From Apophysomyces variabilis (taxonomy: Eukaryota > Mucoromycota > Mucoromycetes > Mucorales > Mucoraceae), in the NCBI GenBank assembly GCA_002749535.1, contig MZZL01000408.1, positions 2,186,631 through 2,250,630 on the forward strand: a stretch of DNA of 64,000 nucleotides, read 5' to 3'. Below are positions 1 to 64,000 of the stretch, piece by piece. A program made the position numbers and the translations under genes. Below the pieces are notes generated by a model. That model worked only from the letters and a program-made list of their open reading frames with translations. It had not been told where the DNA came from and made no database searches. The first letter of the stretch is position 1. The number at the start of each line of letters is the position of its first letter.

Positions 1-831
1 GCAAGGACATTCCGCAAGAAACGGGAGCGACGAAAGAAGGTAAATAAGCCAGCTACAATATGTTGTGCTTATGTGATAATTGCCACAGTCGAATACAGAG
101 GTTCTTGCAGCCGAAGAGCAATTGAAAGAAGCCTCGATGGAGAAAGCTATGTCAGTCCAAGATATTATTCGTTGTCAAAAGGTAATCGTTAGTCTTTTTT
201 GGACAACTATCGATAACATACACATTTATAGATTGGTCGGAGCTGTAGAAAGACGCTCAGGGATTTTTACCATTCAAACAGGTGGCACAAAGAAAAGGTG
301 ATACAAGATCTCTACAAGGAGAGAATATACGATAGAGTGGCTGCAAACGAGAGAAGAAAGATCGCGATGGAAGCGGGGCCACATGATAGCGGAAGGAGGG
401 TAATACCAGTTATGGCGATTGGCACCCAAGGGACGTGTGTTGGGTCCAGATTGAAAGGCCATCCTAAGCGTGGAGGCAAATGGTTACGGGCGAGACACCG
501 TAGGTACACCCCAGTGGCAATGACAGATGAGCATCGTAGCTCGCAAACATGCGTATTCTGTTTTCAGAAGATAATTCACCCAAAAGGGCGTCGTTACAAG
601 GAAATTAAATGGCGTACTATGAATGGAAGCTCGCGCTGCGTCAACTCGAAGTGTGTTACTTTTAAAGCAGGGCGTACGACTCAAAATCGGGACGTTCAAG
701 CCGCCGTGGCCATCGGACTAGCGGCGATCAGCAACCTATTTTCTGCAGAGAGGATAACGTTGCCACCATTTGATCCCAGCCATTTTGACGCTGGAATATC
801 CAATATTGCCGATACCACCGTTCAAAGGTAA
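1..831 (+). CDS. Fanzor/TnpB-like RNA-guided nuclease, C-terminal part (5' end outside window)
   Basis: Three in-frame exons are readable: 1-39, 89-181 and 232-831, with GT-AG introns at 40-88 and 182-231; the reading phase closes across both. The protein has the TnpB/Fanzor C-terminal layout. A helical arginine-rich stretch (residues LRDFYHSNRWHKE) comes first. Then comes the RuvC-II glutamate in TDEHRSSQTC (GAG at 529-531), a zinc ribbon with CVFC and CVNSKC pairs, and the RuvC-III aspartate in NRDVQAA (GAC at 691-693). The RuvC-I aspartate and the N-terminal guide-binding domains lie before base 1, so intactness cannot be judged. Known Fanzors are eukaryotic RNA-guided DNA endonucleases carried by transposons. 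The stop is TAA at 829-831. Family assignment is from motifs; activity is not shown. Confidence 0.8.
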
Positions 832-970
832 CCGACATATTTAAAGTGTGGCAGCTTTAACAGCTAATATATCTTTACTATAGGTGCGTACAGTCGTCTT
901 CAGAAAGCCACCATACTGGTAGGTGTTACTGTTAGTTATCTGCACAAGTAATTTGCTTATTTTATAAACA

Positions 971-1004
971 GGATGCGAAGGCCGGCATCCGTCGCTATGA
1001 CGGA
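971..1004 (+). other. Two abutting perfect hairpins downstream of the Fanzor-like gene
   Basis: GGATGC (971-976) pairs with GCATCC (985-990) around an 8-base loop. TCCGTC (988-993) pairs with GACGGA (999-1004) around a 5-base loop. The stems share bases 988-990, so the hairpins are adjacent alternatives or form a stacked unit. They lie 140 bases past the nuclease stop codon. In TnpB and Fanzor systems the guide RNA scaffold and transposon right end usually lie just downstream of the ORF, so this is a candidate piece of that RNA or end. That role is inference. Confidence 0.35.
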
Positions 1005-1088
1005 CATATAACAGGTTTCTTTTTTTAAATTCAGTCTCATTGTGTGACTCACAACAATGCCTATTATAGGAATTTGTTATACTAATAA

Positions 1089-1511
1089 ATGAAGTACAAA
1101 GGCCGATCCGCACAAAAGGTCATAAAGACCTATCTGCAGCATGGACTGCTACAAACATTGTACTCGTATGGAGCAAAGTTACCAAAGTTTTCTAAACAAG
1201 GCCTTGATATGCATGAGCTCATAGTATCCATCAATACATCCGTTACTCAACAATCGACTTGGGAAGTGTTCAAAGCACTACCACTCGTGCACAAACTCCT
1301 ACTCGATGCCCTCGATCAAAACTTGGATGATATACTCCGGTCGCTCTGCATGCAATCTTTTTTCTTACCTTGTCTGCGGCATGGTCATTTCACCATGTGT
1401 TCCTTTATTTTACCATGCTCCGGTCCATTTGAGGCTGACATGAAAAGCAGATTCGCCAATAAAGATACAATTGCTCGTAAGATTCATGTCGGTTTTTCTC
1501 ATTTCAGTTGA
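1089..1511 (+). CDS. Unrecognised 140-residue ORF in mobile-element debris
   Basis: An uninterrupted ORF starts at ATG 1089, 258 bases after the Fanzor-like stop. The first 85 residues look protein-like: basic start, then helical leucine-rich segments. The part after about residue 92 is rich in F, C and H and looks like read-through of noncoding DNA, so an exon may end near 1360. I recognise no domain. It could be an accessory ORF of the same element, an exon of a host gene, or chance. Confidence 0.25.
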   Translation: MKYKGRSAQKVIKTYLQHGLLQTLYSYGAKLPKFSKQGLDMHELIVSINTSVTQQSTWEVFKALPLVHKLLLDALDQNLDDILRSLCMQSFFLPCLRHGHFTMCSFILPCSGPFEADMKSRFANKDTIARKIHVGFSHFS

Positions 1512-1554
1512 TCAGTCGTATCGTCCTTTTATTTTCTTGAGACTATTTCTTTCT

Positions 1555-1893
1555 TTACAGTGCAAATGTGCTTTTTTGAACGTGATGTTGCAGTGATTGT
1601 GTACGAATTTTGTACAGGGTGGAGTCAGAGACCTTGAAACGATCAAATTGTTCCGTGAGGCTTTTCATCATTAGATCCAAGGTGATGGACGCGTTATCGT
1701 CAATGAAAGCCGTCAATTGTTGCCGATGTGTTTCATTCAACAGTCTTGGTCTGCCAACACCTGCCTCTGGCGCTTTGCGCGGCTGGATACTGTCGCTTGT
1801 GTCGTTTTCATCCTTTTTTACCCAATTATCAACTGTCAAGCGCGGTATGCCAGGCTTGGCACCGGCTATGCCAGCTGAGAGCTGCTTTTCATG
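1555..1893 (-). pseudogene. Transposase DNA-binding (HTH) fragment, Tc1/mariner-like
   Basis: The minus-strand frame is open from about 1893 to the stop at 1555. It carries a helix-turn-helix style segment: GIPRLTVDNWVKK, then a GRPRLLNETHRQQL segment and VSDSTLYKI. The GRPR-L-x-x-H-x-x-x-L arrangement is typical of the second HTH of Tc1/mariner/IS630-type transposases and related Mucorales repeats. No DDE/DDD catalytic domain follows at lower coordinates, so this is a solitary N-terminal fragment. The first in-frame ATG is at 1839, but the similarity begins upstream of it, which supports a broken copy. It is antisense to the Fanzor-like gene and seems an independent insertion remnant. Confidence 0.5.
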
Positions 1894-3120
1894 TTAAAGA
1901 AAAAAAAGAACTGCTCCTTCTGCTTATCTGCGTACGAGTTATATGTCCTCTTATGTGTGTTGGCAGTGCTGGTTGTTGTCGCGCTGCTTACTGCCTCATT
2001 CTGCCCCACTTTGTTTTCCCCGTCGCTCAGGCGGGTTTTGGTTCATGTACACGTCGAAATCCGTTATGTTGTCCAAAGGATACTCGTTTTCATCAACGTG
2101 CATTTCTAAAATTATGATGACCTGCCTTGTCTATGGCGTTTTCATGCCTGTCCCCGTAAAAAAAACCTCCATGAAGTTATGCAAAAAAAACAGTTGAGGT
2201 AAAATGTTCCAATCTATTTTGAGAAAAAGTGTACCGGATAATACATAAATAGTTACTACCATATTTATGCCATTCTTCCTATTTGGCATTATATATTGAT
2301 GAGAATGCAATGTTGAATTCATACTTTGTTTATGGTAATGCGTGATGGCCAAATGAAACGGAAATGGAGTGTTGGTTTCAAGCCAAAATGCTGCATCTTT
2401 AACCGCTATTTCAGTCCTATTGCTTTATTTCTTTTTGTCACTTGCATGATGATGGATATCAGTCATGTATTTAGGCTTTAACAGACGTTTTTACTGGATT
2501 AAAGGTGTAAAATGGCGTCTGGTTTGCTTACTACTACTGCATCGATGTTATACAGCTCTATGATTGGCTCGCTGTAATAACGGCGTGAGCGAGGTTTATG
2601 CAGCCCTCCATGGTACGACATTAGGTGCAATCATTAAAAGAAGACAAAAAGACGGTTTGTGAAGTAGAAAATAAAAGGGATTTATAAATAAAAGACATTT
2701 TTTAAACATGGTGTAAACTGGCATGTTATGCTTCTCATGTGCAAATGGTATTTGTGGAGCTAATGACGGCAAACAAAGCGTTTGAAATGACCGAAATGCG
2801 ATTTGTTGCTATTTCGCAATTGAAATATTGAAAAAAAGAGTAGATTTTTTATTGTCTGCAAAAAAAAAAGAAAGAAAGGCTATAAAAGCTGACGGGAGCG
2901 CTAAGTATTGTATACGGTTGCCGCGTTACTGGTGTCTATAGTGTCAAGTTTCACTATGCATAAATCAACACGTTATGCATGCTTTCCAGGAACAAAAGTA
3001 ATGTTCTCCACTACTTCTCTGCTTCTGTTTCGTGTTCATGCAAGCTGATGCTAAGAACTACTTGTGTAAAATATCCGACATTGTACTCTTATTAGACAAA
3101 GATCCGATCCGAACCACACA
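1894..3120. other. AT-rich spacer, no gene recognised
   Basis: Short ORFs on both strands here are in low-complexity, C- and L-rich frames and show no domain. The stretch contains poly-A and poly-T runs near 2160-2190 and 2830-2870. I see no RNA gene or repeat structure. Confidence 0.5.
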
Positions 3121-3124
3121 CTGC

Positions 3125-3345
3125 GGGAAATTTTTGGTTAAATTCTGGTTATTTCGCGAAAATCACCAGAAATTCTGTTTGTTCCTGGTGAATTTCTGGT
3201 TACTGCTTTGGTGACCAATTTTTTTGGTTGGTTTCTGGTTTCTTTTCGGTAACAAATCTGGTGACCAGACCTTTCGGGGAATATTTTGTCAACCTACACC
3301 AAAATTCACCAGATATTTTGGTTCTTTCCTGGTTATTATCTATGC
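3125..3345. repeat. Patch of interspersed direct and inverted CTGGT(T/G) motifs
   Basis: Within about 220 bases, TTCTGGTTA, TTTCTGGTT, CTGGTGAA and CTGGTGACC recur, together with the opposite orientation (ATCACCAGAAATT, TTCACCAGA). Complementary copies such as CACCAG and CTGGTG sit about 15-20 bases apart and could form hairpins. The units are degenerate and irregularly spaced, so this is not a clean satellite. It may be a decayed end of a mobile element. Confidence 0.4.
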
Positions 3346-3446
3346 ATAATAAAATAGTATTCTTTTATTGTAAGGGTGATGGTTTTCAAATCTATGGTAT
3401 GCATGGTCATACTAGGGTATATGTAGAAAGCACTTTTCGGTATGGC

Positions 3447-3854
3447 TCATGAAAGGAACGGCACCAAGAGCGCTTTCAAGGCAATAGTCTCTAATGGCAT
3501 AGTCTTTCCTTCTTGATAAACCAAATAAAAACCCATTCGTCGTAACGATGTGTATGTGTAAGCGCAGGCAACATAATATATTCTTGGCTTTAACAGTGCT
3601 ATGATGGGAAAAGAATCATGCTTTGCTAAAGAATGTTTTTCATTGAAGAACTTGCTTACTTCGGAAACTACTCCGTGGCTTCTGTCTACCGGCAAGGATA
3701 ATTTCACCAAGCTGTACTTTTGGGCGCAAACAATCCATCTCAGGTAAATATCTTTGCTATCCGTGCAACAAGCCGTAACCATAAGCGAACACCAGGTACA
3801 TTTAAAAAAATAAAAAATTTGATATTTAGCAGATATAAAATAGCTTTTCAGCAT
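3447..3854 (-). CDS. Unrecognised 135-residue ORF, possible element or host fragment
   Basis: The frame from about residue 30 onward has balanced, protein-like composition (segment KYSLVKLSLPVDRSHG, then a helical SEVSKFFNEKHSL). The first 25 residues are F- and Y-rich and overlap an AT-rich patch, so the true start may be a splice acceptor near 3775. A protein-like frame also lies upstream on this strand near 3860-3930 (SSLFTRSEIAFRIFK), which could be a preceding exon. No family is recognised. Confidence 0.3.
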   Translation of the reverse strand: MLKSYFISAKYQIFYFFKCTWCSLMVTACCTDSKDIYLRWIVCAQKYSLVKLSLPVDRSHGVVSEVSKFFNEKHSLAKHDSFPIIALLKPRIYYVACAYTYTSLRRMGFYLVYQEGKTMPLETIALKALLVPFLS

Positions 3855-4940
3855 ACCATAGACCTCCTGACTAACTTAAAAATCCTGAACGCAATTTCCG
3901 AACGGGTAAAAAGAGAAGAGACATCTTTGTAGCCCTGAGGAGGTGATCTATGTGCCCAGGTTAAGTTATGACATGACTTATCAACAGATCTTTTAATCCA
4001 AGCATGTCACTCATATTCATCAGATACATCTGTTGTAAAGTCTTAGTCAAAAATTATATATAACCCAATTTTCAATCAATAAACAAAGAGATTTTTAACT
4101 CATAAATTTCTTCCTTATTTTCCTCCTTTTGAGTTTGAAGCTTTCTTAAAGATTAACCTTTGAGTTACTCGCCTATATCAGGACCTTAAGAAAGAAGCAG
4201 TCTTTAAATCCACTGAAATTAATCTGCATCTCCGTTGAAGCATCCATCTTTAATCAGAATCCTACTTATTCAATCCTTCTATTCTTATTTCTTTTGTTTT
4301 CTTTCCTTTTCTTGCATCGTCCCCATAAATTCTGGCACGACCCGTTTACAATCTTATTTATTCTTGATTAATCAATACCAAGAGATGTTAAGAACAACCT
4401 GGAATAATCTTCAAGATATATCCACTCACATTTAGCTTTAGATTGCATCAATAAAAACCTTAGTCTTGGTGTTATACTTATAAGCATACACCTGGTGGTC
4501 GCTTTATCCGAACCCTTATTCTCGATTTTTATGACTGGAAATGCCCAAAATTGTCAAAGTCTGAGAATCCCAGTCATGGGGGTATCCATTCGCAACCTGT
4601 ACATTTCCAGTCATGTAATTTCTCGTAGTGTCGGTCTGCAAAAAGTATGGCACATGCTTCATAACATAGATCGAGCAAAAACGTGCCATGGCTTATGATG
4701 ACCCTTTTGTATCAACTATGAATGTCGTTGCATATTATGATTGGATACGGTATACCAAAAAAGAATACTGTGTTCACGTACCAAAATATTTCATAATTGC
4801 TGGATTTGCGGTACGTCAAGAATTTCCGATACATTGTCAGATTATGGTGTCCGCAGACACGAGGGGCCAATGATTTGGATTGGTTATAAAACGTCCTATT
4901 AGTTGATCTTCATTATCTCTTTATTTTGGATTTCTTTTTG
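3855..4940. other. Spacer upstream of the BiP promoter
   Basis: Apart from the short protein-like frame at about 3860-3930 on the minus strand, ORFs here are short and composition-biased. I find no convincing gene, RNA or repeat. Confidence 0.4.
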
Positions 4941-4942
4941 GT

Positions 4943-4948
4943 TACGTG
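4943..4948 (+). promoter_or_regulatory. UPRE-2-like site TACGTG upstream of BiP
   Basis: TACGTG lies within GTTACGTGACG, 272 bases before the BiP start codon. TACGTG is the core of the yeast UPRE-2 and of bZIP (Hac1/Xbp1-type) sites. Placement before an ER-stress gene makes it a credible unfolded-protein-response element; binding is inferred. Confidence 0.45.
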
Positions 4949-5044
4949 ACGAAACGGAAAAAGGAGTTTGATGTGTCAAAAAATGATTGAACGGCGTCGG
5001 TGTAATTGATGTGAAACTGAATGTCTTTTAGACGCACAATTGGT

Positions 5045-5052
5045 TGACGTGG
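5045..5052 (+). promoter_or_regulatory. Xbp1/ATF6-type UPRE TGACGTGG next to ATTGG
   Basis: The sequence ATTGGTTGACGTGGCA puts a consensus TGACGTGG three bases after the CAATTGG/ATTGG (inverted CCAAT) motif. This matches the metazoan UPRE core and resembles ERSE arrangements that pair an NF-Y site with CCACG/CGTGG. A second CCAAT is at 5098-5102. It lies 168 bases upstream of the BiP ATG. Confidence 0.5.
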
Positions 5053-5152
5053 CAGAATAGAAGGTGCCTGGATTTGGCTTGATTTCGCGTTCCGCATCCA
5101 ATCAAGATGTGCTACATGGACAACTCCCATTTAATTCTCAGTGAAAATTTCG

Positions 5153-5160
5153 TATAAATA
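5153..5160 (+). promoter_or_regulatory. TATA box of BiP gene
   Basis: TATAAATA lies 60 bases upstream of the ATG, with a pyrimidine-rich leader (TTTTCACCTTTTTCACC) between them, as expected for a strongly expressed fungal gene. Confidence 0.55.
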
Positions 5161-5219
5161 CACCGTCGATCGGAAAGCAATTTTGCTTTACATCTTTTCA
5201 CCTTTTTCACCTACTCAAG

Positions 5220-7355
5220 ATGATAAAGATGCAGAGAAAGGCGACCTTGTGGACCCTTTTTGCCATCCTATGCGTGCTGTTTATCAGTCGCAGCACTGTT
5301 CGTGCCGATGATAAGGAATCATATGGCACCGGTAAGCTTAATAATAGAATAAAAGCAAAACAGCTTGGAAACGCGAAAAGCAATGACTTATCTATCGTCG
5401 GTTTTAGTTATCGGTATTGATTTGGGAACTACCTACTCTTGTGTGGGTGTACAGAAGAATGGACGTGTTGAAATTATTGCCAATGACCAAGGTCACCGTA
5501 TCACCCCTTCGTATGTCGCTTTCACTGATGATGAACGTCTGATCGGTGATGCTGCGAAGAACCAGTATGCCTCCAACCCTGAACGCACTGTTTTTGATGC
5601 CAAGCGCTTGATCGGTCGTCGTTTCAATGACAAAGATGTTCAACGCGACGCAAAGCATTTCCCATTCAAGATTGTTAACAAGAATGGCATGCCCAATGTC
5701 AAGGTTGCTGTCAAGAATGAGGACAAGATCTTCACTCCTGAAGAAATTTCGGGTATGGTCTTGACCAAGATGAAGGAAACTGCTGAGGCATACCTTGGCC
5801 ACCCTGTGACTCATGCTGTGGTGACTGTTCCCGCCTACTTCAATGATGCTCAGCGTCAGGCTACCAAGGATGCCGGTACTATTGCTGGCTTGAACATTCT
5901 CCGTATCATCAACGAGCCTACCGCCGCTGCTATTGCTTACGGTTTGGACAAGACTGGTGGCGAGAAGAATGTGTTGGTTTACGATCTTGGTGGTGGTACC
6001 TTTGATGTCTCACTTCTGTCGATTGAGGATGGGATCTTCGAGGTTCTTGCTACTGCTGGTGATACCCACTTGGGTGGTGAAGATTTCGATAGCCGTGTCA
6101 TGGATCACTTTATCAAGTTATGGAAGAAGAAGCACGGTGAAGACATCACCAAGGATCTTAAGTCGATGGGTAAACTCAAGCGTGAGGTCGAGAAGGCCAA
6201 GCGTGCCCTTTCTTCGCAAATGTCTGTCCGTATCGAAATTGAGTCTTTCCACAAGGGCAAGGACTTCTCCGAGACTTTGACTCGTGCCAAGTTTGAAGAG
6301 CTGAACAACGATTTGTTCCGCAAGACCTTGAAGCCTGTCGAACAAGTTTTGAAGGACGCTGGTTTCACCAAAGATCAGGTTGATGATATTGTTCTTGTTG
6401 GTGGTTCTACCCGTATTCCCAAGGTTCAGAAATTGTTGGAAGATTTCTTTAACGGTAAGAAGCCCTCCAAGGGTATCAACCCTGATGAGGCTGTTGCCTA
6501 TGGTGCTGCTGTCCAGGGTGGTATCCTCTCCGGCGAAGAAGGTTCTGATAAGGTCCTGTTGTTGGATGTCAACCCCTTGACTCTTGGTATCGAAACAACT
6601 GGTGGTGTCATGACCAAACTGATTCCCCGCAACACTGTCATCCCTACCAAGAAGTCCCAGATCTTCTCTACAGCTGCTGACAATCAGCCCACTGTTTTGA
6701 TTCAAGTTTTCGAGGGTGAACGTGCCATGACCAAGGACAACAACTTGCTTGGCAAGTTCGAATTGACCGGTAAGAAATATAAACAGAATGTTAAGCAGAA
6801 AAAAGGTAGTCAGAGTGACTGAGCAAATGGTTTGCTGTCTTAGGCATTGCTCCCGCTCCCCGTGGTGTTCCTCAGATCGAAGTAACCTTTGAAATTGATG
6901 CCAATGGTATCCTCAAGGTCAGCGCTGCCGATAAGGCCAGTGGCAAGTCCGAGTCCATCACCATCACCAACGACAAGGGCCGTCTGTCCCAGGAGGAAAT
7001 TGATCGCATGGTTAAGGAAGCTGAAGAGTTTGCTGAGGAGGATCGTGCAGTGCGTGAGCGTACTGAGGCTAAGAATCAGTTGGAAAACTATATCTACACT
7101 TTGAAGAGTCAGTTGAGTGACGATGGCGCTTTGGCTACTAAGATCTCCGAAGATGACAAGGATGCCATCCAAGATGCCATTCGTGACAAGTTGAGCTGGT
7201 TGGACGAGAATCCCAGCGCAGATAAGGAAGATTACGATGAAAAGCGTGAGGAACTCGAATCTGTTGTGAATCCCATCACCTCCAAATTGTATGCTGACGG
7301 ATCTTCGGCTCCCTCTGAGGAAGATGAACCCTTGAGAGAACACGATGAATTGTAA
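5220..7355 (+). CDS. KAR2: ER Hsp70 chaperone BiP/Kar2
   Basis: There are three exons, 5220-5331, 5408-6769 and 6844-7355, with GT-AG introns whose phases restore [11 protein letters not shown] and [15 protein letters not shown]. The first 28 or so residues are a signal peptide (hydrophobic [13 protein letters not shown]). The Hsp70 ATPase domain follows, with GIDLGTTYS, the phosphate-2 motif [10 protein letters not shown] and [13 protein letters not shown]. Then come the interdomain linker [10 protein letters not shown], the substrate-binding domain and the helical lid. The protein ends in HDEL, the ER-retrieval signal. It folds secreted proteins, drives post-translational translocation with Sec63 and senses ER stress. 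The upstream UPRE-like sites, CCAAT boxes and TATA box fit UPR control. Length is normal for the family, and no break is visible. Confidence 0.97.
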
Positions 7356-8285
7356 AGATTCGTCTATTGTAGAAATTCAAACACCTAATTCCATTTTTCC
7401 CCTATTTTTTCTTTGGCTATGCCATTCCTAACCACGAACCAAAAACGAAAACTCACAAAAACATTTTCTGTAAAATGAACAAACTAAAAGAATTCAGTAA
7501 ACTGTGATTCAGAAATTGATATGAATGTTTGATTGATCGAATGTACTTTATTTCCAAAAATTTCAAGTCGCATCTTGCGAATTCACTTGAGCATTTTGAG
7601 ACGCTAACAAACCATATTAATTGTGTTATAAGAGTTCCAATGCAATACGACTCTCATTTTCGTAGGTTGCGAGATGATTTTTGCGAAATACCGAATGTAA
7701 CACCTATACATCGTTAATGGTGCACTAACAGCCATGCTCCACATGGGCATAGATATATGTTGAACTAACAGTGTACAGTTTGGCAAACTATAGTGTCTAT
7801 GACTTCGTATATGGGTGTCTACACTTGTTTTTAGCCTGGGATGATTATGTTACAGGACTTCTTTATGTCTCGCAGCGATTGTTCATCCAATAGCTTGACA
7901 ATAGATTGCAAAAAGGGGTCAGGACCATTCTATGTTTACTTTTCAAACAGAAAAGCAGTAGAAACCTGCCATGCAAGCCATGTGTTTCATACAGTGAGGC
8001 ATTAGCTCCGGGCGTTGTAGGTAAGAAATGATTCTCAGTTTTCATCCGATCCTCTTTGCCCGACGTCCTTTGCAAATTTTTGGTCTCCTTCTCAAAAAAT
8101 GGACAGTACCTTAGTGCGGAGAGAGAATCCGGGGAATACAAACACCGCACTTTCACAAGTCAATGTGACGGCTCCCGTTATTCCGCATGACAAACCACTT
8201 TTTGGGTGTCGATACCCTTCTAATCTCAAGCTTTCCTTCCCCGCTTCTTGACCAGTTATCTCTCTCTGATCATTATTATTTATTC
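7356..8285. other. Intergenic, BiP 3' region and ABCD promoter side
   Basis: The AT-rich sequence after the HDEL stop is probably 3' UTR and terminator. ORFs of about 60-100 codons on both strands show no domain or conserved motif. No RNA gene is seen. Confidence 0.5.
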
Positions 8286-11200
8286 ATGGCCAACGCTGTG
8301 TCTGTGCTGACAAACAGAAAGGTCACCGGTTCATTGTTTGTTATCGGCCTTGCCTATGCTCTCCTGAAAGCAAGGAAGCAGTTTCAACAAACTATGACAG
8401 ATGCCCAGGCCAAAGAGGCGCGAAAACGAAGAAATAAAGGCAAAGTTGGAGTCAATGCGCAGTTTATAGAGCAAATGCGAAAGCTGCTGCCCATTTGCAT
8501 TCCAGGTAACGGATAGTATACTTGCTTAACCGAGAATCCGGACTCTCTTTTTTTTGGTTTCTAAATTATGATCGCCAGGACCCTTCTCCAAGGAATCTGG
8601 ATTATTGGCCATTCTGGCGAGCGTACTTATCGCACGTACATGGCTGGACATTTGGTTTGTTTTCTTCTATTACTCCTTGTCTACCTCTGGCGACTAACAT
8701 ATGTCCTTTAGGTTTTCCGGGTTCAACGGGTAAAGATGAGAAGATATAGCGAGGAGGGCTCGTGAAAGAAAAAACATATTTATTCATTGGAAAATGCTAG
8801 TTCTGTGGTCAAAGCCATTGTATCACGCAATAGAAAAGTTTTCATTGCCAAGGCGATTGTGGAATTTGGCTTGATGATGGTAAGAAAAGATAAAGCATTT
8901 CAACCAAGACAAGTACATTTTTCACCGATTTTGTATTTAGTGGCCAATGAGTATCGTCAACAACTGTCTTAAACTTACTATTAGCGCGCTTGCTTTGAGT
9001 TTCCGTGAACGGTTGACCAAGGTAAACCAAATAACTCTTCAGGAGGAACGTTTATTCACGGACAGTATAGCATGCACATAACCAATACCTCGATGGAATC
9101 ACATTTTACAAAATTTCAAACTTGGATAACCGGTTACAAAACGCAGACCAATTGCTCACTCAGGACATTGACAAGTTTGCTGAAAATCTGTCGCATTTGT
9201 ACTCAGATATCGCAAAACCCGTTGTCGATATCTTTTTGTTCGCTTATAAATTGGGTGAAGCTATGTAAGTTCGTATCCTATTAAATCCTCCGAATATTCA
9301 CAAGCGTTTATTATTTAGCGGTAATGAAGCACCTTTCTTCATGATTGCATATTTTGTTTTGTCCGGTGTCGTTCTACGTGCCTTTTCGCCTCCTTTTGGT
9401 CGATGTAAGTGGCAAAAATGTATGTAACTACGCGTGTTTGTTTACAATTTGTTCAAGATACCGCAATCGAACAGAAGTTGGAAGGTGATTTCCGCTTCAC
9501 ACATGTATGCATAGAAAAAACACCGATAGGGATGGGCCTGCGCGCTTATTTTTTCCTATTCCTTATAGTCACGAATCATTACGCATTCAGAAGAGATTGC
9601 ATTTTATGGTGGTGGAGAGCGGGAAAAGGAAGTGGTTAACAACACTTTCCAAAAGGTAGGGCTGTCTATCCGATAACGCGGAGGTATTGACCAGGCCTTG
9701 AGTAGATCGTAAATCATGTACGTAAAGTCTACACTTTACGCTTTTTGAATGGCATATTTGATTCAGTGCTTGTGAAATACTGCGCAACGATGACAGCATA
9801 TTAGTAAGTGAGCCTATGTGTATATATGCGATGTGTAATACTAAAGATTATTTCAGTCTCCTTGCCCGGCCAGTATTCGATCCTCGATATGGTAATGATT
9901 ACTCTGTTTGTATGACGCTGTATGCTGAGTAGAACTATATAGCCACCCAACATATGGGTGCCCTGAATGATGACCCTACCAAATTGATGGAGGATTATTC
10001 CAGAAACTGTAAGTCACTAATTGCATTGCATATAATGACCTATATCTAAAACGATATGATGACAATGATAAGCGAGCTATTTGATCAACCTATCTCAAGC
10101 GGTCGGAAGATTGATCTTGACAGGAAGAGATTTGACACGATTTGCTGGATACACGGTATGTCGTGCCAACCCGAAAGCGGCAACTTTGTAGGCTAACCTG
10201 ACATCGGTGTAGTCACGTGTGGCAGAGCTCTTTAATGTGCTTACCGACGTACGAAGTGGAAAATACAGCCGTACTATGGTTAGCAAAGATGAAACCACGG
10301 CAAACCAAAATATGAGTAAGTATCTTTGTCGGTTAAGAAAGGGATGAAGTTGACATTTCGGTTTTCAGTTGTAGATGCCACCAATACGAAGGGCAATGTC
10401 ATTATTCAAGACGGTGTCATTAACTTTGATAAGGTTCCAATTGTCACACCGAATAACGATGTTTTGGTAAGGAGAGTTATACGAAAATAATACCGGAATG
10501 AGCATTGACTTGCTTTTTAATTTCAAAAGGTTAAAGATCTATCCTTCAAAGTCAAGACAGGTATGAACTGTCTTATTTCCGGACCTAATGGTTGCGGCAA
10601 GAGTTCGTTATTCCGAATTTTGGGTGATCTTTGGCCGTTGTTTGGTGAGAAGGCTTTCCTACTTTAAATAGCATGGATTAACTTTTTATCTCAGGTGGCA
10701 ATTTGACCAAGCCTGCAGCAGATCAGCTCTTTTATGTCCCTCAAAAGCCTTACCTTGCACTCGGAACTTTCCGTGATCAAGTGATTTATCCCGATACCCC
10801 TGCGGAGGCCCTTGCGTCAGGCTATACTGATGACAAGCTGATGGAACTGCTTAATACGGTGCATCTTGGCTATCTTGTAGAGCGTGAAGGTGGCTGGGAT
10901 GCCGTACAAGACTGGGCTGACGTGTAGGTTATAAAAAAGAAATTGTTACCGCAAGACTTAAGGATCCTATCTATATTAGACTATCTGGTGGTGAAAAGCA
11001 GCGGGTGGCTATGGCTAGATTGTTTTACCATAAGCCCCAATTTGTAAGTGTCCTATTCTTGGTCGGTATGGCTGAGTTTAGCTGAACTGGGTGACTAGGC
11101 TATCTTGGACGAATGCACAAGTGCCGTGAGTGTAGATATTGAAGCCATCATGTACGAACATGCTCGAAAGGTCGGAATCACCTTGTTTACGGTTTCGCAC

Positions 11201-11465
11201 AGGTAACCCTTGATAAGATCCTGTCGAACTTTGGTTAACATTATTGATAAGAACATCTTTGGTTCGTCATCACGAGTACCTTTTGCGTTTCGATGGTGAA
11301 GGACATTATGAGTTTAGAGAGTAAGTTAAAGATCTCTATGGCGAAGAGTTGGGAGCTAATAAGGCACGGTTGTTTAGAATGGATCCTGAGGATACATCAT
11401 CGCCTTTCGGTTTCGGTCATGGGAAGACTAAACCTCAAGTTAAACTAGACGCAAGTGAGATGTAA
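8286..11465 (+). CDS. Peroxisomal ABCD half-transporter (PXA1/PXA2, adrenoleukodystrophy family)
   Basis: The gene is broken into many short exons; the first are 8286-8505, 8579-8654, 8712-8729, 8801-8879, 8941-9021 and 9071-9264. Joined in phase they give a normal ABCD protein. The N-terminal membrane domain includes [10 protein letters not shown], a [18 protein letters not shown] segment and the EAA-like region [12 protein letters not shown]. The nucleotide-binding domain has Walker [10 protein letters not shown] (about 10590), signature [14 protein letters not shown] (from 10979), Walker [12 protein letters not shown] and the H-loop TVSHR. These half-transporters dimerise in the peroxisomal membrane and import long-chain acyl-CoA for beta-oxidation. 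The start is taken at MANAVSVL; an upstream in-frame ATG at 8187 is less likely. One intron probably ends at GTGTAG before SRVAELF. PXA1 versus PXA2 identity is unresolved. Confidence 0.9.
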
Positions 11466-11756
11466 AAAAAAAAGATCATCACTTTTACCATTGTATAGCT
11501 GTTTCTTTGATCCATAGCTGGTTCCTGACTTTGTTTCTTCATGCAGAAAAAATTATCTCAAAAATAAGACAATTTCTTAATGAAGACATAGTTGCATGGT
11601 TACTCTTTTTAAAAGTGGCTCGTAGAAAAATGGGAAAGTGTGAAAAAGATTGCGGTCCAATCGGATTGTTACAAAAACTGGAAATTCTACTTCAACCATG
11701 ACGGATCATTCACTTCTTCTTTTCTGCGTGACTGAAAACCCGACTCGCTTCCCTCC
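11466..11756. other. Short intergenic region
   Basis: AT-rich sequence joins the ABCD stop to the RhoGAP start. A 64-codon ORF at 11507-11701 is lysine/leucine-biased and has no recognisable domain. Confidence 0.45.
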
Positions 11757-14367
11757 ATGAATCGTCCAAGGAGCGTTATTACCAGTGTGGACGATGAGGT
11801 AACCCAACATTGTACGACATAAAAAACTATAGTCGTGACATGGAAGCCGAATGGCCACCATTTACCTTAGATACCCAGCATTGAAGCACATCTCGAATAT
11901 GTCAATAAGCTATTCAAGTGGACAGTGCATGATCTCGATCGCTTCATTTCCTTTCTCAAATCACGGTAGGCAATTACACATGAAGCTACTCTTTAACAAC
12001 CAACAAGCTTAGCAGCAGAGGAGCTTTATGTCCAGTCGCTCCGAAAAGTGGGCAAGGCGACACTTTCTCCTGAACCAGAGAATTATTCGTATTTTGGCCA
12101 AAAAGAATCCACTTTCCAACAAGCTGTTTCTGAATACGAGGCCTCTGTAGAGAAAACAGTAGTCGTGCGGAGCGAAGTTATACAGACCATGAGGACACAA
12201 ATCGATCTGCTGATCAAACTCAGAGTGAGAGAGAAGAAAAAAAAAGAGAGCCTCTTTAATAAAACGGAGCCATTTGAAATGTTTACGCAGAAACAATCTC
12301 TCTTTTTTCTTTTTTTCTCCAACAGGATTCGCATGAACAACGCCGCAAAAAAGTAAAGACCGTATTGAGTCAAAAGAATATGGACTATATCACGTTCAGA
12401 ACCCGAGATATCGTGAAGGTATGTTTTCTGCAGTACCCATTAGTAAAATTAGTGTGCAAATGCACTCATTGTTCAAGTAAAGCGTCAACGAACATATATA
12501 GCTAAATGCCATGAACTTGCTTATGCACAACAACATCAATACGAAGGGGACACTACTCGCCGAATATCTTCGGAGGAAGCACGGCCTCGAGCATCGGCAG
12601 ATAGTGGTCGTGAAACGGATGGTAGTTCAACCTCTTCTATTCAGGATCCTAGAAGAAGCATGGTCGGATTTATGGCTCAGATGCGGACGCAATTGGCCAA
12701 TGCAACAATAACAGACCCTTCTCGACAGACTGCGCGATTTGTAAAACTAAAGAAAGAAATCACTGAGGCCGGTAATTAGGCGCGATAAGCTTGCACGTTT
12801 GGCTCAACGAAATCTTCGTAGACGATGACTATCGTAAAGGAATTTTGACTTTGGAAGTATTGAGAAAATGCCAAATAGACACAGCCAAACATGCGATCAG
12901 GGTAAGGAGATACTACGAGGCATTCTATGTAGGTGCAGGTCGATTGATACGTATATTCCTTGCAATATTAGCATGTAGAAGCGACCTTTCTTAACAAGAC
13001 TGACACTACAAAAGCTGTCCTGTCGACTATACTGGCAGCAGAACAAGCAGCTCTTTTGGAAGAGTCAGAAGTAATGACCTTTGTTTCCTTTTTTTTTGGC
13101 GTTGGTCTAATATGATGTGCATAGATGATGAAGAATGTAATCAATCTCACTGCGGATATGGATGGCAGCGTAGATGTAGAGGTTTTTAAGAAGGAGTATA
13201 AAAATACCAATTTCCTATCACCTTCTCAAATCTATTACGAAAACATCCCGAATGGTAAATGCAAAGGTCTGTATATGGCTACTTTACGCAAGCTGTGAAA
13301 AATAACCTGCTGCCTATTTGTAACTAGATATTCTTTTTGGAATATCGCTTGATGAGTATGCGGAAGAACACGGCAGAACAGTGCCTTTATTGGTGACAAA
13401 ATGTGTGGAGGCTGTAGAACGAATGGGGCTACAAAAGGAAGGGATATATCGGATTTCAGGACGCCAAAGCAATGTGGATATCTTAAAAGGGGAGTTTGAA
13501 AAGAATGAAGAAGCAATGGAGTTGGATACCACCAAATATGACGTCTTCACAATTGCATCTGTCCTGAAAGTATTCCTACGTGAATTAAGAAAGCCACTCA
13601 TTGGTCTTACTATGCAAGAACGAATGGATTATACAAGTAGGATATGAACTGTTCTTAAAGATTTCAGGAAGTTAATATCCCTGTTATACAGTGAAAGAAG
13701 AAAAAGAACGACTTAAGTATCTCAAAGCCAAACTATCATCACTCGGCAAGCCAAATCGTGATACACTCCAGGTTGTGATTGGCAATCTAGCCAAGTAAGT
13801 GAAATTCTATGGTAAATTTCATGGAAATAAACCACGTTATATTGGATTAGAGTGAATGCGAAGGCGGAAGTAAACAAAATGAACATACAAAACCTGTCTG
13901 TTATTTTTACTCCTGCAATTTTCCATGACCATAACAAAGCAGACAATGCAGGCGAATGGTACTCAGACAAGGTATTAGAGGATCTAATACTACATCACAA
14001 GGAGCTGTTTGCCAATATCCCGGACATGGTGCAAAATTCCGTTACAGACATGGCAGATCCGTTATCTTTATCAGAAACCCACCAATTCAACCATGACAAG
14101 CCGGAAACGGGGCTGCATGACACTCGATTTAGCCGGGTGACAGAAGAATCCAGGGAGATGAGTCCTCGCAGACGTTCAGATTCTAGCCTCGAGTCGAAGC
14201 CAGAGATTGTTAAGCCCGCGGGGACCAAATCGCATGGACTTTTACGGAGAGCCACTATGAAAGCACGAGCAGTGATGCCACAACGACAGGAAGTCGCACA
14301 GGATATCTCGGATGGTAGCTCCATACGGCGGTCAAACTCTGTACGAACATCCCCCTCCAATGTCTGA
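11757..14367 (+). CDS. BAR/F-BAR-type plus RhoGAP protein (Rgd1-like)
   Basis: Exon 1 starts at ATG 11757 (MNRPRSVITSVDDE). Following exons read IEAHLEYVNKLFKWTVHDLD and AAEELYVQSLRKVGKATL, then long helical coiled segments (to about 13190) that fit a BAR/F-BAR membrane-curvature dimer. The RhoGAP domain follows (about 13310-14030): LVTKCVEAVE, the arginine-finger loop EGIYRISGR (Arg codon 13450-13452), FLRELRKPLI and the NLSVIFTPAIF block. The C-terminal 110 residues are Ser/Arg-rich and probably disordered, with likely phosphosites. Rgd1-type proteins switch off Rho GTPases at membranes during polarised growth and septation. The domain order fits that family; the exact orthologue is not established because the BAR half is split over many small exons. 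Confidence 0.8.
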
Positions 14368-15463
14368 TAACATCGCTTCGCTTTGAAATGTTTTCATTAC
14401 TTTTCCCTTTTTTCCGTCTTAAACCTGTCACATTCCCATATTTATGGATTCAAAGTCTTGATGTACTCATACAATATAACAACCATTCGTCCCGATACAT
14501 GAAGCGATCTAAGCCAAAGAGAACATAGAATATAATCTGAAGGGAAATGGGGAGAAATACTATCATATGCGGGAACCATTCCGGCAGAATCTTTTCTGGC
14601 ACTAGACAATCCCTCTCTCTTTCTTCCATTTTTGAAACGCGGGCTTCAAACAAAGTGTGCTTTCTCTGTCTCGGAATGTGGCCCTTTTTTTGCTACATTT
14701 TCCTTTTAAAGAAGAGATGATCAGAGCCTTAATACCGAGTCGGCCATTCGTAGCAACGACCCAGTACGTTTGGAAAACGAGAGTCTGCCGTCGGTTGAAT
14801 AGATGGACAGTTTCATTGAAACCATATACTCGGAGGAAGACTGAAAAAATAAAAAGAAGATTGCGCCAACTGACAGTTTCCATTGTGCGACGATACAAAG
14901 AAACAAAATTGTAATCATGACATCATAGACAAATGCCGAGGCACGAAGAAGTGTTTGTTTGGAGACGCTGCAGCCAAGATAAATTGGGAAGGATAAGCAA
15001 AAAGAAAAGATTTGAACCAAGACCTGTCCCTCGGGAAATGGAGCTTGGAAAAGCATGGCAGCAGGATGACTAGTTTTTGCTTGATGGAGACAGTTCGGCA
15101 TGTCCCCAGGCCTGAGCTTTGTTAAGTTTGCTGATTGGCATTTCTTCTAGGACAAATAGAAATCTATGCGTTCAAGTTATGTCATTGTAATGGGACTATC
15201 CTTGGTTAGACCAGGTTATTTTTGTGCTTCGGTGGGGTTAGGAATAACAAAACAGTAATGACTACAGATCCGATATTGAATCAACCCATCTCCGGAGTTC
15301 CTTCTTCTTGCTACGAATTAAGTCTTAGAAGTGATATACACACCACATCGTTTTCCGACAAGTTGTCCTATTCAGTATCCGACTTTTTAATCAGCTCAAT
15401 GGATGCCACTCAAGCTCCAGCTTTTTCCTTTTTTGTCCCGTCATCCTATTGATTGACATCGGT
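14368..15463. other. Spacer with weak coding-like traces
   Basis: Minus-strand ORFs (14602-14898, 14721-15101) are F-, C- and S-rich and lack domains. A plus-strand 76-codon ORF at 15222-15452 (Ser-rich) immediately precedes the short ORF listed separately and may belong with it. Confidence 0.35.
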
Positions 15464-15625
15464 ATGATCGGAGTTTGTGTTTCGGACATCTCCGTGTTCA
15501 AATCACAGGCACGCACATTAATTAAAGAATTGCCAAGACAGCTCGACTATTCAACCATCTCCAGTCAGAAAGGAGGGGTTCGCCACATACAGTACACCCG
15601 ACTGAATGACGTGATTAAATACTAA
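15464..15625 (+). CDS. Short protein-like ORF, unrecognised (53 residues)
   Basis: ATG 15464 to TAA 15623-15625. The composition is protein-like, with SDISVFKSQARTLIKELPRQ and a tail HIQYTRLNDVIKY. The frame stays open a little upstream of the ATG, so it may be the last exon of a longer or decayed gene. I recognise no family; it sits in a region of other fragmentary frames and may be element debris. Confidence 0.3.
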   Translation: MIGVCVSDISVFKSQARTLIKELPRQLDYSTISSQKGGVRHIQYTRLNDVIKY

Positions 15626-17012
15626 TATGGTATATCTCTTTTTGAATGCACATGTTTCCCTTTGGTTTTGCTATACTCGAACAGAGCGAGACGTTGCTAT
15701 CGATCCCTTGATAGCAAAATAAAATAAAAGAAAAAAAATGTCCAATTTTAAACGCTGCCGCAGACTCTCCTAAATTATTTTATCATTCCCTTAAAGTATA
15801 TCCCGAACCTAATGCTCTTTTTTGAATAGAGATAGAAGTTGTTATGGGATCTGACGGGTATAGCACCCCTGTCTTGTGGAATAGACGACTAAGAAATTCC
15901 CTTGTTTAATTCAATTTGCAAGTCCAAAAAAAGCTGTCAAGCTACTGTTGCCCTGGTTATAGTACGAACAACTCCCTATCAACAGCGTAGTCGTCGCCAC
16001 CATCTTGTCAACCAGACAACAGATCTACCACGATCACCGTATCTATTACGAGCAGGATGGAAAAGATGGCCTGACGATCTCGAATAAATATGTGGCTGCC
16101 GTTGCAAGGTGCATCCGGATTGATAGCTACTTAAAGTAGTATTATCTTCCTGGGTTATCCTGACATGCGGAGGTGGTAGGTCAAGATACGATAAGTCTGT
16201 TGTCGGCTCTAAAGACGTCCTACTGGCCATGGTTGACCATGCGGAATAAGTACAAAAATAACATTGTGATTCGCCGAAATGTTCAGTAAATCGCGAACTC
16301 TTGGCCATGAGGGAATGGCAAAAAGGAAATCAAGGTGGTTTCTACCTTACTTTATAAAGTCGGATCCAAGATCAAGCAAATTACCAAACTTGGTTTTACG
16401 TCTGCGTATACAGATGGCAAGTTGTACAACAATAAAGCGAGGCGTTTTTCATCTTCCGAGACAAAGCCAAAGTTTGTGGGCTCTTTATTTGTATACTGAG
16501 AAAAATTAAACTTGAATAACGAATCAGATGATCTTTTTTATCTGTGCAAAACAAAAGGGCTGCTCAACTGCAGATTGACGTCTGATCACATATGTACCCA
16601 AACAGACAAATGGAAATTCGGCTTTAGAATGGGAGCGATAGATAGAAAAGTACAAATGAAAGAGTAAGAAAGAGTAGCAGTAGTATGTTTACTGTTTCCC
16701 CATCGTTCTATTATTCTCTTGCATACTGTCTTTCTCTCCCTTTCCCATATAGACATGCTCCCCTTATTTTTCCTATTCTCTGCTTAGCAAAATAAGTAGA
16801 CGGTCCAGTTTTGTGTTCATCGGGTCACGTTGTCTCGTGATCATCTTCTCTCTCATCTTTATTCTTTTTCAATTCAATTCCGCTCCCTATAACTTTCTTT
16901 ATATATTACTTTATCTTCGTCACCCTCGTCGTGTGCCGTCTCCGATTTGAGTAATATGCAGTGCTGAATATTTGTTAGTTTATATCTTCTTTTTCTTTCG
17001 TTTTCTTTTGCC
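15626..17012. other. Spacer with fragmentary frames; pyrimidine-rich promoter at the right end
   Basis: Interrupted plus-strand frames near 15980-16090 and 16300-16510 (LGFTSAYTDGKLYNNKARRF) look weakly coding but break at stops and match nothing I recognise. The last 300 bases (16700-17010) are C/T-rich with a TATATATTA stretch near 16900, consistent with the promoter and leader of the gene starting at 17013. Confidence 0.35.
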
Positions 17013-20000
17013 ATGTCATTGAATAGACAGAGATCTCGAACCCGCATCAACAGAGCGAATACTATTCCTTCGTTAGCAAGTGCCCCGTTAACAACAAATG
17101 ACAGGGCTTATAATGACGCGATTGAAGATTCTATACAGGAATGGCTAATAAAGAGTATTGCGGAATCGTCCGGTTCACCCGTGGGCTCGTTGGAAGAAAG
17201 TCCTTGTCGGTGTTGTGGGCAACCGGACTGTGAAAACTTGGCCACATTGACAGCCACTATCCGAAAACTGGAAGGAGAGACTCGTTTGGCAGGAGGTAAG
17301 AAACGGAAAAAAAAAGGAAGAAAATGAGAACAGGTCCCGGAAGCAAGGAGAACTTTATGATCTAAATTCCTTAGCAGAAATCGGGCAAAGTCTATTGCAT
17401 AAACATGAGACCTACGTACTGGAATCGACAGAAATAAAATCCGTTTTGGAACAACAGGTGCGGTTATAGAGAGAGAGGAGAGAAAGACACAAAGTGAAGA
17501 GCGTTGCATCTATCATGCTGTGTTTTTGTGTAACCGACATTGTTCATGTCTTTTTTTTCTATTTCTTTTTCTATATCTCTATCTTTTTTGTCTTTTTTTT
17601 TGCTTATTTAGGTAGAAGAAGCGCGAGAACGGATACGAGAATTAGAGCAACTTCTGGAAGATACTGAAATGACGAAACAAAGTTTAATCGAGCAAAAAAA
17701 TAAATCGACATGGGAGTGGCAAAAGACACAAAGGGTAAAGAGAAAAAAAGAGGACTTTCAATGTATGCAAAGCAGCCCTTATTTTTCGTTTGTTTTAGAC
17801 ATTGGAGGAAACCGCCACTGATTTGGAAACAGCCAACAATCGATGCATTCAGCTAGCCAATGAATTAAAACTGAAGACCATGGAAGTCGAAAAACTCCGG
17901 ATATTTAAATTTATGGTTCGACAAGCAGATGGTCGGGAAGAGACATTACGTGCAAAGGTGACCATATTTTGGCAGAGACTCACGTTGGGTTGAATGATAA
18001 CACGCGTAATAGCTCGAGGACACGAAACAAGAATTGGCTGTGTCGCGTAAAAATGGCCTCAGCTGCGAATCAAAACATAAGAAACTCAAGGCTAGATATG
18101 GTCAGACCGATTTGCAAAACATGAACGCTTTTTACTAAAACTTTTTTTCCCTCACTTAGAAACTTTATATCGTGCCTATGAAAAACTTAAGTTGGATCAA
18201 CAGGGTGGCATGACCACCGAAAGTGAGTTAGACCTTGAATGGTTACGAGAATCGAATGAAAAACTACGTAAAGATGTTCTCAAGGTAATATAAAAGAGCA
18301 AAGAGTCAAAAAGAAAAAAAAAAGGGGGTGAAAGATCAACAAGTAGAAAGGGGACGGGCGTGATTCTACTAAAGGAAAAACACAATTGACCCATACGGAC
18401 TCCTTAATGCAGCTTACGTCTGTCTTGATGTCGCCCACGTCCGATATGCATCATACCAACCAAAACCATCTGATTACCGTGATCAAAGAGCTCGCATTGG
18501 CAAACAATAAGCTCAAGGGCGATTTGATGGACTGCCGCGAACTATTATCCGAAACGCGTAACGAAGTGCTGGCACTGAATCACAGGATAGAAGAAATTGA
18601 ACAGGGGGAATGCGATGATATACATACCACACCACCATCCCCGCAATCCATTCCCATAGCCAAACCATCCGTCGACACCAAGCTAAGGCTTGGTCACTTA
18701 GCAACGGAAGAGAGTATGGGCTGGTTGAGCACATCAGCACCTCAAGCAGACGATCTTGATCTTTGTCGACCAAACGTACGACGCCAAACGAAACCTATTC
18801 TATCACGTAAATCTTCTCATGGAAAAGAACGTGCGATGACAGCACCTACTTTTCTGAGTACAGAAAATCCGACACCTGCATCTTCATCCTTACCAACGAC
18901 AACGCCAGCTGTCATTCATCATCACTATCACTATCATATGCAACAACAAAAAAATAAAGACTCCATCAAAGAGCCAATAGATATAGACGACAGTGTACCT
19001 GAATCGAGTAGACCAAAAGCAGAAAAGAAGGTTCAGATGGATGTAAGTGTTCGTTTAGATGTGCCCCAATGACAGGAACCAGAAGCATGACTCATTTTTA
19101 TCGCAATTTTAATTACACCCTCCAAGGATCTTCCACCTGCTGTACTTACGCTATCACCTAGTTCTTCATTGCAAACCGTGACTAGCCGAACAGCAGAGGA
19201 TGATCAAGGCATACCCTACCATCAGTTGTGGATCTATATGACACAGTATCTTGAACGACTAAGGGATACTGATATTCGAGCTCTTAATCGAAGATTACGC
19301 CGAGCCTTTGATATTTTGGAACTAAGCACGATGAGTAATTCAATCATCGATAATATCTTAATAGAAGTTGAATCTTGGAAGACCCGGTTTGAATGGATAG
19401 AAAAAGAAATGAACAGCACCCGCAAGACACATGCGTGGGCACATGAAGCATCCATGGACGATTTCTTCCCCATCGTACGCCTTACCCAGGACATGTTGCG
19501 AGAAATCGGGCAACTGCGAACGACAATGAACGAATTACAACTAGAATATGTCAAAAAGGTCGAAGAAAGCGAGATCCGAGCGGAGAAGGAAGTTTTGCGG
19601 AAACAGAAAGAAAAAAAAGCATCCTCATCATCACCGCAGCCTTTCGGTGCACTGACGTGGTTAACGAACATGTTTCAACGCCCATCTCAGCCAAAGGCTC
19701 CTTTAGCAAGGTCTGTCTCTCATGATTCCATGAGTACCCGTTATATAAGTGACCGCTTGTCCACTCCAACAATTGTCAATGACAAACCGGACAGAGTTAT
19801 CAGACGAAAAAAGAGTGATCTAGAAAAACATGGTCCTCCTGCCAGTTTCCCAAGATCAGCCGGTGAAAAGCGACGACCACGGTCGGGCTCAGTTCAAGCA
19901 AGACCGATTCCATACCCTACTCTACGTCCATCGCAAAGCACGGGGGCGAGGAGGTCTTCTCCTATACAGTCACCAGCACTGGAATATGTCGTACGAAAGA

Positions 20001-20125
20001 AACGTAGTGCTCTTGGGTTACGGACATCAGCTGAATATGACTTAAGCACCAGTCCAGCCTCACCAGATATGGATGTAGATTGGAAAGTCGCCAATACATT
20101 TGGTAGTAGTTGGTTCAACAAATAA
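17013..20125 (+). CDS. Large coiled-coil protein with CC1-box/HAP1-TRAK-like motif
   Basis: The first exons are 17013-17295, 17375-17457 and a third from 17612; further exons run to TAA at 20125, and the in-phase product is roughly 800 residues. The N-terminus has a short Cys motif (CRCCGQPDC). Across the first splice comes LAGAEIGQSLLHKHETYV, which resembles the CC1 box plus following helix of HAP1/TRAK/BICD-type dynein adaptors (AARIGQSLL-x-K-N). Long heptad coiled coils follow (VEEARERIRELEQLLEDTE and onward), then Ser/Thr/Pro-rich linkers and a His-rich patch. A helical C-terminal domain occupies about 19200-19600, with a basic Ser-rich tail ending GSSWFNK. Role as a motor adaptor is inference. 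The alternative is a generic cytoskeletal or polarity coiled-coil protein. Confidence 0.65.
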
Positions 20126-20208
20126 AAAGAAAGCCTAAGCAACTCTTCCATCGTTTGCTTCATTGTTTTCATGCAAATGCTAATAAGGATATAAAAAAAA
20201 TTCCATGT

Positions 20209-20857
20209 TCAGATGAGATCATGCCAGGTCTCATTATAACAGTCTGAGTCATCCGTGTCATCTTCACTGTCCGATATGTGCTCTTCTTCTCTTTTCTTCA
20301 TACACTTGAGACAACGCGCCTTTTCAGCGTTGCGGCGCTGGCTCTAAGGAACAACAAGGAAAACAGGAGTGAGGACCTCTTTTCTCTTTAGGCATTTCTT
20401 TGTTTGCATCCACTCACTTTTGCGAAATGTTCTAATGACTTTGTTTTGGTACAAGTCATGCATGTTAACGTGGTAGTCTGAGACGCCGTACATTGCTTGC
20501 AGGAGATGAGCTTTTTCTGCTTATTGTAGCTTGGAGGGGCAAAAGCTGAGACAGCATATCATTAGTTACACTCATCGTTGGCTTTTTTTTTTGATCCCTG
20601 AAGGCAGCTTACGGTTGAATGTAGCTTTTTGTATCTGCGTCTTTGAAAAAGCATCAAGCTGTTTGTCCTATAAAGAAGGTTTATTATGGATAAATCTCAT
20701 GGAGAGCACGTCATAGTGTTTATACTTACCATATTGCAGAAAACACATCGCAAAGTCTTTATGCGCGATTGATCTGACATGTACATTAGATTGGCGCAAC
20801 AGATTGACAGAGGATTCTAGTCATCGTGGTATTTACCGTTCGACGCATAGCTTCCAT
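20209..20857 (-). CDS. Stc1-type zinc-finger protein, five short exons
   Basis: On the minus strand, exons 20857-20837, 20756-20730, 20667-20613, 20545-20418 and 20343-20209 have consensus GT-AG borders and join in phase to 121 residues. The product carries four CxxC pairs: CVFC, CKQC, CMTC and CLKC. Between them are the spacers typical of the Stc1 LIM-like domain: DKQLDAFSKTQIQKATFN after the first pair, and SLEHFAKSQRRNAEKARC before the last. The acidic tail ends WHDLI. In fission yeast, Stc1 links the RNAi effector RITS to the CLRC H3K9 methyltransferase. Domain identity is strong; that function here is inferred. The start at the ATG of MEAMRRT is the first after an in-frame stop. It lies tail to tail with the coiled-coil gene. 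Confidence 0.75.
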
Positions 20858-21950
20858 GACTTTCTTGAAAAGAGCTCTGAATGCGAAAGTTCCCTGCAGG
20901 CCCTTGGCGACTCATTTGTTGAAGAAAGAAAAGGAAGAAGAAATGCACACACACCAGAATAGGTCCAAATATGGTCGACTGGCTGAGTTTGGAGACAATG
21001 AACTCAAAAGATGGACAAATTTTTTTTGTCTTCACTTCCCATGCTAGAGAAGACAAAGTAAATCATTAATCACTAGTAAGTGAAATGGATGGCTTTTTGT
21101 TAGTCTTTGAGACTAGAATGGAGTGCCATACTTAGATCTTTATGTTATGAAAAATTAGGTTACAATCGCCTCCATTTGTTTGTTAAAAGGAACCAAACTT
21201 GAAACTATGATAAAAGTCCTTCAATTCAAACTTCTGAGGCATTATCGGAGTGTACCTGAGTTATATGATGTGTCGACGATCTAAACATGATTCTTATCAG
21301 GAGCATCTAGCATATATTTCATATAAATATAGTAAAAGCATATTATACATAGCTTTTAACATATTTTCCTTATAGAAGCCTTGTTCATTTGGAACAAAGC
21401 CCTTTGACTGACATTCATTTCTTATCGGAATTAATGTTAGTGAGTTTCAATTAATCGTGCAGTTTGTTTATCTATTATATATAGCAATCTCCTAAAAAAG
21501 ATCAGTTTCAGGTAACGGATTGCATTTAGTACCTAGGCTGAAGAATTGACGTTTCATTTATGACATCCATAGGCTGACTTACCATATTGCAAGTGCTCTT
21601 TATGATCTATAGAGGCTGTCAGCTTTTAGTTGACTGTCAATGTCCCTATGCAGACCGATCTTGCAGTTTCAAAAAATACGTGCTACTAGCAAGAATGTAT
21701 TGAAATAACCCTCTATTTGGCCGATTTATCAAAATAGTATATACTCGTCTTCCAGAAAGTCTTTATCTTTCTTTGGCTCTTCCGAATGGCTATTTTTTTG
21801 GTAGGTTCTTCCAAATCGTGCAGGTAGTGTCTTCTGCCAATCGTTTTATCGCTTACGTCACCTAAACTTATTTCGGTAGGTGTAGCCCACAAAGAGACCG
21901 TCTATTCGCACCACTAAAAGTTGCCGAACATCTTCTTCCTGTCCCCCCAA
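20858..21950. other. Intergenic, promoter sides of Stc1-type and LDB genes
   Basis: AT-rich DNA between divergent genes. No ORF over 75 codons is convincing, and no RNA gene or repeat is seen. Confidence 0.5.
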
Positions 21951-24105
21951 ATGTCTTCTGTACCTACGGCAGTGACGCCGCAGCAGACAGCTCAATCTCA
22001 GCCGCCGCCTCGACAGACTCCTCAGGTGCAACATAGTGCGGCGCAACTTCATAATCAAGCACAGGCACAATTGGATGCACAGGCGCGGGCCCAGGCTGCT
22101 CAGATATTCCAGCGGCAACGGATGCTGATGTTTCAACAGCAATCGGCTCGATCTGGCCCTCTGCCTGCTACACCACTAATTAACCAAGGATCTCCTCCGG
22201 GTGCACTACCTAATGGCCACCATCTTACGGGCCAGATACCCAACGGCCAAGTCGTTCCAGACGGCCCCTTGTCCAAATCGCTTCTCACGGGGCCTTTGCA
22301 GAGGTATAAGAAGCAACACACGCGTTTATTTATTTGTTTGTTACGGATGCCAACTACTCCTTCACTGTTTCAGAACACAGACCACCGGCCAGGCTGTCTT
22401 GCGTTTGCTTCAGTTTGCTGAACAATTGAATCCTGGTGTTGAGGTACAGCGTAAAAAGAGGGAAAAAAATGGATTGGCTTATTGATCTAAACACATGTTC
22501 ATTTTTATTTTTAGTCTGCAATGAATCGCTCGTATTGGGAAGGGTTTGTGGACGAATTCTTTACACCCACAAGTACACTTAAAATGACATTATGGAATGC
22601 AAAAACGAATACAAACAGTCGATTCGGTAAAACTCATTCGTATGGAAAGTTGGCTGACCATTTAAATTGCAGAGGTGATACAATCGTTGCTTGTGCGCTT
22701 TTTTCATACGCAATATGATTGTGGTGTTATTTCCATTCAGTTGACGCTGGAGCAAACTACAGAGTATATATTACCAGGTGGACTAATGAATGTCGAATGC
22801 CCGCGAGCACGATTGATCCATCGATACGATAATGGCTCTTTGGTAATCCACGTGATTGCGGTCCTGCACGGGAGAACCTGCTGATTTTGACACATGTCTT
22901 TGTAGGTCGTATCGACTGGGCATTTGATGGTACAATTTACATCGCCTCCGCCAGGTATATGGAAAATCGAGATTTTGCATTTTGCCACCCAGGAACACGA
23001 AGAGTTTCTTGCACGCGATACGCTTTTGGCAAATGCGGATAAGAGTAAGCCAACGACAGGCAACAATGGCAGCTCGACAGTAGTCCCATTGCCGGATTCT
23101 GCCATCAATGCGTGGGGCGTCCCGGAGAGGGTTTTTCATATATTAGGGGTGAATTATTGAGTTGCTGTTCTTGTGTATGCCGTACTAAATCCATTTCGCT
23201 AGTTGGCTGACGCTGCTCAACGATTTAATAATGTGGCATTCCATGCAATTGTGAATAACACAACGCCAAGAGGTACGTGATGAATGAAAGGGATGTAGTA
23301 AAGAAAAGATTGCTCATGTCTTACAGAAAGCTTGAATGCCATCGCTTTTAGCGTACGACAGCAACTAGCGAAAGCACATGAAGCTAGCGCTAGTGGTAAG
23401 TCGTCTAAGTCACCTAAAAACCGGGTGACAAAAAAATCTGCAACACGCCGCAAACTCAACGAGAATACATCAGCAGTTAGTAAGCAAACGAGTAATGCAA
23501 TGGATTCTGGTAGTGAAGCAACGTTTGTGGGGGCCCCGTCGCCGGTTGTAAAGACACAGAGTGGTCCTCGTCCCAATGCACCATCTTTACAACTTCAACA
23601 GGAAGCTATCATACAGATGCAGCAACAGAAAGCTTTGCAGATGCAACAACAAGCTTTACTCCGACAACACGCAGCTATGATTCAGCGACACAATGCGTCA
23701 CTAGGTCAGCATCCAACGTTTCAACAATTCCAACATCAACAAATGTTGCAGCTTCAACAACAACAACAAGCAGCTATGCAGATCCAGCAACAGCAGGCGA
23801 TGCAACTACAGCTGCAAGAAGCGCAACATCAACAGCAACAAATACCACCGGCGGCGGGACAAACTCCACAACAGACATACCCTCAAGCATACCCGGGCCA
23901 GTTCACACCTCATCAACAACATACGCAATTGAACGAGTTTACTCAGAGTCCCGTGATGCGTAAGGATCATCGCACCCAAAGTGTTGCGATATGAGCCCAG
24001 ATGCTCATTTTATGCCTAGGAAAACGAACTAACTCGGTGAGTGAAGCTACAAAGTCACCTGTTGCGCGCAAGAAGACAGCAACGCCCACACCATCAAGAA
24101 AATAA
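21951..24105 (+). CDS. LIM-domain-binding (LDB/PtaB/Mfg1-like) transcription adaptor
   Basis: The gene starts at ATG 21951. The N-terminus is Q/P-rich. The conserved LDB core begins TTGQAVLRLLQFAEQL and continues over several exons with AMNRSYWEGFVDEFFTP, LARFFHTQYDCGVISIQLTL and WKIEILHFATQEHEEFL. A basic linker and a long Q-rich tail (23580-23880) follow. The stop at 23994 is probably bypassed: an intron from GTGTTG to TATGCCTAG would join QRKRTNSVSEATKSPV, ending at TAA 24103-24105. In fungi these adaptors pair with the LisH regulator Som1/Flo8 in adhesion and development. The family is clear from the core; the last exon is inferred. Confidence 0.85.
23580..23880 (+). repeat. CAA/CAG-rich tract encoding polyglutamine
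   Basis: Interrupted CAA/CAG codons with scattered Met, Leu and Ala codons encode the Q-rich tail of the LDB-like protein. Such tracts are typical of transcription activators and often vary in length between strains. Confidence 0.7.
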
Positions 24106-25066
24106 GAAAATGATATCATTGTTCAAGTCTCCTTTACGCCCCCATCCACCAACTCCTCTATGTAAATTACTTTCTCGCTTCCTTTTTTTCCCTTCGTTTT
24201 TTTATTCTCACTGTAAAAAGCGTTATCCTTCTTATGTAATGAATTAAAAAGTTCACCAAAAGTTCGCAAGAATTTTAAGACTTTTATTTTGATCAACCCT
24301 CGCCGCCTGTCTTCTAACCAAGACCGAGAAATGAAAAGACCCCATAACCTTATGCGTCTTTTTCCGAGAAAATGATGCCGATCCCCATAGAACGAATAAG
24401 GCTGTTCTAGAGAATAGCAGCCGACAAAAAAGGATTTGTAATCGACCGGAGTTTCTCCTGGTGGAAGATCTGCTGTTGGCATACTCGTAATATAGGAATG
24501 ATTTGTCAGAAAGCAGTGCAACACTCGCTATAGTCAAGCGGGCTTTAGAACGTGTATGGCAGTAACTGGGCTTCCCAGATTCAATGCATGACAAAATATC
24601 GGTCAACATCACTAGACTGAAGTTAATTAATGTTTATTATTTATTGGATCCTTAATTGTTCACCATGTAATGGCTTATTTCTTTTGCTCTATTACGAATT
24701 ACAAGTATTATACTAGAATTACTGAGAAGATGTACCTGGGTCGGGATGATCTGGATCTGAAAAGTTAACCTGCATCCATTCCGCAACCCCTTTTGCCATA
24801 AAAATGCACTGCAATTCAACCATCCATTGACGTTATAGTGTTAATAATTCTGTCTGCTTATTACTCTCAATACACTCAAATTGAAGGATAGAAAGGGCCC
24901 ATGCACCGAGTAGGTAAACTAAGCATTGCTGTTTTGCGCAGTTTAAAGCAAGACTCTGATTTTTAGCCCGCGTTGTGGCTTGTGTACTGACTAATTGACA
25001 GTTAAGCTTTCCTTCTATGCCCTTCCTTTTCTTTCTTTCTTTCTCACGTCTGACACATAGTCTATT
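24106..25066. other. Intergenic region
   Basis: Two overlapping minus-strand frames (24123-24524 and 24253-24612) stay open for 120-130 codons, with segments such as LPPGETPVDYKSFF. They have no domain or clear splice structure, so I do not call a gene. The C/T-rich stretch at 25010-25060 is the leader of the next gene. Confidence 0.4.
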
Positions 25067-27550
25067 ATGGCAGCATCATTGCAGGATGCCTATATTGCGG
25101 CCGAACATGCTCTCATCGCCAACAAACCTCTGGAGGAAACGCAGGCTCAGCTATTACCGGCTACTGTCCGCGACGCCGCGAACGACATTCTGCATGGACG
25201 CTATGCCAACATAATTCAGCACAGTGCCTTGTTTGACGACACCAAAAACTTCTCCGTTTCCACTATCCTGGACTGGGTAGAGCAGCGTTTGAACGATGTC
25301 TTGCAACATGATCAGCCCGAGACGTACTTTGAAATGCTTACTCTGGGTATTGCCTGTTTAAATGCTTTCGTACAAATCAACTGGACAGGTCCTCTGTTGG
25401 CATTGGGTGTGGAACAGCTGTTTGCAAAGGATGAAGATGCACAGAAGTCATTGGAGCGGGAAATCCATGCGTCATGTCTTAAGCTGCTGTCGGCGGATAG
25501 TGAGGAAGTGTACCATTTAACACAGCAGCTTGGTTATCTAGCTATTGCCCGCCAGATCCTATTATCAGAGCGTCTGAGAACCAAAACTGTAAGCGCATCC
25601 ATGTGGGCTTCTCGTGCTTGCTTCGTTCAACAGCAGCTTCTGGACGAGGGATCTGCTACATTACAGAATCTAATACTCGAGCTGACTACCGAGAGTACAA
25701 ACAACCTTACTAAAAGTTTGGAAAAGCATACCGAGGCAGAGTTAATTGTGCGACAGGAATTGGAGACAGCGCTTATGTACAGCTACTATGGTCAGGACAA
25801 AGAAGCCTACGAAAAGATGTGCCAGAGTCAGAAGAGTTCAGGTTTCGAATGGTCTATTACGGGTGCTCTGGGCCGTCGTACGAAGTTTCAGCAGTTTGAT
25901 GTATCCCAGCTTGTGGTTTTAGCAGAAAGCAAGCAGGACGCAGAACAAACCAACAAGGAGAGTGAAGCCACACGTCCTGAGACATTAGAACTGAATGACG
26001 ACACATTGTTGGAGAATATTGCTTTTGCAAAGACGGAAGAAAACGATAAAGATGAGAAGAAGCGAACAGGAAATTTGCGAGTGATCGATCAATGTTTGTT
26101 ATTGGCGTTCTGCTTGAACATCAAAAATACAAACCCCGATCACGGACTTACAAAGGAGCAAATGAAGCCCTATGTGGCCCGTGTGCTGGAAAATGCAAAC
26201 AATTGGATGGTCCATACCATGGGTCTACTTCTCAAGACAAGATTAGAATCAGATAAGTCAAGGACAGTTGAACGTTCCGCTTTGCAATTGCAAGCTTTGG
26301 TCGATCAGATCAAAGTAGAAGATTCCGGTGTGGAAGAACGTCTAGCCTATTTCTACGATCTGCTTCTACCGAGCAAGTGGGAGATGGAACGTGAGCTGGC
26401 TCGTCGTTTTGTTTCCCTTGGTGTCCTTCGATCAGCTTTGGAAATCTTTGAACGACTTGAAATGTGGGATGATGTCGTATCATGCTATCAGCTTTTGGAA
26501 CAGCCCCACAAAGCCAAAGAAGTCCTAAATAAATTGATGGCGGAAGACCCAGAATCGCCCAAGCTGTGGTGTATCTTGGGTGATGTTGAACGCGAACCTG
26601 AACATTGGAAAAAGGCTTGGGAGCTTTCTGGTCGTCGATTTGCACGTGCAATGCGCAGCTTGGGTGCTTATCATTACAAGCTTGGCAATTATAACGAGTC
26701 AATTGAATCGTACCAGCTGGCTTTGGAGATCAATCCTTTGTTCGAAGGCTCTTGGTATGTTCTCGGTTGTGCTGCTATGCAGGCTGAGCGATGGGACGTT
26801 GGACAACGTGCATTTCAGCGTGTAGTGGCTTTGGATAGCGAGCAGGCCGAGGCATGGAACAACTTATCTAGTATTTATGTGCGCCTGGATCGTAAGCTTG
26901 ATGCTTTCTTAGCACTAAAGCAGGCTACCAAACTCAAGTTCGATAACTGGAAGATGTGGCAAAACTTACTGTTTGTTGCTGTGGACGTTGGTCAGTTTGC
27001 AGATGCTATTTGGGCCATGCAACGAGTAGTTGATCTGCGGTGGGATAAAGTGCGCGAACAGGCCGTTGATACTCAGGTGCTTCGTCTGATCGTCGAGAGT
27101 GTCATCCAGAACTGGAAAGATTTACATGATCGTGATGGTGTGCGTCTGGCAGGACAAGTTCAACGTCTTCTGGAAGATGTTATCTTGAGTCGCATCACTA
27201 ATTCTCCTGAAATATGGAATATCTGTGCAAAGTTCTACATGTGGCAGAAACGGTACGCTGATTGTTTGGAAGCTTCCGTCAAAGCATACCGAGCTGTTAT
27301 GCACGACACCCGGATAGAAATGGAAGAAGCTGTATTTGAAGAAGTGGCGAACGTTGCTTTGGATACTGTAGATATGTATGAAAACTTGGGCGACAAATTA
27401 CAGGAAGGTGGCAAGCCTGTCTGTGCTGACTGGAAATACCAATCCCGCCAAATCATCAAGGGGTTGATGGGCAAAGCAAGGGACAACTTTGAAGACACTC
27501 CTACCTATGAACGACTAAAGGAACGATTAGACGATCTGAAGCGTTCATAG
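25067..27550 (+). CDS. EMW1: TPR protein TTC27/Emw1
   Basis: A single 827-residue exon starts at ATG 25067 (MAASLQDAYIAAEHALI). The length fits the TTC27/Emw1 family (about 840-900). The N-terminal half is helical. The C-terminal half carries tetratricopeptide repeats: SPKLWCILGDVEREPEHW, RSLGAYHYKLGNYNESIE, GSWYVLGCAAMQAERWD and AEAWNNLSSIYVRLDRK. The end reads YERLKERLDDLKRS. Yeast Emw1 is essential and needed for cell-wall integrity; human TTC27 is linked to RNA-polymerase/EJC assembly and rRNA maturation. The absence of introns contrasts with its neighbours. It runs convergently into Pex6, with about 220 bases between stops. Confidence 0.9.
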   Translation: MAASLQDAYIAAEHALIANKPLEETQAQLLPATVRDAANDILHGRYANIIQHSALFDDTKNFSVSTILDWVEQRLNDVLQHDQPETYFEMLTLGIACLNAFVQINWTGPLLALGVEQLFAKDEDAQKSLEREIHASCLKLLSADSEEVYHLTQQLGYLAIARQILLSERLRTKTVSASMWASRACFVQQQLLDEGSATLQNLILELTTESTNNLTKSLEKHTEAELIVRQELETALMYSYYGQDKEAYEKMCQSQKSSGFEWSITGALGRRTKFQQFDVSQLVVLAESKQDAEQTNKESEATRPETLELNDDTLLENIAFAKTEENDKDEKKRTGNLRVIDQCLLLAFCLNIKNTNPDHGLTKEQMKPYVARVLENANNWMVHTMGLLLKTRLESDKSRTVERSALQLQALVDQIKVEDSGVEERLAYFYDLLLPSKWEMERELARRFVSLGVLRSALEIFERLEMWDDVVSCYQLLEQPHKAKEVLNKLMAEDPESPKLWCILGDVEREPEHWKKAWELSGRRFARAMRSLGAYHYKLGNYNESIESYQLALEINPLFEGSWYVLGCAAMQAERWDVGQRAFQRVVALDSEQAEAWNNLSSIYVRLDRKLDAFLALKQATKLKFDNWKMWQNLLFVAVDVGQFADAIWAMQRVVDLRWDKVREQAVDTQVLRLIVESVIQNWKDLHDRDGVRLAGQVQRLLEDVILSRITNSPEIWNICAKFYMWQKRYADCLEASVKAYRAVMHDTRIEMEEAVFEEVANVALDTVDMYENLGDKLQEGGKPVCADWKYQSRQIIKGLMGKARDNFEDTPTYERLKERLDDLKRS

Positions 27551-27770
27551 ACAAAAAGAAAGGCATATAAAGCATGTCTGCATCTGCATGAATGGATTAG
27601 ATACGACTTTTTCATTTCATTTTTCCATATTACTACACTTCATTAGTTAATCGGTACAACATTGGATATTTGCCATCGCAAAAGATAGCTTATAAGAAAA
27701 CGTTCATTTTTAGCTAAATCTGTAAAGTGGATCAAACCCACTCTTTTTATCGTGTCTATCTATTTGTCTA

Positions 27771-31665
<3,895 letters not shown>

Positions 31666-32733
31666 ACGGAAAAGAGGAAGAAAGAAAAGAAGCAGCGTAA
31701 CTTTGTCTGTGCACAATACGGTATAAAGTGGGGTAGATCTCCGCTTTAAGTCGAAATCAGATGACAAACCAAACGTTGACAGGCTCTTATTTTGTATGCC
31801 GTTGTCAGAGACAAAGGATCTCTTCAAAGCTCCCAGACCACAGTAATTTGCTTTTTACATCAATATCCATCTGCATATATATGCACTATTCAATAAGGAA
31901 TGGATACTTCTCATTTTGGTCAGTTTGTTTATGAAGTCAGACTTAATAGGACCATTTGTACAAAAACGAGAAGTGATGACCACTAATCCCTTTAATCCAT
32001 CCTAAGCGGGTATGGTCCCTTGCCTGTATGCTCCAACTATGTTGGCGCTGCTTCCCGTTGTGCCACATTAGCCGTCTTTGGTAATTTTTACGTTTGTCGC
32101 AACATGCTATGCCTACTATGACAGAGTGCTATTCCTTCTAACGCCCCACTAAAGCCTGTCCAGTACTAGTTCCGACTTGATTTCGCTGCGGATAGTAGTG
32201 CCATAGCTGTATCTTTGGAGTTCGATGGCTCAATGAATCCCGCTGCCCTGAAAGCAGAGTGATCTTATTCATCTTCGGCGAGGCCCGGAATTGGTAAGTC
32301 CTTCATGTCCAGAGTAAACGGGACAAGCCATCCCCGTTTTTCGTCGTCTGACTGAACAAGTTTCTTAATGTACTCTTTCACAAGGTTATTGATGCCATCC
32401 ATTATCATGATCATTTTCTCACTAGAGAAATTAATAAAAGTATGACTTCTTTTTGATCATGATGCCTTAACCAGGACCTGTCGATTACGAATTTTTGATT
32501 ATATGTACCTTGTTGTCACTATTAGCCTACGACAGAATTTGGTCACGCCTTTGGGCTTAGCTAAGTACCATATGAATTCAATCGCCGAAGCCCTGAGGTG
32601 CATAGGCAAGATTGACAATATTATCTATACAAAATATCGCGTTCTCTTTCTTGGACAAAAACATCGCTTATCTCATTATATATTATGCGAAGCGTTTATT
32701 ACAATTAAATGAACGCGGGTTCGTGTACCATTG
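31666..32733. other. Spacer between Pex6 and Arp10
   Basis: Contains one short protein-like minus-strand frame, listed separately. Otherwise AT-rich with no recognisable gene. Confidence 0.4.
32265..32414 (-). CDS. Short protein-like frame, unrecognised (49 residues)
   Basis: The frame is open from about 32450 and has an ATG at 32414. It encodes a compact acidic segment: DGINNLVKEYIKKLVQSDDE, then GWLVPFTLDMKDLPIPGLAEDE before TAA at 32265-32267. Composition looks like real protein, and it may be the last exon of a lost gene or element. No family is recognised. Confidence 0.3.
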   Translation of the reverse strand: MIMIMDGINNLVKEYIKKLVQSDDEKRGWLVPFTLDMKDLPIPGLAEDE

Positions 32734-34482
32734 TCAAGAAGTTTGATTCGGTTCTGATGCGCCCCAATGTCCTACGGACCAATCTGCTACAGTACCTGAA
32801 AACTTTTCTCTTGATATTTCTTCACCTGATAACTTCAGGGAACCCATAAGGGATCCTACCAAAGTAATACTTTAATATCCCACAGAAGATAAAAAAAAAG
32901 TCGAAGCTACATTAGTACTTACCACCGATCCACCCACGTACGTTGTTCATAAAGACCCGACCAGCGCCTTTCTCTTCTGGACTGTCCAAGAACTTGATCG
33001 ACTTGTGTAACCGTAAAAGCGGCTCGTACTTTTTCTTCTCATAAGATGGTGGATCACGTAGCAGTCTTAAAAGCTCTTGCTTTAACCTTGACTGGAACCC
33101 AGGAAACAGCGATATCCCGCCGATGACTAGCAGGGAAGAAACTAGTGGTTTACGAAGATCCGGTTGAACCTAATTACGTATCCGGTCCATCCGTTAGACG
33201 AATTTATGTGCGCAAACTCGTTTAATCACCTTGAGAAGACTGTTCAAAATGCAGTGAGCCAGTCCCGGCTCATCTTCATCTCCTTCAAATAATACCTCAA
33301 CTGTGCGCTCACGGATCCATCCAGGAATCAGTAGAGTAGCTTTGGCGCCGTCCTCTAATGCAATGGGGTAATAGAGATCGGTGGCGCTGCTAAAATTTTT
33401 GTATGCAGTAATCTTATCTTGCTCTTCGCTATTGATAAGCAAGGGTGAACAGAATAACAAACGTGTCTTAATATCTTCTAATCGTTCAGCAGTGAGTAAC
33501 TTGGAGGGTATAGAGCTATGTGGAGCGAGTGATAAATGCAGGTTGGATGGAGGAATATAGCGGCCATGGTCAAGGAGCAATGAGTGCAGTTGTTTGGATA
33601 CTGTCCGACCAGCAAGAGGAGTAGTGGTGATGTACGGAATGAGTGGTCTCGTACAATAAATCTACAGATAAATACGTTTCAGCAGATTCTTCGACCTAGG
33701 TGAAAGAGGAAAGATTTCACTTACAGGTAGAACACTAGTTTCTAAGTGTCCACAATCGACAACAAGACCTGTAGTCAGGCCAGTTGTCAGGAGAGCCATA
33801 AGATGGATAGGAACAAAAGAGATAGAGGGAACCTATAGAAACATATACATTTGTTTTGTTTCGGTGATATCGTGAATACACAGTTCGGTGGTCTTTTCGT
33901 TGCTTCGTACTTGGAAATAGTCAAACAGTAATTTGGCGATAATTTGTTTGAGTACAATGGGGGCTAATGGCGATTCGCATAAAATCACTTTTCGGGATTT
34001 CGGGTCGGTCAACAAAAGTCTAAACATCACAACTACTTGATTAATTATACTTTGCAAAACACTACCAGGCACTTGGCTTACCGGAAATAAATATCATGCA
34101 GTAACTTTTTCAAATTTTCTTCCAACGACTGTAAGGAACCTTTTGCCATGATATCCAAGTCGTATAGCTCGACGACCTTTTGCCGGGAATATCAATTTCA
34201 AGTTGGTGTCTTCTTCATACTGACCTCGCTATCAATGCGGTATGCCTCTCCATCGGGGCCATTTGAATGATCTAGCTTAGACCAGGTCGGTACCAGGTGA
34301 CGGGGATGAGATTCACCAGAAAAACCGCATTTGATGTATAAGGAACCGATATCGAGAACCACACGATCTTCTGTGCCATAGATGGAATGACGTCGTGCAA
34401 AACTATGCAATGAGGTTGCTGAGGTATAGCTGGACAAGAAGCTTGAGGCTAAAGGCTCGGAAGAGACTGAGGTTGTTGTCAT
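32734..34482 (-). CDS. ARP10: Actin-related protein Arp10/Arp11 (dynactin pointed end)
   Basis: The gene reads from ATG 34482 to TGA at 32734-32736 in several exons. The N-terminal actin-fold block RVVLDIGSLYIKCGFSGESH is diagnostic for Arp10/ACTR10. Later exons give KVILCESPLAPIVLKQIIAK, TTGLTTGLVVDCGHLETS, RPLIPYITTTPLAGRTVSKQ and KPLVSSLLVIGGISLFPGF. The C-terminus joins GSLMGSLKLSGEEISREKF to DWSVGHWGASEPNQTS. Arp10/Arp11 caps the pointed end of the Arp1 filament in dynactin, the activator of cytoplasmic dynein; the filamentous-fungal equivalent is ro-7. It is divergent from actin, as usual for this subfamily. It points the same way as Pex6 downstream. Confidence 0.88.
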
Positions 34483-35989
34483 CTTAGAATTCAGCCTGCA
34501 AGGATAACATGTACATTAACACCAGAGGTCAATTTGGAAGCCAATGCGAAAAGGAAACCCAGTCCGGCTACGATGGCCGGGACAGGTTACCGGACAAACT
34601 GAATTTTGGATCCTGAAAGAAAAAGAATCGAGCATATTCAGGGGCCATAAATTGCCCATCTAGCTGTTGGGCGTCAGTGAACTTCACAGGATATGTGCGG
34701 AAAGATATGCTATAGGATACAAATCGTAGTTGGAATCAAGTAGTGTATATCTTGAAAGGTCGTAGTAATGGCGAGGTTTCGCCACAGTATGCTGTGGCAA
34801 CTATGTACAATTGACATAAGACCATAAGCACGTAAATGTTCAGGTCTGTTTAACGATCAGCCTGAAAAATGGCAACATAATGGAGTAGGCGTTAGGTTTA
34901 AACAATATGATAAACTGTATATATAAGATCATTTATAGTCTATGTCTGTGCAACCTTACAGTCTCTGTTCGAAACCGTTTACTGGCTTTAAGTACTTCCT
35001 CATTTGACCGAAAATGAACCACATCCTATCCTAGACACTGATAATCTCTGTTACGTGCCAGATACACTCTATATCATACTATTATCCTTGATAAGAAGCC
35101 GATCTGCGAACGAAGTAGAAGAATTGCTTCACTATGGAAGATAATTGCGTAATCCAAATGTTTCCTTTTAAGAGAACATTAATATTCAAAACTTTGTTTG
35201 GATAACCATACCATAGCATCATCATCCACGTATTGGATGTAAAGTAGCAGAGGCACCAAGGACAGAAGAACCATACGATTAGTAACCCATTGCTACGGTG
35301 ACACCAGTGTAAACCAGGACCATCGGTATGTTGTTATTTTATTCTAACATTGATCGTTGTGTTCACGGTTGTTATTAAGAGAACAATTGGTCATTCAGTT
35401 GCTGCTCAATTGAATATACCGTTCCAGCGAATAAGATCAGACACTAACCAAACGTAAAAATATAATATGTATATCTGGTACCGACAATAATGAGTAAAAG
35501 GTTGCCCTTCAAATTGTTAATAGCTGCTTTCTTGTATAATGAACGGGAAGATGCGTTTTATATTGTTTAGAGATCCTGACAATCTTATGCACTAAATTCC
35601 ATTTTCTCGATCTCCATATTTTGTTTTGATTTCCCTTTAATCATTGACATGATGAGCATGCTGCTCGTTCTTACTCTAGTTTGATGGGCAACTACAAACA
35701 AATTGCACGCAGAGATGGATATATTTCCTTTTTCCTCCTGGATCATTGTAAATTGCGTAACATACCCTGTCTATATAAAAATTTGACAACCTTACATAAG
35801 GACTCTGGTGTGGTTGACATGGAAAAATACGATAGGTTCAATGTGTGGATTTTTGGGGAAAATCTCACCATCAGAACAGTACTTCAACTTGCTTTGCCCG
35901 TTTTGGTTATGTTCAACGCAGGATTCCAATGCCGACTTTGGGTCCGAGCACTCGGAGGTGAAACAGTTCTTACTCGTAACCACTAACTC
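34483..35989. other. AT-rich intergenic region
   Basis: Divergent spacer between Arp10 and the gamma-glutamyltransferase. Short ORFs near 35680-35990 lack domains, and their 3' parts overlap the leader of the next gene. No RNA gene or clear repeat. Confidence 0.45.
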
Positions 35990-38423
35990 ATGACCGTAAA
36001 TTCAGGAGACAGAGAACAATTGCCCTTCATTTCACGACGTTCAACAGTTTACGCTAACCATGCCATGGTGTCAAGCACGTAAGGAAAACAGCCGTACCGA
36101 GAAAAATGACGATGACCCAAAACGTTCCTAGTCAACCGCTTGCTTCCCAAGCTGGTATTGAAATATTGAAAAAAGGCGGTAATGCTGCAGTAAGTGGTAT
36201 TCCATACCTCGTACCTAAAATTGAAGAGGTTCGCTTGTAATGTAGGATGCAGCTGTCGCAATTGGTAAGACTGTAAACGAAAGTGACGGGTTAACTTAGT
36301 TTTCTACCCCTTATCAGCGGCTGCATTGAATGTCACGGGTAACTTAGTTATACGTCCATATATTCAAAGAAGACTAAATTAAACCGTATTATATTTGGTA
36401 GAGCCTACGTCAACAGGTATTGGAGGCGATGCATTCTGTCTATTTTATGATGCTAAAGAGCGCCGTGTTAAGGCGCTTAATGGTTCCGGAAGGTAGGACA
36501 GCTTATTTAGTAGTTTGCCTCTCATCATCTATAATATTTATCCAGAACGCCAGCAGCTCTGACATTGAAACATATACGCGACGTTGATAAACTCAAAAAT
36601 AGCCTTCCTGATGACCATGTTCATGCTGTCACTGTACCGGGAGCAGCAGCAGCTTGGGTGGATACGGTTGAAACGTTTGGATCGGGAAAGGTGGACATGG
36701 CCACGATTCTAAACCCTGCGATCGACCTTGCCCAGAACGGGTAAGCGGAAACAAATAAAAAGAACGAATCGACCAAAGAAAACACTGACCTTCTTCCTTC
36801 CATTCTCTGTTAATACTTCAACCAGATATCCTGTATCCCATATCGCTGCTAGCTTGGTAAGAATTCATGTGCATTTGTCACTTTCCCGCTTCAAATGGAC
36901 TGATGCATGAAGGATAATAGTGGAAAGAAGCAGAGCAAAGGCTCATAAAGGCAAATCCTGCTTCTGAGGTGGAGCTATTGATTGATAATCGAGCACCTAA
37001 AGAAGGCGAAATTATTACCCTACCAGATCTAGCAGGGTAAGCACTGGCAACACTGTACTCTCTCTTTTTCATACAAAGACTTTTAGTACATTTAAGACCT
37101 TGGCATCGGAAGGGAAAGCCGGGTTTTATCAAGGTCGTATTGCCGAATCTATCATATCCGCCGTTCGGTCCCGAGGCGGTTTGATGACCTTGGATGATTT
37201 GGCTAACCACAGCTCGGAACTTGTCGAACCCATATCTATTGATTATCATGACCACACAGTATGGGAATGTCCCCCCAATGGCCAGGGAATTACAGCATTG
37301 ATTGCATTGGGAATCATTGAAGCATTGCACCTTGATATGTCTCAGTTGAAGCACAATTCGGCAGAGTATTTGCACGTTGTTACTGAAGCACTGCGTCTTG
37401 CTTTTGCAGACACTAGACATTTTGTCACCGATCCACGAGTAGAAAAAGTACCCACTGAAAAGTTGCTCAGCAAGGTAACGTAAATGCTGTAGAAAATGAA
37501 CACAATTTGTGGCTCGTTACTTAAATGTGACCCCAGGAATACATTGCTGAACGGGCTAAGCTGATTGACCTGACACAAAGGAATAATACTATTGAACATG
37601 GCTATCCCGATAAGAGTGGAAATACTGTCTACTTTTCGGTGGTAGATGAAGAAGGAAATGCCTGCAGCTTTATTGTAAGAAGTCCAACCTAGATGCTGGA
37701 ACTTGTAAACTCACTTTTTGTAATATAGAACTCACTTTATATGCATTTTGGAGTAAGTATTTTGAACAACAGGCTTGTAGTTTCGTAACAGGTTTTTCTT
37801 GTTTCTTTAGTCAGGCATTATTCCTGATGGATGTGGATTTGCTTTGCATAACCGCGGCTGTAATTTCGTACTGGTCGATGGACATGCTAACTGCATCGGA
37901 CCGGCCAAGCGGCCTTACCATACCATTATTCCTTCAATGATCACCCGCAGATCGGCAGATGGCGGACACGATCTAGATACCTGTTTTGGAGGTACAAAGA
38001 GAAAGAGAAAGAAGAAGAACAAAAACAAAAAAGATCAGTCTAAGCTTATATGTCTAATTAGTAATGGGAGGCTTTATGCAACCTCAAGGCCAGGTCCAAG
38101 TTGTACTCAATTTAATGCATTATCTTTACGATCCCCAGTATGCACTTGATCTGCCCCGAATTTGCATTACACAGCTGCAACCGACCTTTTATGAGTTTGA
38201 CGATGTAAATGCTGCTGTCGTCTGTGTGGAAGAGGGCATTCCACAAGAGACAATTCAAGCATTAGAAGCCAAGGGCCATAAATGTGTCCGCGTGACAAAC
38301 TATAAACGTCAACTTTTCGGACGCGGTCAGATCATTCGTGTCAAAAAAGACCCGCGCACGGGCAAACGAGTACTCTTTGCAGGTAGCGATCCGAGAGGAG
38401 ATGGCTACTCTATTGGCTGGTAG
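35990..38423 (+). CDS. Gamma-glutamyltransferase (YwrD-like Ntn hydrolase)
   Basis: ATG 35990 begins [20 protein letters not shown]. Exons join in phase through [20 protein letters not shown] and [18 protein letters not shown]. Later blocks are [17 protein letters not shown], the auto-processing and nucleophile region [16 protein letters not shown] (catalytic Thr predicted in GNT), [20 protein letters not shown] and [16 protein letters not shown]. The protein ends [12 protein letters not shown]. The family cleaves gamma-glutamyl bonds, classically of glutathione. The lack of an obvious signal peptide and the YwrD-type sequence suggest a soluble intracellular or bacterial-like branch rather than the vacuolar Ecm38 type. 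At least eight introns make chance assembly unlikely. Confidence 0.9.
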
Positions 38424-38605
38424 CTTTTTCGTTAGTTTGCAGCAGAACCATCCAATAAAGCCGTACCTTTTTATTGCCTTTGCCTTAAACAAAAAGCATG
38501 TAACCACGAGACAAAGAGCGATACTTTGGAATCCCTTTTCTTTCGCTTTCTCTCCACTTCTCTTCCTCTATTTAGAATCGACTTTTTGATACTGACGACC
38601 CTAGA

Positions 38606-39151
38606 ATGGACGCACAATCCGATCTTTTTTTCCCACACATGTTCTCGACCCCACTAGGACTTCATCTTAATACAACCACATCATCGTCAGCAACTCCAAT
38701 TAGCCGTCATACGAAGCCAGGCGACCATCATCATTATCATGAACCACAAGAACCACACCAATCCAACAAACGACCAGTGAGTTCCTCTAAGCGTGCGGCC
38801 CAGAACAGAGCGGCTCAACGAGCCTTTCGTCAGCGAAAAGATCAGTATATCAAGGGCCTAGAAAAGCGAGTGCAACAACTGGATCAATGGGGCCTGGAAC
38901 TGGAATGGCTGCGGAAGGAAAACAAGTTCCTCCTAGAAACCATCCATGAACTAGAAAAGCGCCTGTTTCAACTAACAGGCCAGCCGTTACCACAAGATCA
39001 TCATTCTGTGCCCAAGCACCTGTTTTCATCGTTTACACCTATCCTCTTGAGAAGGCCTCAAGACGTTGGAAAGTTTATAACTCCTTGGTCTGCTTCACAA
39101 GCAATGACGATACAGAATGATGCCATGGACGACCGACGAAGTTACGGATAA
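38606..39151 (+). CDS. AP-1/Yap-like bZIP transcription factor
   Basis: A single exon of 181 residues starts at ATG 38606. The basic region SKRAAQNRAAQRAFRQRKDQ is the fungal AP-1/Pap1 signature (NxxAQxxFR with Q/A/F). A leucine zipper follows (ENKFLLETIHELEKRLFQLT). The N-terminus is Ser/Thr/His-rich. It is much shorter than Yap1/Pap1, and I see no cysteine-rich redox domains, so it is more like a small Yap-type factor with unknown inducer. It lies 182 bases after the gamma-glutamyltransferase on the same strand and converges on the aminotransferase (about 270 bases). Confidence 0.9.
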   Translation: MDAQSDLFFPHMFSTPLGLHLNTTTSSSATPISRHTKPGDHHHYHEPQEPHQSNKRPVSSSKRAAQNRAAQRAFRQRKDQYIKGLEKRVQQLDQWGLELEWLRKENKFLLETIHELEKRLFQLTGQPLPQDHHSVPKHLFSSFTPILLRRPQDVGKFITPWSASQAMTIQNDAMDDRRSYG

Positions 39152-39420
39152 CAAGAAAATATATAGTTCAAGTATAATCAACACCAAAAACAAAGCAAAA
39201 TAAAAAATATAATTGCTACATTACGTGCCTCTCGTGTTAAGCGCGTGTGTTGTCTGGACCACAAAACAGCTTATTTTCTTTCTTCATTCTTCATTAAAAA
39301 ACAAGAAAATCTGTGTAACAACAAAGCGATACAGAGAGAAAAGAAAAGATAGAGATTAAAAAGAAATGTTTCGGTGATACAGTGATGCAAAAGTTAAAAA
39401 AAAAAAGTTCGCTTTGGCTT

Positions 39421-40997
39421 TCAACGAGGGGTAGATTGAACATCCTTGTGTAAAACTACTGACCATGCCATGCCATCTTCGGATTCGTTGAGCTCTTGGG
39501 TAAATCGGATAGCCTTTGCTAAATGCTTGACGGCGATTTGTAATTCATGCGTTGGATAGTGTGCAAAACAGAGACGCATACGGCTTAACTGATGTGGATC
39601 TCTATCGTTTCCATTTACTAGAAATAGCCGTTCATGGCCAAATTTCACTGGTATATTATGTAACGCAATGGTTTTTTCCACTTGATCACAGGTCATTCCT
39701 GAAGGTAAACATAACCAAACGAAATACCCTCCTCCGGGTAAAGATGCGGTACAACCTAGTGGCACAAGCGATTTTTGAATAGGTAACCAGAGCCCTTTGT
39801 GCAATCGGTTTTTCATAATATCACGAAGTTTTGTGATGTGCTCTCCTAAAGGAAAAAAAGGTGATACAAGCATTTGATGGACGATTTGGATGGCTAAAAG
39901 AACAATAGAATGAGTTAGATGGTCTTCTTCGGTCGTAATCGACACTCACTGAAATTGGCAGATTGGCCACCTGAAATATCACTGCCACTACGGAAAAAGT
40001 GCATAATGATTGTAGTGCCTCACTCTATTTATCTAGATAGTTTCTTTTCTCTTTCGTTGTCTTACCTCGATGTGAAGCGTTCAATGATGGCTTCTTGCGC
40101 TTCAATCCAGCCGACTCTTATGCCGGGTGCAAGTAATTTACTAAAGCTACCATTACTGATCACAACGGGTTTGCCTTTGGTCTCGACATCATAGGCCACC
40201 ACCCGTTTAGGAGGCGGGAGACTTCCATACGTCAGTAGGTCGTACACATCATCACAGATCACCAGAACATTGTATTTCCGAGCCAGATCCACTAATTTGG
40301 AACGACGTTCGAGAGGAAGAACCGAACTGGTGGGGTTGGCATGGGTCGGAACACAGTAAAGTACAGCAGCATAATGCACGGGCATAGCAGAGTTCGTGCT
40401 AGGGCTCAAGTGGGATTGCAAGAACAGTTCCAACTCATCCACATCCAGACCGTCCCCTCGGTCACTGATACCCACAAACTGATCTTGATGAAAGCCGACG
40501 TTCTCAAAAACCTTAAACACTAGATGGTATGTCGGATTCTGGAAAATAGCAAACCGGGTCGTGCCTTGTGGTCGCGTAAGAATCGTCAAAATACGTTCCA
40601 GCGAATGGCTTGCTCCAGAAGTACCATAGAGCTGACGACTTGAACACCGTTAAGTCTTAACCTATTTTCTTGCTCCATGACCCCCATGCCATTGGGTCAT
40701 TTCCCTCTCTTTCTCTTCCCCTTTCCTTTTTACCTCACTACTGTAGCTCCATATTGTTCTGACAGAAAGTTTGCCAACTGATGTAAGAATTCGGGCTCAC
40801 CATTCTTTCTTCCGTACTAACGAGAAAAAGCGACGTGTAAGAGAGGACGTCATCTCCTTGCGGGCATCCACAAAAACCTGTAACATGTTCGTTGCGGCAT
40901 CAGGTAATTCCAGCGCCCTTTGTGTGGCCTGCGCAATATGTCTTGTAGGCAGCAACTCTAAAGAGGGTCTGCCGTCTAAAAGATCGAACATAATCAC
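39421..40997 (-). CDS. PLP-dependent class I aminotransferase (ARO8/2-aminoadipate type)
   Basis: ATG 40997 begins MIMFDLLDGRPSLELLP. Exons join through YGRKNGEPEFLHQLANFLSE, SRQLYGTSGASHSLERILT and IFQNPTYHLVFKVFENVGF. Then come AVLYCVPTHANPTSSVLP, the PLP-pocket block NVLVICDDVYDLLTYG, and the Schiff-base lysine in NGSFSKLLAPGIRVGW. A further intron gives SGSDISGGQSANFTIQIVHQ. The C-terminal domain has GGGYFVWLCLPSG and RMRLCFAHY. Fold-type I aminotransferases of this branch act on aromatic amino acids or 2-aminoadipate; the substrate cannot be fixed from sequence. It is followed upstream on the same strand by the lipocalin-like gene and a Zn2Cys6 regulator. Confidence 0.88.
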
Positions 40998-41173
40998 TGG
41001 AAGAGAAGAAGGACAAGAGAGAGATATCAGTCCGGTTGGATCCGTTTTTGATACTTTATTTGCAATACGCTAAGAAAATGATACAATAATAATTTCTTTC
41101 TTTATCCAGGTTCAATAGCTATTATAGATAAAGACACATTGCGAATTCTTCACTTCCTTTTTCTTTTTTTTTC

Positions 41174-42032
41174 TCATTGAGAACAAGTGTCGTTCAAGCG
41201 AACCAAGCCAGGTTCTCTTCCGTCTTGACCAAGGTTTGGTAATTTAGTCATCGTGTCGTTAAAAGTCGATTCATTCATGGATGGCCAACGACCGTACAAA
41301 GCCTCAAAATCATCCATGCGATGGATTCTTTCGTCTCCTACAAAGAAAACAAAAAACCGAGGGCTATCGTTGGTTCCACGAAATAAATAGCATGAATATA
41401 CCTTCTGACGCTTCAAGATAGAAGGCATCAATGGATTGATTCGTTTGGTTCGTCACGGGGACGATATTGACCATGGTTTGGACATCCTGTATACCCGGTA
41501 CTGCCATAGACGAGGCATTGTCGTTATTGGTCTTATTGATCAGTTGCCAGAACCAAGAGTTAGCAGCAATATATGGTCTAGACAGCCAAAGGTCTGCTTT
41601 CCATTGGTTTTGGTCTCTTTCTGGGCGGAATCGCAGTAGACCACTGGCTGTCATGTTGGCTCTTTCGTCGGATTGACTTGTCTGGTTTCGCCACTGAAGC
41701 ATGCAAGAAGCCTGTAGATCCAACGAGTCTGTGATATTCTCGGTAGGACTTATGTATACTTGAGGACAAAGACAGGTCATGTTGTATCGCTCGCTGATTT
41801 CCTTGCTTTTCTTAACTATATCTTCATCCAAACCAACCATATACCCTACAGAAGAGATCAAAATGTAAGTCGTTGAAAGTAAGGGTAAGCTAATAAGCAA
41901 GGGGAACCACTTGCATGTTCCGTTTAAACCAGCTACGTCTTGCTGTTCCTGTCGTCGTTGCAAATGAGGAAGGACGGGCGTACTAAAGGCCGCTCCGATG
42001 ATGAAGGCTATTGTCAATAAAAACAATTTCAT
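41174..42032 (-). CDS. Secreted, heavily N-glycosylated protein, possibly lipocalin-like
   Basis: The N-terminus is a clear signal peptide (KLFLLTIAFIIGAAF), with a following QRRQ that could be a processing site. Three exons are proposed: 42032-41915, 41845-41402 and 41337-41174, phases closing to 241 residues. Intron 1 uses a GC donor (GCAAGT). Splicing it creates LNGTWYMVG, which resembles the lipocalin GxWY motif; reading through instead inserts a hydrophobic segment from intronic DNA. About a dozen NxS/T sequons (for example NMT, NIT, NQT, NKT, NES) mark a secretory protein. A later FYLEASEGDE segment could be a barrel strand. The secreted nature is well supported; the lipocalin call is tentative. 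Confidence 0.6.
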
Positions 42033-42366
42033 AATGATTTGCTCTTTAATTCCTTCTCCCTTTGTTGTGCCTTAAATATTCTTCGATTTTTTATGCGATA
42101 TATTGAAACGGAATAACTCTGTCTCTTGGCGCGTCCTAATCCTTGGCGTGTGTACCTGCTTAACGTCATAATGACGACTCGATGTATGGATGGAATGCTT
42201 AAGCTTCCATCTGATTTGTATGCTCACATGTTTCATTTGTCTGAAACTTGTTTCTAGCGCCCCATTGCAGATAAGATATTTTTCCTTTCGGCAAAATGTA
42301 ATCTTCAAAGGGCGGTTTCACAATGCAGGACGGTATATGAATTAAAGCTTTCATTTTTTAATGTTT

Positions 42367-45098
42367 CTATTGACCTTGTGGTGCAAAATCCCAAGGATTA
42401 TTGGAGTTAAATGGAGGGTCCATCAGTAATCTCATCATTGAGTCATGAGGAGCATCTGGTAGAACTGGATCCATAGGAATACTAGAAGCATCCATCAACA
42501 TTGAATCCATAATATATTGGTGGTGTTGTTGCTGATCCTGCTGCTGCTGCTGATTCGGCTGCTGCTGTAGGTGCTGTTGCTGTTGATGTTGATGCTGTTG
42601 ATGTTGATGTTGCTGCTGATGCTGTTGTTGTTGATTGTTGCGCATGGCCATCGCATATAGGTTGGAAGGACCTGGCCGAACTACCGGATACTGCATGCCA
42701 GATATCGTGTGTCGTCGATGTTGAGTTTGCAGGTGAGAATACATTGTAGATGGATCATACTGTAACTCCTCCGATATTGGAGATGAAGACTGTGAATGGT
42801 TCATTGCCTGCTGATACAGCATCGGCGCAGACAAGCGGTGATGAGCATAAGCATATCTAGACCGTACAGTATCCCCGTTTCCTCCCATCGACATCATCAT
42901 TGCCATGTCGCTTCCAACATAATGCTGTGACATTGCACGACCATGATGTTTCTTTCCAGTTGCAGACGTGGCACTTGTCCTGCGTGATTTGGGTCGGCCT
43001 GATTTTGGGGAAGATAAAAGTGGTGACGATCTGGATGAGGACGGGCAAAAACTTGGATCTTCAGTCTTCACAAACGCTGCTGCCGTGGCGGATACTGAAG
43101 GTGAGGATGTGGTAGGTTCGCATTCTGTTTTAACTGGCGAATCGGTCGGGGAGTTTGAGTTTTTGCTGAATTCAACCGTGGGAGCTTTATCTAACAAATG
43201 GTTCATCATAGCAAGTGAACGTTCATATGCCAAAGCGTTGGAGAAAAGATGTACAGCCATAGCGCCCGAAAGACAGTGAATTACTTGTTGAACACCACGC
43301 AAAGAATAAACGAGACATTGCCAGCCTTGTCGCAGCAATAGATCAACGATTTGTGTGATGGCCGCTGCCGACGATGCGCAAATTTGACGATGGTATGGCT
43401 CATGTCCGTAGGGTCGATGTAACAAAATTGTTACAAAATAGAATGCCAAATGAACAAACGATGATGCAAAACAGATCGAAGGCGATCTAAGGAAGCTTTT
43501 CATCCTTGTGCCTAGAACCTCCAAATGCTCCTGCAAAATGTTGAATTGCTCCTCTTCCTTGATTCCTGGCTGAGAATGGCTGGGTGCATATTTATGTCGT
43601 AAAAAGTGAAGAACAGCTCCCTGTGCTCGCGCTATTCTGACCATCCACCCAAAATGTAATACTGTTTCTTGATCTTCGCTCTGGGCTTCGTCGGGTAAAA
43701 GATTAGGTTCATCTACTGTGCATTCTTCGTGATTAAAATGAGGTTGACTGCCTTGCTCCGTACTGGTGAGAGAAATGAAACGGATTGTCAACACAGAGGG
43801 CACAAAGCTCAAACCTTTTTCACACTATTTACCTCATCATAACATCGTACGCATACACTGCCCAGAACGTTCGTCTTCTTTGCTCCAATTCGGAAAGATT
43901 AGCCTGCAAGCCACGGGGCAGTTCTTTTTGAAGACCGAGATCGTTACACATCCGGACAATAAGTTGAAAAAATAACCGTGTCCGTGAAAGATAGCCTGGG
44001 CGCCGGACATGTTCGTGATATTTTACGAGCAGGATCAGAGCCTGTACAGTAGATAATCGAGGCACATCCGAATACATATCGAGCAACATAAACGCCGTTT
44101 GATAAAATTTCCATCCTACTGGATCTCCTGAGTCTGTTTTTGTATGCCACCGGGAGGCGACAGCATACATTGCGTTAAGCAGAAGTACAGAGGGCGATGT
44201 TTGTAGTTGTTGATGAAACGTGTTCCTATGTAATATAGGTAGATATGGGTGAACATGTTCAAAGTACATTTGAATGAGCTCCATATGGACTGTCGTTGCG
44301 ATTGGATGTGAATGAAGATCAGGTTGATATTCTGGATGCACGTCGGACAATAGGCCACAACCTGATGAATCGTATCCGGCTGAAATCCTATCGACGCGTG
44401 TCACCCAGTCTTTCACGTAATGACCTTGTCCTGTCGTACTGACGGCCATCCCGTCTGGGTTTGTACCAGCGGAAGCAACAGTCTGATAGGATGATGAAAT
44501 GAGCGAAGACGAAGAGGATGCGGATGGTGTAGGATCATCTACAGGGCAAAGGAAAAAAAAAATGAATGCATCGTCCCAGTAGAAGGGCCAATTACTTACT
44601 GGGTATAAAATCGGTGGATCCATGTTGCCAATCGTGGAGCATATCTTGAAAGGGTATTGTTTGTTTGATCACAGTAGGGTCGTGTTTGAAAGTATCGCGA
44701 GTTTCTTCCAGTTCAAGCATATCCAGGACTCGTTCGAGGGTTCGAAGACGTGGCTCCAAGGTTTCTACATATTGTTTTGGAGGACCACGTTTTGGGGTAA
44801 CTTTCGAGTAGACACATTCGGATAGTGATTTGCGACAACGTTCACAAGGTTGACCGCCATCGCATCGAACCTAATGAAGAGATCTGTTACTATTTGGATA
44901 AGGGCAACTTTGATTTAACTCAGCTCAGTGAAACTTAGCGAGTCAATACGTTAGCAGGAAAGTAGTAAGGAGGGGTACCTTCTTCTTTCGGCAGTCATCG
45001 CAAGCACGAATGACTTTGTTCCTTTTGATGCCACCACCTCGTTGAGCAGATTGTGAGTCAAAAGATTCTGGGGTGGGTGGCGCTGATTCGTGCTCCAT
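42367..45098 (-). CDS. Zn2Cys6 fungal transcription factor with fungal_trans domain
   Basis: ATG 45098 begins MEHESAPPTPESF. The binuclear zinc cluster is split by an intron: RACDDCRKKK then VRCDGGQPCERCRKSLSEC, fitting Cx2Cx6Cx5Cx2Cx6C. A linker KRGPPKQYVETLEPRLRTLE follows, as in the XlnR/Rgt1-type group. The middle homology region contains MYFEHVHPYLPILHRNTFH, AMYAVASRWHTK and EQRRRTFWAVYAYDVMMR. The C-terminal half has Ser-rich and basic segments, then a long Q/H tract (42520-42630) and an acidic Pro/Met end. It probably binds CGG-type sites and controls metabolic genes; the target is unknown. Its GA-rich 5' flank (45110-45200) is probably leader or promoter. Confidence 0.9.
42520..42635 (-). 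repeat. CAG/CAT-rich tract encoding poly-Q/H
   Basis: On the minus strand, CAA, CAG and CAT codons encode an interrupted Gln/His run near the C-terminus of the Zn2Cys6 factor. It is a likely activation or low-complexity segment and prone to length change. Confidence 0.65.
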
Positions 45099-48073
45099 AC
45101 TGGCATATTAGCCCTCTCACTTTCCAAACAAAGTAAAGAAAGAGAAGAAGCGGAAAGAAAGAAAGAAAAAAAGAAAAAGGAAAAAAGAAAGTTTAGGGCG
45201 AGAAATGGCTCCTTCTCTGGCCTGCCTCTCACTCGACTCTCACTCACTCAAATACCAAAATTTATTTTTTTTTCCCGCTTTCATTCGATCTGGTACACGT
45301 ACACATAAACTCTCTCTCCATCTCTCCTTCTCATTCTTTCTTTCCTTTCTTCGTTTCTTTTCATGTTATCCGTGAATTCAAGAAAGATAGACATGAAGTG
45401 TACTGTATACAAAGAAAATACACATGAAAAGAAGCAAAAAAAAAACTTAAGTTGAGCCTTTGTGCCACGTTCGAACAATCACAGCATGATGGATTTTTTC
45501 TTTTTGACCTCATCGTTCGCATAGAGTACTACATGCACATTCTCTCTTTTATTCATTCTGATCAATGTTAATACACTGACACTCTTGTGTCCCTCTTTTT
45601 CAATCCTCATTTAACCGGAAGTGGCCCCACTTTTATCGTTATTCTTTCCAAAAAGTAAGAACTACATTTTACCGTAATTATTTAAAGAGCGACAACGGGC
45701 TCATTGTTCCCGCTTGGTGTACTCTTCCCCAAAATTGAACTCGCTTTCTGCCAATATTGAAATTGCCTTGTCTGTCTTTCGCGAATTTATCAGAATCTAT
45801 AGCTCATAAAAAGAAAACAACGTCTATACTTGATCAAAATTTCCTCCAGGCGCTGAAAACAAGAAACATAACATATCTAACGCTTTTAACAAGCTATCCC
45901 ATGAAGAAATCGAACTTCGAAACTCACCGAAAGTCTCAAAAATGTCCCATTTGCAATAATATGGTACTTTTCGTTGCAACGACTACACTAAAACTGAGCC
46001 TCCCCGGCCTATTTTTAGCTATATTGCTTGCGCTACTAGCTTCAGAGCAAACATCTTGATGCATATCATACAATCTGTGTCGTCTACTGGGAAAACAACT
46101 TCAAGCACCGATAGATGTCAAAATTTCTAAAGCATCCAACAGCCAACAATGCCTACCAATGTCAATCAGCCGAATCTTTAATAACTGATCGCAGAGGTAG
46201 TATCCCAGAAAATACCTTCTCTAGCATTTCTACCTGTACTTTCCGTGTGTACATTTTTCATTTCTCTCACGTAATGGTATTACTTGATTAAGACTACTCG
46301 TTTATTATTCCATCGTGATCCTTAGTGCTTCCATTTCGTATAACCTATACAGCTCTCAGGCACTCCATTAGTTGTTGAGCTGCTACTGTAGTTTGTTCCC
46401 TCCACTTTCTCTTAATTATTACTAATATATCTAACGGCTTCTAGTTTATCTTAACGGTGCTCAAACAATTTAGGGAAGGAATGCCCGAGGGGAGCGCCCG
46501 CGGTAAATGCCTAAATTTCTGACAGGTTTCCATATAACAGTTGCTAATTCTCTTCTTACTTGTTCGGCAGTCTTAGAATTTTCATTATCAGCTTCCCATG
46601 TCTTCCTTTCTCAGCTATCTTTATTGGAGCTGATTACTGCTCCAAAATGGTATTACTACAAAACAAAAGAAAGTTCCCAACAAGATTCTCATCTCTTTTC
46701 CAGATAAATAAGGAAAGAAGTACAAAAAATAACATACTGGTAGCAACAACATGTGTAGAGAAAAGAAGAGGCTTCGGTTAAGGATAAGTTAGCTCATCCG
46801 CCTTTCAGCTGGTTGACGACCCCAAACTTTTCCTTCAGAAAAGCATAATCGATATTTGATTTGAAGCCCATTATAACAAACGCTTATTGGAGACTTCTCA
46901 TTTCTCTTATTGTTCCATAAATGACCTCGTTGGTTATAACCGTTCACTCTCTGCAAAGCCTGTAGTCCTCATACTCTGTCTCATCGACATAACCATCAGT
47001 CTTTTGCTACGCACGTTGACAATAATTGTCGCCGCAATCATAATAGGACACTGACAGTGCTTTTGGAAAGCGTGAAATGCTGGCTGTCCGCCTATGTTTA
47101 TGTGGTAAGCAAGAGATTGATATTCAGAATGCGTTGATCTATCGATTCTTCTAGACTATCAGTGCAGAGACTGCCTCAATTTGAGGACGGTAAGCTATTC
47201 AAGACGATTGCACATTGGTTTGCAAGATAAGCACGCAAATTGCCATCGAAAAATTACTAGGTTTCAGCCAGCAGACAGGAACAGAGAAGCTAAGGCCGGA
47301 CAGAGCCTTGAAATTGAGCAGGAGGCAATGACCAGGAAATCGAAACAAGGCGGATGAACTTATTCGCGCTAATTACTTTTTGGACCTGGTAGAAGTGCCT
47401 TGGGAATACGGCAACGATGAGAGTTATAATGGGAACCTTGACACTGGTACGTAGAAGAGCTAGATCTATCAAGCTTCCTTGGACAATTTCGGATATAGTA
47501 AAGAGCATGCTACTCATTGACCTGTTTGTTATAATAGAAATAGGGTTTATTTGTCAACGACCACTTATGATGCGCAAATATTTGTTATGATTGTCAGCCA
47601 TAGTGCTACTTGAATGATTTACTGCCTCAAGTAAAACGAACCGGCATCAGCCGAAATCTTTCCTTCGCTCCCCATAATTTTAACGAACATAATACTCACA
47701 TCCTCGCCTATTATCTGATTCAGATAAGGCCAGTTTGAGACTCATGATACCTGACTAAGCAACTAGTTAAACCTATATTGCAGCGAGTTCCTTCAGATAC
47801 TGAACATTTTCATAGTCCACACAGTAACAAAATGATACGGGTAGAGCATAGGTTGGACTGTTGGCTCATTAATTATTCATCATATTAAGGATTGATACAT
47901 TAATCCTTGTGATGATTGTTGCGATGCAAGCAACACTATTGTGCCAGAACCAGCAGTAAAATATGGCGTACATATTTGGCCTGCTTTGTTAGAAAGCGCT
48001 TTTCATATGTATTCTCTGTACTGCCACAATGTTTCTGTCAGTGAACACAGTAAATGACCTGAGACATCAAGCT
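45099..48073. other. Three-kilobase spacer, no gene recognised
   Basis: The first 250 bases are GA/CT-rich promoter sequence of the Zn2Cys6 gene. ORFs at 45757-46059, 46507-46781 and 47290-47517 are 65-100 codons and show no domain. The sequence otherwise looks like degraded AT-rich DNA. No RNA gene was found by eye. Confidence 0.4.
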
Positions 48074-49161
48074 CTACTTAATGCACAAGGCATTCATTGG
48101 AGAAGAAACCCCTCCTTCTTTGTGGATAGGTGCGCTTGTAAAGAAAGATTCATATACTTTGTCCTCCGCTGAATCGTCTGCAAGCTTTTCAAGATAAGCC
48201 AGCTCACCGATAGGCATCCCCCAACCCCCAAGGAAGTACGCATCTATATAGGAAATTTGAGATAAGGGAGTGTTGCGTTGCATACAAACTTACGACAACT
48301 ATCTTCCGTTTCGTTGATGGGATATGCTTCGAAGCTTGGATTATCCGAGATAACAGCCGAAAAATGATGATCCCAAAACCATCGATATGTTTCTTCGCAG
48401 GCTTTTACACCAGAACTTGCTGGATTGCCCACATCGATAAACTGCTCAATTTCATGTTGGTGCGTTTCAAAGGCCTTTGTCCATCCCACGCGAATAAGCA
48501 AGATATCCCCTTGCTCAAAAGTTACGCCCTGGTACGCTGCTACTTGATCGAGCTCCGCAACAGTGATTTCATTCCTTTTTAAAGCATCAAATCCGGGTTT
48601 GTGGATGCCAGCCCAGCGACCGTAATCCAGTAGAACTGCGCGTCCAGCAATACCACGTTGAGCCATATGCTGGATTCCTAATCGGCCGGTTGCATCTGGA
48701 CCAGGTAAGAACTCCTTGGACTCAATTCCGCCGTAGAATTTATTTTCACTGACGAAGCCAACATGCCGTAGACCATCCCACTGCGTGGAAGATTGAGGAT
48801 TAAAATAGTCATACTGATCGTCAAACACTATATCATCTTTGAAAGAGAATATATGGTGTTGTATTGTTTTACGCTTGAACAATGTTGGCTTGGGTGCGTC
48901 AACTGGCAAATTCAAAGAGAACAGCCTTCCACGCCGGATACCAGTACTAGCCTACCAGCATAGTATGGACAACGTTGGAGTGAAGTCTCTATTTCACACC
49001 GTCTTTACCTTTTTTACAGTTTCTTCTGTTAACAAGTTGAGGGTGCCGAAGTTGTCTTCTTGTCCCCAAAGCCCCCATGCCGTGCCTTTCGGACCATACA
49101 AGCCCAAAGTGGCTCGACGATGGGAATCGCAAAGATCATCAAACGTAGGCAAGTTAGTCAT
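48074..49161 (-). CDS. Cyclase-family (kynurenine-formamidase-like) enzyme
   Basis: ATG 49161 begins MTNLPTFDDLCDSHRRATLG. Exon 1 includes YGPKGTAWGLWGQEDNFGTL, typical of fungal putative cyclases. After an intron the reading continues GRLFSLNLPVDAPKP, and the metal-site region SSTQWDGLRHVGF resembles the family's HxGTHxDxPxH motif in altered form. Further on are GIAGRAVLLDYGRWAG, QGDILLIRVGWTKAFE and ISDNPSFEAYP. A last exon begins AYFLGGWGMPIGELAYLE. Members are metal-dependent hydrolases; the substrate is unknown. It is divergent from the neighbouring mobile element, whose left boundary may lie in this gene's promoter. Confidence 0.85.
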
Positions 49162-49502
49162 GCTGTTGTGTATGAATGAGACGAGAGGGGACGAGCCGTG
49201 TGGAGTGTGGTAAATTTCGTGTCCTTTATGTCACTTTGGTGTACCTTTACGTCATTTTGGGTGTACCTAGCCACTCTACCCTCCAACAAGAACTGTAATA
49301 CATATATTATCAGCCTAAAAGATGTGATACCATTTTTTATGCATTCTTAAGGAGTAAGCAAAAAGAAAATGGTGTATTTTTCCGTATTTTTCCTACAATA
49401 AGGTGTAGTTTTCATAGGAAAGATGTGTACGCTTAATCTACAAGGTATACTTTGACGTGGTTTTGGTGCACAATTTGCTTTTGTGTGCTGGGGTACTTTA
49501 AG

Positions 49503-51170
49503 TTAGAAAACAAAACGATGCATTAAACGTCTAGTTGACATGTAACTAATATATGTATCAACTATTTTCAAACGTAAGGACATTTCATAAGTGGTAAAAT
49601 TATAGATCTGGTTTTTTAATTTTCTTAACAGCTGCTGTACCCTTTTCTCGTGCCTTTTCAAAATGGCAGGTCGGTCTTTTCGTTTATACCACTTATTCAG
49701 TGATACGTTCCACTGATATTCTTCATCAAGAAGGCGATATATAACAGATATAGTGTTCTTGGTTTTGCCATGTATGTCCTGTTCTAGAACTCTGGCTTGA
49801 GGCGCCAAATTATCGATCTTGATGGTTTCCTCATTGATGGAGCAGACACACCAGAAATGCTCTCCGGCAGCTTTGCTCGAAACAATGCGGCCAATCAGAG
49901 TGTACGTTCGTTTGCCGATCTTAATAAGCTTAGGATAGGACAGTTGTGCCGCTGCTCTTTCCTCTTGCTTAGTTCTGCGATCACTGGAACTGATTGACGG
50001 ATTGATAAGAAAGAAGACATGGGGATAGTTCACAATTTCCTGCTGCTCGAGCTGTCCACTATACCGTCCATGTCTTTCAATGGGATGGTCTAGTTAGCAA
50101 GAGTGTAAGTGCTGTATCCCAGTCAGCATTGGAGTTCTTTGGAGTATCCAGTCCATGCTCTTCAATAAAACCATCCGACAAGTATATAAGGGGATGTCGA
50201 TATATGACGTCGGAAGGTTTAGCAGGTGTGATTTCCTCAGCGTCCCAAACAGTCCCAGGCCCCTTTGGCAAAGTGATTTTGTTAAGTGTAGTTTGTGTCG
50301 AAAATGCGAAGTAGTTACGATTGGTATCAGACAATCCATCGCACGAGTTATCGAACAGGTAGTGAAGCACGTTCAAAGGATCATTGAATCCACCTTTTAT
50401 GAATCCAAATAAAATGCCATGCTGCCAAACGTGGTCCCTGACAGTTTCGATACCCGTAACAAAATCTAGCTGCTCTGTCAGCTTCCATAGAGCGCGCAAT
50501 AGGAAGTCATTTTTTACGAGCTTCCTCGCCGACCACAGATGGTTCGGGAATGGCTGGGAGTACAACCTTCATCAGAAGTTCAAAGACAGAATCAATATAA
50601 CAGGAGTTATATTCATTCTGTTGGAGTTTCATAGGGTGCTCAGGTTTCTTCTTGGCGTCATCTGGTGGTACAGCCGCGTCTTCGTCATGCAGTACGTCCA
50701 CTGCTAGTAGTTTTGTATAAGGAAGAGAGGATACGGAGCGTTTGTTAGGAAGATACAGTGCTTCGTGTCCATTCTCTGTAATAAATAGAACAGTTAATGG
50801 CATCCGAAACCAAGTGTATGCTTATAATACACCTAGTAGTACTTCGCACTTTTTCTTTTTTTCCGGTCAGATTTCTTGGTCTCTTCGTTTTTAGAGTGTT
50901 CACTACATTAAAATCAGATCAGTGTCATATCACAAACTACTATACAGCATCGATCATACGTTGATTCCTTTTTCGTAGGCGCTTGTACTATTTCTCTTCT
51001 CTTAGCTCTCCTTTCAGCTTCAAATTTTTTTTGGCGTTTGTGCTCAACTTTGAGCTCGGAAAGGCGCGTTGCTCGTTCTGCCCTGTTTTGAACTATTTCG
51101 GTACGTTTTCTTTCTTTTTCTTTTTCTTCTTCTTCTTTTTTCGTACAAGATATTTTCTAAATCATATTGC
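49503..51170 (-). CDS. USP/C19-like cysteine protease region of the MULE
   Basis: From the linker downward, exons read EIVQNRAERATRLSELKVEH (basic coiled coil), KSDRKKRKSAK and NGHEALYLPNKRSVSSLPY. The Cys box is EYNSCYIDSVFELLMK (Cys codon 50600-50602). Further exons are WKLTEQLDFVTGIETVRDHV, ENPLNV-type helical segments and PLIYLSDGFIEEHGLD. The His-box region is SKAAGEHFWCVCSINEE (His codon 49857-49859), then IDNLAPQARV. The Cys and His boxes match ubiquitin-specific (C19) peptidases in outline: N-x-CY-x-x-S-V and G-x-H. An intron at about 50060 or more splits it. It may be the C-terminal half of one fused transposase-protease, or a separate gene. Protease activity is inferred. Confidence 0.6.
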
Positions 51171-51489
51171 AAAATAGATAAATTATCTTCAATAGGCACT
51201 ATATCTCAGTTGCCAGCCGTATGTAGTTCTTACCTGTTTTACGCCTTTTGCAAATAAGCTTTGAAATCATTCGATATTTTTGTATCAGCTTCTTCTACTA
51301 TATCAATGGTTAATTCTGCCTCGAGCTATTCTTATGTGCACATGCGTCTTGCTCTATTCGAGCTATCTTTATGACATTTTCTGTCAATGAGCGTTTTAGT
51401 TGTGTCTGGCGCACGTCCATCATTCACATATGTGTTTGCTTTTCTTTTCGGTGTTCTAAATAGATATGTCCATAAGTGATGGAAATTGC

Positions 51490-52950
51490 CATGTGGTATT
51501 TAACTTACTTCTTCGACTGTATGACTGCAACCCCTCTGCGCGTAAATACATGAAGATTTGGGTTAAGGTCGGCAACAGAGACTTCCTCTTCTGAATAACA
51601 GTATACAATCTATTACGGAAGGACTGAATCCCATTCGTTGTACGGGCTGTGCTCCCTTGCCATGTCTTGTTGACAGAGTTGTATCATTTAAAAATCATGC
51701 CCGCCGTCTTCTCGTTTGTCCAGCAGTCTATTCAATTGCTTGCATTGGGAAACTCTTCTCTTATAGCAGAAACAGCGCCATTGAATATATGTATACTGCT
51801 TGTTTCATACGTCGTGGAGCCATCTGAACATCCCCTCTTTCTCTGGTTTAACAACAGCATGGTTTATAGCCACTCTCTGAACCGATTGCATGAAATGGAA
51901 ATAGCAGCCCTTAAGGTATTTGTACCCATCGTCGTTCCCAGTATGCGTCCTATAGACAGCGCAGAAACCATTTCGCTGTGCCCAAGAAAAATCGACTACC
52001 AGTCCGCTGAAGTTGCTCTCTGCTGTAAACTGGATATTGTAGGCATTGAATAGCGCGGTGAAATATTCCTCGTAATGCCTATCGGTCTGAACGCCCAGTA
52101 CTGCTTGGAAAGCTACGGAGAAACGATCCAATCCTTCAAGGTACACTGTTGTGGAGCACAAATGGTATCCTTCTAGGAAGCAGTTGAAAGTGACGTCCGT
52201 CAACATGGGAAACTTTGCAAAATTGATACTACCAGCGATCACGGGAGAGTGAAATGCAATGCAAAAGTTTTGTGGACGAATATTTATCGGATTGCGAAGA
52301 TAGCCGGGATATTCATCGTCAAGGTTTTCGAATGCATTGAAAACATCTTCCTTCTTTTCTTGCTTGTTATTTGCATGTCCATTCTTTCGGATAATTTTGG
52401 CTCGCTGGTATTTAGTTCTATCATGATGCACGAAATAAGGATGGATGTCTGTTACAGGGATAAATGTGTTATGCGAAGCTGAGTTCGTCCCAGCAATAAG
52501 ATTAAGAGGAGTTTCTGCTGGACGGTCTAGCATACATTTCTCAAATTGCGTTAAAGCTTCTCTCGCATCATAACTGTTATGCGTGTGGTTTCCTTTGTAT
52601 GCCATGGTGCAATAAAATCCTTCGAACTTAAAGTTCACCTGAGCAGCACAACTGACATGCTTTAACGAGTTTTGATAACAACGGATACATGGCGTTGGCA
52701 GCTGTATCTTAAGAAGAGAAAGGGTGCTTTTAGGTCTTGTATGTACTTTATAAGCAGTACAACTTTCATTGGAGCATTGTACAGCACCCATGCAGACCTT
52801 TGTTATGCTTCATCCATTCTAAAGCCTCTTGCTATTTTGTTTCATCAGCTGCCACCCAATATCTATATCATAGTCGATTCCGTTTCCCTCGATTACTCTA
52901 ACTTCGTGTTTTTTCTGAACGTTGCGATCTATCCAAAGTCCAAACGACAT
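51490..52950 (-). pseudogene. MULE transposase, probably disrupted
   Basis: The zinc-binding N-domain has GAVQCSNESCTAY, PTPCIRCYQNSLKHVSCAAQ and YKGNHTHNSYDAREALTQFE. The DDE core has LTDVTFNCF (first Asp), GLVVDFSWAQRNGF (second Asp) and the C/H motif LKGCYFHFMQSVQRVAINHA. A later frame gives STARTTNGIQSFRNRLY, where the family often has Glu after TTN-x-x, so the third catalytic residue may be Gln or lie elsewhere. Breaks: the frames of EWMKHNK and VCMGAVQ differ by one base near 52800, a stop follows WLHDV at about 51804, and a TGA lies after TAGMIFK. Some of these could be introns. The N-terminus may begin at ATG 52950 (MSFGLWIDRNVQ). Confidence 0.6.
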
Positions 52951-53185
52951 ATTGCAAGTTGTTGAAATAGTAACAAGGTGTTATAGTACGGGCTTTTGTG
53001 TTAAACTAATTAATACTAATGAGAATGATGCCAACAAAGCATGATTAAACGTAGTACATTAGTCTGGCCAAAGTGCCTGAAAAGATGCAATCCGGAAGAG
53101 ACGGGCAACTCTCGACATCAAAAAGACATGACTTTTTTTCCTTTGGTGTACATTACAACATACAAAAAAGGGAAGTACACCAAAA

Positions 53186-56100
53186 ATACAGCTGGTGGGT
53201 AACATACAATATTTCGGCTTTCAGCGGCCAACATAACGGTTCCCAAGCTTAAGGTTTGAACTAACTTTAAGCATGACGTTGACTGCTGAACCTTCTTCTT
53301 ACGTACTCATCCTCTTCTATATCGTTTTATTACTTCCACGGTCATGGTGATTGATCGACAGACGTTGACTGATTCATATGTTCCAATATAAGACAAACAA
53401 AAGGGGTACAGCAAAAGAATAGGATAATCGGGATAATCCTTGGTTCATACCAAGGCTGTTAAAATGTGTCCCCTTGACATGGTTCTAATTTTTGTCCGAA
53501 CTGAAGCTTTTGACCTTATGCTATATGCTACAGACAGGAAAAAGCATCTTTACAGTCTTAGATGTGGTGTTGTTAACTTTGATTTTCATGCAGATATTTG
53601 CCCAAAGCGTACGTCATACCTTTTGGAAGCTGTCTAGCACTTGCACAAAACTCGCATTTGACTAATCTGGATCATCGCAAAAAGAAAGGAAAGACAGATG
53701 CTCTCTTTAGGCATAAACCTGAATAAGGGCAATGTAGTCCTTATTTCTGAAGTGGAAGAGGAACAAAAGCAGTAAGCTTTTCCGAGGGGCACCAGCAGAG
53801 TATATGTCCTACATAACCCCAGCAGATATGTCATGTGGAGGGATTTCGCTTTGTGCGTCTGCAAAACAAACCTTGATAACCGGTAACTGTATCAATCAAT
53901 AGTTTGAACAAGTTTATGTAAGAATAAGTTAAAACTTAAGGATGGGGTGGTCCATATCAGGCAATTACGTCTCGAGGATGTGCATGAGGTTGATATGTAT
54001 TAAAGTAAAATCGTTTAGATTAAACTTTCATAAAACCTACAAGTACGCAACAATCCGTCTACATACTTGTTTCTATTGATGATCCTTTAAATCATCAGAC
54101 AGGAAATTAAAAAAGTTTTATTCACACAGTGGATTCTTTGCATATCATTGTAGGATCCATACGTCAACATTCCAAAAATGTGGTTGAGGTTTCTGATGTC
54201 TTTACCTCACTATAAAGTGACAACTTGAAGACAAATACAAAGGGTGATTTAGAGAAAACTGTCGTTGATGATAGACTGCATCTGCAGCACGGTGCATAGA
54301 TTCGAAGATGCAACAGCACAGGATCTGCTGCATTGTTCGTTTTAGGTCTCAAGATGGTTAATACAGTCTTGGTTTCTTTAGACGACATCCCCTACAGTAT
54401 GCATAAACTGGATCGGACAAAAGCTGTTTCCTTGGCAGTCAGTGATCTTCTAGACCTAATCTTAATGTACTTAATTTAGGTCCTTACCATTTCCCTCTGA
54501 AACCTTCCTGTGTACCCGTGGTAGTTGCCACGGATAACTTTCTTTATATTCCAGATACCTCCGTAGGCTCACTACGCTATAATAAAACGTTTTTGGTCGT
54601 GGCAAATTACTTACTTGGGCATCAGCTGGATTCTGTTGTGTAAAGTCATTCTTTCCTAAAATTTACTTCACTAGCGTCACGTCGGAGTAATCAGTAAATA
54701 GGTTGAGAGACGTGATCGATCGATCGATGGAACACAAATACTTGGCATACAGCCAAGTTAACGTCAGAATATACCACTCGTTTACTAGCATAGTTGTAGT
54801 TTACACAACCCCCCCTTTTTTTTATCAATGCAGAAGGTATAGCGGAAAATTGATAGTAAGCAAAATTCGTGGATTAATTATAACAAAAAAAAAGAATGTA
54901 TTAGACTTTGCTTTATTATCGTGATTACTATAATCATTATGCGTTCCTATCCCGTTCAACTTATAATAACTGAATCTAATGTCGGATTATATGCACGACA
55001 ACGAATCTGGCATTGAATAAAAAATTTATCGTTCGGTTCAGTACGGTTTTACTTGAATTTATCCGAACATTACGCCGAATTCCGTAAAATGCTGCTGTTC
55101 CATTGTTATCAACGTTTCAAAAGGCCATCTTTTCTGTAGTATGATAAAGATATTTTTGCCTTTTGTCGCTATCAACGTATAGATTGTTTGTTTCTTAAAG
55201 TACATATGTTAATGATGTATGATAGTTATCCCAGTCCAAATGATAGATGTCAGATTTGATTTATCACATGTATCCCCAACGATAGAGAGCTAACTTCAGG
55301 TGATAGGCATCAATTGTCTTTTGCATCACATTATAGAACAGATCTACCCCCTGACAATGCCAAATTTGATATGCGCAGAAAAGATGGGGGGAGTCAAACT
55401 TTCGAACAATGAAAATTTCGGCAGGATGCAGAAAAGGGCGCAGTAACAGTGATTTGGCACCATTAAGCTGCGGCAATGTTTACTCCGAAGTTGCAGGCCC
55501 GACCGTATGGACTTTGATAAATGGCAAAATTTTTCCTTCGCTACATTACCAGGGGACATGACGCAATCAGGTGAAAAAACTAAACCAGATGAACTATTGC
55601 TTGTTCCCAATCGAGCATAATCCCTTGCTCTTCTAGTTTATTATATATTAATGATACCGTTAGCAGAAACGCTGTTTGTCTTCAGCCATATGACACTTTA
55701 CGTCGTATAAGAACGAAAATAATAGAAGAGAAATCAAGAAGCCCCGCCTGATTTATCAGATTTTCAACGCGAAGTCCGAAGATATCGCACTTGGACTTGG
55801 GACACATGACTCTCACGGACTTCTAATGGCAATGATCGTCTTTAAAAAATAAGGTTTCGAGGGAGATCGACAGGCCAAATGCCATGTTCCATTGATTCTC
55901 TTAACATAGTACAGAAAAAAATCGCTTTTCCTGGTGTAAATAGTTAGTTATTGCAGGCGTTACAATAAAAAATAGAAATTTAGCATGTTTTGTTACGTTG
56001 TATAGTATGCACGTCTCGTCGTCAATTTCCTGCTGATTGGGTAATCTCAGCTACACCAAAAAAGGTATTCTCCTCCTTTTCCACTTTGCACCGACACAAG

Positions 56101-56954
56101 AGGGCGTCTTATTATTCTTTATGAAGAGTGCGCCACCGGTCTTGATGAATATATGGAAAGCTTCCAACTGGTTTCTCTTTTTCTTTTTAGCCATTCCTAG
56201 ATCTTTTATTTTATCACATGGCTGTTAAATTGTATTGAGTCTCTCTTCGATTTTGGCAATTTTTCGCTTCTGAGGGGTAAGAGTGTCTGTAGAATCTGTA
56301 CGCGCTGACAACGAAGCCTCCAAATCCAGATACACAATTGTCCCCGTGCTCTATTTTCCCTTTCTTTCTTTTCGCTCGGTCAAATTATTCTATTGCGGAT
56401 ATAAAAATGACGTTTTGTGTTCCCATTGAATAACGAGCGCGCCAGCACAAAGTTCGCGCGAAGGTAGCGTGACACAGAAAGCCACTTTGCCAGTCAGTCA
56501 GCCACGTTAAGCCCGCAAGTAAATTGATTTGATGAGTTATATTCTCGATCATTAGAAAGAAAGAATAAATGAACAGATCAGAATGAAAAGGAAAGGGGAA
56601 AATGAGATGATAATAAAAATTGAATACATGTTGCTTAGTTTTTCTTTACCATGACGATCTTATAGTTATCCATGAGAAAACATGGAAACGGCGGTTCTGA
56701 TTTGTTCTCCTGTTTGCTTCTTTTATTGAGACACACTCCAATGATTTCTTTTTTTGAATGTCCGGAATCACTCGCCCTGACTTTGTGCGACGTAACTATG
56801 TTCTTTTCTTTTTTTCTTTTTAGAGCAGCTGATCTCCCATGTTCTCCCTCCTCCTCCCCCCGCGTCCCCCAAATTCCACGCTCGTGGATATAAAGAACCT
56901 AATCAACTGAATACTTCTTGCTTCTTCTTCCACTTACTTCTCACTTTCATCCAA
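53186..56954. other. Nearly 3.8 kb without a recognised gene
   Basis: AT-rich spacer right of the MULE. ORFs of 60-90 codons (for example 55264-55610 minus, 53440-53637 plus) show no domain. A GATC tetranucleotide run is at about 54716-54728. The last 200 bases are C/T-rich with a TATAAAG at about 56889, fitting the promoter of the PH-domain gene. Confidence 0.4.
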
Positions 56955-57549
56955 ATGCAAGGCTGGCTGCAAAAACAAAGACATGGTCTATACAGGCCCT
57001 TCCTAAGACGGTTTTTCGTGCTCGATGGACGAGAACTACGCTATTACAAAAATGAGGTACATATCCTTTCTATACCAACCCAAAAATATTCGATCTGTTT
57101 TTACTAATGACCACATATAGAAGGATGATACACCACAGAACGTTGTCGATCTGCTTCACTATCGAGTCGAAACGATCAATCGACGTGCATCACAACCACA
57201 AACGATGTTTCGACTTGTATCAGATAACAATACTCCCGAGCAGCCAAACTTCTTGCTGCAGGCAGCAACAGAAGAAGACATGCAGAGATGGGTGGCAGCA
57301 ATCCATCAACAAATAGCAGGCGCAACACATGTTCTGGAAAAATGGCTTGAGCGCTTCGACATACACACTCCCACGAGCGAATACACACAAAGTCGGTCGT
57401 CCATAACGTCATTATACAGTTCAAACGACTCTTCTACTTCGGCATCTACCTCGGTCGACACTATTGAAAAACAATCTCTGAAATCACCTCGATTAATATC
57501 TTTCGTCTCTTCATTTTGGGCGCGGAAAAGACCATCAGCGAAAGCGTAG
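56955..57549 (+). CDS. Small pleckstrin-homology (PH) domain protein
   Basis: Exon 1 is 56955-57056 and exon 2 is 57121-57549; the intron is 64 bases, GTACAT to ATATAG. The PH domain fills most of the protein: MQGWLQKQRHGLYRPFLRR, FFVLDGRELRYYKNE, VVDLLHYRVE, MFRLVSDNN, and the C-terminal helix EEDMQRWVAAIHQQIAG with its invariant Trp. The tail is Ser/Thr-rich with a basic end. Basic residues in the first loop (KQRHG, RR) are suitable for phosphoinositide binding. Total is 176 residues, so it may be a stand-alone membrane-targeting module; the partner is unknown. Confidence 0.85.
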
Positions 57550-57902
57550 TTATTATTTGACCGATAGCCATATTTATGACGAGGCACTTCTCTTGATGCC
57601 AAACATACGTCGATTACTTACGCTTCACGCACGTACGCACACACACTCTCACATATCTATATATACACACACGACCCGCTCGCTATTTTACTCTGTCTCT
57701 ACGCCATCCACATATGCATATCTCATCTTAGTTTTTGTACATGTTTCTGAAAATGCTTATAAAACAATACATAACTCATTAGTGTCTAAAGATAAAAAGC
57801 AGATATTAAAGTTATTGACCAGATCTTTGTGTTCACAGCTGTGCACTGATACATCATCAAAAAATATATGAAATTTATCAAATTTTCAGACAGCGACAAC
57901 CA
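57550..57902. repeat. 3' flank with CA/TA-rich microsatellite
   Basis: CACACAC, CATATCTATATATA and ACACACACGA runs lie at about 57636-57675 in the 3' flank of the PH gene. No gene is visible. Confidence 0.45.
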
Positions 57903-59081
57903 TTACACCTGTAGGTTGCCGCCAATAAAGGAGTGATGGTCCAGGAGCGTACTATCAGCTGCAAGTGAGCGATAAGCAGCTGGATGTAATCTTCGCTTAG
58001 TTCGTTTTTTCCTTCCTGCAGTTTCCAGATTCTTATCGTGCCTAAATTTATCCTGAGCATTTGTAATAGTATTTCTCTTTATCATCATGAAGTTGATATC
58101 AAAGCAGTTTAGAACTAAAAATAAAAATAAGCCGATATGGTACGCTGCAATTTTTTTCTGGTGACCCAGAGCATCTTGATCATAACTGACATAGAAAATG
58201 CCATAGATTGTAAGCGATCCATGTAGCATCTGCGTACCCGGTTGAGCTGACGGATCCAAGCACCAAAGTGCCATCTCGGTTTCAATGGGCATACAAGCTG
58301 TGCCACGTTGACCTGCCACATGTCCAAACTTCTTTTGCCGAAAGGGAAGTGGTGGAACACATGACCTTGGCATTTTGCTCTGGTCCCATGAATACGAGAT
58401 ACTGTTATTCCGCGGCACAAGCATAGCCACAGCTCATTTCCCTCGGTATCAACAGACACACGCAGATAAACACATGGAATGGTGCGCATGATCCATGTCA
58501 TCAACGGCGCCTGCTCCCATGGCGATATGGCTCGCTACGCCGAGCAATCCAAAAACGGAAAATTTTCTACTCAGATCAATTCCAAAGAGATGAGGGTATA
58601 GCCTTCACGTAACCGGAAATTGAATATGAAAAGGAAGGCGGCCAGCGTCTTTGTAACCATTAGGAACAGGCTGTGGAAAACTTAAAGATTGACAACCAAT
58701 TAGATCGCAAAAACACTGAAACGCTTCGTTTTTCCTTCCCAAGGCGTCTTTGTGGCAGGGAACAAGTTCAATTTAAGCTTAAAACTGACTGCTCGCTTTT
58801 CCTTTCATCGGCAGTGCCGGTTCAAGCATCGACTGTTAAGAAACGACGACAACAACATTAAGCCAGTGGAACAGAATTTGTAAGTCATCAGTTAAGGAAT
58901 ACAAATCTGCAAAGAAGTTAATGAGATTCAAAGGCCAATGTTTAATATGATTCATTCGAAAGAGGTGTAATTCAAACCACATGAAGATATCATCGTTAGC
59001 GCCGCGCATTTTGGGTATGCTTCGATTAAAGGCAAAAATTACAATGTGTAGCAAAAATAAAAATATTTGATGATTGCACAT
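57903..59081 (-). pseudogene. Frameshifted, unrecognised element-type ORF
   Basis: Two minus-strand frames carry protein-like sequence that abuts: 58504 to about 58240 (GNELWLCLCRGITVSRIHGT, then SLDMWQVNVAQLVCP and WHFGAWIRQLN), and about 58240 to 57903 (QMLHGSLTIYGIFYVSYDQD, LGHQKKIAAYHIGLFLFLV, RLHPAAYRSLAADSTLLDHH). A frame jump near 58240 is needed to link them. A further protein-like frame upstream (58836-59081: GANDDIFMWFELHLFRMNHI) may be a preceding exon. Composition and decay suggest a repeat-family gene; I cannot name the family. Confidence 0.45.
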
Positions 59082-61200
59082 ACTAACTTGGTCTTATCCT
59101 GACGACCATTGCTAGCAGTATGTTTTACTATAAAATGACTATCGATGACGCATTTCTTAGCCAAGAAACGCTCTTGCTTTACAGTAGCTCATCAATGGAA
59201 AGATCATACTAAAGAATCGTTTGATTATTGAGAGGATGGTCAAACAAAGAAGTCTAGGGACCCAGCAATGGGGTTTACACTAAACATGACATTAACCGGT
59301 AGAACAATGCCTACCAATATGTCGCTCCTTTAATCTGTGTATGCCAGTTTCACGATGAATTAGAGGTTGAGAACCAGCTCGAACAAAAAAGGTGCAATTT
59401 CCGGAATCAACATCAGATGCTTTTTGTTCGAGAATCTTAGGCCCGATCTTCCCGCCGATGTCCCAATATATTAATATAGCCGAATAAGGTCTTGAACGAA
59501 CTGACTAGAAGATGAATAACGCCTGCCATGCATGTACAGTAATCATTTGGAAATCTTCAGCCTGCCGTGTCTACGCCTAGAAAGACCTGAATATCTCTAC
59601 AGTAATTTTATCTTTCTTTCGTTTTAACGAATTACTCCGTCGCCCGCTATATCATCTGGAATCTTATCGCTCGTATATTCTATCGCCGCCGGTGTTTTCT
59701 AGTACTTGATGGATCCTACCATGCTCGGGACGGCTCGACTCCCAGCCTTAGCGGCTCCAAAGATAATTTTTTGGAATCTCCTTTTCCGTACGTTAGGAAA
59801 GATAAAGTGCCATTACAGCAATCTTACAATGTATGATAACCGTACCAAACAATAACGCTTCCTCTACCATTCTTCTAAAGAATTAGCAATATAAAAGCAC
59901 AACATGAAACAACTAATTGAATCCCTTTTGATATGTTATACAGGTCCAAGGTAAACCTATTCTTGAGATAAAGGGATGTCTTCGGGTATTTCAACCATCA
60001 GAGTTATTGATGTAGTAAAGGAAAAAATTATTTCGAGGTATAGGACTAATTTTAAGGAATAATATGTAATTCTTTTTTCTTGAACGTATGGTGCATTCAG
60101 TGATAAGACTCAGGAGATTAAGTACCATGAGCATGGGGAAACAGCGGCTGGAAAAAGGTAGTTGGAGGAGCAGTCACTCTGAATGACGCTTTGCGCATAT
60201 CATCTCATAGGAAGCGTTGGAAAGCTAGGGTGATCTATACTATTACAATAAAGGTAGCAAATAAAGGACAACTGCTCCAGAAACAGTGCACAAATAGCAC
60301 TTCATTACGTTCCCTGCCTAATAATTAGAGAAGATTTTATCGTACAGCATCCTTCCGGATAAGTACTGACCTTCATAAACTTTTCCATATAGAACAGGAC
60401 TAGTGCTGTTTAGCCTTCAACTGTACAGCTTAAGCGAATGAGGGACACTACCGCATATCCCATATAACTACTCTATCACAGTATTGTACAATATTGCGCT
60501 GCTGTGGCAGAAAACCGATCCAAACCGCTGGTTCTCGTGGACACACTTTATCGGACACCTGATCTTTGGATTAAAACCAGAAGGAAGCTTAGGTTTTACG
60601 CGTTTATAATTCTTTGTGAAAAGCTTATCGACCAAAAAGAAAGGCGGGAATATGAAACCATATGGGTATGCTGGTCCTTGCTTTATCGTGCAAACTTAAG
60701 ATGCTCTACAATTCTTACAAATAGCGAATACATACCAAAAAGCTTCATGACATATATACAACAGAGACTGGTTTATAACTTTTTTAGCTTAAAGAAATAT
60801 TCAGGATGGAATTTATTATTGCAACAGGTAATTTAGCCATGCAGTAAGAAGCAATAGGGGCTACATCCTTTGTTACCGTGCCTTAAACAATTAAGCGGGA
60901 AGACATCAAGACAGTTATAAAGTGAACGGGAAAAGAACCAAAGCGCTTCGAGTACTCGATACGGACAGCTTGCTTTTTTCTGGCTTGCAAGGCGTCTTGA
61001 CACGGTCAAAACCTGTATAATAGGAGAAGGAGGAGGAAAGAAAGTAGCATCAAATTAAAACGCGTCGCTTTCATACCTAGAACTTTCGCACTGGTGCTGA
61101 ACGCTTGTTTCCAGCAGAAGAGTGACCGAAAAGAAGGAGAAGAGAAAACAAACACAGCAGAATAGGGCGGCTTCCCAGCAGAAAGAAAAGAGAAATAAGC
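59082..61200. other. Spacer, no gene recognised
   Basis: Scattered short frames, such as 59600-59700 plus and 60504-60836 plus (110 codons, aromatic- and lysine-rich), have no domain. No RNA gene or array is seen. Confidence 0.4.
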
Positions 61201-61410
61201 AAAACTTACCTATAACACTAGAAAGAAAGTGCCACCTATTGCATTCAAGTTAATGTGTTCATACTCAGTACATGAGTTTTCTCATGTTCAATATCTCAAA
61301 GCATTGGGGACACACTCAAAGAAAGCATCTACTAATCTATGTAGGCTAGCCTACCGCACCCCATCTCATCCCCATCCCTTCTTTAATTCTACCCACCACT
61401 TTATTTCCCC

Positions 61411-61487
61411 GCACTTACCATGCATTGAAACACTTACCTTATGTTGCGGTACTTACCTTATTTGAAGTACCTACCTTTACTGCAACC
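61411..61487 (-). repeat. Four degenerate ~20-bp units with consensus 5' splice-site cores
   Basis: Plus-strand units of 20, 20, 18 and 19 bases begin at 61411, 61431, 61451 and 61469, sharing the core ACTTACC(TTA); the last is ACCTACC. Read on the minus strand they are GGTAAGT three times and GGTAGGT once, that is, consensus intron donors. Another GGTAAGTTTTG is at about 61202-61212 on the same strand. Confidence 0.5.
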
Positions 61488-62163
61488 ATGATTGTATATA
61501 AGATTATCTTATGGGGTATTCTACGGTTGAAGATGGTTAAAAGGAAGAGGTCTAAAGATGGAACAAGCCAAAAAAAAACGCGTAACGTAAAATCTTACCG
61601 TCTGTCTGTATCAAATGAGAATGCTTCTTCAGAGTTTTGTTTACTGTTACTGCCAGCCAGATAGAAAGTTATCTATTAACATGAAAAGAGCCAGATTGTC
61701 ATGTTTAGTTAAGAAGCAAGAAAAGAACAAGTTCAAAGGGAAAGCCGCCTGGGGCAATAGGAGAGTAATGGAAAGAAAGTTGAGAAGAAGAAAAGAAAGG
61801 AAGGTTCCAGAGTCCAAAATATTTTGACGGGAAATAATTCCCTTTTAATGACAATGGCCTGAGCATCTTACAATGTGTAGAAAGTCTGTGTCAACCCATA
61901 TCGATTGAATTGATAGACATTCGTTTCGACACTGTACATTCACCTTCCTTACCTTGTCCTTTTTCAAGTACTATATGAAACCATATTTCAATCAATAGTA
62001 TATGTTGATTCAACTGTATTTTCTTTGCACTTGCAATGTCTTTTGGTTCTGGAATGGTCATCATATCTTTTCATTCAAAACAGTCATGCTTCTTTTGTGT
62101 AGCCTGACCCTTATTCCCGGGTTCCGAACTGAGCTAGGTTGACATTGCGCATGATTCCCAGAG
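61488..62163. other. Spacer, no gene recognised
   Basis: ORFs at 61425-61664 and 61615-61827 are lysine/arginine-rich read-through of purine-rich DNA. No gene or RNA is supported. Confidence 0.4.
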
Positions 62164-62685
62164 ATGATTCTGTCTTGCCCACTACGTCGATCTCCTAGTT
62201 TGCCCCAGTGCCACACACACTCCCCAGTACGTTACATGATCTTACAAAAGACATTCTACTTTTTCTATTTGAGTAAAAAAGGCAGTCTCTCTTTTAGTCT
62301 CTTTTACTTTTCTTTTGATAATTTTTCTTGCAGTCATCGGTATCTAAAAGGTTTATTTATTTCTCAATGCCATCAATGCAAAAAAGAAAAATCATGTGAA
62401 AATACCGCTTTCTGCTTTAGGCAAATTGTTAATGAGCGATATCCAGTTGCCATTGATGAAACAAGAAAAAGAGTACGAGATGGTATCCACTTTTCATACC
62501 TACTTTGTAAGCTACAAAGAATGTCTCTTATTATTTCCTTCTTTACTTTTCAAAGGGGGAATAAAAATAAAGAAGTACAGTCATTGACAGAAATGCCAAA
62601 TGTCAAACTTATTTTTAAGTTTAACCCCAGTAGAGTAGTCACTCATGGTAATTTACTGCCATGTCATAAAAGGAAAAAGCGATAA
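62164..62685 (+). CDS. Unrecognised 173-residue ORF with a short Cys motif
   Basis: Only the middle of this ORF looks coding: QCHQCKKEKSCENTAFCFRQ followed by NERYPVAIDETRKRVRDG. The CHQC-x-K and later C and RY spacing faintly recall the 4CXXC_R1 zinc-finger family, but further Cys pairs are missing. The flanking parts are F/S- and K-rich and probably noncoding. It could be one exon of a broken gene. Confidence 0.25.
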   Translation: MILSCPLRRSPSLPQCHTHSPVRYMILQKTFYFFYLSKKGSLSFSLFYFSFDNFSCSHRYLKGLFISQCHQCKKEKSCENTAFCFRQIVNERYPVAIDETRKRVRDGIHFSYLLCKLQRMSLIISFFTFQRGNKNKEVQSLTEMPNVKLIFKFNPSRVVTHGNLLPCHKRKKR

Positions 62686-64000
62686 CGGATAGCGAATACC
62701 GGAAAATAAAGCTGTCAAGCTCTGATGTACATAGTGTCAACTTTGAACAGTGAATGGAAGCAAAGATACATTTTCAGTTGAAGAACGATCCACACGGTTA
62801 GTTTATTTTCGTGATGAGAAATATTCACCAGCTACATTACGCGATATAACAAAGATGATGTGCGCAGAGGTGCCACTGTGGCATATAACTTCTGTCAAAG
62901 TAAACGTACATATTCTTTTAGAAGCAAGAAATTCGCGACACAAAAAGATATCACCATGAGGAAAGCAAAGGAAGAAGAGTATTCTGTATTTAAGATAAAA
63001 TAATGGACAGAAAGTGTCCAGTAAGCACAAGCGTACCTTTCAAAACCATCGTTTATCACAAAATTCCTCTTCTTACTCCTTTGTTTCACTTTTTTCTTAC
63101 TGCTGACATGTCTATGACATCCCTCGCTGCTTCCATGTCAAATGTCAAGATGCCTTCCTTTGGTTGAACAACTTACTCTGTCGGCACCTTCAACTGGTCT
63201 GCATGCCATTCTTTTTCCCGTTCAAAGCATGGCCGTGGTGCTACTATTCAAAAAAAAAAGGGGGGGTTTTATGGTGTTTTTAATAAGAAAGAGATATGCA
63301 TCTAACTGTCTCTGAGACCGTGTCTAAACGTTTTGAACGGCCCATAATTATCTATGAAGTGCTGCCTTTTGCAGCTACTGTTGTCAAGCTATTGGTTTCC
63401 ATCACTTTTCCCTGCCTCAAGTTGTCTGCCTCGCCCCAAAATGTACATCCAGACTAGCGCAGCGCTCCGGATGGTCAAATCGCATTGCTCCTCAAACTTT
63501 CATATTGTTGCTATCCTCCTTTCATTCCAAGGCAATCAAGAGAATCAAAGCAAGCAAAAGACAAAAATCCCCTACAAAAGAAGAGAAGACATTCCCCCCC
63601 CCCTCAAAAAAAAAGAAAAAGCAAAAAGACAAAAGAAAAAAAACCTCAACAAAAGAAAGACAAACGAAAGAGCAAAAAAAAAAGACACAATACGACAAGC
63701 AAGCACAAGCAATAAAGCCGCAATTCAATCCGGTGAAGACAAGACCCGCAAGCAAGCGCGAGGATGGGCTCAAAGATACCAAGAAGGACAAAGCTACAAA
63801 CAAGCACATGAAAAAGAAAGAAAACAAGCTATTCCAAAGAACGCTACTCGAGACAAACAAGCCATTTCTACTGTTGCCTATCCTTGCCGCGCACTCTCTC
63901 TTCCTTCTCCCTCTGTCTGGTTTCCTGGTTTCCTGTCGTACATCGAACCCGTATGGCAAACACATTGGCGGCATCTTTGTTCCTAGTTCCGAGCCAAACT
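62686..64000. other. Right edge: purine-rich DNA, possible leader of a gene outside the window
   Basis: A short frame at 62750-62959 has mixed composition without a domain. From 63540 to 63860 the plus strand is strongly A-rich with repeating CAAGCAAG, AAGAAAAAG motifs, and a C/T-rich patch follows to 63950. This looks like an untranslated leader or promoter rather than coding DNA, although frames of 150-210 codons are open. Confidence 0.4.

Follow-up and report, generated by a model that had tools for sequence, protein, structure and literature searches.

Fanzor1 genes in Crypton-like elements of Mucorales are known in outline, as described in the parts of PMC3627910 and PMC10711439 drawn on here. 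The window considered below (the whole analysed stretch of 64,000 nucleotides of Apophysomyces variabilis, starting at C94:2186631) opens inside a gene of apparently this kind, whose best solved relative, by profile and by fold, is SpuFz1, the Fanzor1 of Spizellomyces punctatus (PDB 8gkh, 9ceu-9cez). The likeness covers the RuvC and zinc-ribbon half, with a DEY/H-x-[TS]S-xx-C motif and, in the profile, a C-N-P-x-C second knuckle. We take SpuFz1 to be the same protein as SPu-1-1p. The latter is a 633-aa product of a single ORF, and its 2.1-kb element is bounded by inverted repeats of 33 bp and putative duplications of TA (PMC3627910), whereas the window Fanzor has ~1307 aa, several exons, a DYG motif and Crypton-type ends. 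The MCi-2 Fanzor1 elements of Mucor circinelloides, compared here by description only, carry the Fanzor in a nearly identical (99%) 6-kb 3' region, one subfamily holds a partial Crypton transposase, and no inverted repeats are recognizable; their duplications of 11-12 bp have the form ATAATTNNNN(N), their 5' ends are fuzzy and differ from one another, and their classification was left open (Bao and Jurka 2013, PMC3627910). By contrast, the window element has a sharp 5' end, empty sites and no consistent junction duplication. In Parasitella parasitica (Mucorales), PpFz carries a cyclophilin-binding part (PMC11423790); pieces of the window protein gave no sequence match to PpFz1 (PDB 9cf0, 9cf1). 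With fungal Cryptons, whose recombinases are mentioned with Fanzors in PMC10711439, the window element shares a short insertion core and an internal remnant of an Ndc10_II-type recombinase, but no intact recombinase was seen in the window family. Finally, the IS607/IS605 TnpB has the same catalytic triad, zinc ribbon and D-hydrophobic-G in RuvC-I as the window Fanzor.

The genome was surveyed over 38.7 Mb in 126 contigs. Leftward extension along contig C94 gave a gene model of seven exons with 1307 codons ahead of the stop, encoding a protein of ~1300 aa, and the part lying in the window is listed in Table 1. The original prediction had described, from the first 831 bases alone, an intron-bearing Fanzor/TnpB-like nuclease with RuvC-I cut off by the window edge. 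Its motifs TDEHRSSQTC, CVFC, CVNSKC and NRDVQAA all lie in the open frame at 232-831, its two introns are in frame and bounded by GT..AG, and RuvC-I is present leftward in the same contig as GTDYG (D976), ~205 bases left of window base 1 (C94:2186424-2186426). Since two probable introns lie beyond the span first described, 831 would be a mere read-through stop. The final donor and reading frame of exons 6 and 7 are uncertain: past 919 three reading frames are possible, of which the one giving VAMT is favoured by the best homologue, P0001, a 1285-aa hypothetical protein of Apophysomyces ossiformis. The gene model is supported by the alignment of P0001 with the window Fanzor at 41% (residues 4-1292). 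Of the 1285 residues of P0001, 1276 are covered by exact 8-residue words from one element of a sister family and, on this coverage, P0001 is the full-length protein of that family, and the host is A. ossiformis or closely akin to it. Further along the window, an HTH_32 frame of mariner-like look on the minus strand at 1555-1893 (E 3.7e-7, its 31 bits falling short of the 33.7 that Pfam requires) lies outside the element, just to its right; frames with PEX6 and fungal-transcription-factor domains also occur in the further course of the window.

Table 1. Features at the left edge of the window (window coordinates).
Feature	Position	Strand	Basis
Right part of 6.6-kb element	1..1083	+	Copy comparison
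Fanzor exon 3, 3' part	1..39	+	Leftward gene model
Intron, GT..AG, 49 nt	40..88	+	Gene model
Fanzor exon 4	89..181	+	Gene model
Intron, GT..AG, 50 nt	182..231	+	Gene model
Fanzor exon 5: alternative Glu1188, C4 zinc ribbon, RuvC-III Asp1242	232..827	+	
Probable intron	828..883	+	Compared with sister protein P0001
Probable C-terminal exons 6 and 7, intron near 919-971	884..1000	+	
CCGTC-GCTAT-GACGG hairpin, candidate guide-RNA hairpin	989..1003	+	
14-pair RNA stem, 1007-1020 with 1068-1081	1007..1081	+	Folding
Right flank, first 70 bases = repeat hosting the insertion	1084..1153	.	

The Fanzor1/TnpB pattern given in PMC3627910, D-x(125,275)-[TS][TS]xx-[C4]-x(5,50)-RD, is present from the upstream RuvC-I Asp onwards (D976, x214, SS, the zinc-ribbon cysteines C1195-C1198-C1224-C1229, x11, RD1241-1242), in agreement with the Fanzor/TnpB-like nuclease first proposed. 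The window Fanzor shows a RuvC nuclease fold with an inserted zinc ribbon, and all catalytic residues are invariant in the 10 of 10 rows aligned. The Fanzor fingerprint of PMC10711439 combines a near-exclusive (not absolute) DPG in RuvC-I with a Glu that precedes the zinc finger by six residues, the canonical RuvC-II Glu lying ~50 residues upstream of this alternative one. The alternative Glu was found as E1188-HRSSQT-C1195, invariant in the same rows, and a pattern search recovered it in 16 of the 25 homologues that two protein searches had yielded; the Glu of TDEHRSS, initially read as that of RuvC-II, is thus present, but as the Fanzor-type alternative and not as the canonical residue. RuvC-I of the window Fanzor reads DYG and not DPG, and among the 25 homologues DYG occurs in 19, DPG in 2, DRG in 2 and DHG in 1, with none found in 1; D-hydrophobic-G is described as typical of TnpBs, with Y among the residues named (PMC10711439). 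A protein search from P0009, a DPG member, returned only P0009 itself and P0002 among the matches listed. The organisms named, for 23 of the 25 homologues, are Apophysomyces or genera that we place in the Mortierella group.

Plain Pfam scans told little: no family was assigned to the full window protein, and its exon-5 piece reached 12.8 bits for PF07282, below the cut-off of 26.3. The best match in a profile search of solved structures was SpuFz1; phmmer with pieces of the window protein matched no PDB chain. Fanzor1 genes are carried by eukaryotic transposons of varied families and not by IS607, and the carrier here appears to be of Crypton type. Judged by its sequence, the window gene is the end of a Fanzor1-type gene with all catalytic residues. 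The genome is also rich in Fanzors, with at least 73 zinc-ribbon matches and at least 115 rows related to exon 5, the two sets overlapping.

The transposon ends were found by comparing copies, which placed sharp boundaries near TAGGGTATAACAGG on the left (~C94:2181110) and at ...GTTATACT on the right (window 1083). The left 305 bases match 24 genome places and the right 155 bases 19, some of them partially; from the end-match coordinates, 12 window-family copies have both ends 6.5-6.7 kb apart plus exon 5. The 199-aa frame of exon 5 is no chance occurrence, being 100% protein-identical at 10 genome places, window included, and 98-99% identical in 4 further copies. The sister family, 61% identical in exon 5 protein, has 12 occurrences; its 12 left ends match at 93-100%, its 12 right parts agree at 99.96-100% across the last 2.4 kb, and two of its copies compared in full have 4961 bases in common at 99.9%. 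On these identities, both families have spread recently. A right end at 99% also lies at C44:228337-228484, on a contig for which the listed matches include no Fanzor; it may be an orphaned end or the product of a deletion. Three left ends stand at contig starts (C48:1-129, C112:1-124, C15:1-114), suggesting assembly breaks in elements, so that copy number is probably underestimated.

Inside two element copies we detected matches to the Crypton recombinase family PF16787 (C95:1215555 at 31.2 bits, C94:825294 at 23.9 bits), and the 5' part of the element resembles the recombinase of another Fanzor locus, L093 (tblastx 5e-21); stop-free pieces of this 5' part alone gave no recombinase match. From these similarities, the 5' part appears to contain the decayed remnant of a tyrosine recombinase of Crypton type. 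As the recombinase is broken where it is seen in the window family, movement would have occurred in trans. No PF16787 match is listed for the sister copies, which have a 5' region of only 0.7 kb ahead of the Fanzor start. Across the genome, the 31 Crypton recombinase places (41 match rows merged by hand) include 4 with a Fanzor no more than 6 kb away, a pair of these belonging to one family, against a roughly estimated chance expectation of about 2; taken by itself, this co-location is weak evidence. Fanzors of another lineage stand near Crypton tyrosine recombinases in L094 and L093 (C43:222300-225400, C10:29300-36600), with GVDPG and GVNPG respectively in RuvC-I; in L094 (932-2590), the Fanzor directly precedes a frame with PF16787 and GCR1_C domains. 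Matches to the other recombinase family, PF00589, number 18, and 10 lie in frames 1272-1371 aa long that we take to be DIRS-type retroelements. One long frame among the 18, probably a retroelement, lies ~6.2 kb left of the element (C94:2174410-2174916).

The left flanks of the window family read A[T/G]GTACT (A in 15/16, G in 13/16, T in 13/16 and ACT in 16/16), and no such motif follows ACT in the right flank among 14 right ends. Those of the sister family read RAAATACC, with two single-base departures among 12 copies, and its right flank after ACC is variable, its first base being G in 11 of 12. Searching the genome with the joined flanks of the window copy returned 48 rows: the copy itself accounts for 2 and small right-hand pieces for 8, and the other 38 span the junction. 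The insertion repeat (left flank at L009:1-109 plus window 1084-1153) thus has at least 38 further junction-crossing copies, counted as empty sites with 40 of 59 candidates scored. Eight aligned empty sites are uninterrupted at the junction, reading TAC-A where both ends of the filled site read TAC-T, and have ~28 extra bases some 17 bases right of the junction. Both families insert at a short core (ACT or ACC[G]) and do not consistently duplicate the target, in the manner of Cryptons, and the junction pattern, as aligned, is that of short-core recombination of the tyrosine recombinase type rather than of DDE transposase duplication. At four places (C27, C79, C95, C107), the repeat lies 4674-4676 bases from a match of another Fanzor family; the window element therefore seems nested in the end of a different Fanzor element.

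We consider it likely that a non-autonomous Crypton-derived element carries the Fanzor1-type gene and is moved in trans, and that the Fanzor retains its copies through guided cutting. The sharp boundaries, short-core insertion, decayed recombinase, intact Fanzor gene and recent spread of both families come from the sequences; to these we add, by inference, a recombinase in trans, a right-end guide RNA, a target-adjacent motif and Fanzor cutting of empty sites. A Crypton recombinase acting in trans would excise or copy the element, probably as a circle joining GTTATACT to TAGGGTATAAC, and the excised or copied element would insert by recombination at ACT. A right-end transcript reading into the flank could serve as guide RNA. 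In known Fanzors, the guide follows the 3' end of the scaffold and cutting occurs beside a 5' motif (PMC10432273); by analogy, the guide part would start at window 1084 and be supplied by the right flank, and the left-flank motif (A[T/G]GTACT in the window family, RAAATACC in the sister) would be the target-adjacent motif. The Fanzor would then cut empty site copies, and repair from the filled copy would keep or multiply the element. A farther-reaching version, which we regard as rather doubtful, would have a distinct clade of giant (~1.3-1.5 kaa) Fanzor1 proteins of Mucoromycota, with a TnpB-like DYG active site, driving the copy number of recombinase-less Cryptons as a genome-wide homing or gene-drive-like amplifier. 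As insertion can fall in a multicopy repeat, one guide could address dozens of empty sites at once, and 5 of the 8 aligned empty sites agree without a mismatch with the first 14 bases of the guide predicted for the window copy. Because these sites read ACA in place of the ACT of the filled site, such an amplifier would need a tolerant target-adjacent motif.

The right end offers two structures for the predicted guide RNA. The hairpin at 989-1003 has an 11-nt core, GTCGCTATGAC, common to the sister family, where the flank differs yet still pairs; the segment is coding in P0001, and the hairpin may be simply coding sequence. No guide-RNA hairpin was found that all Fanzors of the genome share: GTCGCTATGAC occurs in four of 30 sequences examined (L015, L025, L037 and L066), with a diverged form in L072. 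The 14-pair stem, with three G-U pairs, closes two bases from the element end; folding against shuffles gave z -2.6 for 965-1084 and -1.45 for 935-1084, and the fold of the sister right end is little better than those of its shuffles (z -1.11, 28/200 as good). It is a candidate for either a guide-RNA terminal stem or recombinase arm sites. The latter explanation, in which the pairing is not an RNA stem and the left motif is a core half-site only and not a target-adjacent motif, is a serious possibility that we nevertheless hold to be the less probable one. The octamer ATAACAGG recurs at the left end as GGTATAACAGG, and the element ends form a short inverted repeat, which in our view resembles tyrosine-recombinase sites. 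Against this, the stem is complementary at 11 of 14 positions as DNA but at 14 of 14 as RNA through G-U pairs, and one explanation does not preclude the other, the insertion motif in the left flank of TnpB and Fanzor elements being also their target-adjacent motif. In L009, the locus leftward from the window, no Rfam family reached its gathering threshold. Other Fanzor lineages have G+C-rich hairpins that are possible guide-RNA scaffolds of their own: among L057, L059, L060, L061, L062, L064 and L067, a CATCCC-GGA-GGGGTG hairpin stands just past the C-terminus in five, with a variant in L067, and a GGCGTGG...CCGCGCT hairpin in six, L067 being the exception.

It is unlikely, in our judgement, that the Fanzor is a passenger without a nuclease role in spread, the tyrosine recombinase explaining copy number and the protein being kept otherwise or not at all. 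In keeping with such a passenger, RuvC-I departs from the near-exclusive Fanzor DPG, and recent changes within the family are not strongly purified, for instance 7 non-synonymous against 4 synonymous when the window copy is set beside that at C95:3306, both being open across exons 1-5. In addition, gaps or stops affect 7 of the 14 other copies (three compared over all five exons, the remainder partly), including 4 gap bases in exon 2 of the C39 copy and a stop in exon 1 of the C95:1211 copy, the other 7 having neither. By contrast, the invariant catalytic residues and the strong constraint between the families (exon 5 pN 0.28, pS 0.92) speak for a retained nuclease, and a D-hydrophobic-G with Y is in line with TnpBs (PMC10711439).

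That a DDE transposase, be it mariner, MuDR or another, moves the element and makes short duplications such as ACTNN is very improbable: the two bases after ACT are equal at both ends in 7 of 12 window-family copies (shuffle p 0.009; leaving out the C71 copy, whose right end has no T, and copies without both ends), the HTH frame is near, and other Mucorales Fanzor elements are MuDR-like (PMC3627910), but the three bases after ACC are equal in 0 of 12 sister copies, 4 of the 5 mismatching window-family copies have AT, the commonest form there, at the left end, the 8 aligned empty sites show A in place of the T of both junctions, and the HTH frame is outside the element. The two-base agreement fits an exchanged overlap.

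Compared with what the consulted parts of the literature describe, the size of ~1300 aa and the DYG form of RuvC-I are new, and the precise junctions with empty sites and the two freshly spread sister families are further differences. The co-occurrence of DYG with the alternative Glu means that the DPG part of the published Fanzor fingerprint fails for a fungal clade, which searches with that pattern would therefore miss. In this genome, the copies within each of the two families are nearly identical and in part apparently intact; their ends are precise, their empty sites are matched and their flank motifs are defined. The guide, the motif at the target and a contribution to copy retention may thus be predicted base by base and put to the test.
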